Counted from the stretch's first letter, positions 1 to 47,837 are shown. The stretch is 47,837 bases of DNA from Candidatus Omnitrophota bacterium (GCA_029561735.1 JAKQWZ010000004.1:1-47837); one strand, 5' to 3'. Numbers and translations are program-made. Notes: a model not told the origin generated them from the sequence alone.

Positions 1-3000
1 GAAGGCAAAGTTGGCGAATTTTTCCTGGCCCCGAGTTCAGGCACAGCTTCAGGTAGGGGGGTTTGCTGCTGGGTTTGCGAGGCGGATTTATCGGAATCCG
101 GGGTTTTAAATAAAGTTACCAACGCATATAGTATAAAAATACCGACGGTTATCCAGCCGATTGCCGGATTATACTCAAGCACCTTTTGCGCTCCCTCACT
201 CCATCCCGGAGATGCTGTAATCGGGACTAAGGCCAAAATAGATAGCCATTTTATGTACCAAGGAATTGTGTTTGTATCTAATAAATCACCGCTCAAATGA
301 CTTGATGGTATACGCGGCAAAATAATTTCTGTCATGCGCCTGAACCGTTCTTCACGAAGCCTTTCCATTTCGTCGCGAATCCTTTTACTTCTTTCAAATT
401 CTTCAGACAAACGACGGCCCTCACGTTGCGCATATGTCTGATCTTCACTGTCACTAGCGCCTCTCGCCCCAAAACTTTCTTGCCCGTCTGATGCTGGCGC
501 GCGCCGTATGATTATAGAACCGGTCAATGGCGGATGGTCTTCAGTTTTTGGCTGTGTTTCACGCTTGCTAGCATCAAATACATTTGTTTTTAACCGAACA
601 TGCAATTCCTTTTCAAAATCGCTGATTTTCTCACCTAATCCGCATTTATAGAATGCCCTCTTTATGATCTCTGTGCCGGTTTCAGAATCTTCTGCAGTTT
701 TTGTTTCTTCAAGTAAAATTCTGAGGAAATCAGCTAAGCTTTGCTCTCCGCAGACTTTAATAAACGCCTCCACAAATTGCAACCCAAAAGCATGGTGGGT
801 GTTTCCAAAATAGAGTAGCCCTGGCCTCCAGGGCCTGTTTGCTCTTTCTCCCCATATGCTTACATCAACATCTATCTGCGCTAAACCGCTAAGCTGGCTT
901 AAATCCATATTGTCTGGAATCCCAAACCTATAATCGCCATCAGCATCCCTTCCCATATAAATAGATACCCCTGCGATATAATTAGCAATGCCTTCTTCGA
1001 TAGCAATTATCCTGTGATCTCTTAAACCGCCGGAAAAAGCAAAGCTACATAGACTATGGCCAATCTCATGCAAAATAATCTTTCGTTCGCGCCTATCCAA
1101 TTCATGGGTAAAGGGAACTATATGGGTAACCAAAGCACTAAACCAGCTCTGCCCATGCTCATGAGGAAAGCTTATGTCTGCTTCAGCAAAATATATGTGA
1201 AACCTGCGGCCGGAAGGAATCTGGCCGCCCATTGCTTGAAATCTGCGTATCCCCTCCTCATATAGCCCGACAAAATATTTTACCCTTGTAACAACTTCCT
1301 CCCGGCTTAATCCAGAGAAATAATCACTGGGAACAAAAAATCTGAAGCTATGGCCGGCGTATTCTGCGCCAAGCGAAGCAAAAACTATCTCATGCCTAAG
1401 CCTGCCCGCTTCATTAGTAGGCCCTGTAATGTGCGGGATTTCTTCAATCAATAGAGGAAGATTATTTAACTCTTCAGCTATATACCCTGGCTTTGCTGTG
1501 CCCTGGGTAATTACGGACTGCTGATCCCCGTTTCCCGAAGAAATAGCCATTCCAAAAATTCTCGCGAACCATAGCTCTAATCTATAAAATATATCATTGT
1601 GCCACTGCCAATTCCCATCTTCTTCTTTGGCTAATTTTTTTACTGTAGCGCCTGCGGCAGGCGGAGTTTGCGACTGGGCTTGCGGGGTGGTTGGGATTGT
1701 CGAAACTTGGGCCGGCCGCCTCTTGTTTATCATCTGTAATAGCCGCTGCATCCAACGCGTTTTTACCTGCGGCTTCAGCGAATCCAGATCTTTACTGCTC
1801 AAATCCCGGGTGGCCAATTTAATAACAGCGTCGGAATCTATATAGTAGCTATCGCCGGTTTTCTCGTCCTTAATAAAATTAAACCAAATATCGTCCAGCC
1901 TTGCCATCCATGCTGGGCGTTCTTTATTGATTATCGCGTTATGCGTAATATCACCTTCGGTATATTCGCTTCCTTCAGTATATTGGATTGCTCTGCCACG
2001 GATATATCGTATCAAAAATACTACGCTTTTCCCAAGCTTAGAGTACTGAAATTCCGGGAAAAATCCCCAGTCGTTAAGCTCTCCGGCTCTTCTGTTAAGA
2101 GCGATTTCGTTTATATTGCTAGGTACTTCCCGAACGACCCATTCTTCGCCAGCCGCTGTCTGCGCCACCGGCAAAACCCAAAGGCCGTGGGTTAAACTTA
2201 ACCTGATTCTTACTACTCCTAATTTTTTCAGATAATTTTTTGCATCCTGGCTAAACTCACTGGAATTTACGTCCAGCTCTTGAAAAGCAATAATCTGATG
2301 GTCATCCCAAGCCCCAGACTGATCCGTAAAGGCGTTGACAAAGGCGAGCAAATCCGAATCCCATTGATTATCTTTTGCTTGCCTGTTAATGCGCTCTATT
2401 AAATCAGCAATATCAGCTGCATTATTCAACTTTGCGCTTAATCCAAAGCTATTAAGATACTCCAAGGATCCGCTCAAAAATTTTCTGCCTTTGTCCGTAG
2501 TAACAAATTTCTGCAATCTGTCTAAATATTCCACTGCAGTATGCGGGGTGGTTTCATCAGCAAGCTGCTGAGCTTGAGTTATTCTCGCTCTATCTTCCGC
2601 GTCTCTTTCTCCCGGCAGTTTTACGCTTCCTTCTTCGCTACGCAATAGTTCGTTGATTAATCTTGTGGGCGCGCCTGCGGCTGGCGTGGCGGAAACGCCT
2701 CTTAAATCTGCAAGAGAAATCGTGCTTACATCTGCCTCATCAAAAGTCCCATGCCTGATTTTGTCTTCATTTTGCAGATAATCTAATAGTGTTATTCTGG
2801 CAGCTGCTGATTGCTGTATTGCCCCCTTCAGGATATCAACAACTATAGAGCTATTATTTTTACCCGGGATATATCTCTGGTTAAAGGAAACAAATAAATC
2901 ATTGTTCAGATAACCATATACAGTTTCAAAATAAGTGTCTTTTAGCCCACACTGGTTTTTTAAAACTTCGACTTGGCCCTTAAGAATATTGACGGCAATA

Positions 3001-6000
3001 GCCAATTCCTCTTTACTCAGGCCTCCTTCCATAATCCAGTTTAATATTTTATAAATATTCTGCTTGGCTATTCTTTCATTTAATTGCCAAGCCAACAACT
3101 GTTCAGTAATACCTGCTAAAGTGCCGTCTTTCAAAATAATGGTTCTCTTGCGAGCATATTCTGGCAAATCACCCCCCTTATAGGTAAAAGCCATTCTATT
3201 AGTTCTATCTGGCGTTCTTTCTCTTCCAGTAAAATCTATTAGGCCCAGGTCAAATTCGTGAATAGCATTAGTTCCGTTACTGTGGAACGCGCGATTTCTA
3301 ACCTCTCCGCCTTGCCAGCCATATGCTAACGCTACATTTAAATCGTGCGTAAGAGACGCTGCCGCATATTCTTCCTCAAAGCTGCCTCTATAGGCGCTTA
3401 GGAGAACGTCAAAACAAATCGGGAGAATGAGCATTGTTGCACCTGGATCATAAGAGAAAAGCCGAAAACCATTTTCCTTCAATATAAGCTCAAGATCTTC
3501 CGGCGTATTTAAACCATATTTGCTAAGCGCTTCTTCTAAATGATCTAATGTGTAGCTTGCTCTAAATCTTCCGGTTGACCAGTCTTCATGTCTCTGTAAG
3601 GGATTTGCCTTCATTAGGCGCCCCATCCTCATGCGGGCAGGAATATTTTTGTTACCTTCGTACTGTATTATTAAATCTGTGGCCTGCGAAATAATACGAG
3701 GCTGATTATCCAAAAGCAAAGCTTTTATTATGGTTTGTGAAGGAATTGCTTGTAACTCTATGCGCGCCTCTGTATCATTGGGATTGCTCGATAACAACTC
3801 TAATAAAGCCCTTGCCCTAACTAGCTGGGGATTATCTAAATAGCCCTGGAACAAATCTGTACCCAAGACTTTTATCCACAAACCTAAAGGCCTGCCATCC
3901 CTATGATTATCTTTAATTAAGGCAGATACTAAATCCTTTAATTCCACTTTTGCTAATAGGGCATCGGGCATAGCAAGAAATAAACGTGTTGCTGTGGCTG
4001 TATCAATTTTGTTTGCAGCAAAAATTTCAACTGCCTGCTTGAATATTTCGATACGCTGAACCAAATATTCTATGCCAAAGGCAGGATTACTAGTATTCAT
4101 TAATACGCCTAAAATCTGGCTGATATCACCACTGCCTAACCCAGCAGCATGTAATACAGGAATGTATTTTTTAAAAGCCACTATGCCGGGGGAAAGAAAT
4201 TCTTCAATCGCTGCTTGATTATTTTGAGCTATTTTCCAAGCTAAGTTCTCTAGAATAATGTAACGATATTCTTGCAGATCAAGAGCACTCAATGCTGGGA
4301 TGAACCTCTCAACAAAAACTTGAGCAGTAGCCCGCGGATCATTGGCTGCTGTCAGTATCATTAAAATGCTCCCTCTATCGCCTGCGTCACTAATCCCAGT
4401 ATAATTTAGCTCAGTATCAAGCCTAACAAAAGCGCGGCCTGCGCCTGTATTAACAAATTTTTCAGCGGCGGCCCGAGGATCCTTAGAGCTGACTAAGGCA
4501 CGCAAGATTAACTGCATAAGGCCGTGCTCAAATCCTACTTCGCGTAAATAAGTAATAAGCCGCACAAAAATTTGGGCTGCATCAGTATTTAAAAAATTGT
4601 CTGCTACGGGCTGGCGATCGGCGCCCGAAAATCCGTCACTTGAGGATAAAATAATCCTCATTGCGAGATAATCACGCTCGTCTAAACCAGCATTTTTTAG
4701 TGCTTTTAAGGCCTCTTCGAGCGGATTGCCCCTTCGCGGCGCAACTAAAGTAGGCTGCTGGGCCTGAGTTATTCTCGCTCTATCTTCCGCATCTCTTTCT
4801 CCCGGCAGCTTGACGCTTCCTTCTTCATTGCGCCATAATTCATCCAGGCTCTTAGCTGAAAATTCTGCCAAATAGGTTTTTGCTTTATCAACCCAGGCCC
4901 TGGCTGAAGTAATAATGCTGACTGTTCCTAGGGTTTGATTTGCTCCGGGCATTGCTATGCTTAGATTAGCTCCTCCAGAGAAGTAGCTCCTCACTGTCTG
5001 GCCATAAGGAGTCTGGACTGGCTCTTTGACGCTGTATTCGCCGTCTTTAAAGGATCTTTGATATTGGTCAAAGTAGGTTATTTTTGACCAGAGTTCTTGA
5101 GAAGCAAGGTTGGCCAGGTTGCGGGAATCAATAAGATTAATATACGCGTTAGAGACAGCCCCATTCGGGGACAGTCCCTTGAAACGAGATTTAAACCACT
5201 GGGCCAGGATTAATGAGTAATAGACTTGCCTAAGGGGCGCATACTTCTTGGAAGTATTCACTTCTTTGGTTATCTTAGGGATAATCAATTCACGGATAAG
5301 TTGGCTGGAATATTCATTCAAAGCCTTCATTCTGGGATCAGTAAAGTTGTAGGTAGCTGAATCTTTTAAGTAATCCTGCTCCAGCATTACTTTCAGGGTA
5401 GCTTTGTAGATATAAGCGTTATCTTTGGATTCGCGGATGATTATTTCTCCCGGCACTATCCATGGCCGGGTGAGTGTGGGGATAGTAATATTGTCATAGC
5501 CAAAAAGCTCTCCTGCTCTTTCATAAAGTTTATTCCAGTATTTTCTTCCTTCAGGGGTATTTGGAGAAGTATAGCTGGCAGTATCTTTTTTAAGCTGGAC
5601 ATCGGCTTCTAAAAGTATCTTGCCGATATCAGTGAAGGCTAAGTAATTGTCTATAACATTGTCAGGTGAATCCGGGCGCAGGTTCACCCAGAAGGAATCA
5701 TTGGGCAGAGTCACGCCGATGAGGAAATATTTGAGTAGGGTTTTGGTTTCGGATTGGAGTTTTTGTTCAGAGACAGTCCCCTTCGGGGACAATCCCTTCA
5801 CCCCGTCGCCTTTATCTAAAAGCAATTTAAAAGTATTGGCTTGAGTATCATAGGATAAGTAGCGCAGATGCAGGGGGCGAAATTTATCTGCTGCCGGCAT
5901 AGAACTAGCCGCTCCGATATAAGCAGAAAGATTCAAAGTCCCGGCCACTTGAGCAAATCCTGACTGCTCAAACAAAAGGGAAAAGCAAATAAATAGAGAG

Positions 6001-6029
6001 ATTAATTTAGCGATCTTGGATTTCTTCAT
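1..6029 (-). CDS. Giant secreted protein, incomplete at the left window edge (at least 2009 codons): signal peptide, large uncharacterised N-terminal module, alpha-helical repeat-like middle, HEIGH zinc-metallopeptidase-like domain, predicted TM segment near the left edge
   Basis: Manual reverse-strand translation from ATG at 6029 (MKKSKIAKLISLFICFSLLFEQSGFAQVAGTLNLSAYIG...). No in-frame stop seen over the long stretches read down to base 3. HEIGH at 1056-1070 followed by AIEEGIANY. Absent from the ORF track, probably because it runs off the edge. Confidence 0.88.
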   Translation of the reverse strand, partial: MKKSKIAKLISLFICFSLLFEQSGFAQVAGTLNLSAYIGAASSMPAADKFRPLHLRYLSYDTQANTFKLLLDKGDGVKGLSPKGTVSEQKLQSETKTLLKYFLIGVTLPNDSFWVNLRPDSPDNVIDNYLAFTDIGKILLEADVQLKKDTASYTSPNTPEGRKYWNKLYERAGELFGYDNITIPTLTRPWIVPGEIIIRESKDNAYIYKATLKVMLEQDYLKDSATYNFTDPRMKALNEYSSQLIRELIIPKITKEVNTSKKYAPLRQVYYSLILAQWFKSRFKGLSPNGAVSNAYINLIDSRNLANLASQELWSKITYFDQYQRSFKDGEYSVKEPVQTPYGQTVRSYFSGGANLSIAMPGANQTLGTVSIITSARAWVDKAKTYLAEFSAKSLDELWRNEEGSVKLPGERDAEDRARITQAQQPTLVAPRRGNPLEEALKALKNAGLDERDYLAMRIILSSSDGFSGADRQPVADNFLNTDAAQIFVRLITYLREVGFEHGLMQLILRALVSSKDPRAAAEKFVNTGAGRAFVRLDTELNYTGISDAGDRGSILMILTAANDPRATAQVFVERFIPALSALDLQEYRYIILENLAWKIAQNNQAAIEEFLSPGIVAFKKYIPVLHAAGLGSGDISQILGVLMNTSNPAFGIEYLVQRIEIFKQAVEIFAANKIDTATATRLFLAMPDALLAKVELKDLVSALIKDNHRDGRPLGLWIKVLGTDLFQGYLDNPQLVRARALLELLSSNPNDTEARIELQAIPSQTIIKALLLDNQPRIISQATDLIIQYEGNKNIPARMRMGRLMKANPLQRHEDWSTGRFRASYTLDHLEEALSKYGLNTPEDLELILKENGFRLFSYDPGATMLILPICFDVLLSAYRGSFEEEYAAASLTHDLNVALAYGWQGGEVRNRAFHSNGTNAIHEFDLGLIDFTGRERTPDRTNRMAFTYKGGDLPEYARKRTIILKDGTLAGITEQLLAWQLNERIAKQNIYKILNWIMEGGLSKEELAIAVNILKGQVEVLKNQCGLKDTYFETVYGYLNNDLFVSFNQRYIPGKNNSSIVVDILKGAIQQSAAARITLLDYLQNEDKIRHGTFDEADVSTISLADLRGVSATPAAGAPTRLINELLRSEEGSVKLPGERDAEDRARITQAQQLADETTPHTAVEYLDRLQKFVTTDKGRKFLSGSLEYLNSFGLSAKLNNAADIADLIERINRQAKDNQWDSDLLAFVNAFTDQSGAWDDHQIIAFQELDVNSSEFSQDAKNYLKKLGVVRIRLSLTHGLWVLPVAQTAAGEEWVVREVPSNINEIALNRRAGELNDWGFFPEFQYSKLGKSVVFLIRYIRGRAIQYTEGSEYTEGDITHNAIINKERPAWMARLDDIWFNFIKDEKTGDSYYIDSDAVIKLATRDLSSKDLDSLKPQVKTRWMQRLLQMINKRRPAQVSTIPTTPQAQSQTPPAAGATVKKLAKEEDGNWQWHNDIFYRLELWFARIFGMAISSGNGDQQSVITQGTAKPGYIAEELNNLPLLIEEIPHITGPTNEAGRLRHEIVFASLGAEYAGHSFRFFVPSDYFSGLSREEVVTRVKYFVGLYEEGIRRFQAMGGQIPSGRRFHIYFAEADISFPHEHGQSWFSALVTHIVPFTHELDRRERKIILHEIGHSLCSFAFSGGLRDHRIIAIEEGIANYIAGVSIYMGRDADGDYRFGIPDNMDLSQLSGLAQIDVDVSIWGERANRPWRPGLLYFGNTHHAFGLQFVEAFIKVCGEQSLADFLRILLEETKTAEDSETGTEIIKRAFYKCGLGEKISDFEKELHVRLKTNVFDASKRETQPKTEDHPPLTGSIIIRRAPASDGQESFGARGASDSEDQTYAQREGRRLSEEFERSKRIRDEMERLREERFRRMTEIILPRIPSSHLSGDLLDTNTIPWYIKWLSILALVPITASPGWSEGAQKVLEYNPAIGWITVGIFILYALVTLFKTPDSDKSASQTQQQTPLPEAVPELGARKNSPTLP
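2563..2651 (-). repeat. 89-nt in-frame repeat copy B inside the giant ORF
   Basis: Encodes EEGSVKLPGERDAEDRARITQAQQ; near-identical DNA at 4753-4841, exactly 2190 nt (730 codons) away. Confidence 0.93.
4753..4841 (-). repeat. 89-nt in-frame repeat copy A inside the giant ORF
   Basis: Encodes the same 24-residue block as 2563-2651. Confidence 0.93.
5151..5180 (-). repeat. Palindromic in-frame insert, copy 1 (KGLSPNGAVS)
   Basis: agagacagccccattcggggacagtccctt, near-identical to 5769-5798. Confidence 0.85.
5769..5798 (-). repeat. Palindromic in-frame insert, copy 2 (KGLSPKGTVS)
   Basis: agagacagtccccttcggggacaatccctt, same frame and orientation as 5151-5180. Confidence 0.85.
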
Positions 6030-6169
6030 TTTTGAAACAATATTGGTTTATCAGCCTTATAGGTAAAGTCTATACTATATATATACTCAAACAAGGCTAT
6101 TTTAGGGGTTTTGGGAAAGCGTTTGCTAAATACGCAGGAATTGAACGATTGGATAGGATTTATTTCTAA

Positions 6170-6215
6170 GGGACAGTTCTCAAGCAACGCAATTTGCTTT
6201 CAAGAGAACCGTCCC
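6170..6215. repeat. REP-like long palindrome in the rsmI/giant-gene spacer
   Basis: GGGACAGTTCTC AAGCAA cgcaat TTGCTT tcaa GAGAACCGTCCC. Confidence 0.85.
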
Positions 6216-6240
6216 TAGGACAGATTGGACATTTCCGTGC

Positions 6241-6894
6241 TTATAGGATGACTACGAATTCACCGCGGGGCTTGTTTTGCTTGAAATGCGCGATAATTTG
6301 GGAGGTTTTTTGACGCTTTATTTCCTCAAATTTCTTGGTAATTTCTCTGGCTACGCAGATATCTTTGTCTCCAAAAACAGCTAAAATATCCTCTAAACAG
6401 GCAGTGATCCTGTGGCAAGACTCATAAAACACTATAGTGGTGTTAAGTTGGGATAGTTTTTTCAGCTGATTTTGACGGCTGGCTGCCTTGTTGGACAAAA
6501 ACCCGGCAAAATAGAAATCGTGAGCCGGCTTACCTGATAAAACAAGCGCATTCACAAACGCTGCTGCTCCGGGAATGACTGTAAATTCAATATTATTCTT
6601 AATTGCCAGATTAATAATATTATAGCCCGGGTCCAATATCCCAGGCATACCGGCATCAGAAACCAATGCAACAGACTTGCCTTCTTTTAAAACTTTAATC
6701 AGATAATCAGCTTTGATAATACGGTTGTGCTGGAAAAAACTTGTGGTAGGGGCGTTGATGCCGTAGTGATCTAATAATATTTTAGTATGGCGGGTGTCTT
6801 CGCAGGCGATCAGGTCAACGCTTTTTAAGATTTCCAGGGCGCGTAAAGTTATGTCTTTGAGATTACCGATGGGGGTAGCGACGATATAAAGCAT
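6241..6894 (-). CDS. rsmI: 16S rRNA (cytidine(1402)-2'-O)-methyltransferase RsmI
   Basis: MLYIVATPIGNLKDITLRALEILKSVDLIACEDTRHTKILLDHYGI, the typical RsmI N-terminus; SDAGMPGILDPG motif. Confidence 0.95.
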   Translation of the reverse strand: MLYIVATPIGNLKDITLRALEILKSVDLIACEDTRHTKILLDHYGINAPTTSFFQHNRIIKADYLIKVLKEGKSVALVSDAGMPGILDPGYNIINLAIKNNIEFTVIPGAAAFVNALVLSGKPAHDFYFAGFLSNKAASRQNQLKKLSQLNTTIVFYESCHRITACLEDILAVFGDKDICVAREITKKFEEIKRQKTSQIIAHFKQNKPRGEFVVIL

Positions 6895-8732
6895 TATTCA
6901 ACCGTAACAGACTTGGCCAGATTGCGGGGCTGATCCACATCACAGCCGCGCTTAATGGCAATATAATAAGCCAGCAATTGCAGGGGTATGGCCACAACAA
7001 GGGCTGAACAAAATTCATCCACTTTAGGCACATAAATAACTTCGCTGGTCAGCTCTTTTATTTTTTCATCGCCTTGTGTAGCTATGGCTATAATCTTGCC
7101 GTGGCGCGAGCGTATTTCTTCTATATTAGAAACCATCTTTTCGTAAGTCTTTGATGCGGGCGCTATGCAGACAACTGCGCGGTACTCATCAATTAAAGCG
7201 ATTGGCCCGTGCTTCATCTCGCCGGCAGCGTAGCCTTCTGCCGGGATATAGGAAATTTCCTTTAATTTTAACGCGCCTTCGCAAGCCGAGGGATAATTTA
7301 TGTTTCTTCCTAAAAATAAAAATGACCCGAAATGAGAATGGCGGCTGGCCATATTTTTTATTTCACTCTGTTTGCCCAATATTTCGCCGATAAGGCCGGG
7401 GCATTTGCTCAAGCCGCTGAATAAACGGTTAATTTTGTCCTGCGGCATAGACTTTCTTAAGCGGGCCATGTAAAGGCCGAGCAAATAAAGGGTGGCTACC
7501 TGCGCAGTATAGGCCTTTGTAGATGCTACGCCTATTTCCGGCCCGGCTAAAGTATAGATAACTCCGTCGGATTCCCGCACCAGCGTTGAGCCAAGCACAT
7601 TGCAAATAGAAAGTATAGTCGCGCCTTTTTTCCGTGCCTCCCTGACTGCCGCAAGCGTATCAGCTGTTTCCCCTGACTGGCTTATAGCGATTATTAAAGT
7701 ACCCGGTAAAATCTGGGGGTCCCGGTAGCGAAACTCGCTGGATAAATCCACGCTAACCCGCATCTTGCATAGCTCTTCTAATATATACTCTCCGCACATA
7801 CCTGCGTGATACGCCGTGCCGCAGGCAACAATGATAATATTGTTCGTATTTTTAAAAATGTCCGGGCCTAATTCAAGTTCATCAAAAAATATCTGCTTAT
7901 CTTTGTCTGTCCTTCGGATTATCATCGCATCCAGGACTCTGGATTGCTCATTAATCTCTTTAAGCATAAAGTGCGGGTATCCCTGTTTTTGTGCCTGCGA
8001 CACATCCCAATTAATGCGGGTAACTGATTTATTCACCGGCTCCCCTGAAACTTTGCTTACCCTGGCTTCTTGAGATGTCAAAACCACTAATTCATTATCA
8101 TCCAGAAAAATCACGTCTTTGGCATGCTCCAGAAATGCCGGTACATCCGAAGCCAAAAAATTCTCCCCTGCTCCGACTCCGACCACCAGCGGGCTGCCCA
8201 GCCGGGCGCCAACGATCTTATCCTGTTCTCTTTTGGATATCACCGCAATGGCAAAAGAGCCGGTAAGCTTGCTCAAGGCCTTACGTACAGCATCTTCCAG
8301 CGCAACGGAATTTTTATAATATTTCTCGATCAAATGTGCTATAACTTCCGTATCAGTCTGGCTGTTAAATTTATGGCCTTCCTTTACCAGGTCTTTTTTT
8401 AATTGAACGTAATTTTCAATGATCCCGTTGTGGACTATAGCAATTTCTTCTTTGCAGTCAAAATGCGGGTGGGCGTTTTCCTGAGTAGGCGCTCCATGCG
8501 TTGCCCAGCGCGTGTGGGCAATGCCGGCATTACCGGAAAGCGGTTTTTTGCTTAACAATTTTTCCAGCGAGCTTATTTTACCGGGAGACTTACGGATAGA
8601 GATAGTATCTTTTTCAGAAAGGATCAAGGCCATACCGCTGGAATCATAACCGCGGTACTCTAAACGTTTGAGCCCATTCAAAAGAATGGGCTGCGCTGGT
8701 TTCTTACCGATATAACCGATTATTCCGCACAC
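6894..8732 (-). CDS. glmS: Glutamine--fructose-6-phosphate aminotransferase (isomerizing), GTG start
   Basis: CGIIGYIG N-terminal nucleophile, HTRWATHG, two SIS domains, C-terminal DQPRNLAKSVTVE. Confidence 0.97.
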   Translation of the reverse strand: MCGIIGYIGKKPAQPILLNGLKRLEYRGYDSSGMALILSEKDTISIRKSPGKISSLEKLLSKKPLSGNAGIAHTRWATHGAPTQENAHPHFDCKEEIAIVHNGIIENYVQLKKDLVKEGHKFNSQTDTEVIAHLIEKYYKNSVALEDAVRKALSKLTGSFAIAVISKREQDKIVGARLGSPLVVGVGAGENFLASDVPAFLEHAKDVIFLDDNELVVLTSQEARVSKVSGEPVNKSVTRINWDVSQAQKQGYPHFMLKEINEQSRVLDAMIIRRTDKDKQIFFDELELGPDIFKNTNNIIIVACGTAYHAGMCGEYILEELCKMRVSVDLSSEFRYRDPQILPGTLIIAISQSGETADTLAAVREARKKGATILSICNVLGSTLVRESDGVIYTLAGPEIGVASTKAYTAQVATLYLLGLYMARLRKSMPQDKINRLFSGLSKCPGLIGEILGKQSEIKNMASRHSHFGSFLFLGRNINYPSACEGALKLKEISYIPAEGYAAGEMKHGPIALIDEYRAVVCIAPASKTYEKMVSNIEEIRSRHGKIIAIATQGDEKIKELTSEVIYVPKVDEFCSALVVAIPLQLLAYYIAIKRGCDVDQPRNLAKSVTVE

Positions 8733-8762
8733 AAGAGCACCATGAATTTTTATTTAGCGATG

Positions 8763-8839
8763 CCCCGCTGCTTTTTAGCGGGGAAGAAATTTAAGTACTT
8801 GTTGAGTTATGCACCGGATAGCAGTAGGCTATCCGGTGC
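8763..8839. repeat. Two consecutive hairpins in the tRNA-Glu/glmS spacer
   Basis: CCCCGCT-gcttttt-AGCGGGG (8763-8783) and GCACCGGATAGC-agtag-GCTATCCGGTGC (8811-8839). Confidence 0.85.
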
Positions 8840-8870
8840 AAATTCACCATTAGATATAGCCGGTAAATTT

Positions 8871-8944
8871 GACCCTATGGGGATTTGAACCCCAGTCGAG
8901 AGCTTGAAAAGCTCTTGTCCTAGACCAGGCTAGACGATAGGGTC
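8871..8944 (-). tRNA. tRNA-Glu (anticodon UUC)
   Basis: Reverse complement GACCCTATCGTCTAGCCTGGTCTAGGACAAGAGCTTTTCAAGCTCTCGACTGGGGTTCAAATCCCCATAGGGTC; GACCCTA/TAGGGTC acceptor stem, TTC in a 7-nt loop, GGTTCAAAT T-loop. Confidence 0.95.
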
Positions 8945-8948
8945 GAAT

Positions 8949-11384
8949 TTATTCCTCTCCATCATCAGCAATAACGTGGGCAACTGATGAAACGCGGTCC
9001 TTATCCTGTAATTTGATTAACCGCACGCCCTGAGCCGCTCTTCCGGTAGCCCGGATATCTTTAACCGCACAGCGTAAAAACATACCGCCGGCTGAAATAA
9101 CCATTAATTCATCCTGATCGCTGACTGCTTTTAAACTCACTGCCTCGCCGTTCTTATTGGTGACTTTTATATTAATAATACCTTTGCCTCCGCGCGAGGT
9201 CAGCCGATAATCTTCTATTGGTGTGCGTTTGGCAAAACCCAATTCAGTCACTGTCAGGACCGTAACTTCTTTCACAGCCAGCACCATGCCGATAACCTCA
9301 TCTTTCTTGGCCAAAGTTATCCCGCGCACGCCTCCTGCCTGCCTGCCCATATCGCGGACTTTGGTCTCCGGAAATCTAATGGCTTTGCCCTGGCGCGTGC
9401 CTAACAATAGCTCCTGTTTGCCGTCAGTCATCTGCACTGCCATCAGCTCGTCGCCCTTATCCAGAGATATTCCAATAATGCCGCCTTTGCGCGGGTTACC
9501 ATAGGCATCCAGTTTAGTTTTTTTGATCTGGCCCAGCTTGGTGACCATGACCAAATACTTATCAGCAGAAAATTCTTTAACCGGAATAGTAGAGCTGACT
9601 TTTGAGCCCGGCTCCATCTGCAATAAGTTTACTATAGCCTTGCCTTTGGAAATACGGCTGGCCTGCGGAATCTCATAGACCTTAAGCCAATGAACCTGGC
9701 CCTTGTCAGTGAACACTAGCAGATAATCTTTGGTAGATGCCACAAATAAATGCTCAATAAAATCTTCGTCTTTTACTTCTGCCCCACTTGCGCCTCTGCC
9801 TCCGCGCTTTTGTTTGCGATAAGCGCTGACCGGCAAACGTTTTATATACCCGCCGTGACTGATGGTTACTACCACGTCTTCTTCGGCGATCAAATCCTCA
9901 ACCTCAAGCTCTTCTGCTTCTCCGACGATAGCGGTCCTGCGCTCATCACCGTGTTTTTCTTTTAAGGCTACCAGCTCTTCCTTAATAATAGCTTCTATTT
10001 TTTTCTCTGAAGCCAAAATCGAGCGGCAGATTTCTATTTTCTTTAAAAGTTCTGCGTATTCTGCGTCAATTTTATCCCGCTCCAGCGCAGTCAAGCGCTG
10101 CAGCTGCATTTCCAGTATTGCCTGGGCCTGAATCTCGGAAAGCTCAAATTCTTTGATTAGCTTTACTTTCGCATCTTCCGTATTTTTGGAAGTTTTTATA
10201 GTTTTAATGATCCGGTCAATAAATTTAAGCGCGATTTTATAACCTTCAAGTATATGGGCTCTTTTTAAAGCCTTATCCAACTCAAACTGGGTGCGCCTTC
10301 TAATAATGACTTTGCGGTGAGCCACATAATATTCCAAGACCTGGCGCAGATTCAAAACCCGCGGCCTGTTTTCTACAAGCGCCAACATAATAATGCCAAA
10401 GGTAGTTTCTAATTGCGTATGCTTAAAAAGCTGATTCAGAATAATCTGGCTTTCTACGTCACGCTTCAGCTCAATAACAATGCGCATTCCGTCTTTATCC
10501 GATTCATCGCGGATGTCTGAGATACCTTCTATTTTTTTATCATCAACTAAACCCGCGGCTGCCTCGATTAAAGACGATTTTTGCACCTGATAAGGGATCT
10601 CGGTAATTACGATCATGTCTTTACCGTTTTTCTGATGTTCCACAGTTGCCTTAGCGCGCACCACCAGCTTCCCCCTGCCGGTAGTGTAAGCGTCTTTGAT
10701 GCCGCCCTTACCGCAGATCAAGCCTCCGGTAGGAAAATCCGGGCCCTTGATATGCTTCATTAATTCTTTTATGTCAGCGCCGGGGTTGTCCAGCAGATAA
10801 ATGACGGCGTCAGCAACTTCGTTTAAGTTATGCGGCGGAATATTTGTGGCCATGCCAACTGCAATGCCGCTGGAACCGTTAACTAATAAATTCGGCAATG
10901 CCGCCGGCAATAAAAGCGGCTCTTTTAAAGAAGAATCAAAGTTGGGCCCGAAATTTACCGTGTCTTTGTCAATGTCCCCGAGTATTTCATCGGCAATGGA
11001 GGCCAGGCGCGCCTCAGTATAACGCATTGCCGCCGCAGAATCTCCATCAACAGAGCCGAAGTTCCCCTGGCCCTCAACCAAAGGATAACGCAGAGAAAAA
11101 TCCTGGGCCATACGTACTAAAGTGTCATAAACCGCCACATCTCCGTGCGGATGGTATTTACCTAAAACTTCACCGACGATACGCGCGCATTTTTTGTAAG
11201 GCTTGGAATGCTCCAGCCCCAACTCAGACATAGCAAATAAAATCCTGCGATGCACCGGCTTTAACCCATCGCGCACGTCCGGCAGAGCGCGGCCGACAAT
11301 AACGCTCATAGCGTAATTTAAATAAGAATCTTTTACTTCTTCTTCAATATAAACCGGGACTATTTTTTCGTTTCGAGTATACAT
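8949..11384 (-). CDS. gyrA: DNA gyrase subunit A
   Basis: [43 protein letters not shown], GyrA C-terminal beta-propeller repeats. Confidence 0.97.
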
Positions 11385-11386
11385 GA

Positions 11387-14142
<2,756 letters not shown>

Positions 14143-14146
14143 AAAT

Positions 14147-15238
14147 TCAGCTCAAACGCATGGGTAATACCACGTAAGTATAATTACTGGCGCGCACCAC
14201 TGCCGGTTTTTCGCTGTCAGTCACCTCTAGCTCTGCCTGGGGCGTATTAAGGTTTTTTAAGACATCCAGCAGGTAAACCGGGTTAAAGCCGATCATCATT
14301 TCTTTGCCGCGGTATTGCACTTGCAACTCTTCTCTTGACTCGCCTATGTCCGGCGTGGACTTGGATACCACTAATTTATCTTTAAAGAACTCCAATTTTA
14401 CCGCCTGATAATCCGGCGTGGACAAAAGCGCGGCCCGGCGCACTGAAAGTAAAAACTTTTCTCTTTCCACACTCATCTTGCTATCGGAGGCCGGCGGAAT
14501 AACCTGCGCATAATCCGGAAATTCGCCTTCAATTAGGCGGGAAATCACAATTACTCCCCCCAAATCAAATAAAACCTGGTTATTGCCTAAAACCATTGAC
14601 ACATCCCCATCTTCTTTCAAGTTACGATTCAACTCTTGAATTGTTTTAAAAGGGATAATAATCCTCACATCTTTGTCTGTTTCTTTGGCCAGCACGCCTT
14701 CTGCCACAGCCAGCCTTTTCCCGTCTGTTGCCACTAATGTGAGTTTGTTTTTATGGATCTTAAACAAAATCCCGTTTAAAATATAGCGGGTTTCATCAAA
14801 CGACACTGCAAAAGAAGTTAAAGATAATATATGTTTCAATCCTGCCTGGCTGATCTTTATCACCTCTTTATCTTTAAATTCCGGTAGTTTAGGGAATTCA
14901 TCGGCAGGTAAGCCTAAAATCTTAAATTGACAAGAACCTGTGTCTATAGTCACTTGGTTGTTTTTTTTAATATTAACCAATACATCATCGCTGGGTAATT
15001 CTTTAATAATATCCCCAAATCTCTTAGCAGGAACAGTTACCATACCTTGTTCAAGTATATTCACAGGAATTAAACAACTTATACCGATATCAAGGTCAGT
15101 AGCGGTTAAACGTAAACTTCCTCCTTGGGTTTCCAATAAAATATTGGAAAGTATTGGCAACACAGATTTTGCAGTAATGACGCTTTGAACTTTTTGGATT
15201 GCAGTTAAAAGATTTTCCTTACTTGTCCTAAATTTCAT
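14147..15238 (-). CDS. dnaN: DNA polymerase III subunit beta (sliding clamp)
   Basis: MKFRTSKENLLTAIQKVQSVITAKSVLPILSNILLE; C-terminal YVVLPMRLS. Confidence 0.97.
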   Translation of the reverse strand: MKFRTSKENLLTAIQKVQSVITAKSVLPILSNILLETQGGSLRLTATDLDIGISCLIPVNILEQGMVTVPAKRFGDIIKELPSDDVLVNIKKNNQVTIDTGSCQFKILGLPADEFPKLPEFKDKEVIKISQAGLKHILSLTSFAVSFDETRYILNGILFKIHKNKLTLVATDGKRLAVAEGVLAKETDKDVRIIIPFKTIQELNRNLKEDGDVSMVLGNNQVLFDLGGVIVISRLIEGEFPDYAQVIPPASDSKMSVEREKFLLSVRRAALLSTPDYQAVKLEFFKDKLVVSKSTPDIGESREELQVQYRGKEMMIGFNPVYLLDVLKNLNTPQAELEVTDSEKPAVVRASNYTYVVLPMRLS

Positions 15239-15376
15239 TGCCTACTCCTTTTATTATTATTTATTAATAATTAATATATAGTCTTAATAGTAATACCAAT
15301 ACTATCTGTTTATAACTGGTTATCCTTTATCATATCATAAGTTGCAAAAAAATAAACCGGGTGATAACCTGTGGAT

Positions 15377-16699
15377 CTATTGTTTGATTACACTTATAAT
15401 TCTTTCCACCCGGGATTTTAAAAGCTCTTTAGTATGAATTTCCGCCTTTATTTTATTGTAAGAATGCAATACTGTGGTATGGTCTTTACCCCCGAAGTAT
15501 TCCCCGATTTCAGGCAGCGACAAATCAGTGAATTCCCGGCTTAGGTACATAGCCACCTGCCGCGGCAGGACAATGTTTTTATTTCTCCTTTTTGTTTTTA
15601 AATCATGCAAAGTGGTGCCAAACTCTTCCACAACACAACGTTGTATAAAATCAACTGTAATGAGTTTTTTGGGTTCTTTTAAAAGGTCTTTCAGCACTTC
15701 TTTGGTTAGGTCTAATGTAATCGGCTCTTCTTCTAACAAGGAATAAGCTATTGTGCGGATAAGCGCCCCCTCCAACTCACGGATATTAGTTTTTATTAAT
15801 TGCGCGATAAAGAAAATCACATCTTCAGGCACTGACACCGGCTCCCGCTCTATTTTTTTCTTTAATATCGCTATCCGGGTTTCCAAGTCCGGGGCCTGGA
15901 TATCAGTGCTTAGTCCCCAACTGAAACGGGAAACCAGCCTGTCTTGCAGATTAGATATTTCTTTGGGTGGCCGGTCAGATGAAATAATTATTTGCTTATG
16001 CGCGTCATAAAGCGCGTTAAAAGTATGAAAAAACTCTTCCTGTGTGGATTCTTTACCGGCAATAAACTGTATATCATCAATAACCAAAACATCCACATTC
16101 CGGTATTTTAATCTAAACGCAGGAGTTGAATGATGTTGTATGGCGTCAATAAGCTCATTAGTAAAGCGCTCGCTGGTAGTATAACTGATCTTGGCTGCCG
16201 GGTTGTTGGTTTTTATATGGTGGCAGATTGCCTGCATCAGGTGTGTTTTGCCCAGCCCCACCCCGCCGTAAATAAATAAAGGATTATAAGTTTTTGCAGG
16301 GGATTCCGCAACTGCTTTTGAATAAGCCAAGGCAATATGATTGGAAGAGCCCTCAACAAAATTATCAAAGGTGAAACGCAGGTTTAGCCCGGAACTATCC
16401 TGGCTGTTTTGCAGCCGCAGCCCGGTTTTGACAGGCTGGCAATGTTGCGGGGAAGCGGTCTTTGTTTCCAGCGTAAAGGTAAACCCTTTATCGCTTACTG
16501 CCTGCAGTTCCTGACGGATAATATCGCTATAGTTTTTCTCCACCCACTCTTTAAAGAAGGTGTCCGGGGCTTCAAGGCACAATTGCCCCTCTCCTGTTTT
16601 GCCGGGTTTAAGCGGGAGGATCCAGGTTTCAAAAACTGTATTGCCAAGCCGCTGTTTAAGGCGCTCTTGGGCGTTATCCCAAATCTTTAGGAAATCCAT
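15377..16699 (-). CDS. dnaA: Chromosomal replication initiator protein DnaA
   Basis: [20 protein letters not shown] Walker [11 protein letters not shown] Walker B, domain [16 protein letters not shown]. Confidence 0.98.
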
Positions 16700-16735
16700 A
16701 GTTAAGGCGCATCTGATAAAAAGACCCTTTTTATG

Positions 16736-16777
16736 CTATACACAGTTTATACACAGCTTGGATAAATCTGTGGAAAA
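16736..16777. promoter_or_regulatory. DnaA-box cluster (candidate part of oriC)
   Basis: CTATACACA 16736-16744 (one mismatch to TTATNCACA), TTATACACA 16747-16755 (match), TGTGGAAAA 16769-16777 (reverse TTTTCCACA). Confidence 0.7.
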
Positions 16778-16778
16778 T

Positions 16779-16806
16779 ATTATAGCAGAGAAACATAGCC
16801 TTGCAA
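16779..16806 (-). promoter_or_regulatory. Sigma70-like promoter of dnaA
   Basis: Minus strand TTGCAA (-35) - 16 nt - TATAAT (-10). Confidence 0.65.
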
Positions 16807-16929
16807 GCAAAATAGTTTAACGCCAACCATTATACGATATTAATCCTGCGCGTCAACTAAAATCACAAGATATCTTTTAGGTTCGGGGCAAATTCTTATC
16901 TGCCGTTCAATACCAAACACTTATTTATC

Positions 16930-16958
16930 TTGACCGGCGCAACTTTATATGTTACAAT
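16930..16958 (+). promoter_or_regulatory. Sigma70-like promoter of the rpmH-yidD-yidC operon
   Basis: TTGACC - 17 nt - TACAAT about 80 nt upstream of rpmH. Confidence 0.7.
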
Positions 16959-17036
16959 CCCAAAAATCAAATAAGATTATAACGGCGCAGCTGCGCCCGG
17001 GATAATCCATAAAATTTTGCAACAAGGAGCTGAAAA

Positions 17037-17174
17037 ATGAAGTTTAACCTTAAAACACCGACGAAGATTGTCAAAAAACGCAGGCAAGGATTTTTAGTGC
17101 GTATGCGCACCAAGCACGGCAGAAGCACTTTATCCCGCCGCCGCGCAAAGGGCAGGCATAAAATAGCCATTTAA
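17037..17174 (+). CDS. rpmH: 50S ribosomal protein L34
   Basis: Manual translation MKFNLKTPTKIVKKRRQGFLVRMRTKHGRSTLSRRRAKGRHKIAI* (below the track's size cutoff); SD-like aaggag upstream. Confidence 0.95.
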   Translation: MKFNLKTPTKIVKKRRQGFLVRMRTKHGRSTLSRRRAKGRHKIAI

Positions 17175-17389
17175 TGTTAACCAAAATAATTTTAGGCCTG
17201 ATTTGTTTGTACCGCAGGTGTATACGGCCTTATTTACCAACCAGTTGTATCTATAACCCGACATGTTCGGAATATGCCAGGCAGGCCATTACTAAATACG
17301 GGTGGCTTAAAGGCATTTTAATGGCAGCGGCAAGGCTTGGCAGATGCCATCCTTTTTCAGGCAGATGCGGTTTTGACCCTGTAAAATAA
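17174..17389 (+). CDS. yidD: Membrane protein insertion efficiency factor YidD
   Basis: LYRRCIRPYLPTSCIYNPTCSEYARQAITKYG and CHPFSGRCGFDPV; overlaps the rpmH stop (TAATG). Confidence 0.95.
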   Translation: MLTKIILGLICLYRRCIRPYLPTSCIYNPTCSEYARQAITKYGWLKGILMAAARLGRCHPFSGRCGFDPVK

Positions 17390-17391
17390 CT

Positions 17392-18915
17392 ATGGAAAAA
17401 AGAACAATTTTAGCAATTGCATTGTCAATGGCAGTATTATTGGGATGGTCACTGTTAGTCCCTAAGCAACAACCTATTGTTAATAAAGAGGTTATAACAT
17501 CAAGCCCGCCTGCGGATCAGGCTCTGCCCAAGTTGATAAGCCCCCAGCAAGCTGAAACACCTGCCAAGCCAATTAAGCCAGAATCAATTATTAAATTCAG
17601 GACTCCGGAGTTTGAGATAAGCTTTCTTGAATCCCGAGCAGCAATCAAGGAGGTTGTGTTCCATAAATTCCAGTCAGATGTTTTTGTGCTTGGCCATGGC
17701 TTTGAATTGGCTGATGAAAGCCTCAATTTTAGAAAAGAAAGCCAAAGCCCGGACCAGATAACTTTTGTGCATGCAGATAAAGATAAGGTAATTACTAAGA
17801 AGTTTGACTTTTCTAAGTCTAAATATACCATAGGTTTACAAGTTAATGTCCTTAATCGCTCCAGCGCAGATTTAAAAATATCATTGCCTCTCTTGGTGGG
17901 CACGCTGGATTTTAGTTTGGATCCTAAAAATAGCACTTATCAAGATCTTGCCGCAGCCACAACTGAAAAGATATTCCATCCAAATTCCAAAAAGAATAAT
18001 ACTTTTAGCAATTTAAAATTTATCAGTATCCGAGACCGCTATTTTTGTTTTATTGTCCAGCCGGAAAAAGGTGAATATACAGGCTTTGAAAAAGTCTTAA
18101 CAAAGCAAGAAACCCAAGTTAGCTTAGAAGGCAAGGAAGTCACATTAAAACCTAATGCCCAGATTGGACATTTCTATGCTTCATATCTAGGTCCGCAGGT
18201 ATTTAAGGAGATTAAAAGCATAAATCCAGATTGGACAGCTGTGATGTATTTTGGAACCTTTGATTTTATTGCTCAATTGCTATTGCAGTTTTTAGAGTTT
18301 TTGCATAGCATGGTGCATAATTGGGGATTAGCTATAGTTTTGTTAAGCTTATCAATTTATCTGGTATTATTTCCGCTTTCTATAAAGCAAATGCGCTCTA
18401 TGAAAGAGATGCAGGCCTTACAGCCGCGTATAGAAGCGTTACGCAAGGAACATAAGGATAATCCGCAAAAACTAAACAAAGAGATCATGCAGCTATATAA
18501 AGAGCACAAGGTGAATCCGCTTGGCGGATGCTTACCAATGCTTTTGCAAATACCTGTGTTTTTTGCTCTTTATCAAGCCTTAATCCGTTCTGTTGCTTTA
18601 AAAGGAGCTAACTTCTTATGGATTAAGGACTTATCTGAGCCAGACCGGTTATTTGTCCTGCCTAATAGTTTGCCTCTAATCGGTAAAGATATTAATATAT
18701 TGCCCCTATTAATGATGATCGGTATGTTTTTTCAACAAAAACTGACTATGAAGAGCAGCGGGCAAGCCAATGAACAACAAAAAATCATGTTGATTATTTT
18801 CCCGCTTATGTTCGGGTTTATTTTCTACAATATGCCATCTGGCTTGGTATTGTACTGGTTTATCAATAGCGTGCTTATGCTGGTACAGCAATTGCGTACT
18901 AATGCGAAATCATGA
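17392..18915 (+). CDS. yidC: Membrane protein insertase YidC
   Basis: MEKRTILAIALSMAVLLGWSLL; C-terminal 60KD_IMP domain NPLGGCLPMLLQIPVFFALYQAL. Confidence 0.96.
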   Translation: MEKRTILAIALSMAVLLGWSLLVPKQQPIVNKEVITSSPPADQALPKLISPQQAETPAKPIKPESIIKFRTPEFEISFLESRAAIKEVVFHKFQSDVFVLGHGFELADESLNFRKESQSPDQITFVHADKDKVITKKFDFSKSKYTIGLQVNVLNRSSADLKISLPLLVGTLDFSLDPKNSTYQDLAAATTEKIFHPNSKKNNTFSNLKFISIRDRYFCFIVQPEKGEYTGFEKVLTKQETQVSLEGKEVTLKPNAQIGHFYASYLGPQVFKEIKSINPDWTAVMYFGTFDFIAQLLLQFLEFLHSMVHNWGLAIVLLSLSIYLVLFPLSIKQMRSMKEMQALQPRIEALRKEHKDNPQKLNKEIMQLYKEHKVNPLGGCLPMLLQIPVFFALYQALIRSVALKGANFLWIKDLSEPDRLFVLPNSLPLIGKDINILPLLMMIGMFFQQKLTMKSSGQANEQQKIMLIIFPLMFGFIFYNMPSGLVLYWFINSVLMLVQQLRTNAKS

Positions 18916-19106
18916 AACAAAATATAGTGAAAATAGAAGTGGAAGGAAGCACTGTTGAGGAAGCAATAAAAAAGGCTTTGGCTCAGTTAAAAGTGCCGCG
19001 AGACAAGGTGCAGATCAAAGTAATATCTGAAGAAGAAAAGGGGTTGTTTGGTATGCCTGGAGCGCGGCCGGCAAAAGTGCGGGTTAGCCTTAAAGAAACT
19101 GCTTGA
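18912..19106 (+). CDS. Stand-alone Jag N-terminal domain protein
   Basis: MKQNIVKIEVEGSTVEEAIKKALAQLKVPRDKVQIKVISEEEKGLFGMPGARPAKVRVSL resembles Jag_N; no KH or R3H region. Confidence 0.8.
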   Translation: MKQNIVKIEVEGSTVEEAIKKALAQLKVPRDKVQIKVISEEEKGLFGMPGARPAKVRVSLKETA

Positions 19107-19197
19107 CAATAACAGCAATTTTTAGATAATAGAAGCAGGGAAGCATAGTTAGTAAAGGGTGTTTCTTAAGGAACTATGTGTAACTATAAGGTTTGCA

Positions 19198-19986
19198 ATG
19201 GGTAAAACCATAACTATTTGTAATCAAAAAGGCGGCACAGGTAAAACCACCACTGCAATTAATTTATCCGTAGCCTTGGCTTTAGCCGACAAAAGCATTC
19301 TTTTAATAGATTTAGATCCCCAAGCAAATACTACCAGCGGATTAGGCATAAACAAACACAATATAAAAACCAGTACTTACCATGCTCTTTTAGAAGAAGC
19401 AGAAATTAAGGATATTCTGCAATCTACTTCAATAAATAAACTGATGGTTGCCCCGTCAAATTTAGACCTTACCGGTGCTGAGGTGGAGTTAGTAGGAGCG
19501 CTTGGCCGTGAGCATCGCTTGAAAAGGGCATTATCCAAAATACGCGATGATTTTGATTTTGTGATTATTGATTCGCCTCCGTCGCTGGGCTTGTTGACTA
19601 TTAATGGATTATGCGCTGCTGATTCAGTATTAATACCTGTGCAGTGCGAGTATTATGCTTTGGAAGGATTAACGCAACTCCTTAATACTATTAGACTTGT
19701 GAAAGATAATTTAAACGCCGGGTTGGAAGTGGAAGGGGTTTTGTTAACTATGGCAGATTTCCGGACTAACCTGACAAAGGAAGTAATTCAAGAAGTCAGG
19801 CAGAATTTCGCTAAAGTCTATCAAACAGTTATACCGCGTAATATCCGCCTGACTGAAGCGCCGAGCTTTGGCCAGCCGATTGCAGTATACGATAAAGATT
19901 CTATTGGTTCGCAAAAATATTCAGAGTTGGCGCAGGAAATTTTAGGCCAGCCACTAAAAGCCGCAATAACACCCGGGGGACACTAA
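19198..19986 (+). CDS. parA: Chromosome partitioning ATPase ParA/Soj
   Basis: MGKTITICNQKGGTGKTTTAINLSVALA; start moved to ATG 19198 from the track's 19159. Confidence 0.95.
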   Translation: MGKTITICNQKGGTGKTTTAINLSVALALADKSILLIDLDPQANTTSGLGINKHNIKTSTYHALLEEAEIKDILQSTSINKLMVAPSNLDLTGAEVELVGALGREHRLKRALSKIRDDFDFVIIDSPPSLGLLTINGLCAADSVLIPVQCEYYALEGLTQLLNTIRLVKDNLNAGLEVEGVLLTMADFRTNLTKEVIQEVRQNFAKVYQTVIPRNIRLTEAPSFGQPIAVYDKDSIGSQKYSELAQEILGQPLKAAITPGGH

Positions 19987-19988
19987 AA

Positions 19989-20855
19989 ATGGAAAGACGG
20001 GCATTGGGAAAAGGAATAGGAGCATTAATTTCTGAAAGGCCGCAGGCTCAAACAGAGAAACACGAAAAGGTCCTTTATGCAAAAATTGCGCAGGTCAAAC
20101 CCAGCCCATTTCAGCCCCGGGAAGATTTTAATCCGCAGGATTTAGAAGACCTTACTCAATCTATAAAAGAAAAAGGGATTATTCAACCTGTATTGGTGCG
20201 GCGAAAAGGGGATTTTTTTGAATTGATCGCCGGGGAAAGGAGGTTTCGTGCTGCCCAGGCTTTGGATTTGCAAGAGATTCCCGTCATTGTAAAAGATGTA
20301 GATGACCGGGATTCTTTGGAAATTGCCTTGATTGAAAATATTCAGAGGCAGAATTTGAATTGTATTGAAGAGGCGCGGGCATATCAATTTCTAATTGAAA
20401 AGTTTTCTTTGACTCAAGAAAGGCTTGCAGAGGTATTGGGCAAGGCCAGGGTCACAGTTACTAACATATTGCGGTTATTGAGGTTACCGCAAGAAATTCA
20501 GGATGAGATTAAAAGAGGCAGGATTACATTTGCGCATGGCCGGGCGCTTCTAGAGCTGGAAGATGTAAATTTGCAACGGCGGCTGGCTCAAACTGTTATT
20601 AGTCGAGGCCTTTCGGTCCCCGAGCTGGAAAATTTAATAAAATCGCACCGCCCCAGAGTTGCCAGAAAAAAACATGCCGGCCAGAGCGAATCCGATGTGC
20701 ATATGGCTGTGGTTGAGGAAGAGCTGCGGCACCTGCTGGCAACCAAAGTCCGGATAAACAAAAAGCAAAAACGCGGCACCATACATATTGAATTTTATTC
20801 CAAAGAAGATCTGGACAGGATTATTAATATTCTGAAAGGAGCCAAGAGACAGTGA
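19989..20855 (+). CDS. parB: Chromosome partitioning protein ParB
   Basis: RALGKGIGALI, PRxxF-type box (NPFQPREDF-like SPFQPREDF), GERRFRAAQ, helix-turn-helix. Confidence 0.96.
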   Translation: MERRALGKGIGALISERPQAQTEKHEKVLYAKIAQVKPSPFQPREDFNPQDLEDLTQSIKEKGIIQPVLVRRKGDFFELIAGERRFRAAQALDLQEIPVIVKDVDDRDSLEIALIENIQRQNLNCIEEARAYQFLIEKFSLTQERLAEVLGKARVTVTNILRLLRLPQEIQDEIKRGRITFAHGRALLELEDVNLQRRLAQTVISRGLSVPELENLIKSHRPRVARKKHAGQSESDVHMAVVEEELRHLLATKVRINKKQKRGTIHIEFYSKEDLDRIINILKGAKRQ

Positions 20856-21364
20856 ACTCAAATAATCAGGCAGTACTTATATTGATCAAACCCGACGGAT
20901 TAAAAAAATCTTTGACCGGGAATATTCTTACCCGGCTGTCAGAGACCAAGCTGGAAATCGTGGCGGCGAAAATGGTCCGCGTATCCAAAGGCCTTGCCGA
21001 GGAGCATTATAAACACCTGAAGGAACAGAAATTTTTTCCGGAACTTGTCAGCTATATCCGTGGAGAGATGCATGACCGCAAAAAAGTCATGGCCCTGGTT
21101 TATCACGGGAAAGACGCGATTAAAAAATGCCGCGATTTGGCCGGCGCTACAAACCCTGAAGAAGCAGAGGCTACTTCTATACGCGGCTCATACGGCAGGA
21201 TAACCACCAGCGGGCTGTATGAGAATGTCATACATGTTTCATCAAACGAAGAAGAGGCAAAAAGGGAGATTCAGCTTTGGTTTAATCCGGATGAGATTAT
21301 TGTGGATATGTTCCCGGTTAAAGACGTTATTGAAAAAGAAAAAAAAGTAAAAGGCTGGGCATAA
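20852..21364 (+). CDS. ndk: Nucleoside diphosphate kinase (longer variant)
   Basis: ILIKPDGLKKSLTG, GATNPEEAEATSIRGSYG, ENVIHVSSNEEEAKREI with the catalytic-His context. Confidence 0.85.
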   Translation: MNSNNQAVLILIKPDGLKKSLTGNILTRLSETKLEIVAAKMVRVSKGLAEEHYKHLKEQKFFPELVSYIRGEMHDRKKVMALVYHGKDAIKKCRDLAGATNPEEAEATSIRGSYGRITTSGLYENVIHVSSNEEEAKREIQLWFNPDEIIVDMFPVKDVIEKEKKVKGWA

Positions 21365-21372
21365 AGGAAAAT

Positions 21373-22200
21373 ATGATCACAAGTATGACCGGTTACGGCG
21401 GGGCGCAAGCTGATGCTGGGGCCTTGGGTAAAATAAGCGTAGAGATGCGCAGCACAAACCATAAATCGCTGGATATCAGCATACGCCTGCCTGAAGGGTT
21501 TATGTTTTTGGAAGACAAGATAAAAAAAATTGTGGAAGCCAGGATCCGCCGGGGCAGAGTGATTTGTTTTGTTAATGTCAGCCCGTCTGAAGCGCGCACG
21601 CTCTGCGTCAACGAAGGGCTATTAGGGAATTATTTAAAGGCTGTGAAGAAAATAAGTAATAAATTCGGCCTATCCCGTGATATCAGTTTGGATACAGTCA
21701 TTAATCTGCCAGGCGTGTTGACATTTTCCGATATACAGCAGTCCAAAGACAGGCTTTCCCGTTATATACTGCCTTGCGCTAAAAGGGCAGTTGATACGCT
21801 GGTTGCTTCCCGCGGCAAAGAAGGTAAGGCCCTGGAATGTTATTTAAGCGCCTGCCTGGAAAAGATTAAAAAACATCTGGACGCAGTGATAAGAGAATTT
21901 AATGAAGCCTTGAAAAAGAAGCTTGCGTCTTTAAGCAGCGATGATGAACGTGCAGGGTTCCGGAACAATTCTGATATCAGCGAAGAATTGCACAGGCTGG
22001 AATACCATTTGGGTACGTTGCGCAAGAAACTCAAATATGCCGGGAGCGTAGGCAAAGAGATGGATTTTATTGCCCAGGAAATGCAGCGGGAGGCCAATAC
22101 TACCGGCGCCAAAACCTTTGAAGCGCAGATTTCAAGCAAGGTCGTGCATATAAAAAGCGAAATAGAGAAGATCCGCGAACAAATACAGAACATCGAGTAA
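21373..22200 (+). CDS. YicC family endoribonuclease-like protein
   Basis: MITSMTGYGGAQ, EMRSTNHKSLDISIRLPEGF, C-terminal EMQREANTTGAKT. Confidence 0.93.
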   Translation: MITSMTGYGGAQADAGALGKISVEMRSTNHKSLDISIRLPEGFMFLEDKIKKIVEARIRRGRVICFVNVSPSEARTLCVNEGLLGNYLKAVKKISNKFGLSRDISLDTVINLPGVLTFSDIQQSKDRLSRYILPCAKRAVDTLVASRGKEGKALECYLSACLEKIKKHLDAVIREFNEALKKKLASLSSDDERAGFRNNSDISEELHRLEYHLGTLRKKLKYAGSVGKEMDFIAQEMQREANTTGAKTFEAQISSKVVHIKSEIEKIREQIQNIE

Positions 22201-22785
22201 GTGAAGAGCCAAAATTCCAAAGTTCCCATATTTGTCATTTCAGGGCCTTCGGGCTCAGGCAAGACCACGCTTGCCGAAATTCTGATTACATCAAAAAAAC
22301 TGAAAAATAAACTGATTAGGTCTGTTTCCGTTACCACGCGGCCGAAAAGGCAGGAAGAAAAGCGGGGCAAGGATTATTTTTTTGTTTCCCAAGGCCGGTT
22401 CAAGCATCTGGTCCGGGTTAAAAAAATTCTTGAATGGACACGGTATTTAGGGTATTATTACGGAACGCCCAAAAGCCTTGTGGATAAGTATCTGGCCCGG
22501 AATTTGAGTCCGGTATTATGCCTGGATGTCAAGGGGGCGCTGCGGATTAAAAAAATCTATCCGTTAAATGCGGTGACGATTTTTATTTTGCCGCCGAAGG
22601 TGCAGGATTTACGCTTAAGGATTGAGAAAAGAAGCCGGTTAAAGCCCGGAGAAATCAGGAAGCGCCTGGAAATAGCCAGAAAAGAAATCTCCTTGCGCAA
22701 GCTCTATGATTACACAATAGTTAATCGGGATTTGAAGCAAGCTTCTAAATGCTTGCGGGACATCGTTTTAAAAGAGCTCAAGTAA
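22201..22785 (+). CDS. gmk: Guanylate kinase (GTG start)
   Basis: FVISGPSGSGKTTLAE, SVSVTTRPKRQEEKRGKDYFFVS. Confidence 0.93.
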   Translation: MKSQNSKVPIFVISGPSGSGKTTLAEILITSKKLKNKLIRSVSVTTRPKRQEEKRGKDYFFVSQGRFKHLVRVKKILEWTRYLGYYYGTPKSLVDKYLARNLSPVLCLDVKGALRIKKIYPLNAVTIFILPPKVQDLRLRIEKRSRLKPGEIRKRLEIARKEISLRKLYDYTIVNRDLKQASKCLRDIVLKELK

Positions 22786-22808
22786 AATTACAGACAGGAG
22801 GAGTGAGA

Positions 22809-23015
22809 ATGGCATATGTACCACTTGAGAAGCTGTTGGATAAAAGCGACAATTCCATTTATAAACTAGTCACGCTTGCTTCTAAGAGGGCCTTGGAAAT
22901 TGCTGAAGGAAAACCCAAGTTAGTACAGGCTGATACTTCAATTAAACCTTCCACTGTAGCTCTTTTTGAAATTGAGAAGGGCTTGGTAAAATCCGCAAGC
23001 AAGAAAAAAGAGTAA
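22809..23015 (+). CDS. rpoZ: DNA-directed RNA polymerase subunit omega
   Basis: MAYVPLEKLLDKSDNSIYKLVTLASKRALEIAEG; ATG at 22809 behind aggaggag; position after gmk. Confidence 0.88.
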   Translation: MAYVPLEKLLDKSDNSIYKLVTLASKRALEIAEGKPKLVQADTSIKPSTVALFEIEKGLVKSASKKKE

Positions 23016-23025
23016 ATTTAAGCCT

Positions 23026-23565
23026 ATGGCCAAAACGAAAAACATAATTTTGGGCGTAACTGCCAGCATTGCCATTTATAAGGCCTGCGATATTTTGCGT
23101 AGGCTCAAGAAAGACGGATTTTCTGTAACTGTGGTAATGACACCCGAAGCGCAAAATCTGATGAGTAGAGTTGTTTTCCAGTCTTTAAGCGCAAATAAAG
23201 TCTATTGCGGCATGTTTGAGCCGGCGGATAATTGGGGCATTGAGCATATTTCTCTGGCAGAAAAGGCGGATTTAGTATTGCTCGCTCCGGCAACCGCGAA
23301 CATTATAGGAAAAATCGCAGGCGGGATATGCGATGACCTTTTGAGTTGTATGGTTTGTGCCACAAAGGCCCCGGTTTTAGTCTGCCCGGCAATGAATGAA
23401 GGGATGTATAAAAATAAATTTGTGCAGGAAAATATAAAGAAGCTAAAAAATGCAGGATATAAATTTGTTGAGCCGCGCAAGGGAGAGCTTGCCTGCGGCC
23501 AGATAGGTATTGGCTGCTTAGCCGAAGTAGAAAATATCGTAAAAGAAGCCAAGAAGTTGATATAG
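23026..23565 (+). CDS. coaC: Phosphopantothenoylcysteine decarboxylase (flavoprotein domain only)
   Basis: NIILGVTASIAIYKACDILRRLKKDG, ICDDLLSCMVCATKAPVLVCPAMNEGMY; no CoaB domain follows. Confidence 0.88.
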   Translation: MAKTKNIILGVTASIAIYKACDILRRLKKDGFSVTVVMTPEAQNLMSRVVFQSLSANKVYCGMFEPADNWGIEHISLAEKADLVLLAPATANIIGKIAGGICDDLLSCMVCATKAPVLVCPAMNEGMYKNKFVQENIKKLKNAGYKFVEPRKGELACGQIGIGCLAEVENIVKEAKKLI

Positions 23566-23569
23566 ATTT

Positions 23570-23641
23570 GGCGCGGTAGCCAAGTGGTAAGGCAGTGGTC
23601 TGCAAAACCACTATTCAGCGGTTCAAATCCGCTCCGCGCCT
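23570..23641 (+). tRNA. tRNA-Cys (anticodon GCA)
   Basis: GGCGCGG/CCGCGCC acceptor, GTGGT-CTGCAAA-ACCAC anticodon arm, GGTTCAAAT T-loop. Confidence 0.95.
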
Positions 23642-23676
23642 CGACTTTCTTTTTGCGACAAGCAAAAAGAAAGTCG
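23642..23676 (+). repeat. Perfect 15-bp hairpin with GACAA loop
   Basis: CGACTTTCTTTTTGC GACAA GCAAAAAGAAAGTCG. Confidence 0.9.
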
Positions 23677-23766
23677 CACTCAAGCGAGCGTAATGCCGCG
23701 ACAAGCGGCATAGCGAGCGGAGTGCACAACACAAGCGACAAGCAAAAAGAAAATCGTACTCAATCG
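23655..23766 (+). repeat. Imperfect direct repeats of GCGACAAGCAAAAAGAAARTCGYACTCAAKCG plus a smaller GACAA-loop hairpin
   Basis: Copies at 23655-23686 and 23735-23766; TGCCGC-GACAA-GCGGCA between them. Confidence 0.85.
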
Positions 23767-23782
23767 TTAAGGAAATTTTTTA

Positions 23783-23865
23783 GGGCAAGTGGTGGAATGG
23801 CATACACGAAGGACTTAAAATCCTTTGGCCGCAAGGCCGTGAGGGTTCAACTCCCTCCTTGCCCA
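23783..23865 (+). tRNA. tRNA-Leu (anticodon UAA)
   Basis: GGGCAAG/CTTGCCC acceptor, AGGA-CTTAAAA-TCCT arm, long variable arm GGCCGCAAGGCC. Confidence 0.94.
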
Positions 23866-23875
23866 CGTAGATAAC

Positions 23876-23892
23876 GGGCTCATAGCTCAGTT
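23876..23892 (+). pseudogene. Truncated tRNA 5' fragment (acceptor plus D-arm start)
   Basis: GGGCTCATAGCTCAGTT matches a tRNA 5' end but is followed by palindromic ccgccgcaggcgg/gcgcctacggcgc and no anticodon or T arm. Confidence 0.55.
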
Positions 23893-23951
23893 TCCGCCGC
23901 AGGCGGACGCGCCTACGGCGCGGGTTAATTTATATTGACAAGATAAATATC

Positions 23952-24025
23952 GGGCAGCTAGCTCAGTTGGTTAGAGTACATCCTTGACATGGATGGGGTC
24001 ACAGGTTCAAGTCCTGTGCTGCCCA
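23952..24025 (+). tRNA. tRNA-Val (anticodon GAC)
   Basis: GGGCAGC/GCTGCCC acceptor, CATCC-TTGACAT-GGATG arm, GGTTCAAGT T-loop. Confidence 0.94.
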
Positions 24026-24059
24026 CTTTTTTGTACAACAAAGTAATACAAGGCGCGTT

Positions 24060-25778
24060 ATGGATATAAATATTTTAAGACATTCTTGTTCACATATCAT
24101 GGCTCAGGCGGTAAAAGAGCTTTGGCCGGAGGCTAAACTGGGCATCGGGCCTTCTATTGAAGACGGTTTTTATTATGATTTTGATAAAAAAGATCCGTTT
24201 ACCGACGGCGATTTAGCCAATATTGAGAAAAAGATGCAGGAGATAATTGCTAAGGATGAGCCTTTTATCAGGCAGGAAATGCCAAAAAAAGGCGCGCTGG
24301 AATTATTTAAAAAGCTGAAAGAAGATTATAAGCTTGACCTGATCAATAGCCTGCCCGATGAGACAGTATCAGTCTATAAAACCGGAAACAATTTTGTTGA
24401 TCTTTGCCGCGGCCCGCATATAAAATCAACAGGCGAAATAAAAGCCTTTAAGCTTTTATCAATTGCCGGAGCTTACTGGCACGGGATTGAAACCAACCCC
24501 ATGCTGCAGAGGATTTACGGCACTTGTTTTGAAACCCAAAAAGAGCTGGATACTTATTTGCAAAACATAGAAGAGGCAAAAAAGCGCGACCATAGAAAAA
24601 TCGGTTCAGCTTTAGGGTTCTTTGACATTTATCATGAAAGCGCAGGGGCAGGCGTTGTTTTTTATCATCCCAAGGGGGCGTTGCTGCGCACCTTGATTGA
24701 AGACTACGAAAAAAAAGAGCATTTAAAACGTGGGTATGATCTGGTGATTACTCCGCATTTTATGGATTCTAAGCTTTGGCAGACATCCGGCCACTTGGAA
24801 TACTATAAAGAAAATATGTTCTGTTTTAAGAATGACAATAAAGAATTTGTGATCAAGCCGATGAACTGCCCGGGGCATATTTTGATCTATAAATCCCATA
24901 CTCGCAGTTATCGGGACCTGCCGATCAGGTATTTTGAATTGGGCACGGTCTACAGAAATGAAAAAGCCGGGGTTTTGCACGGGTTATTGCGCGTGCGGGG
25001 GTTTACTCAGGATGATGCGCATATTTTTTGCCTGCCGGAACAATTAAAGGCCGAAATAAAGGCAGTGATAGATTTTGTTTTTGATACCATGAAAGTTTTT
25101 GGTTTTAATGATGTGAGCATAGAATTAAGCACCCGTCCGCAGAAGTTTATCGGCTCGGAAGAAGACTGGAAGTCAGCTACCAGCGCTTTAGAAGAGTCGT
25201 TAAAAGAAAAAGGCTTGAGCTACGAGGTGAATGAAGGGGACGGCGCATTTTACGGGCCGAAAATAGACATTAAGCTTAAAGACGCCTTGAACAGGAAGTG
25301 GCAGTGCGCAACGGTGCAGTGCGATTTTGCCCTTCCCAAGCGCTTTGATTTGGAGTATATTGATAGCGACGGAAAAGCCAAACAGCCGATCATGCTGCAT
25401 CGCGTGCTTTTAGGCAGCTTGGAGAGGTTTATCGGCGCGCTTTTAGAACATTATGCCGGGGCTTTGCCGTTATGGCTGTCGCCGGTGCAGGCGGTTGTGA
25501 TACCGCTCAAGGCTGATGTTGAACTTTATGCCAAAGAAGTTAAAGAAAAATTAGAAGAAGCAGGTATGCGGGCCAAGATTGACAGCCGCAATGAGACTTT
25601 GCAAAAGAGAATCAGAGAATGGGAAGTTGACAGGACTCCCTACATACTGGTTATCGGAGCCAGAGAGGCCAAAGAGCAGAAGGTTTCGGTAAGAAAAAGA
25701 AATGTTGGCGATCAGGGTGGAATGGCTCTAGCTGAATTTATTGAAAAAATTAAATCAGAAGCCGCCAATAGAGAATAA
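24060..25778 (+). CDS. thrS: Threonyl-tRNA synthetase lacking the N-terminal TGS domain
   Basis: HSCSHIMAQAVKELWPEAKLGIGP, MNCPGHILIYKS, FYGPKIDIKLKDAL, MLHRVLLGSLERFIGALLEHYAG. Confidence 0.96.
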   Translation: MDINILRHSCSHIMAQAVKELWPEAKLGIGPSIEDGFYYDFDKKDPFTDGDLANIEKKMQEIIAKDEPFIRQEMPKKGALELFKKLKEDYKLDLINSLPDETVSVYKTGNNFVDLCRGPHIKSTGEIKAFKLLSIAGAYWHGIETNPMLQRIYGTCFETQKELDTYLQNIEEAKKRDHRKIGSALGFFDIYHESAGAGVVFYHPKGALLRTLIEDYEKKEHLKRGYDLVITPHFMDSKLWQTSGHLEYYKENMFCFKNDNKEFVIKPMNCPGHILIYKSHTRSYRDLPIRYFELGTVYRNEKAGVLHGLLRVRGFTQDDAHIFCLPEQLKAEIKAVIDFVFDTMKVFGFNDVSIELSTRPQKFIGSEEDWKSATSALEESLKEKGLSYEVNEGDGAFYGPKIDIKLKDALNRKWQCATVQCDFALPKRFDLEYIDSDGKAKQPIMLHRVLLGSLERFIGALLEHYAGALPLWLSPVQAVVIPLKADVELYAKEVKEKLEEAGMRAKIDSRNETLQKRIREWEVDRTPYILVIGAREAKEQKVSVRKRNVGDQGGMALAEFIEKIKSEAANRE

Positions 25779-25799
25779 TTTAACAATAGGAGGTGCATC

Positions 25800-26306
25800 A
25801 TAAAAAAGTACGTTCGCATTAATGACAGAATCCGCGTACCAGAGGTAAGGGTGGTCGGCCCGGACGGTTCTCAAATGGGCGTGATGACAATTCATAAAGC
25901 GCTTGAGGCAGCTGCCCAGGCGGAATTGGATCTGGTTGAAGTAGCCGCATCAGCCAGCCCTCCGGTGTGCCGCATAATAGATTTTACCAAATTTAAATAT
26001 GACCAGGAAAAAAAAGAGCGCGAGGCTAAAAAGCATCAGAAGCAGGTTAAGATCAAAGAGATCCGCCTCAAGCCCAATATTGACCAGCATGATGTAGCGA
26101 CTAAAGTCAGGCATGCGCTGGAATTCTTAAAAAGAAAAGATAAAGTAAAAGTTACCATGTTTTTTCGCGGCAGGCAGATGGAGCATTTGGATATCGGCCG
26201 CAAGATCCTGGATAAATTTATTATTGATACCCAGAGTGATGGTAAAATAGAAAAGGAGCCGGGCCTGGAGGGCAGAATTATGTCCATGGTCCTGATTCCC
26301 AAATAA
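25800..26306 (+). CDS. infC: Translation initiation factor IF-3, apparent ATA (or ATC at 25797) start
   Basis: IF3 N-terminus KKYVRINDRIRVPEVRVVGPDGSQMG lies upstream of the track's GTG 25851; GGAGGT SD at 25789-25794; no in-frame NTG between the 25776 stop and 25851. Confidence 0.9.
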   Translation: MKKYVRINDRIRVPEVRVVGPDGSQMGVMTIHKALEAAAQAELDLVEVAASASPPVCRIIDFTKFKYDQEKKEREAKKHQKQVKIKEIRLKPNIDQHDVATKVRHALEFLKRKDKVKVTMFFRGRQMEHLDIGRKILDKFIIDTQSDGKIEKEPGLEGRIMSMVLIPK

Positions 26307-26320
26307 AAAACGAGGAAAAA

Positions 26321-26518
26321 ATGTTAAAAACACGTAAAGGCGTTGCAAAAAGGTTTAAATTTACAAAAAACAAAAAGCTTAAATATTACGGTGGCGATAA
26401 AGGCCATCTTTTGACCGGGAAAAGCCCAAAAAGGCTGAGAAAACTAAGACGCGGTAAAACAATCGGTAAACGCGGCCAGAGCGCTAAATATCTCAAGCAT
26501 CTCTTGCCTTACGGTTAA
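26321..26518 (+). CDS. rpmI: 50S ribosomal protein L35
   Basis: MLKTRKGVAKRFKFTKNKKLKY...HLLTGKSPKRLRKLRR. Confidence 0.95.
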   Translation: MLKTRKGVAKRFKFTKNKKLKYYGGDKGHLLTGKSPKRLRKLRRGKTIGKRGQSAKYLKHLLPYG

Positions 26519-26545
26519 GCCGAAATAAAATCAAGGAGTAAAACT

Positions 26546-26902
26546 ATGCCAAGAATTGCACACAGTGTTGCTAAACGCAAAAGACATAAAAAGATACTTA
26601 AGGCTGCCAAGGGTTTCTGGGGGGACCGCAGTAAACAATTCCAGCAGGCCCGCCGCGCCCTTATGCATGCGATGGTTTATGCCTATCGCGACAGAAAAAA
26701 TAGAAAAAGAGAGTTTCGCGCTCTCTGGATAGCGCGCATAAATGCCGCATGCAGAAAAGAAGGGCTGACCTACAGCAAATTCATGTCCGGACTTAAGAAA
26801 GCCAAAATTGAGATTGACAGGAAGATGCTGTCAAACCTGGCGATCAATGATGTTAAGGCTTTTGAAAAATTAGCAGAGCTGGTTAAAGGCAAAAAGTCTT
26901 AA
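26546..26902 (+). CDS. rplT: 50S ribosomal protein L20
   Basis: MPRIAHSVAKRKRHKKILKAAKGFWGDRSKQFQQARRALMHAMVYAYRDRKNRKREFRALWIARINAA. Confidence 0.97.
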   Translation: MPRIAHSVAKRKRHKKILKAAKGFWGDRSKQFQQARRALMHAMVYAYRDRKNRKREFRALWIARINAACRKEGLTYSKFMSGLKKAKIEIDRKMLSNLAINDVKAFEKLAELVKGKKS

Positions 26903-26935
26903 AAGTTCAGCTGTAATTATCCGCAAAAGTTCGAC

Positions 26936-27979
26936 ATGCAAGCAAATGATTTTGAAAGCATCCGGATTCAAGCTGAGTCTGAGGCTGTAACTATTTCTAC
27001 GCCTCAAGGCCTGGAAGAATTCCGTTTAAAATACCTGGGCAGAAAAGGTCTTTTAGCCCGGGCATCCGCAATAATTCCCACTCTTTCCCAGGAAGAGCGC
27101 GCAGAATTCGGCCGGAAGCTCAATATTTTGAAAAAAGCGCTTACAGTTTTAGTTGAAGAAAAAGCCAAAACCGTAGCCGCTAAAGACAGCGGCTCAAGCA
27201 TTAATCGCATAGACTTAGGCCTGCCCGGCATTGCGCAGGAATTAGGCAGGTTGCATCCTATTACTCAGGTCATCGACGAGATATGCGCGTTGTTTACGCG
27301 TATGGGTTTTATTGTAGTTGAAGGCCCGGAGATAGAGACTGAATATAATAACTTCACCGGGCTGAACATCCCTCTGGAACATCCTTCCCGCGATACGTTT
27401 GACACTTTTTACCTAAAACCTAAAACCGATAACCTAAAACCGGCAACAAAATATCTATTGCGCAGCCATACATCGCCGGTGCAGGTAAGGGCAATGAAGT
27501 CGCGCAAGCCTCCTTTGTCAATAGTGGTCCCGGGCAGGGTGTACCGCCCGGATGCCGTAGATGCCAGCCACTCGTTCATGTTTCATCAGGTGGAAGGTTT
27601 TTTGGTTGATAAAGGAATAAAGTTTTCCGACCTGAAAGGCATTTTGGAGGTTTTTGCCAAAGGCATATTCGGCGAAAATATCAAAATGCGTTTTAGGCCG
27701 CATTTTTTTCCTTTTACCGAGCCTTCGGCTGAGGTGGATATTTCATGTATTATATGCCAAGGCAAAGGCTGTTCTGTTTGCGGCAGAAAAGGCTGGCTGG
27801 AAGTATTAGGCTGCGGCATGATCCACCCCAATGTTTTTAAACACGTAGGAATTAATGCCAAAACTTACACCGGGTTTGCCTTTGGCATGGGCGTGGAGCG
27901 GATTGCCATGCTTAAATACGGGATAAACGATATCAGGTTATTCTTTGAGAATGATTTAAGGTTTTTAAAGCAGTTTTAA
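26936..27979 (+). CDS. pheS: Phenylalanyl-tRNA synthetase alpha subunit
   Basis: EFRLKYLGRKGLLA, EIETEYNNFTGLNIPLEHPSRDTFDTFYL, MFHQVEGFLVD, FGMGVERIAMLKYGINDIR. Confidence 0.97.
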   Translation: MQANDFESIRIQAESEAVTISTPQGLEEFRLKYLGRKGLLARASAIIPTLSQEERAEFGRKLNILKKALTVLVEEKAKTVAAKDSGSSINRIDLGLPGIAQELGRLHPITQVIDEICALFTRMGFIVVEGPEIETEYNNFTGLNIPLEHPSRDTFDTFYLKPKTDNLKPATKYLLRSHTSPVQVRAMKSRKPPLSIVVPGRVYRPDAVDASHSFMFHQVEGFLVDKGIKFSDLKGILEVFAKGIFGENIKMRFRPHFFPFTEPSAEVDISCIICQGKGCSVCGRKGWLEVLGCGMIHPNVFKHVGINAKTYTGFAFGMGVERIAMLKYGINDIRLFFENDLRFLKQF

Positions 27980-27983
27980 AACA

Positions 27984-30029
27984 ATGAAAGTTACTTTTAA
28001 TTGGTTAAAAGATTTTGTGGATATAAAACTATCGCCGCAGGCGTTAGCTGATAAGCTGACTATGGCCGGGATAGAGGTGTCGGCCATTGAAGAAAAGTAC
28101 GGCGATTATGTTTTTGAGATAGAAATTACTTCTAACCGTGCGGATTGGCTGAGCGTCATTGGCTTAGCAAGAGAAGTAGCGGCAATTACCGGCGCAAAAA
28201 TGAAAGAGCCAAAAGTCCCCAAGGCCACAAGCCCACGCGGAAAATCTTCGGGTAGCCTGTCGATTCAGATAGAAGACCCCAAAGATTGCCCTCTATATAC
28301 AGCAAAGATCATCCGCGGCGTAAAAGTCGAGGCTTCTCCGGATTGGATGAGGAAGCGGTTGGAGCTGGTGGGCGTGCGTAGCGTCAACAACATTGTTGAT
28401 ATAACCAATTATGTTTTGTTTGAAACCGGTGAGCCGTTGCATGCATTTGACTTGGATAAATTATCCGGCCCGCAAATCTATATGAGGCGTGCCAGGCCCG
28501 GCGAAAAAATCGCAGCTATAGACGAGAAAATATATAATCTAAACCCCGGAATTTTAGTTATTGCCGATAAGACAAAACCAATAGCCATTGCCGGGGTTAT
28601 GGGAGGCAAAGAAAGCGAAGTCAATTTCAATACTAAGAATATCCTGCTGGAGGCCGCGGTGTTTAATCCGGTGGTTATCCGGCGCAGCCGCCGGCAAATC
28701 GGCTTAAACAGCGAATCTTCTTACCGTTTTGAAAGAGGCGTGCCGCAGGAAGCAGCTATCAGCGCTTCTCATCGCGCCTGCGGGCTTATTTTGGATTTAT
28801 CCGCGGGGGAATTGACTTTAGCTAAACAGCAAGGAAAAATAACATCAAAATTCAGAAGTATTAATGTTAACAATGAGCAGGTAAATAAAATTTTAGGCGT
28901 GAATGTCAAACCGGCTTTAATAAAATCCGGCTTAAGCGCTTTGGGTTTTAAAGTTAAAGCTAAAACGAAAAATAGTTTTATTGTCACAGTGCCTGCATTT
29001 AGGCCGGATGTTGCTATTTGTGAAGATGTTGTTGAAGAGATATCCCGGGTATACGGATATGACAGGATTCCTGTTACCCTGCCGTCAATCAAGCCGCAGC
29101 TGACAGGGCATTCTTCCAGAGACCTGATAGCCTCGGTTAAAAACACGCTGGTATGTTTGGGCTTAAACGAAGTAGTAACCTATAGTATGGTAGATAAAGC
29201 CCTGCTGGCAGATTTTAATCTTAATCCGGATAACGAAACCGTAGAGATACTTAATCCATTAAGCCGCGATCAGGGGGTGTTAAGGCCGAGCCTGATCCCC
29301 AGCCTGGCGTCAAGAATAGCTTTTAATCTGAATCGTAAGCAGGAGTATATCAATATTTTTGAAACAGCGGATATTTATTGCTGGCAGGCAGGTAAAGATA
29401 TGCCTGTGGAGGCCCCTGCGTTGGGTTTGGCTTTTTGCGGCAGCCGCTCCCTGTTTTTTGAGCACGGTTCAACAAAAGACAGTGCCGGCTTTCTGCATGC
29501 CAAAGGTGTTATCAGCGCGCTTTTTGAAAAATTAAAATTTCCGCTTCCCAGATTTTCGGAAGCCCCGGATAATTCCTCGGTCATCAAAGTATTTATTAAA
29601 AATGAGGAAATCGGCAGGGTGGTGATTTTGCCGAAGCGGCTTTTAGAGCGTTTGGATATAAAAAACCGCCAGGTCTGTATAGCGGAAATCCGGTTAGATA
29701 AGGCTATGCCATTTACCGTAAACAAAAAGAGTTTTAAAGAACTGCCGGCGTATCCGGCGATAGCCCGCGATATCAGTGTTTTATTAAAGCAGGATGTTTC
29801 TCTGGATGAGGTTATCGCCGGAATTAAAACGCAAGCCGGCCCGGCCCTGGAATCAGTAAAAATAGTTGATTTTTATAAAGGAAAACAGATCCCGGGCGGT
29901 TTCATCGGTATTACTATTTCTTGCGTATATCGCAGCCTTGAGCGCACTCTGTTGGAGACGGAAGTCGCGCCTTTACATGAAAAAATAGTCGCTCTTTTAG
30001 AGGCAAAATTCGAAGCCAAATTAAGATAA
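27984..30029 (+). CDS. pheT: Phenylalanyl-tRNA synthetase beta subunit (short form without the tRNA-binding insert)
   Basis: MKVTFNWLKDFVDIKLSPQALADKLTMAGIEV, NSESSYRFERGV, C-terminal FDX-ACB-like region. Confidence 0.95.
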   Translation: MKVTFNWLKDFVDIKLSPQALADKLTMAGIEVSAIEEKYGDYVFEIEITSNRADWLSVIGLAREVAAITGAKMKEPKVPKATSPRGKSSGSLSIQIEDPKDCPLYTAKIIRGVKVEASPDWMRKRLELVGVRSVNNIVDITNYVLFETGEPLHAFDLDKLSGPQIYMRRARPGEKIAAIDEKIYNLNPGILVIADKTKPIAIAGVMGGKESEVNFNTKNILLEAAVFNPVVIRRSRRQIGLNSESSYRFERGVPQEAAISASHRACGLILDLSAGELTLAKQQGKITSKFRSINVNNEQVNKILGVNVKPALIKSGLSALGFKVKAKTKNSFIVTVPAFRPDVAICEDVVEEISRVYGYDRIPVTLPSIKPQLTGHSSRDLIASVKNTLVCLGLNEVVTYSMVDKALLADFNLNPDNETVEILNPLSRDQGVLRPSLIPSLASRIAFNLNRKQEYINIFETADIYCWQAGKDMPVEAPALGLAFCGSRSLFFEHGSTKDSAGFLHAKGVISALFEKLKFPLPRFSEAPDNSSVIKVFIKNEEIGRVVILPKRLLERLDIKNRQVCIAEIRLDKAMPFTVNKKSFKELPAYPAIARDISVLLKQDVSLDEVIAGIKTQAGPALESVKIVDFYKGKQIPGGFIGITISCVYRSLERTLLETEVAPLHEKIVALLEAKFEAKLR

Positions 30030-30032
30030 ATA

Positions 30033-30186
30033 ATTCCCTGCGGTGTTCGTTGAGTATTTGATAATTTTTGAACCAACAAAAATGCAATGGAAGCTTCAAC
30101 TTGAAACTGGCTTTGGCCTTTTTCAGCGGCTTCCACCTGTAACCTAATGGTTCAGCGAATCGTACTTGACGGCACATGCGGGGGCT
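30033..30186 (+). ncRNA. ssrS: 6S RNA candidate
   Basis: Long imperfect closing stem CCCTGCGGTGTTCGTTGAGTA / TACTTGACGGCACATGCGGGG, inner TGAACC/GGTTCA and TGGAAGC/GCTTCCA stems flanking bulges; sits just upstream of rarA. Confidence 0.8.
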
Positions 30187-30201
30187 TCTTCCCTCTTACA
30201 T

Positions 30202-31509
30202 ATGGATCTTTTTAATCCCGCAGAGAGTATTAAGTCTAAAGATTTTCCTTTGGCTGTGCGCATGCGGCCTTTGTCGTTAAATGACTACATTGGCCAGGAC
30301 GAGATCATCGGGGAGGGCAAACTCCTGCGCCGGGCAATTGAAGCTGACAGGTTAAATTCGCTTATTCTTTACGGGCCTCCGGGCACAGGCAAGACTTCTT
30401 TGGCTTGGTGTATTTCCAGCGTTACTAAATCCCACTTTGTTTCAATCAACGCTACTACCTCCAACGTGGAAGAGCTGCGTAAAATAATTGCGCAGGCAAA
30501 AATCAAAAGAATTTCCACTAATAGAAAAACCATTCTTTTTATTGACGAAATTCATCGTTTTAACAAGAGCCAGCAGGATGTGCTTTTGCCGGACATAGAA
30601 GAGGGTAATCCCGTGATTATAGGGGCTACAGTGCATAATCCGTATTTTTATCTGGTAGCCCCCCTGGTTTCCCGCTCAATGGTCTGTGAATTAAAATCGC
30701 TTACTCAAGAAGATATTGCAAAGATATTGACTTCAGCGCTTAAAGATAAAACCCGCGGGCTGGGGAACTTAAAAATCAAGATGGAAAAACAGGCTTTGGA
30801 ATTTTTAGCCAAGACCTGCGAAGGGGACGCGCGCAGAGCGCTCAACGCTTTGGAAGTCGGCGCTTTGACAACGCCGAAGAACAAAGATGGGGTGGTTAAT
30901 TTCAGCCTGGAAACAGCTTCGGAATCAATCCAGAAGAAACCTGTTGTTTATGATAATAAAGAGGATGCCCATTATGACACTGCCAGCGCGTTTATAAAGT
31001 CAATGCGTGGTTCTGACCCGGACGCTGCGCTTTACTGGCTGGCTAAAATGCTTTATGCCGGTGAAGACCCCCGTTTTATCGCGCGCCGCGTATGTATCTG
31101 CGCCAGCGAAGACGTGGGTAATGCTGATCCACTGGCCCTGGTACTGGCTAATGCGGCATTTCAGGTTTGCGAACTTGTTGGCATGCCTGAAGCCAGAATC
31201 CCCTTGGCACAGGCAGTGGTTTATGTGGCAAGTGCTCCCAAATCAAACGCAAGTTATTTAGCAGTAGAAAAAGCTTTGGATGATGTTGAAAATAACCGGG
31301 TGCAGGAAGTGCCGGACCATTTAAAGGATGCAAATTATAAGAGCGCTGAAAAGTCAGGCAGGGCAAAGGCTTACAAATACGCCCATGACTACGAAGGCCA
31401 TTTTGTTAAACAAAAATACACCGGCGAGCCAGTCAGGTATTATGAGCCCACTGAAATGGGCCACGAGGCTAAGATTAAGCAGCGGCTGGATAAACTTCGC
31501 AAGGCTTAA
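30202..31509 (+). CDS. rarA: Replication-associated recombination protein A (AAA ATPase)
   Basis: MRPLSLNDYIGQDEIIGEGKLLRRAI, LILYGPPGTGKTSLAW, LFIDEIHRFNKSQQDVLLPDIEEG; ATG 30202 preferred because the track's TTG 30166 lies inside the ncRNA. Confidence 0.95.
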   Translation: MDLFNPAESIKSKDFPLAVRMRPLSLNDYIGQDEIIGEGKLLRRAIEADRLNSLILYGPPGTGKTSLAWCISSVTKSHFVSINATTSNVEELRKIIAQAKIKRISTNRKTILFIDEIHRFNKSQQDVLLPDIEEGNPVIIGATVHNPYFYLVAPLVSRSMVCELKSLTQEDIAKILTSALKDKTRGLGNLKIKMEKQALEFLAKTCEGDARRALNALEVGALTTPKNKDGVVNFSLETASESIQKKPVVYDNKEDAHYDTASAFIKSMRGSDPDAALYWLAKMLYAGEDPRFIARRVCICASEDVGNADPLALVLANAAFQVCELVGMPEARIPLAQAVVYVASAPKSNASYLAVEKALDDVENNRVQEVPDHLKDANYKSAEKSGRAKAYKYAHDYEGHFVKQKYTGEPVRYYEPTEMGHEAKIKQRLDKLRKA

Positions 31510-31565
31510 TTGTAATTGAGTTATTCCTGATAATATGCTAAAATTAGCCTTGAAGGTAGAGAGCC

Positions 31566-32219
31566 ATGATTATTACAAAACAAAAGCCTTTTCAGGATAT
31601 ACTGGAAAGCTTAAAAGGCATAAATAAGGTTTTTTTAGTCGGCTGCGGCGAATGCTCGACAACTTGCAAGACTGGCGGCGTAGAAGAGTTAAAAGCTGCT
31701 AAACTCGAGCTGGAAAAAAACAATAAAACCGTGGTTGGCTCCTGCATTCCTTCTGCCCCTTGCGTAGCAGCCCAGATTAAAACCGAATTAGCTAAAAATA
31801 TTAAGGTTTTGCATGAGGCGGATGCTGTTTTAGTGTTTGCCTGCGGTTTAGGAGTTCAGTCAGTCAAAGAAAATGAACGCAGCGGCAAAATAATTTTGCC
31901 GGCTTTAGATACTCTTTTCGGCGGGACTGTCGACGCAAAGGGCAATTTTTGCGAAAAATGTTCTATGTGCGGAGATTGTTTGTTAGATTTGACTGCTGGG
32001 ATCTGTCCGGTGACTCTTTGCCCCAAAGGCCTGCTTAACGGGCCGTGTGGCGGTATGGATAAAGGTAAATGCGAAGTGGATAAAGAGCGCGACTGCGCAT
32101 GGGTGCTTATTTATAAAGAAATGGAGAAGAAAAAAAATTTAGCAGGATTCCGTAAAATTCTTCCACCTAAGGATTTTAAAAAAACAACCAAGCCGCACAA
32201 ATTAATGCTGGGCGCATAA
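31566..32219 (+). CDS. Methylenetetrahydrofolate reductase C-terminal domain protein (MetV-like, Cys-rich)
   Basis: GCGECSTTCKTGG, SCIPSAPC, CEKCSMCGDCLLDLTAGICPVTLCPKGLLNGPCGG. Confidence 0.85.
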   Translation: MIITKQKPFQDILESLKGINKVFLVGCGECSTTCKTGGVEELKAAKLELEKNNKTVVGSCIPSAPCVAAQIKTELAKNIKVLHEADAVLVFACGLGVQSVKENERSGKIILPALDTLFGGTVDAKGNFCEKCSMCGDCLLDLTAGICPVTLCPKGLLNGPCGGMDKGKCEVDKERDCAWVLIYKEMEKKKNLAGFRKILPPKDFKKTTKPHKLMLGA

Positions 32220-32220
32220 C

Positions 32221-32652
32221 ATGGCTGAAAACCTGCCGTATTCAGAACAAGTAATGGATCATTTCCTGCATCCCAGGAATGTAGGCGATATGCCTGATGC
32301 CGACGGAGTTGGTACCGTCGGAAATCCCGTGTGCGGCGACATAATGAAGATGTTTATTAAGGTCAAAGACGGGATAATTGTTGACGTAAAGTTCAAAACT
32401 TTTGGCTGCGGCGCCGCAATATCGACAAGCTCTATGGTAACCGAGATGGTCAAAGGCAAGACTATAGACGAAGCGCTGAAGATCAGCAACAAGGCTGTGG
32501 CTGAGGCCCTTGGCGGTCTGCCGCCGATTAAGATGCACTGTTCAGTGCTGGCAGAGCAGGCGCTAAGAAGCGCCCTGGCTGATTATTATCGTAAAACAGG
32601 CAAAGATCCCAGCGCCTTTGAGCCAAAGCCGGATACGCACGGGCATGACTAA
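32221..32652 (+). CDS. NifU/IscU-type Fe-S cluster scaffold
   Basis: VMDHFLHPRNVGDMPDADGVGTVGNPVCGDIM, FKTFGCGAAISTSS, MHCSVLAEQALRSAL. Confidence 0.93.
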   Translation: MAENLPYSEQVMDHFLHPRNVGDMPDADGVGTVGNPVCGDIMKMFIKVKDGIIVDVKFKTFGCGAAISTSSMVTEMVKGKTIDEALKISNKAVAEALGGLPPIKMHCSVLAEQALRSALADYYRKTGKDPSAFEPKPDTHGHD

Positions 32653-33229
32653 TATTTATAATAACAGGCCGCTTCCCGGGCTGAAGTTGACAAAGGCCAG
32701 GATCCGTAGTAAAATTCTTCTTAAGCTATTAACACAAAGGGAGGAAGATAGAAAGCAAAAGAGCAAAGCCATAAGCAATAAGCTTTTCAGGCTAAAAGAG
32801 TTTAAAAGAGCAAAGACAGTGATGTTTTACATTGCATTTGGCGCAGAGGTCGACACAACCGAGATGATTAAAGTTGCCATAAAATTAGGAAAGAAAGTTA
32901 CAGTGCCAGTTTGTGATAAAAATAATAGACTTATGGGGCCATGCCTTCTTGAGGAAGGCGCACATCTGAAAAAAGGCCCTTACGGGGTAAAAGAGCCGGT
33001 GAATAAAATATGCTTCAGGTTAAGCCAGTTGGACCTGGTTCTTGTGCCCGGAGTCGCGTTTGATAAGAAAGGTAACCGTTTAGGCCGCGGTAAAGGTTTT
33101 TATGACCGCATGCTTTCAAAGCTGGCCTATAAAACTCCTGTTATCGGCGTGGCATTTGACTTTCAAGTACTGCCTTGTGTCCCCGTCTGTTCCCACGATG
33201 TAAGCGTCAAAAAAGTCCTCTTTGCTTAG
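32645..33229 (+). CDS. 5-formyltetrahydrofolate cyclo-ligase
   Basis: KTVMFYIAFGAEVDTTEMI, LVLVPGVAFDKKGNRLGRGKGFYDRML; ATG 32645 overlaps the iscU-like stop. Confidence 0.92.
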   Translation: MTNIYNNRPLPGLKLTKARIRSKILLKLLTQREEDRKQKSKAISNKLFRLKEFKRAKTVMFYIAFGAEVDTTEMIKVAIKLGKKVTVPVCDKNNRLMGPCLLEEGAHLKKGPYGVKEPVNKICFRLSQLDLVLVPGVAFDKKGNRLGRGKGFYDRMLSKLAYKTPVIGVAFDFQVLPCVPVCSHDVSVKKVLFA

Positions 33230-33309
33230 TATTTAAATTTCAAAATTATTTTTCTCATCGGCAACGCATTTACTGCGTACGCCATAACAAGATAGGAGGT
33301 TGATTGGAA

Positions 33310-34863
33310 ATGACGAACATGATCATTATTATCGGCATTGCCGTCATTGCGCTTCCCGCAGGTTACTTTATCAGAAAATATGTAGCTGAAAAGAAACTGC
33401 AGGATGCCGAGACAATGGCAAAGCATATATTAGAGCAGGCCAAAAAAGAGGCGCAGGATAAGCGCCGCGAAATGGAGCTGGAAGCAAAAGACCTTTTATA
33501 CAAAATGCGCCATGATTTTGACCGTGAAACACAGGACCGGCGCCAGGAAACAGCAAATATTGAGAAACGGCTTGCCCAAAAGGAAGAGAATATTGACCGC
33601 AGGGTAGAGTTTTTGGAAAATAAAGAAAAAGAAATTGAACAGCGCCAGGAAAATATCAAGAAGCAGGAGGACAATATTAAGGCTAAGGATGCGCAGTTGA
33701 ACAGCCTTATCGCCGAGGAAAAAGAAAGGCTGCAGAAGATATCATCGCTTTCGGCGGAAGAGGCCAAGCGGATATTGCTAAGCCGTTTAAATGAAGAACT
33801 GAATAACGAAAAAGCGGTTTTTATTAAAAAACAGGAAGAAGAGCTGCGTTCCCTGGCGGAGAAAAAGGCGCAAGAGATACTTTCAGTGGCTATCCAAAAG
33901 TGCGCAGTTGAGCATACAGTAGAATCTACTGTCAGCGTGGTCAATCTGCCCAGCGATGAGATGAAGGGAAGGGTCATCGGGCGCGAAGGCAGGAACATCC
34001 GCGCCTTGGAAATGGCTACCGGCGTTGATGTTATTATTGATGATACGCCTGAAGCAGTGACTTTGTCGTGTTTTGACCCGGTGCGCAGGGAGATTGCCCG
34101 CCTGAGCCTGGAAAAGCTTATTTCCGACGGCAGGATCCACCCCGGGAGGATTGAAGAGCTTGTTGAAAAAACAAAAAAAGAAATGGATGAAAAGATAAAA
34201 GAAGAAGGCGAACGCGTAGTATTTGAAGTGGGTGTAAGCGGTTTGCACCCGGAGATTGTAAGGCTTTTGGGCCGTTTAAAATACCGCACCAGTTTCGGCC
34301 AGAACGCCCAACAGCATTCAAAGGAAGTGGCGTTTTTGCTGGGAGCTATGGCGTCTGAGTTGGGGCTTGATTTTAAGCTTGCCCGGCGCATAGGACTTTT
34401 ACATGATATCGGAAAGGCCGTTGACCACCAGGTTGAAGGCACGCACGCCAAGATCGGGGCCGCTTTAGCTAAAAAATTCAACGAATCCGATACGGTAGTT
34501 TCTGCGATTGAAGCGCATCATGAAGAATCAGAACCAAAGAGTTTTTATGCGGTCCTGGCTGTTGCGGCTGATGCTATCAGCGCATCGCGCCCGGGTGCCC
34601 GCAGGGAAACTTTGGAGACCTATGTTAAGAGGCTGGATAAGCTTGAATCTATTGCTAATCTATTTAAGGGCGTAGAAAAATCTTTTGCCATACAGGCAGG
34701 GCGCGAAATCCGTATTATTGTCCAGCCCGAAAAGATATCTGATGGCGAAGCAGTTAATATGTCCAGAGAGATCCGTAAAAAGATTGAAGAGGGGATGGAA
34801 TATCCCGGGCAGATCAAGGTTACGGTGATTCGCGAGACAAGGGCTATAGAGTACGCAAAATAA
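33310..34863 (+). CDS. rny: Ribonuclease Y
   Basis: N-terminal TM plus coiled coil, KH (MKGRVIGREGRNIRALE), HD (LLHDIGKAVDHQVEGTHAKIG); start 33310 or TTG 33304. Confidence 0.96.
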   Translation: MTNMIIIIGIAVIALPAGYFIRKYVAEKKLQDAETMAKHILEQAKKEAQDKRREMELEAKDLLYKMRHDFDRETQDRRQETANIEKRLAQKEENIDRRVEFLENKEKEIEQRQENIKKQEDNIKAKDAQLNSLIAEEKERLQKISSLSAEEAKRILLSRLNEELNNEKAVFIKKQEEELRSLAEKKAQEILSVAIQKCAVEHTVESTVSVVNLPSDEMKGRVIGREGRNIRALEMATGVDVIIDDTPEAVTLSCFDPVRREIARLSLEKLISDGRIHPGRIEELVEKTKKEMDEKIKEEGERVVFEVGVSGLHPEIVRLLGRLKYRTSFGQNAQQHSKEVAFLLGAMASELGLDFKLARRIGLLHDIGKAVDHQVEGTHAKIGAALAKKFNESDTVVSAIEAHHEESEPKSFYAVLAVAADAISASRPGARRETLETYVKRLDKLESIANLFKGVEKSFAIQAGREIRIIVQPEKISDGEAVNMSREIRKKIEEGMEYPGQIKVTVIRETRAIEYAK

Positions 34864-34864
34864 A

Positions 34865-35644
34865 ATGAAAATATTATTTGTAGGAGACGTGGTTGGCAAG
34901 CCCGGACGGGACGCAATATGCGCCCTTGTCCCGGCATTAACCAAAGAGCTTGGTTTGGATTTTGTTGTGGTCAACGCTGAAAATGCCGCAGGGGGCTCAG
35001 GCATAACCCCGAAAGTAACCGCGGAATTGTTTTCCTGCGGCGTAGATGTATTCACATCCGGGGATCATATCTGGAAAAGAAGGGAAATCCTGGATATTAT
35101 TAATCAGGAAGAGAGGATATTGCGTCCGGTCAATTATCCTTCCGGGGCCCCGGGAAGGGGCGCCTGTATTTATAAGTCCGGAAACGGCACAAAAATAGGC
35201 GTAATCAATGTGCAGGGCAGAGTTTTTATGCATCCGCTGGAATGCCCTTTTAAATCTGCCCGTAAAGCCCAAGAAGAGCTGTCCCGAGAGGCTAAGATTA
35301 TACTTGTGGATATTCACGCCGAAGCGACTTCGGAGAAAATCGCTCTTGGCTGGTATCTGGATGGCTTGGTATCTGCGGTTGTGGGAACTCATACGCATGT
35401 CCAGACTGCTGATGAATGCATTTTGCCCGGTGGCACAGCTTATATAACTGATTTAGGCATGGCCGGGCCTATGGACGGGGTTATCGGCAGAAAAAAAGAA
35501 GAAGTTTTGGAGCGTTTTGTGACTTCTGTGCCGGTAAAATTTTCTGTCGCGGAAAATGATGTCCAGCTGCAGGGCGTTGTGCTGGAAATAGATGAGAAAA
35601 CCGGAAAAGCACAATCAATTGTCAGGATAAAAAGAAAACTGTAA
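34865..35644 (+). CDS. YmdB family metallophosphoesterase
   Basis: MKILFVGDVVGKPGRDAI, NAENAAGGSGITP, GTHTHVQTADECILPGGTAYITDLGMAGP. Confidence 0.95.
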   Translation: MKILFVGDVVGKPGRDAICALVPALTKELGLDFVVVNAENAAGGSGITPKVTAELFSCGVDVFTSGDHIWKRREILDIINQEERILRPVNYPSGAPGRGACIYKSGNGTKIGVINVQGRVFMHPLECPFKSARKAQEELSREAKIILVDIHAEATSEKIALGWYLDGLVSAVVGTHTHVQTADECILPGGTAYITDLGMAGPMDGVIGRKKEEVLERFVTSVPVKFSVAENDVQLQGVVLEIDEKTGKAQSIVRIKRKL

Positions 35645-37471
35645 ATGAATAACTTAAATTTAAAGCTGCAGTTTTTGATATTAAGTATTTTTTCTTCGGC
35701 ATTCTTCTGCCATTTGCCAGCCGGTATCTGCCAGCAGGCAAACAGCCTGGAAAAGAAGCCCTCCGAATTTATACTTGATGCAAAATCTGCGACTATTGCT
35801 TTACCCGCAGTGTTTAAGCCCAGCGTTGACTTAAGCGGGAAGGGGTCCGATTTTGAAAATATGCGGCCACAGAACCTGGCTAATCAGCCGGTTCTGGATA
35901 CTTGGAAAAAAAATATCGGGTTTTCCGGCATATACCGTATTCAATTTGACCTTTGGGGCGTGGAAGCATTAGAAAAAGATAAAGATAAGCAGGAACAACT
36001 GTTGCGAAGCTACGAAAACATCATTAAAGAAATTAATGCTTCGGGTTCAGCTGTTATGCTGGATATATTTGGCACTCCTGCCGGCCTGGCCAAGGCTCTG
36101 GACAAGAGGAGCGCGCCGGTTAACCCGCGCCTATTCAAGGGGATTATAAAGAAATATATCAAACGTTTCAGCTGCGATAATAAATTAAATATCTGGTATG
36201 AAGTCTGGAATGCCCCGGATCTGGATGATTTCTTTTTGGGCAGGAAACAGGATTATCTGAACATTTACCGCGCTTGTGCCGAGGCAGTAAAAGAACTTGA
36301 GGCGCAGTATAAAATACAGATACCTATCGGAGGGCCGAGTGTCAGCTGGTGGTTTCAGGCAATAGACGGAAATACAATAGCAACTCCGGAAAAAAGCCTT
36401 GTATACAGCCTGATCCGGTTTTGTTATAGCTATAAATTGCCGCTTGATTTTGTCAGCTGGCATGCTTATTCTACTGACCCCAAAGTTGATGACGAAGCTA
36501 CGATCTATAAAAAGAGAAATAATATAAAATTAATCAGAGATTGGCTCCGGTCTTTTCATTTTAACCGCAATACGCCGATTATCGTTTCTGAATGGAATTT
36601 TGACAGCGGTGCAAATATTATCCCGGAAAGAGCGGCAAATGCCAATGTTGCAGCCAGCTATATCCCTGCCCGCCTGCTGAATATGCACAGGGCCGGGATT
36701 GACCGGAGTTGTTTCTTTTCTCTGGAAGATATACAGGATAATAAAGAAGGCGTAGTAAGAAATGTCGGCCTTTTCCGCTGCAATCCCGATTCATACAAAT
36801 ATTATAAAATTGAGCCTAAGTCAATGTATGAGGCGTATAGGGCATTGGCCAGATTGGGCAGGGAGTTGTTCCTTTCTTCTTTAAAGCTGCAGGATGAGTT
36901 TGTCGGGGTAATTGCTACAAAAGAAAAAGATTCGCTGGCAATACTGTTTTACAATTATATTGACCCCGGTATCGCCACGAGTTACCTCTCCCGCAATATT
37001 TCCAGCCTTGATTCCGGAGACAGGAAAGCCCTTTTAAATATTGTTAAGGCAAACAAACTGAATAAAATACTTCAGCATGAAGTTGATCTGAAGACTGTCC
37101 GTGCCGGGAAACCGGTTAAAAATTTGCTTAAGAAAGCTATGGACCTGAAAAGCCTGGCTCTTGGCCTGGAAGGGAAAAACCGCGCATTTAAATTGACTAT
37201 GAGGAATATAAGCGGTGATTATATTCTTGAGCGCTATGTCGTTGATTCTTCCTGTTCATTGAACTGCGATTTTTCTCCTGCCGAAAAGAAAGATATATCA
37301 ATAAAACAGGAATATACCGAAAATCTGGATCTTAAGCCTTATTCATTGAGCTTGATTATTTTAAAGCCAAAGCCCAAAGAGCCGGAAAAACCAGCCCCTG
37401 CTGTGGTATCGGCACCGGCAGTTGCGCATAATGCGGGCATTGTAAGCACTTCTAATGCCGCGGTTAAATAA
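35645..37471 (+). CDS. Secreted clan GH-A glycoside hydrolase-like protein (GH39-like)
   Basis: Signal peptide; WYEVWNAPDLDDFFLG, GGPSVSWW, DFVSWHAYS, PIIVSEWNFDSG; Pro/Ala-rich C-terminus. Confidence 0.7.
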   Translation: MNNLNLKLQFLILSIFSSAFFCHLPAGICQQANSLEKKPSEFILDAKSATIALPAVFKPSVDLSGKGSDFENMRPQNLANQPVLDTWKKNIGFSGIYRIQFDLWGVEALEKDKDKQEQLLRSYENIIKEINASGSAVMLDIFGTPAGLAKALDKRSAPVNPRLFKGIIKKYIKRFSCDNKLNIWYEVWNAPDLDDFFLGRKQDYLNIYRACAEAVKELEAQYKIQIPIGGPSVSWWFQAIDGNTIATPEKSLVYSLIRFCYSYKLPLDFVSWHAYSTDPKVDDEATIYKKRNNIKLIRDWLRSFHFNRNTPIIVSEWNFDSGANIIPERAANANVAASYIPARLLNMHRAGIDRSCFFSLEDIQDNKEGVVRNVGLFRCNPDSYKYYKIEPKSMYEAYRALARLGRELFLSSLKLQDEFVGVIATKEKDSLAILFYNYIDPGIATSYLSRNISSLDSGDRKALLNIVKANKLNKILQHEVDLKTVRAGKPVKNLLKKAMDLKSLALGLEGKNRAFKLTMRNISGDYILERYVVDSSCSLNCDFSPAEKKDISIKQEYTENLDLKPYSLSLIILKPKPKEPEKPAPAVVSAPAVAHNAGIVSTSNAAVK

Positions 37472-37474
37472 ATA

Positions 37475-38782
37475 ATGATTTCTAAAGAAGCCCCAAAAAA
37501 GATTTATACTGTTTCCGAGATAACCGGCGGGATAAAGGCTGTTTTGGAAGAGGCTTTTCCTCATGTATGGGTTGAAGGGGAGATTTCCAATTTGCGCGTT
37601 TCAGCTGCCGGGCATCTTTATCCGTCGCTCAAAGACTCAAGCGCGGTTCTACAAACCGCTATTTTTAAAGGTACGGCAAAAGATATCAGATTCAAGCTTG
37701 AGGATGGCCTGAAAGTCATTTGTTTCGGGCGGATAGAAATCTATCCTCCCCGCGGCTCATATCAGCTTATTGTGGAAAAAATTGAACCTAAAGGAGCGGG
37801 TGAACTTGCGCTTGCACTGGAACAGTTAAAGATTAAACTGGAAAAAGAGGGTTTATTTTCGCCTGAACATAAAAAGCCGGTTCCATACCTGCCTTACACT
37901 ATAGGCATAGTAACTTCTTTGACCGGAGCGGCGATAAAGGATATGATTAAGGTTTTAGACAGGCGTTTTAAAGACGTGCATATCATATTGAGCCCGGTGC
38001 GGGTGCAGGGCGAAGGTGCAAAAGACGAAATCGCCCAGGCGATAAAAGACCTTAATTCATATAACCAGTCGGTTGATAAAGGCCAGCGCATAGAAGTGAT
38101 GATTGTCGGCCGCGGAGGCGGAAGCGTTGAAGACCTCTGGGCTTTTAACGAAGAAACGGTTTGCCGGGCAATATATAATTCTAAAATCCCGGTTATCTCT
38201 GCTGTCGGGCACGAACGCGATTGGACGATTGCAGATCTTGTGGCTGATTATCGCGCGGCAACGCCGTCAGTAGCTGCGGAAGTTGTTTTGCCTAAAAAGG
38301 AAGACCTGAAATTTCAATTAAACGCTTTGGTTGCGGATCTGGGCAGCGCATTAAGCCAGCAGATAGGCAGTTTTAAAAATGATTTAGTGGATTTTTCGCA
38401 CCGGCTATACCTGGGGTTGGACCATCTTTTTGAGATCAATATAAACCGCCTTGATTCCGCAGGCCATAAATTATCTTTGCTTAATCCGGTGCTGCAACTC
38501 AGGCGTTTTAAGGAAAGGATCACTGATTTGGCCCATCAGTCCGGCGTACGCTTGGGCCATATTTTAGAGATCCGGCAGGCGCGTTTTTCCCGGGCAGCTG
38601 CCAGATTGTCCGGGCTTTCGCCGTTAAACGTATTATCCAGAGGTTACAGTATCACTTTTAAGTTTCCCTCTCAGGAAATAATAAAAGAAGCCACCCAGCT
38701 TAAGCCCGGAGATACTATAAAAAGCCGGCTGCACAAGGGCGAAATTATCAGCGAAATAAAAGATATCAATTTGGATAATTAA
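37475..38782 (+). CDS. xseA: Exodeoxyribonuclease VII large subunit
   Basis: FPHVWVEGEISNLRVSAAGHLYPSLKD, VGRGGGSVEDLWAFNEE, AVGHERDWTIADLVADYRAATPSVAAE. Confidence 0.97.
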   Translation: MISKEAPKKIYTVSEITGGIKAVLEEAFPHVWVEGEISNLRVSAAGHLYPSLKDSSAVLQTAIFKGTAKDIRFKLEDGLKVICFGRIEIYPPRGSYQLIVEKIEPKGAGELALALEQLKIKLEKEGLFSPEHKKPVPYLPYTIGIVTSLTGAAIKDMIKVLDRRFKDVHIILSPVRVQGEGAKDEIAQAIKDLNSYNQSVDKGQRIEVMIVGRGGGSVEDLWAFNEETVCRAIYNSKIPVISAVGHERDWTIADLVADYRAATPSVAAEVVLPKKEDLKFQLNALVADLGSALSQQIGSFKNDLVDFSHRLYLGLDHLFEININRLDSAGHKLSLLNPVLQLRRFKERITDLAHQSGVRLGHILEIRQARFSRAAARLSGLSPLNVLSRGYSITFKFPSQEIIKEATQLKPGDTIKSRLHKGEIISEIKDINLDN

Positions 38783-38802
38783 TTTTTATTCAGGAGGGGC
38801 AT

Positions 38803-39048
38803 ATGGCAGAATTAAAATTTGAGGATGCGATAAAAAAACTTGAAAAAATAGTAGAGGATCTGGAAAAAGGCGAATTGACTCTTGATGAGGCATTAAAAAA
38901 ATATCAGGAAGGCATTGAATTGTCCCGTGCCTGCAGCCAGCGGCTGGACAGTGCAAAAAAGAAGATTGATATTCTCTCCAAAAACAAAAAGGGAGATTTT
39001 GAATTAAAGCCCCTGGATGAAAAAGATATAGAGGAAAAAGAGGAATAA
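38803..39048 (+). CDS. xseB: Exodeoxyribonuclease VII small subunit
   Basis: FEDAIKKLEKIVEDLEKGELTLDEALKKYQEGIEL. Confidence 0.95.
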   Translation: MAELKFEDAIKKLEKIVEDLEKGELTLDEALKKYQEGIELSRACSQRLDSAKKKIDILSKNKKGDFELKPLDEKDIEEKEE

Positions 39049-39050
39049 TA

Positions 39051-40907
39051 ATGTTGGGAAGGATCAGCTCACCAAAAGAATTAAAAAAACTAAGCCTTGA
39101 TCAGCTGCGCATGGTTGCCGAGGATATCCGCAGCAGGATGGTGGGGGTTGTTTCTTCTACCGGGGGGCATCTGGCTTCCAGCCTTGGAGCGGTAGAATTG
39201 ACCATAGCCCTGCATTACTGCCTGGATACGCCTAAAGACAAGATTGTCTGGGATGTAGGGCATCAGGCTTACGCGCACAAAATTCTTACCGGCAGGAACG
39301 ATAAATTTGATACCTTGCGCCAATATAACGGTCTAAGCGGATTTCCCTCCAGGACAGAATCGGAATATGATCCGTTTACCAGCGGGCATAGTTCTAACGC
39401 CGTCTCTCTTGCCCTTGGGCTGGCAAGCGCCAGAGATACACGCAACAGCGAAAATAAATTTAAAGTAGTAGCAGTTATCGGCGACGGTTCTTTAAGCGGA
39501 GGATTATGCTTTGAGGGGCTAAACAACGCCGGCCACTTGAAAAAAGACATACTGGTAGTTTTAAATACCAATGAATTGAGCATAGCGCCTAATGTCGGGG
39601 CTTTAAGCACTTACCTAAACAAGCTTATCTCATTACCTATATATAACCGTTTTAAGCAGCAGTTGGAAACATTTATGGCTACGCGCGTGCCCCGCGGAAG
39701 CCGGATATTGAAAATAGCGGACAAATTTGAAGAAGGGATAAAAGCGATGTTTGTCCCGGGCATGCTTTTTGAAGAGCTCGGTTTTCGTTATTTCGGCCCG
39801 TTTGACGGCCATGACCTGAATCGCCTGATTCCGGCTCTGAAAAATATCCTGGAGATTAAAGGCCCTCGCATATTGCATGTGGTTACCAAAAAAGGAAAAG
39901 GATACCCGCCGGCTGAAATTGATCCGGTGCGTTTCCACGGCACCGGTCCGTTTGATGAGGCAACCGGCGCTGCAAAAAAGCCGCAGAGCAGGGACCTGCT
40001 TTCGTATACTTCGGTTTTTAGCCGCAAGATAGTTGAATTGGCAGAACAAGATGAAAGGATAGTCGCAATTACTGCTGCTATGCCGGAAGGCACCGGATTA
40101 GACAAGTTTCGTGATCGTTTTCCTAACCGGTTTTTTGACGTCGGCATTGCCGAAGGGCATGGGGTAAGTTTTGCCGCAGGGCTGGCTTGCGGCGGGCTTA
40201 AGCCGGTAGTAGCGGTATATTCTACGTTTTTACAGCGGGCTTTTGACCAGCTTATTGAGGATGCGGCCTTACAGGGTTCGGCAGTAGTATTTTGCGTTGA
40301 CCGTTCAGGGATTGTCGGCGAAGACGGCATGACGCATCAGGGGATATTTGATATTGCATATTTACGAAGCGTTCCGAATATGACTGTAATGGCGCCTAAA
40401 GATGCAAAAGAGCTGGAGATGATGTTGGAATTCGCGTTTAATTCAAATTCCTTGGTTGCCCTCAGGTATCCTAGGGCTGATTCACCTGAAATTGTTTTGC
40501 CGGTTGAAAAGATCGTAAAAGCAAAACCGCAGATAATCTGCGAGGGCCCTGATTTTATGGTTATTGCTTTGGGGAGCATGGTGGCGCCGGCTTTTGAGGC
40601 AATCGGATTATTGCGTAAAAACGGATTGTCCGGCACGCTTTTGAACGCGCGTTTTGCAAAACCGCTTGATGCGGATTTATTAAAGGCGTTGTCAGCTAAA
40701 CACAAATATATTTTTACAATTGAAGAGGGTATTATAGAGGGCGGTTTTGGCGCAGCTGTTTTTGAGGCAGCGCAGATAGCGCCGTACAGGATCGGCTTGC
40801 CTTGCGACTTTATTCCTCATGGAAAAAGAGGTATAATATTAGAAAAATACGGGTTGACCTGCGAAAAAATAGCCGAAAAGATTAAATCAATAGTATGCCA
40901 AAAATAA
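39051..40907 (+). CDS. dxs: 1-deoxy-D-xylulose-5-phosphate synthase
   Basis: GGHLASSLGAVELTIALHYCLDTPKDKIVWDVGHQAYAHKILTGR, GDGSLSGGLCFEGLNNAG, DRSGIVGEDGMTHQGIFDIAYLR. Confidence 0.97.
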   Translation: MLGRISSPKELKKLSLDQLRMVAEDIRSRMVGVVSSTGGHLASSLGAVELTIALHYCLDTPKDKIVWDVGHQAYAHKILTGRNDKFDTLRQYNGLSGFPSRTESEYDPFTSGHSSNAVSLALGLASARDTRNSENKFKVVAVIGDGSLSGGLCFEGLNNAGHLKKDILVVLNTNELSIAPNVGALSTYLNKLISLPIYNRFKQQLETFMATRVPRGSRILKIADKFEEGIKAMFVPGMLFEELGFRYFGPFDGHDLNRLIPALKNILEIKGPRILHVVTKKGKGYPPAEIDPVRFHGTGPFDEATGAAKKPQSRDLLSYTSVFSRKIVELAEQDERIVAITAAMPEGTGLDKFRDRFPNRFFDVGIAEGHGVSFAAGLACGGLKPVVAVYSTFLQRAFDQLIEDAALQGSAVVFCVDRSGIVGEDGMTHQGIFDIAYLRSVPNMTVMAPKDAKELEMMLEFAFNSNSLVALRYPRADSPEIVLPVEKIVKAKPQIICEGPDFMVIALGSMVAPAFEAIGLLRKNGLSGTLLNARFAKPLDADLLKALSAKHKYIFTIEEGIIEGGFGAAVFEAAQIAPYRIGLPCDFIPHGKRGIILEKYGLTCEKIAEKIKSIVCQK

Positions 40908-41098
40908 AAATAGACCGGGAAAAATGCAAAGGCTGCCTTTTGTGCGTTAGTTTCTGCCCTAAGTCAAGCTTGGTTGTAGGCGATAAACTCAATCGTAAAG
41001 GCATTAAACCGGTCAAGCTAAAAGATGGCTCAGAATGCGCCGGGTGCAGTATGTGTGCGGTAATTTGCCCTGAATGCTGTATTGAAATTTATAAATAA
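40895..41098 (+). CDS. 4Fe-4S ferredoxin subunit of a 2-oxoacid:ferredoxin oxidoreductase (delta/KorD-like)
   Basis: Two Cys clusters CKGCLLCVSFCP and CAGCSMCAVICPEC; overlaps the dxs end and precedes korA. Confidence 0.9.
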   Translation: MPKIKIDREKCKGCLLCVSFCPKSSLVVGDKLNRKGIKPVKLKDGSECAGCSMCAVICPECCIEIYK

Positions 41099-41099
41099 A

Positions 41100-42170
41100 A
41101 TGGTAAACCCAAAACCAAAAAAAATCCTGCTTAGCGGTAATGAAGCTATAGCCGAAGGCGCGATACAGGCTGGTTGTCAATTTTATGCCGGCTATCCGAT
41201 CACGCCGCAGAATGAGCTGACCGCATATATGGCTAAACACATGCCGGAAAATAACCGGATTTTTATTCAGTCAGAATCCGAGACCGCAGCGATCAATATG
41301 GTCTATGGGGCATCAGCTGCAGGCGCAAGGGCAATGACATCTTCTTCCAGCCCGGGCATCAGCTTAAAACAAGAAGGTATATCATATTTGGCCGGGGCAG
41401 AACTGCCGGCAGTGATAGTTAATATTATGCGCGCCGGTCCGGGATTGGGGAACATCTGGCCGTCACAGGCGGATTATTTTCAGGCTACGCGCGGCGGCGG
41501 GCATGGCGATTACCGCTGTATAGTGCTTGCTCCTTCGTCAGTCCAGGAAGCCTACGGGCAGATGTTTAAGGCTTTTGAACTTGCGGATAAATACCGTAAT
41601 CCGGTGATGATATTAGGCGACGGTCTTTTAGGGCAGATGATGGAGCCGGTGGAAATTGTGAAGGCAGAAGGATTGGATGCCAAGTATGATAAGCCTTGGG
41701 CAGTGACGGGTTGCAAGGGAAGAGAAAGAAACATTACCAAATCTTTCCATATGAACGAAGGAGACCTTGAAAAGGCAAATTTGATTTTACAGAAAAAATA
41801 TGCCGGTATTCAGAAAAAAGAGCAGGATTGGGAAGAGTTTCTTATTAAGGATGCCAAAATAGTTATTGTAGCGTATGGCTCTATGGCCCGTATAGCCAAA
41901 GGGTTAGTCAGAAAATTGCGCCAAGGAGGAATGCGTATCGGGTTAATCCGCCCCGTTACATTATGGCCGTTTCCGGTTAAAGCATTTGCAAACCGTAAGC
42001 CGAAGGTTTCTAACCGTAAATTTCTGGTTGTAGAGATGTCTTACGGGCAGATGGTGGAAGATGTGCGGTTATCTCTGGAGGGCAGCTCAAAAGTAGAATT
42101 TTTAGGCCGTTCCGGAGGAGGGGTCCTGACCCAGGCCCAGATACTTAGAAAAATTAAGGCATTATTATGA
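41100..42170 (+). CDS. 2-oxoacid:acceptor oxidoreductase subunit alpha
   Basis: GNEAIAEGAIQAGCQFYAGYPITPQNEL, ESETAAINMVYGASAAGARAMTSSSSPGISL. Confidence 0.93.
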   Translation: MVNPKPKKILLSGNEAIAEGAIQAGCQFYAGYPITPQNELTAYMAKHMPENNRIFIQSESETAAINMVYGASAAGARAMTSSSSPGISLKQEGISYLAGAELPAVIVNIMRAGPGLGNIWPSQADYFQATRGGGHGDYRCIVLAPSSVQEAYGQMFKAFELADKYRNPVMILGDGLLGQMMEPVEIVKAEGLDAKYDKPWAVTGCKGRERNITKSFHMNEGDLEKANLILQKKYAGIQKKEQDWEEFLIKDAKIVIVAYGSMARIAKGLVRKLRQGGMRIGLIRPVTLWPFPVKAFANRKPKVSNRKFLVVEMSYGQMVEDVRLSLEGSSKVEFLGRSGGGVLTQAQILRKIKALL

Positions 42171-42898
42171 GCGATGTAATATACAGCCGTCCTAAATCTT
42201 TAAATAACATTTCCACGCACTATTGCCCGGGATGCGGCCACGGAATTGCGCACCGGCTGATCGCCGAGGTAGTTGACGAGCTGAATATCCGGGAGAGCGT
42301 TATCGGTGTAACGCCCATAGGCTGCGCTGTTATTGCTTATGACTATTGGAATTTTGATTGTTCGGAAGCTGCGCATGGCCGGGCTTTGGCTGTTGCGACT
42401 GCGATAAAAAGAGTACGGCCGCAAAATATTGTTTTTACTTATCAAGGAGACGGTGACCTGGCAGCTATCGGGACCAATGAAACTATCCACGCGGCAAATA
42501 GAGGCGAGAATCTGACCTGTATCTTTATCAATAATGCGGTATACGGCATGACCGGCGGCCAGATGGCCCCCACAACTCTTTTAGGGCAGAAAACAGCCAC
42601 AACAATTACAGGGCGGGACCAGAAATTGCACGGCTATCCTTTAAAAATATCCGAAATGCTGGCGCTTTTGCCCGGAGTAAAATATATTGAAAGGGTGGCA
42701 ATGGATTCTCCGCAGGGAATCCTTAAAGCTAAAAAGGCCATCCGCCTGGCTTTTGAAAACCAGATCAATAACGCCGGTTTTTCTCTGGTAGAACTGTTAT
42801 CGCCCTGCCCGACTTACTGGGGTGTTTCGCCCAAAGAAGCCTTGCGTTGGATCAAAGAAGAAATGACCAAAGTATTCCCTCCGGGGAGGATCAAATGA
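42167..42898 (+). CDS. 2-oxoacid:acceptor oxidoreductase subunit beta (TPP-binding)
   Basis: HYCPGCGHGIAHRL, TYQGDGDLAAIGTNETIHAANRGENLTCIFINNAVYGMTGGQMAPTT. Confidence 0.94.
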   Translation: MSDVIYSRPKSLNNISTHYCPGCGHGIAHRLIAEVVDELNIRESVIGVTPIGCAVIAYDYWNFDCSEAAHGRALAVATAIKRVRPQNIVFTYQGDGDLAAIGTNETIHAANRGENLTCIFINNAVYGMTGGQMAPTTLLGQKTATTITGRDQKLHGYPLKISEMLALLPGVKYIERVAMDSPQGILKAKKAIRLAFENQINNAGFSLVELLSPCPTYWGVSPKEALRWIKEEMTKVFPPGRIK

Positions 42899-43431
42899 CA
42901 GAACGGGTATTTATTGCCGGGGCCGGAGGGCAGGGGGTAATGCTTTTGGGCAAGGTCTTGGCAACTGCGGCTATGAAGCAGGGCAAATCTGTTACTTGGC
43001 TGCCTGCTTACGGCGCAGAGGTCCGCGGGGGGACTGCTAATTGCATGGTCATAATTTCCGATGAAGAAATCGGCTCTCCTTATATAGAAGAGGCAGACAG
43101 TATGATAATCCTTAATCAGCCTTCTTTAGACAAGTTCTCCGGGATATTAAAAAATAAAGGCCTCATGGTATTAAACAGCACTCTTGCCCATAGCGATAAA
43201 ATTAATTCAGCCGGTACATTGCAATTCCCCTTTACTGATCTGGCAGTAGAACAGGGCAATATAAAGATCGCGAATATGATTGCGCTTGGGGCATATCTGG
43301 CAAAAAATAAAGTTGTATCAACAGACAGCATTGTAGAGACTATGAAAGAAATGGCCGCAGGCAGGCCCGAATTACTGGAAATAAATAAAAAGGCTTTATT
43401 CAAAGGAGTGCAATTAGCCGATGGCAAATGA
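42895..43431 (+). CDS. 2-oxoacid:acceptor oxidoreductase subunit gamma
   Basis: FIAGAGGQGVMLLGKVLATAAM, WLPAYGAEVRGGTANCMVIIS; ATG 42895. Confidence 0.93.
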   Translation: MTERVFIAGAGGQGVMLLGKVLATAAMKQGKSVTWLPAYGAEVRGGTANCMVIISDEEIGSPYIEEADSMIILNQPSLDKFSGILKNKGLMVLNSTLAHSDKINSAGTLQFPFTDLAVEQGNIKIANMIALGAYLAKNKVVSTDSIVETMKEMAAGRPELLEINKKALFKGVQLADGK

Positions 43432-44737
43432 TTCCGTAAGAGTGCGCTTTGCCCCGTCGCCAACGGGTTTCCTGCATATCGGAGGCGGCCGGACAGCTCT
43501 TTTTAACTGGCTTTATGCCCGCTCAAAAGGAGGAAAATTTATTTTAAGGATCGAGGATACCGATGCCCTGCGTTCAAAGCAGGAGTTTGTTGACGAGATC
43601 CTGGACAGCCTGAAATGGCTGAAATTTGACTGGGATGAAATATATTATCAGAGCCAGAGGTTTCCGGTATACCGCCAACAGGCCGAAAAATTACTAAACA
43701 GCGGTAAGGCCTATATTGAAAAGACCGAAGGCAAAGGCGAAGCAATTATTTACAAGGTGAATCCGCAGGAAGTTACGGTCAATGATTTGATCCGCGGCGA
43801 AATAAAATTTGATACCTCGGTAATAAAAGATCAGGTATTGATCAAGTCAGACGGCACCCCGACCTATAACTTTGCCTGCGTAGTTGACGACGCGCTGATG
43901 AATATCACTGATGTGATCAGGGGCGACGACCATATCTCTAATACCCCGAAACAGGTTTTAATTTATAACGCCCTGGATTTCAGGGTCCCGAATTTCGCCC
44001 ACCTCCCTTTGATTATGGGCACGGAAGGCGGTAGGCTTTCTAAGAGGACCGGAGCTACGGCAATCAGCGATTACCGGAAAATGGGTTATTTACCCGAGGC
44101 GCTGGTTAATTATCTGCTGCTTCTTTCCTGGTCGCCGGGCGAAGACAAAGAAGTAATTGATATCAGCGAAGCCATCAGGCTGTTCAAGATTACAGACGTA
44201 AATAAGACATCGGCTACTTTTGACATGAAGAAGCTTGACTGGATGAATAACCAGTATCTTAAGAATGAGCCTACGGAAAAGCTGGCACAACAACTCGTGG
44301 GGATTTTAGCTGAAAAAGGTCTTATTAATAAAGAAAAATATGATAAAGAATATCTGGCGAATATAGTAAAGCTATTTCAGGGAAGGCTTTCAAAAGTTAA
44401 TGATTTTGCGGACTGGGCGGATTTCTTTTTCCTGGAAGAGATCATTCCGGACCCGGCTGCCCGGGCAAAACATCTTAACCGGGATTTATCAAAAGAGTTT
44501 AAATTATTTAGCGAACGGCTGGATAAGCTTGAAAAATTTGATATTGCTACTATTGAAGAAGCATTTCGTAAGCTGGTTGCCGAATTAGGTATAGAGGCTA
44601 AAACCCTTATCCATCCTGTCCGGGTTGCTCTAACAGGAAAAACTATCGGCCCGGGATTATTTGAGGTAATATATTATCTGGGTAAAGACAGGGCTAAAAA
44701 AAGATTATTGAAATGGGCGAAACAGGAGGGGGTATGA
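43421..44737 (+). CDS. gltX: Glutamyl-tRNA synthetase
   Basis: VRFAPSPTGFLHIGGGRTALFNWLYARSKGGKFILRIEDTD, RLSKRTGATAI. Confidence 0.95.
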   Translation: MANDSVRVRFAPSPTGFLHIGGGRTALFNWLYARSKGGKFILRIEDTDALRSKQEFVDEILDSLKWLKFDWDEIYYQSQRFPVYRQQAEKLLNSGKAYIEKTEGKGEAIIYKVNPQEVTVNDLIRGEIKFDTSVIKDQVLIKSDGTPTYNFACVVDDALMNITDVIRGDDHISNTPKQVLIYNALDFRVPNFAHLPLIMGTEGGRLSKRTGATAISDYRKMGYLPEALVNYLLLLSWSPGEDKEVIDISEAIRLFKITDVNKTSATFDMKKLDWMNNQYLKNEPTEKLAQQLVGILAEKGLINKEKYDKEYLANIVKLFQGRLSKVNDFADWADFFFLEEIIPDPAARAKHLNRDLSKEFKLFSERLDKLEKFDIATIEEAFRKLVAELGIEAKTLIHPVRVALTGKTIGPGLFEVIYYLGKDRAKKRLLKWAKQEGV

Positions 44738-44898
44738 AAAATAAAATGATTCTTGTAGCAGCATTGTTCTGTATTGCTTTAGCTTTTGGATGCCAGAGCA
44801 CTAAGTGCAACCCTGATTGCGCTGATAAAAAGCCTATTGAGAACCCCTGGGATGCGCTTATGGCAGCGGATGGATGGGTGCAAAAAACTTTGTGGTAA
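44734..44898 (+). CDS. Small predicted lipoprotein
   Basis: MKNKMILVAALFCIALAFGCQSTKCNPDC, lipobox-like LAFGC; ATGA overlap with the gltX stop. Confidence 0.65.
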   Translation: MKNKMILVAALFCIALAFGCQSTKCNPDCADKKPIENPWDALMAADGWVQKTLW

Positions 44899-45059
44899 AT
44901 TATAATAATTTTATTGTTAACGCCCCAAACCTGATTACGTAACTCGCTGTAAGACATAGCTTTACGTTCCAATAAGAAAGCACTTTCAATTTGACTGTAT
45001 TATTTGCTTGCTTTCTGTATTTCTATGTGTTAAACTTTCTGCGGTCAGGGGAAAAATTT

Positions 45060-45107
45060 AATCTTACATTCCCGGAATTGGAGGGCAAGGGGTGTAAGAT
45101 TTTTTTA
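45060..45107 (+). terminator. Stem-loop plus U-tract (terminator or attenuator) in the leader of the beta-sandwich protein gene
   Basis: AATCTTACA ... TGTAAGATT followed by TTTTT; 9-bp stem. Confidence 0.6.
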
Positions 45108-45146
45108 TAGATAGATAGGATTAAACAATTATCAGGAGGAATTACA

Positions 45147-46235
45147 ATGAAAAAGGCATATTTATTCTTACTTTGTGCAGCAATCAGCTTAGGGCTTGTT
45201 ACACAAGCATACGCCGCAACCAATCTTTTAAGGAATTCTAGTTTTGAAACTGTGGATGCGGTTGGTAATTTTGCAGGTTGGCAGAAGGTAAATGGAGATG
45301 GTGAATTTGTGTTTGCGGATACAGAAGTCCGCTACGCCGGGACAAAAAGCGTTAAAGTGGCTATTATAGAGATGCCGGGCGGCACAATTGATTATTATAA
45401 CAATCTGGTGCAGACCGTTAATTATCCTGCCGGTGTTCCTTTGAACGCCCGCGTTTACATTAAGCCGGGTTTTAATCCTATGTCTAATGCCCGCGCAGGT
45501 ATGATTGTAACGTTTTTAGATGGCCAGGGAAGAGAAATCCCTAACAGTAAGGTTGAGGTTAAGACTGGAGGTACATCAAATTGGAGGGCTTTAAGGGCCA
45601 GTATTCCATTAACTCCGGCAGGTACCGCAAAGGTCAGCTTTACCCTTTATGTCTGGGCAGCCAGAGCTGATGCTTTAAGCGTAGGCGGGGCAGCTAATTT
45701 TGATGCTGCGTATCTTGCTCAGGAGTATAAGCCTGTACCGCTTAACGCAAAGCTTTTAAACGGCGGTTTTGAAAACGGGGTTATTGATTGGGTTGAGGCG
45801 GATTATCCGTCTAAGGCCAGCAATACAGTTGTCAGGTTCGGCCTGTTATCTATGCAAAAAAAGATCGCCAGATTAACAAATGCCACAGGCCAGTTAATTG
45901 ATTTTTACAGTAGCTCTTATCAGGATGTAGCCTGCACGAGCGGTAAAAAGGTAGTGGCCTCCACAGTAGTAAAAACAGAATTTCTAAAACCTAATACCGT
46001 TGCTACGCTTAGGGTGTATTGTTATAATGCCAGCGGCACTATTTTGCGCCGCGATTCCAAGTATGTGTATAATACGACTGATTGGAAGAGGCTGACAATT
46101 ACTATCCCGAGCACCCCTGCTGGTACGGCAAGGCTGCGTTATGTGCTTTATGTATGGGGTAAGCCCGGGCAGGACGCAGGAAAGTCTGCTTACTTTGACG
46201 GTAGTACTTTAACTATTACAACGCCTGCTTCGTAA
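45147..46235 (+). CDS. Secreted protein with two tandem carbohydrate-binding-like beta-sandwich domains
   Basis: Signal peptide MKKAYLFLLCAAISLGLVTQAYA; paired NSSFE/NGGFE starts and paired W(R/K)xLxxxIPxTPAGTAxxxxxLYVW. Confidence 0.7.
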   Translation: MKKAYLFLLCAAISLGLVTQAYAATNLLRNSSFETVDAVGNFAGWQKVNGDGEFVFADTEVRYAGTKSVKVAIIEMPGGTIDYYNNLVQTVNYPAGVPLNARVYIKPGFNPMSNARAGMIVTFLDGQGREIPNSKVEVKTGGTSNWRALRASIPLTPAGTAKVSFTLYVWAARADALSVGGAANFDAAYLAQEYKPVPLNAKLLNGGFENGVIDWVEADYPSKASNTVVRFGLLSMQKKIARLTNATGQLIDFYSSSYQDVACTSGKKVVASTVVKTEFLKPNTVATLRVYCYNASGTILRRDSKYVYNTTDWKRLTITIPSTPAGTARLRYVLYVWGKPGQDAGKSAYFDGSTLTITTPAS

Positions 46236-46258
46236 GACAATTTTATTATAAAGACAAT

Positions 46259-46292
46259 AAGCCCCGCCTTAAACAGGCGGGGCTTCTTTTTT
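46259..46292 (+). terminator. Rho-independent terminator
   Basis: AAGCCCCGCC-ttaaaca-GGCGGGGCTT-CTTTTTT. Confidence 0.92.
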
Positions 46293-46358
46293 AGAATTGA
46301 CACGGTCTTAAGCCCGTAGTATTATTAACTTGCCTTTAATTCGCTTATAAATTTAACT

Positions 46359-46430
46359 TGCCCTGTCGTCTAATTGGTAGGACTTCAGACTCTGGATCTG
46401 ACTATCTTGGTTCGACTCCAAGCGGGGCAG
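46359..46430 (+). tRNA. tRNA-Gln (anticodon CUG)
   Basis: TGCCCTG/CGGGGCA acceptor, TCAGA-CTCTGGA-TCTGA arm, GGTTCGACT T-loop. Confidence 0.9.
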
Positions 46431-46457
46431 CTTTTGTTTTAACTATTAAAAGGAGTT

Positions 46458-47153
46458 ATGGATTTCGTAGTAAGTATTATTCAGATGATCCTGCACATGG
46501 ATAAGTATCTGACGATAATTATCCATAATATCGGCAATTGGGTATATCTGTTACTTTTTGGCATAATATTTTGCGAAACAGGCCTGGTTATAACCCCGTT
46601 TTTGCCGGGGGACTCGCTGCTTTTTGCTGTTGGCGCGCTGGCTGCTATAAAGGCTTTTAACTTGGCCGGGTTGTTTATTGTCCTGACAAGCGCGGCTATT
46701 ATCGGAGATAGCGTTAATTATGCTATCGGAAAAAGTTTCGGAGAACTGCTTTTATCCAAAGGCGACCGCTGGTTTTTTAAGAGAAAACACGTTGAGCGCA
46801 CACATAAATTCTATGAAAAACACGGCGGAAAAACTATTATTTTAGCCAGATTTATTCCGATTATACGCACTTTCGCTCCGTTTGTCGCCGGGATAGGCAG
46901 GATGAGTTACTTAAAGTTTTTTATCTATAACGTCAGCGGGGCTGTTCTTTGGGTTCTGGTCTTTGTCTTAGGAGGATATTTTTTCGGCAATATACCGGTG
47001 GTTAAAAACAATTTTTCTCTTGTTATACTGGTAATAATGGCATTTTCGCTTTTACCGGTGGTTTTTGAAATCTGCAGGCATAAATTGCTGGATAATAAAT
47101 TAAAAGCCGAATCTAAAATTATCAGCCGGAAGTTACCCGAAGAACCGGCTTAA
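46458..47153 (+). CDS. DedA family membrane protein
   Basis: FCETGLVITPFLPGDSLLFAVGALAA, FYEKHGGKTIILARFIPIIRTFAPFVAGIGRMSYLKF. Confidence 0.93.
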   Translation: MDFVVSIIQMILHMDKYLTIIIHNIGNWVYLLLFGIIFCETGLVITPFLPGDSLLFAVGALAAIKAFNLAGLFIVLTSAAIIGDSVNYAIGKSFGELLLSKGDRWFFKRKHVERTHKFYEKHGGKTIILARFIPIIRTFAPFVAGIGRMSYLKFFIYNVSGAVLWVLVFVLGGYFFGNIPVVKNNFSLVILVIMAFSLLPVVFEICRHKLLDNKLKAESKIISRKLPEEPA

Positions 47154-47219
47154 TATACAGCCCTGTCCAGATCCCCCGCATTAATACACCGTCAGCTACT
47201 TCGCTGAGAAAGTATAATT

Positions 47220-47837
47220 ATGATAAATTTTAACCTGTTATTCGATCCGCTTTCTTTATTTTTTGTCTTTGTTATCTGCCTGATATCTGTGCCTTCGGCG
47301 ATATATTCCATAGGGTATTTAAAAGGGCATTATCAGGGCCAAAGAATAACATTGGCCTGGCTCCTGTTGATTATCTTTGCCCTCTCAATGATCTTTGTGG
47401 TTACGGCAGGAAACCTGATGTTTTTCCTGATAGCCTGGGAGATTATGTCTTTAGCCTCGTATTTTCTGGTAACTTTTGATACAAAACATGAAAAGTCCGC
47501 CACAGCCGGAGCAGTCTATATTATAATGACGCATGCCGGAACCGCGTTTCTGATCGCAGCATTTCTTCTCATGTATCGTTATGCTCATTCGTTTGACCTC
47601 TTGGCGATAAGGCAGGCCTGCCTGTCTATGCCGCAGCAGGATAAGAATATATTATTTTGTCTGCTTTTGGTTGGCTTCGGTACCAAAGCCGGAATAGTCC
47701 CTTTGCATATCTGGCTGCCCTATGCCCACCCTCAGGCCCCGAGCCATATTTCCAGTATTATGTCCGGAGTCATGATTAAGACGGCTATTTACGGGATCAT
47801 CCGGTTTATGATATTTACTATCGGCGTGAATTCTTCT
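47220..47837 (+). CDS. HyfB/NuoL-like proton-translocating antiporter subunit (partial, runs off the right edge)
   Basis: Manual translation from ATG 47220: MINFNLLFDPLSLFFVFVICLISVPSAIYSIGYLKGHY...GFGTKAGIVPLHIWLPYAHPQAPSHISSIMSGVMIKTAIYGIIRF; not in the track. Confidence 0.88.
   Translation, partial: MINFNLLFDPLSLFFVFVICLISVPSAIYSIGYLKGHYQGQRITLAWLLLIIFALSMIFVVTAGNLMFFLIAWEIMSLASYFLVTFDTKHEKSATAGAVYIIMTHAGTAFLIAAFLLMYRYAHSFDLLAIRQACLSMPQQDKNILFCLLLVGFGTKAGIVPLHIWLPYAHPQAPSHISSIMSGVMIKTAIYGIIRFMIFTIGVNSS

What the first reader, a model, noticed from the sequence alone, without database searches (positions are those of the whole stretch)
1..6029. Giant secreted ORF of at least 2009 codons, missed by the ORF track
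The first 6 kb looks non-coding in the supplied track, but on the minus strand one frame runs from ATG 6029 off the left edge. It begins with a signal peptide and the module AGTLNLSAYIG...DKFRPLHLRYLSYD, continues through Ala/Leu-rich helical repeat-like sequence, then a metallopeptidase-like domain, then a charged linker and a hydrophobic helix near the edge. My recollection is that similar N-terminal modules head very large proteins in Omnitrophota genomes; that is unverified. A modular giant protein beside the replication origin could be a surface or predation/adhesion factor.
Basis: partly seen in the sequence, partly recalled or inferred. Interest (0 to 1): 0.8.

Follow-up and report, generated by a model that had tools for sequence, protein, structure and literature searches.

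The report
Exported giant protein: constant ends, swapped cargo
The 2,009-codon open frame is the start of a giant exported protein from a bacterium of the phylum Omnitrophota; it belongs to an undescribed, phylum-wide family whose proteins share the same front end and a short end signal, carry very different middles (often almost cysteine-free second copies of ordinary cell-interior enzymes such as those of glycolysis), and have no entry in the protein-family libraries searched.

Summary
One frame runs from ATG 6029 to base 3 on the minus strand (2,009 codons, no stop; contig end at window base 1). Residues ~28-355 are a conserved 'head' behind a Sec-type signal: 42 of 58 near relatives and 90 of 285 sampled Omnitrophota genomes carry it, with up to dozens of candidate copies per genome. 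It has no Pfam or NCBIfam model and no Foldseek match to its pLDDT-84 model. New here: (1) 50 of 59 complete head proteins also end in a conserved 'GGIDFR' tail, and 15 of 15 complete head proteins from other families of the class keep a C-terminal [GA]GI signal; (2) middles are unrelated between proteins and often consist of cytosol-type enzymes (TIM, GAPDH, PGK, enolase, iPGM, PEP synthase, methyltransferases), some circularly permuted, present in addition to ordinary copies; (3) heads and middles are almost free of cysteine (0.09% and 0.23%, against ~1.0% in other window genes), which points to export; (4) an [AV]SS[AP][LVM] motif marks domain borders (74 found, 1.6 expected). Best reading: a two-ended export frame deploying recruited cargo outside the cell, perhaps into a partner cell. 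Destination and use are not shown. The window protein's own middle has no detectable homolog.

The parts
3..6029 (-). open reading frame, 2009 codons, cut at the contig end
5952..6029 (-). Sec-type signal sequence (aa 1-26, ...FEQSGFA|Q)
   Evidence: sequence; conserved FxQxGFAQ in relatives
4965..5948 (-). conserved head module (aa 28-355), 58-69% identical to relatives used, no Pfam/NCBIfam model, no PDB/BFVD fold match
5766..5802 (-). in-frame palindromic DNA element 1 (TGTCCCCGAAGGGGACTGTC, GLSPKGTVS) in a loop of the head
5154..5173 (-). in-frame palindromic DNA element 2 (TGTCCCCGAATGGGGCTGTC, GLSPNGAVS) in a second loop of the head
4749..4847 (-). linker copy 1 (aa 395-427, ...ELWRNEEGSVKLPGERDAEDRARITQAQQ...)
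2565..2657 (-). linker copy 2 (aa 1125-1155), near-identical to copy 1
2658..4748 (-). variable middle, first part (aa 428-1124): no homolog in 128 genomes of the order, no Pfam match
3..2564 (-). variable middle, second part (aa 1156-2009): no homolog found; 5 Cys in aa 30-2009 as a whole
978..1070 (-). HEIGH (aa 1654-1658) ... EEGIANY (aa 1678-1684): zinc-peptidase-like motif only
   Evidence: no family match
99..170 (-). hydrophobic helix (aa 1954-1977) before the contig edge

Best explanation
The ORF is the 5' part of a member of an undescribed Omnitrophota protein family built as signal - constant head - variable cargo - C-terminal GGID signal. The ends act as a two-ended export frame: the signal sends the chain out of the cytoplasm, and head and GGID tail serve to sort, fold or hold it (role inferred from conservation and position). 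The cargo is interchangeable; in relatives it is often recruited from duplicated cytosolic proteins, including glycolytic enzymes, which lost nearly all cysteines and diverged fast. The [AV]SS[AP][LVM] motif at domain borders is a flexible or cleavable joint. The most likely use is outside the cell against or inside a partner cell (prey or host), where ATP- and metabolite-dependent enzymes could have substrates. Shown: architecture, distribution, cargo identity in relatives, cysteine depletion, motif at borders. Inferred: export, cleavage, destination, use.
For: Head: 42/58 near relatives, 90/285 genomes of the phylum, with first-look candidates up to 81 per genome (not all scored). Tail: 50/59 complete head ORFs end in GGID[FLM] + helical tail; head and tail co-occur by genome (both/head only/tail only/neither: 34/8/0/16 among relatives, p=9e-9; 41/49/2/193 in the phylum, p=7e-22). 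15/15 complete head proteins from other families of the class keep [GA]GI near or at the very C-terminus, ~0.04 expected per protein by chance. Export: Cys 0.09% in heads, 0.23% in middles (62 of 62 middles <=0.71%) against 1.02% in 17 other window genes and 1.38% in flanking ORFs (p=1e-30); PGK cargo copies have 0-1 Cys, ordinary PGKs 1-5 (p=0.005); some distant cargos have 0 Cys in 1,700-2,700 residues. Window ORF: 0.25%. Cargo: GAPDH, PGK, aldolase-like, TIM and enolase in one 3,609-aa chain; PEP synthase, permuted enolase, iPGM, methyltransferases, PP2C, FHA. Extra to ordinary copies. Motif: 74 vs 1.6 expected; 5 vs 2.8 in 658 other ORFs; 0 of 46 (looser motif) inside Pfam domains, 23% expected (p=5e-6).
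Against: No secretion machinery, protease or partner cell was linked to the family. Several cargo enzymes are partial or lost catalytic motifs, so activity is not generally kept. The window's own middle matches no enzyme and lacks the SS[AP] motif. The tail of the main group is not cysteine-poor (1.76%), so it may not be exported. The only tail in the window's genome (C50) follows cargo with 1.26% Cys, unlike all other middles. The search for ATP/ADP translocase as a parasitism marker was empty with a silent control.
Confidence: 0.45

Rival explanations
1. Surface scaffold or adhesin: the proteins coat the cell, and enzyme folds are used only as stable binding modules (as glycolytic enzymes moonlight on other bacteria).
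For: Export signature; degenerate cargo enzymes in several proteins; HEAT and TPR repeats in other middles; published view that Omnitrophota giants serve adhesion or predation (PMC10066038).
Against: Complete active-site motifs persist in some diverged copies (TIM of G058 and G064, PGK of L074). Classic adhesin domains are not among the top families of the middles scanned.
Confidence: 0.27
2. Metabolic compartment: head and tail target a second set of enzymes to the periplasm or a membrane-bounded compartment, where glycolytic steps run apart from the cytosol.
For: One chain carries GAPDH, PGK, aldolase-like, TIM and enolase; iPGM and PEP synthase occur in others; TIM, GAPDH and PGK motifs are intact in L068.
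Against: Most genomes carry only a few such enzymes in the frame; many copies are degenerate; cofactors would be needed outside the cytosol; cargo in most proteins is unrelated to metabolism or unknown.
Confidence: 0.1
3. Neutral accretion: duplicated gene pieces are trapped between an export head and tail and drift, with size under little selection.
For: Long branches of cargo PGKs (0.8-1.9 against 0.05-0.2 substitutions per site), partial copies, circular permutations; the window's middle has no homolog in 128 genomes.
Against: Open frames of thousands of codons are kept; uniform cysteine loss and border motifs need selection; some active sites stay complete.
Confidence: 0.13
4. Assembly or annotation artefact (fused genes, wrong frame, chimeric contigs).
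For: Genomes are metagenome bins; the window contig is cut at this gene.
Against: Same architecture in dozens of independent assemblies, including heads on single-contig genomes (G207:C1, G337:C1); conserved protein sequence without stops.
Confidence: 0.02

Closest known systems
Giant ORFs of Omnitrophota (Seymour et al. 2023, PMC10066038; Velamenicoccus 39,678-aa protein; West-Roberts et al. 2023 preprint, cited in PMC12057145, not readable here)
   Same: Same phylum, giant secreted-type proteins, few annotated domains, poorly conserved bodies.
   Different: The passages found in these papers name no shared head, GGID tail, border motif, cysteine depletion or housekeeping-enzyme cargo; most head proteins are 1,000-4,000 aa, smaller than the >20 kb ORFs counted there.
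Type IX secretion cargo proteins (signal peptide + passenger + conserved C-terminal domain)
   Same: Works alike: exported passenger of any kind between a signal and a conserved C-terminal sorting domain; many paralogs per genome.
   Different: Tail gives no meaningful Pfam match and no fold match, is helical in the main group; a 330-aa constant head is an added part; cargo is cytosol-type.
Polymorphic toxin systems (constant N-terminal trafficking part, variable C-terminal toxin)
   Same: Constant front with swapped effector-like modules in paralogs.
   Different: Constant part at both ends; no toxin domain dominates; no immunity gene pattern examined.
PEP-CTERM/LPXTG/GlyGly-CTERM sorted proteins
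   Same: Short C-terminal signal after variable body; GGID begins with two glycines.
   Different: No C-terminal transmembrane helix and basic cluster after the motif in the tails read; no NCBIfam match of the window protein.
Rickettsia palindromic elements
   Same: Small palindromic DNA elements inserted in frame in protein genes, here in loops of the head.
   Different: Sequence family differs (TGTCCCC...GGGGACA); only noted in passing.

Membership tests
Omnitrophota head family defined here | head module behind an N-terminal signal | tested here: met
   58-69% identity over aa 1-365 to the relatives aligned
Omnitrophota head family defined here | C-terminal GGID signal | tested here: inconclusive
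   Window ORF is cut by the contig end; the genome's only tail is on C50 in a frame open at its start, but C50 cargo is not Cys-poor
Omnitrophota head family defined here | cysteine-poor head and cargo | tested here: met
   0.25% Cys in aa 30-2009 against 1.02% in other window genes
Omnitrophota head family defined here | SS[AP] border motif in the middle (common, not universal) | tested here: not met
   Not seen in the window middle by reading its translation, which has another repeated linker; several relatives also lack it, so it is not treated as defining
Type IX secretion cargo | known C-terminal sorting domain (Pfam) | tested here: not met
   28 tail members of relatives, no meaningful Pfam match; no PDB fold match
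Zinc metallopeptidase (gluzincin type) | family profile match | tested here: not met
   HEIGH...E motif present, no Pfam or PDB match
Giant ORFs of Omnitrophota (Seymour 2023) | ORF longer than 20 kb | tested here: inconclusive
   6 kb seen before the contig end
Polymorphic toxins | C-terminal toxin domain with immunity gene | not tested
   C-terminus missing in window; immunity genes not examined in relatives

The most novel reading that the evidence does not exclude
Omnitrophota export a second, nearly cysteine-free and partly circularly permuted set of their own central-metabolism enzymes, packed as polyproteins between a constant head and a GGID tail and cut at SS[AP] borders, to work inside another cell.
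Probability: 0.2. Interest if true: 0.97.

Novelty: categorically new. Interest (0 to 1): 0.85.

Why it matters
Giant proteins of Omnitrophota are known but unexplained, with 'few annotated domains' (PMC10066038). The head and the GGID signal give a sequence handle to find, count and test them in any genome, and turn an open question (what are they for, where do they go) into defined experiments. Exported, cysteine-stripped duplicates of glycolytic enzymes would be a new way for bacteria to deploy metabolism outside the cytoplasm.

Tried and rejected
Pfam and NCBIfam for the whole window protein and Pfam for its pieces: nothing. PDB by sequence: only chance-level penton matches for the head. 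Fold search of the head in PDB and BFVD and of the tail in PDB: none at E<=0.001. Homologs of the window's middle in 128 genomes of the order: only itself. Palindromic repeats as the main story: real but few in this genome (4 sites) and a side feature. First pattern for them used a wrong spacer. 'Each genome's glycolysis lives only in giant proteins': rejected, ordinary PGK and TIM are present. ATP/ADP translocase as lifestyle marker: uninformative. Joining C11 and C50 as one gene: attractive (one head, one tail, both cut at contig ends, similar linker), but no sequence overlap and C50 cargo has 1.26% Cys, so left open.

Full report
1. Observation. The minus-strand frame 6029-3 is open over 2,009 codons and stops only because the contig does: the window is G000:C11:1-47837. 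Markov-1 versions of the window reach at most 203 codons.

2. The head. Residues 1-365 match 42 of 58 relatives at up to 69% identity, often several times per genome, each time at the start of a different long frame. A scan of 84,980 species genomes gave 512 relatives; the 77 best loci are titled Omnitrophota/Omnitrophica or plain 'bacterium', with one Thermodesulfovibrionia bin that may be mis-binned. In all 77 the module lies in an open frame without stops; complete frames have 358-3,609 aa. In 285 genomes drawn from the whole phylum 90 have it, some with tens of first-look candidates, of which about seven are scored per genome. No Pfam or NCBIfam model fits. The AlphaFold2 model (pLDDT 84) has no match in PDB or BFVD at E<=0.001.

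3. The tail. Aligning the bodies of complete relatives revealed a second constant part at the other end: GGID[FLM] followed by ~110 helical residues, in 50 of 59 complete frames (model pLDDT 78, no PDB match). By genome, tails occur where heads occur (34 both, 8 head only, 0 tail only, 16 neither; phylum: 41, 49, 2, 193). In other families of the class, where heads are far diverged, the helical tail is gone, but all 15 complete head proteins read keep [GA]GI near the end, in one single-contig genome as the last 13-17 residues (GGIDLRNMRINLR*, GGIDLNRIRLKVIFYEE*, AGIDLRRMEIKAK*). GGID is therefore probably the core of the C-terminal signal.

4. The cargo. Middles are mutually unrelated. Pfam and NCBIfam name cytosol-type proteins: methyltransferases, metallophosphatases, GNAT, PP2C, FHA, PEP synthase (3.7e-279), iPGM, PGK, TIM, GAPDH, enolase, phosphoglucomutase, HEAT and TPR. 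One 3,609-aa chain (L068) holds GAPDH, PGK, an aldolase-like part, TIM and enolase between head and tail; a 988-aa one (L074) holds head, complete PGK, tail. PGK of L068, enolase of L095 and iPGM of L026 are circularly permuted (C-terminal part first). These are second copies: ordinary ~400-aa PGK and ~260-aa TIM, and ordinary CoaE, sit elsewhere in most of the same genomes. Cargo copies diverge fast: PGK 28-42% identical to an ordinary one on long branches; TIM of two families keep all four catalytic motifs, others are partial.

5. Export. The N-terminus is a Sec-type signal with a conserved end (FxQxGFAQ), or a signal anchor in one distant family. Independent of it, cysteine is nearly absent from heads (0.09%) and middles (0.23%, all 62 at or below 0.71%), against 1.02% in 17 other window genes and 1.38% in flanking ORFs, and also when homologs are compared (PGK cargo 0-1 Cys, ordinary 1-5). 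From general knowledge, bacteria often exclude cysteine from envelope proteins; so I take this as strong evidence that head and cargo leave the cytoplasm. The helical tail is not depleted (1.76%), and has a semi-conserved Cys (22 of 28); it may stay inside, be removed, or use its cysteines. The control set of flanking ORFs contains some non-genes, so the comparison with real window genes and with homologs is the cleaner one.

6. Borders. [AV]SS[AP][LVM] occurs 74 times in head ORFs (1.6 expected), 11 times in other head or tail ORFs (0.16), 5 times in 658 other ORFs (2.8). It follows the head, precedes the tail and lies between domains (directly after TIM in L068); none of 46 looser [AVGTS]SS[AP][LVMI] motifs falls inside a Pfam domain where 23% were expected. 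Codons vary, so selection acts on the protein. A protease site or a flexible joint would both fit; no cleavage is shown. A 55,264-bp contig of G064 is one frame of 18,421 aa, open at both ends, with 31 such motifs and domains for glucanotransferase, FBPase, PGK, CoaBC, CoaD-like, CoaE, ThiG, FolD-like and others; no head or tail was seen on it and its Cys content is intermediate (0.73%).

7. The window protein itself. It is a member by its head and its low cysteine (0.25%). Its middle has no homolog in 128 genomes and no family; HEIGH...E is a motif, not a family match. It lacks the SS[AP] motif but has its own repeated linker (aa 395-427 and 1125-1155). Its tail is not seen. The only tail of the genome is on contig C50, in a 1,006-codon frame open at its start, after two methyltransferase domains. 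One head, one tail, both cut, and a similar linker suggest one gene of at least 3,015 codons; against this, C50 cargo has 1.26% Cys (11 Cys before the tail). I leave it open.

8. Mechanism. I read the family as a two-ended export frame (like signal plus C-terminal domain in type IX secretion in principle, but not a member: the tail matches no such domain). Cargo is swapped freely and recruited largely from the cell's own duplicated cytosolic proteins. Since ATP- and metabolite-using enzymes have no obvious substrate outside cells, the use that fits best is action in or on a partner cell; Omnitrophota are proposed predators or symbionts (PMC10066038). A coat or adhesin made of enzyme folds is the main rival. 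Destination and use are inference. Confidence is high that head, GGID signal, cargo pattern and cysteine depletion are real, about 0.85 that the proteins are exported, and low to moderate for the use.

9. Known or new. Giant ORFs in this phylum are published (PMC10066038; PMC12057145 citing a 2023 preprint; PMC11573180). The passages found there do not mention these features, and the family libraries lack them. The preprint could not be read, so priority is not settled.

Noticed in passing
window 5766-5802 and 5154-5173; L027, L030, L044, L046, L102: Small palindromic DNA elements (TGTCCCC..GGGGACA, and a longer GGGGACATTTTCC...GGAAAGTGTCCCC type) sit in frame at the same loops of heads (aa ~80, ~225, ~290) in several genomes, and in some tails; resembles in-frame palindromic elements of Rickettsia.
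   Followed up: partly
L130-L132 (G064:C33, 55,264 bp): A whole contig is one open frame of 18,421 codons, open at both ends, made of concatenated housekeeping-type domains (CoaBC, CoaD-like, CoaE, PGK, ThiG, FolD-like and others) with 31 SS[AP] motifs.
   Followed up: partly
L068 (JAPLLX010000004.1), L095, L026: Natural circular permutations of PGK, enolase and iPGM inside head proteins.
   Followed up: partly
G002:C28 (L134): A 4,996-aa head-tail gene is followed directly by another head-tail gene (tail end and next head overlap by a few bases): tandem arrays.
   Followed up: no
L128 (G000:C50:1-3020): Only tail of the window's genome, after two methyltransferase domains with 1.26% Cys, unlike the other cargos.
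   Followed up: partly
L172, L173 (IMG/VR contigs): Two contigs of the viral collection carry a head ORF running into or near the contig end; probably host DNA, not examined further.
   Followed up: no
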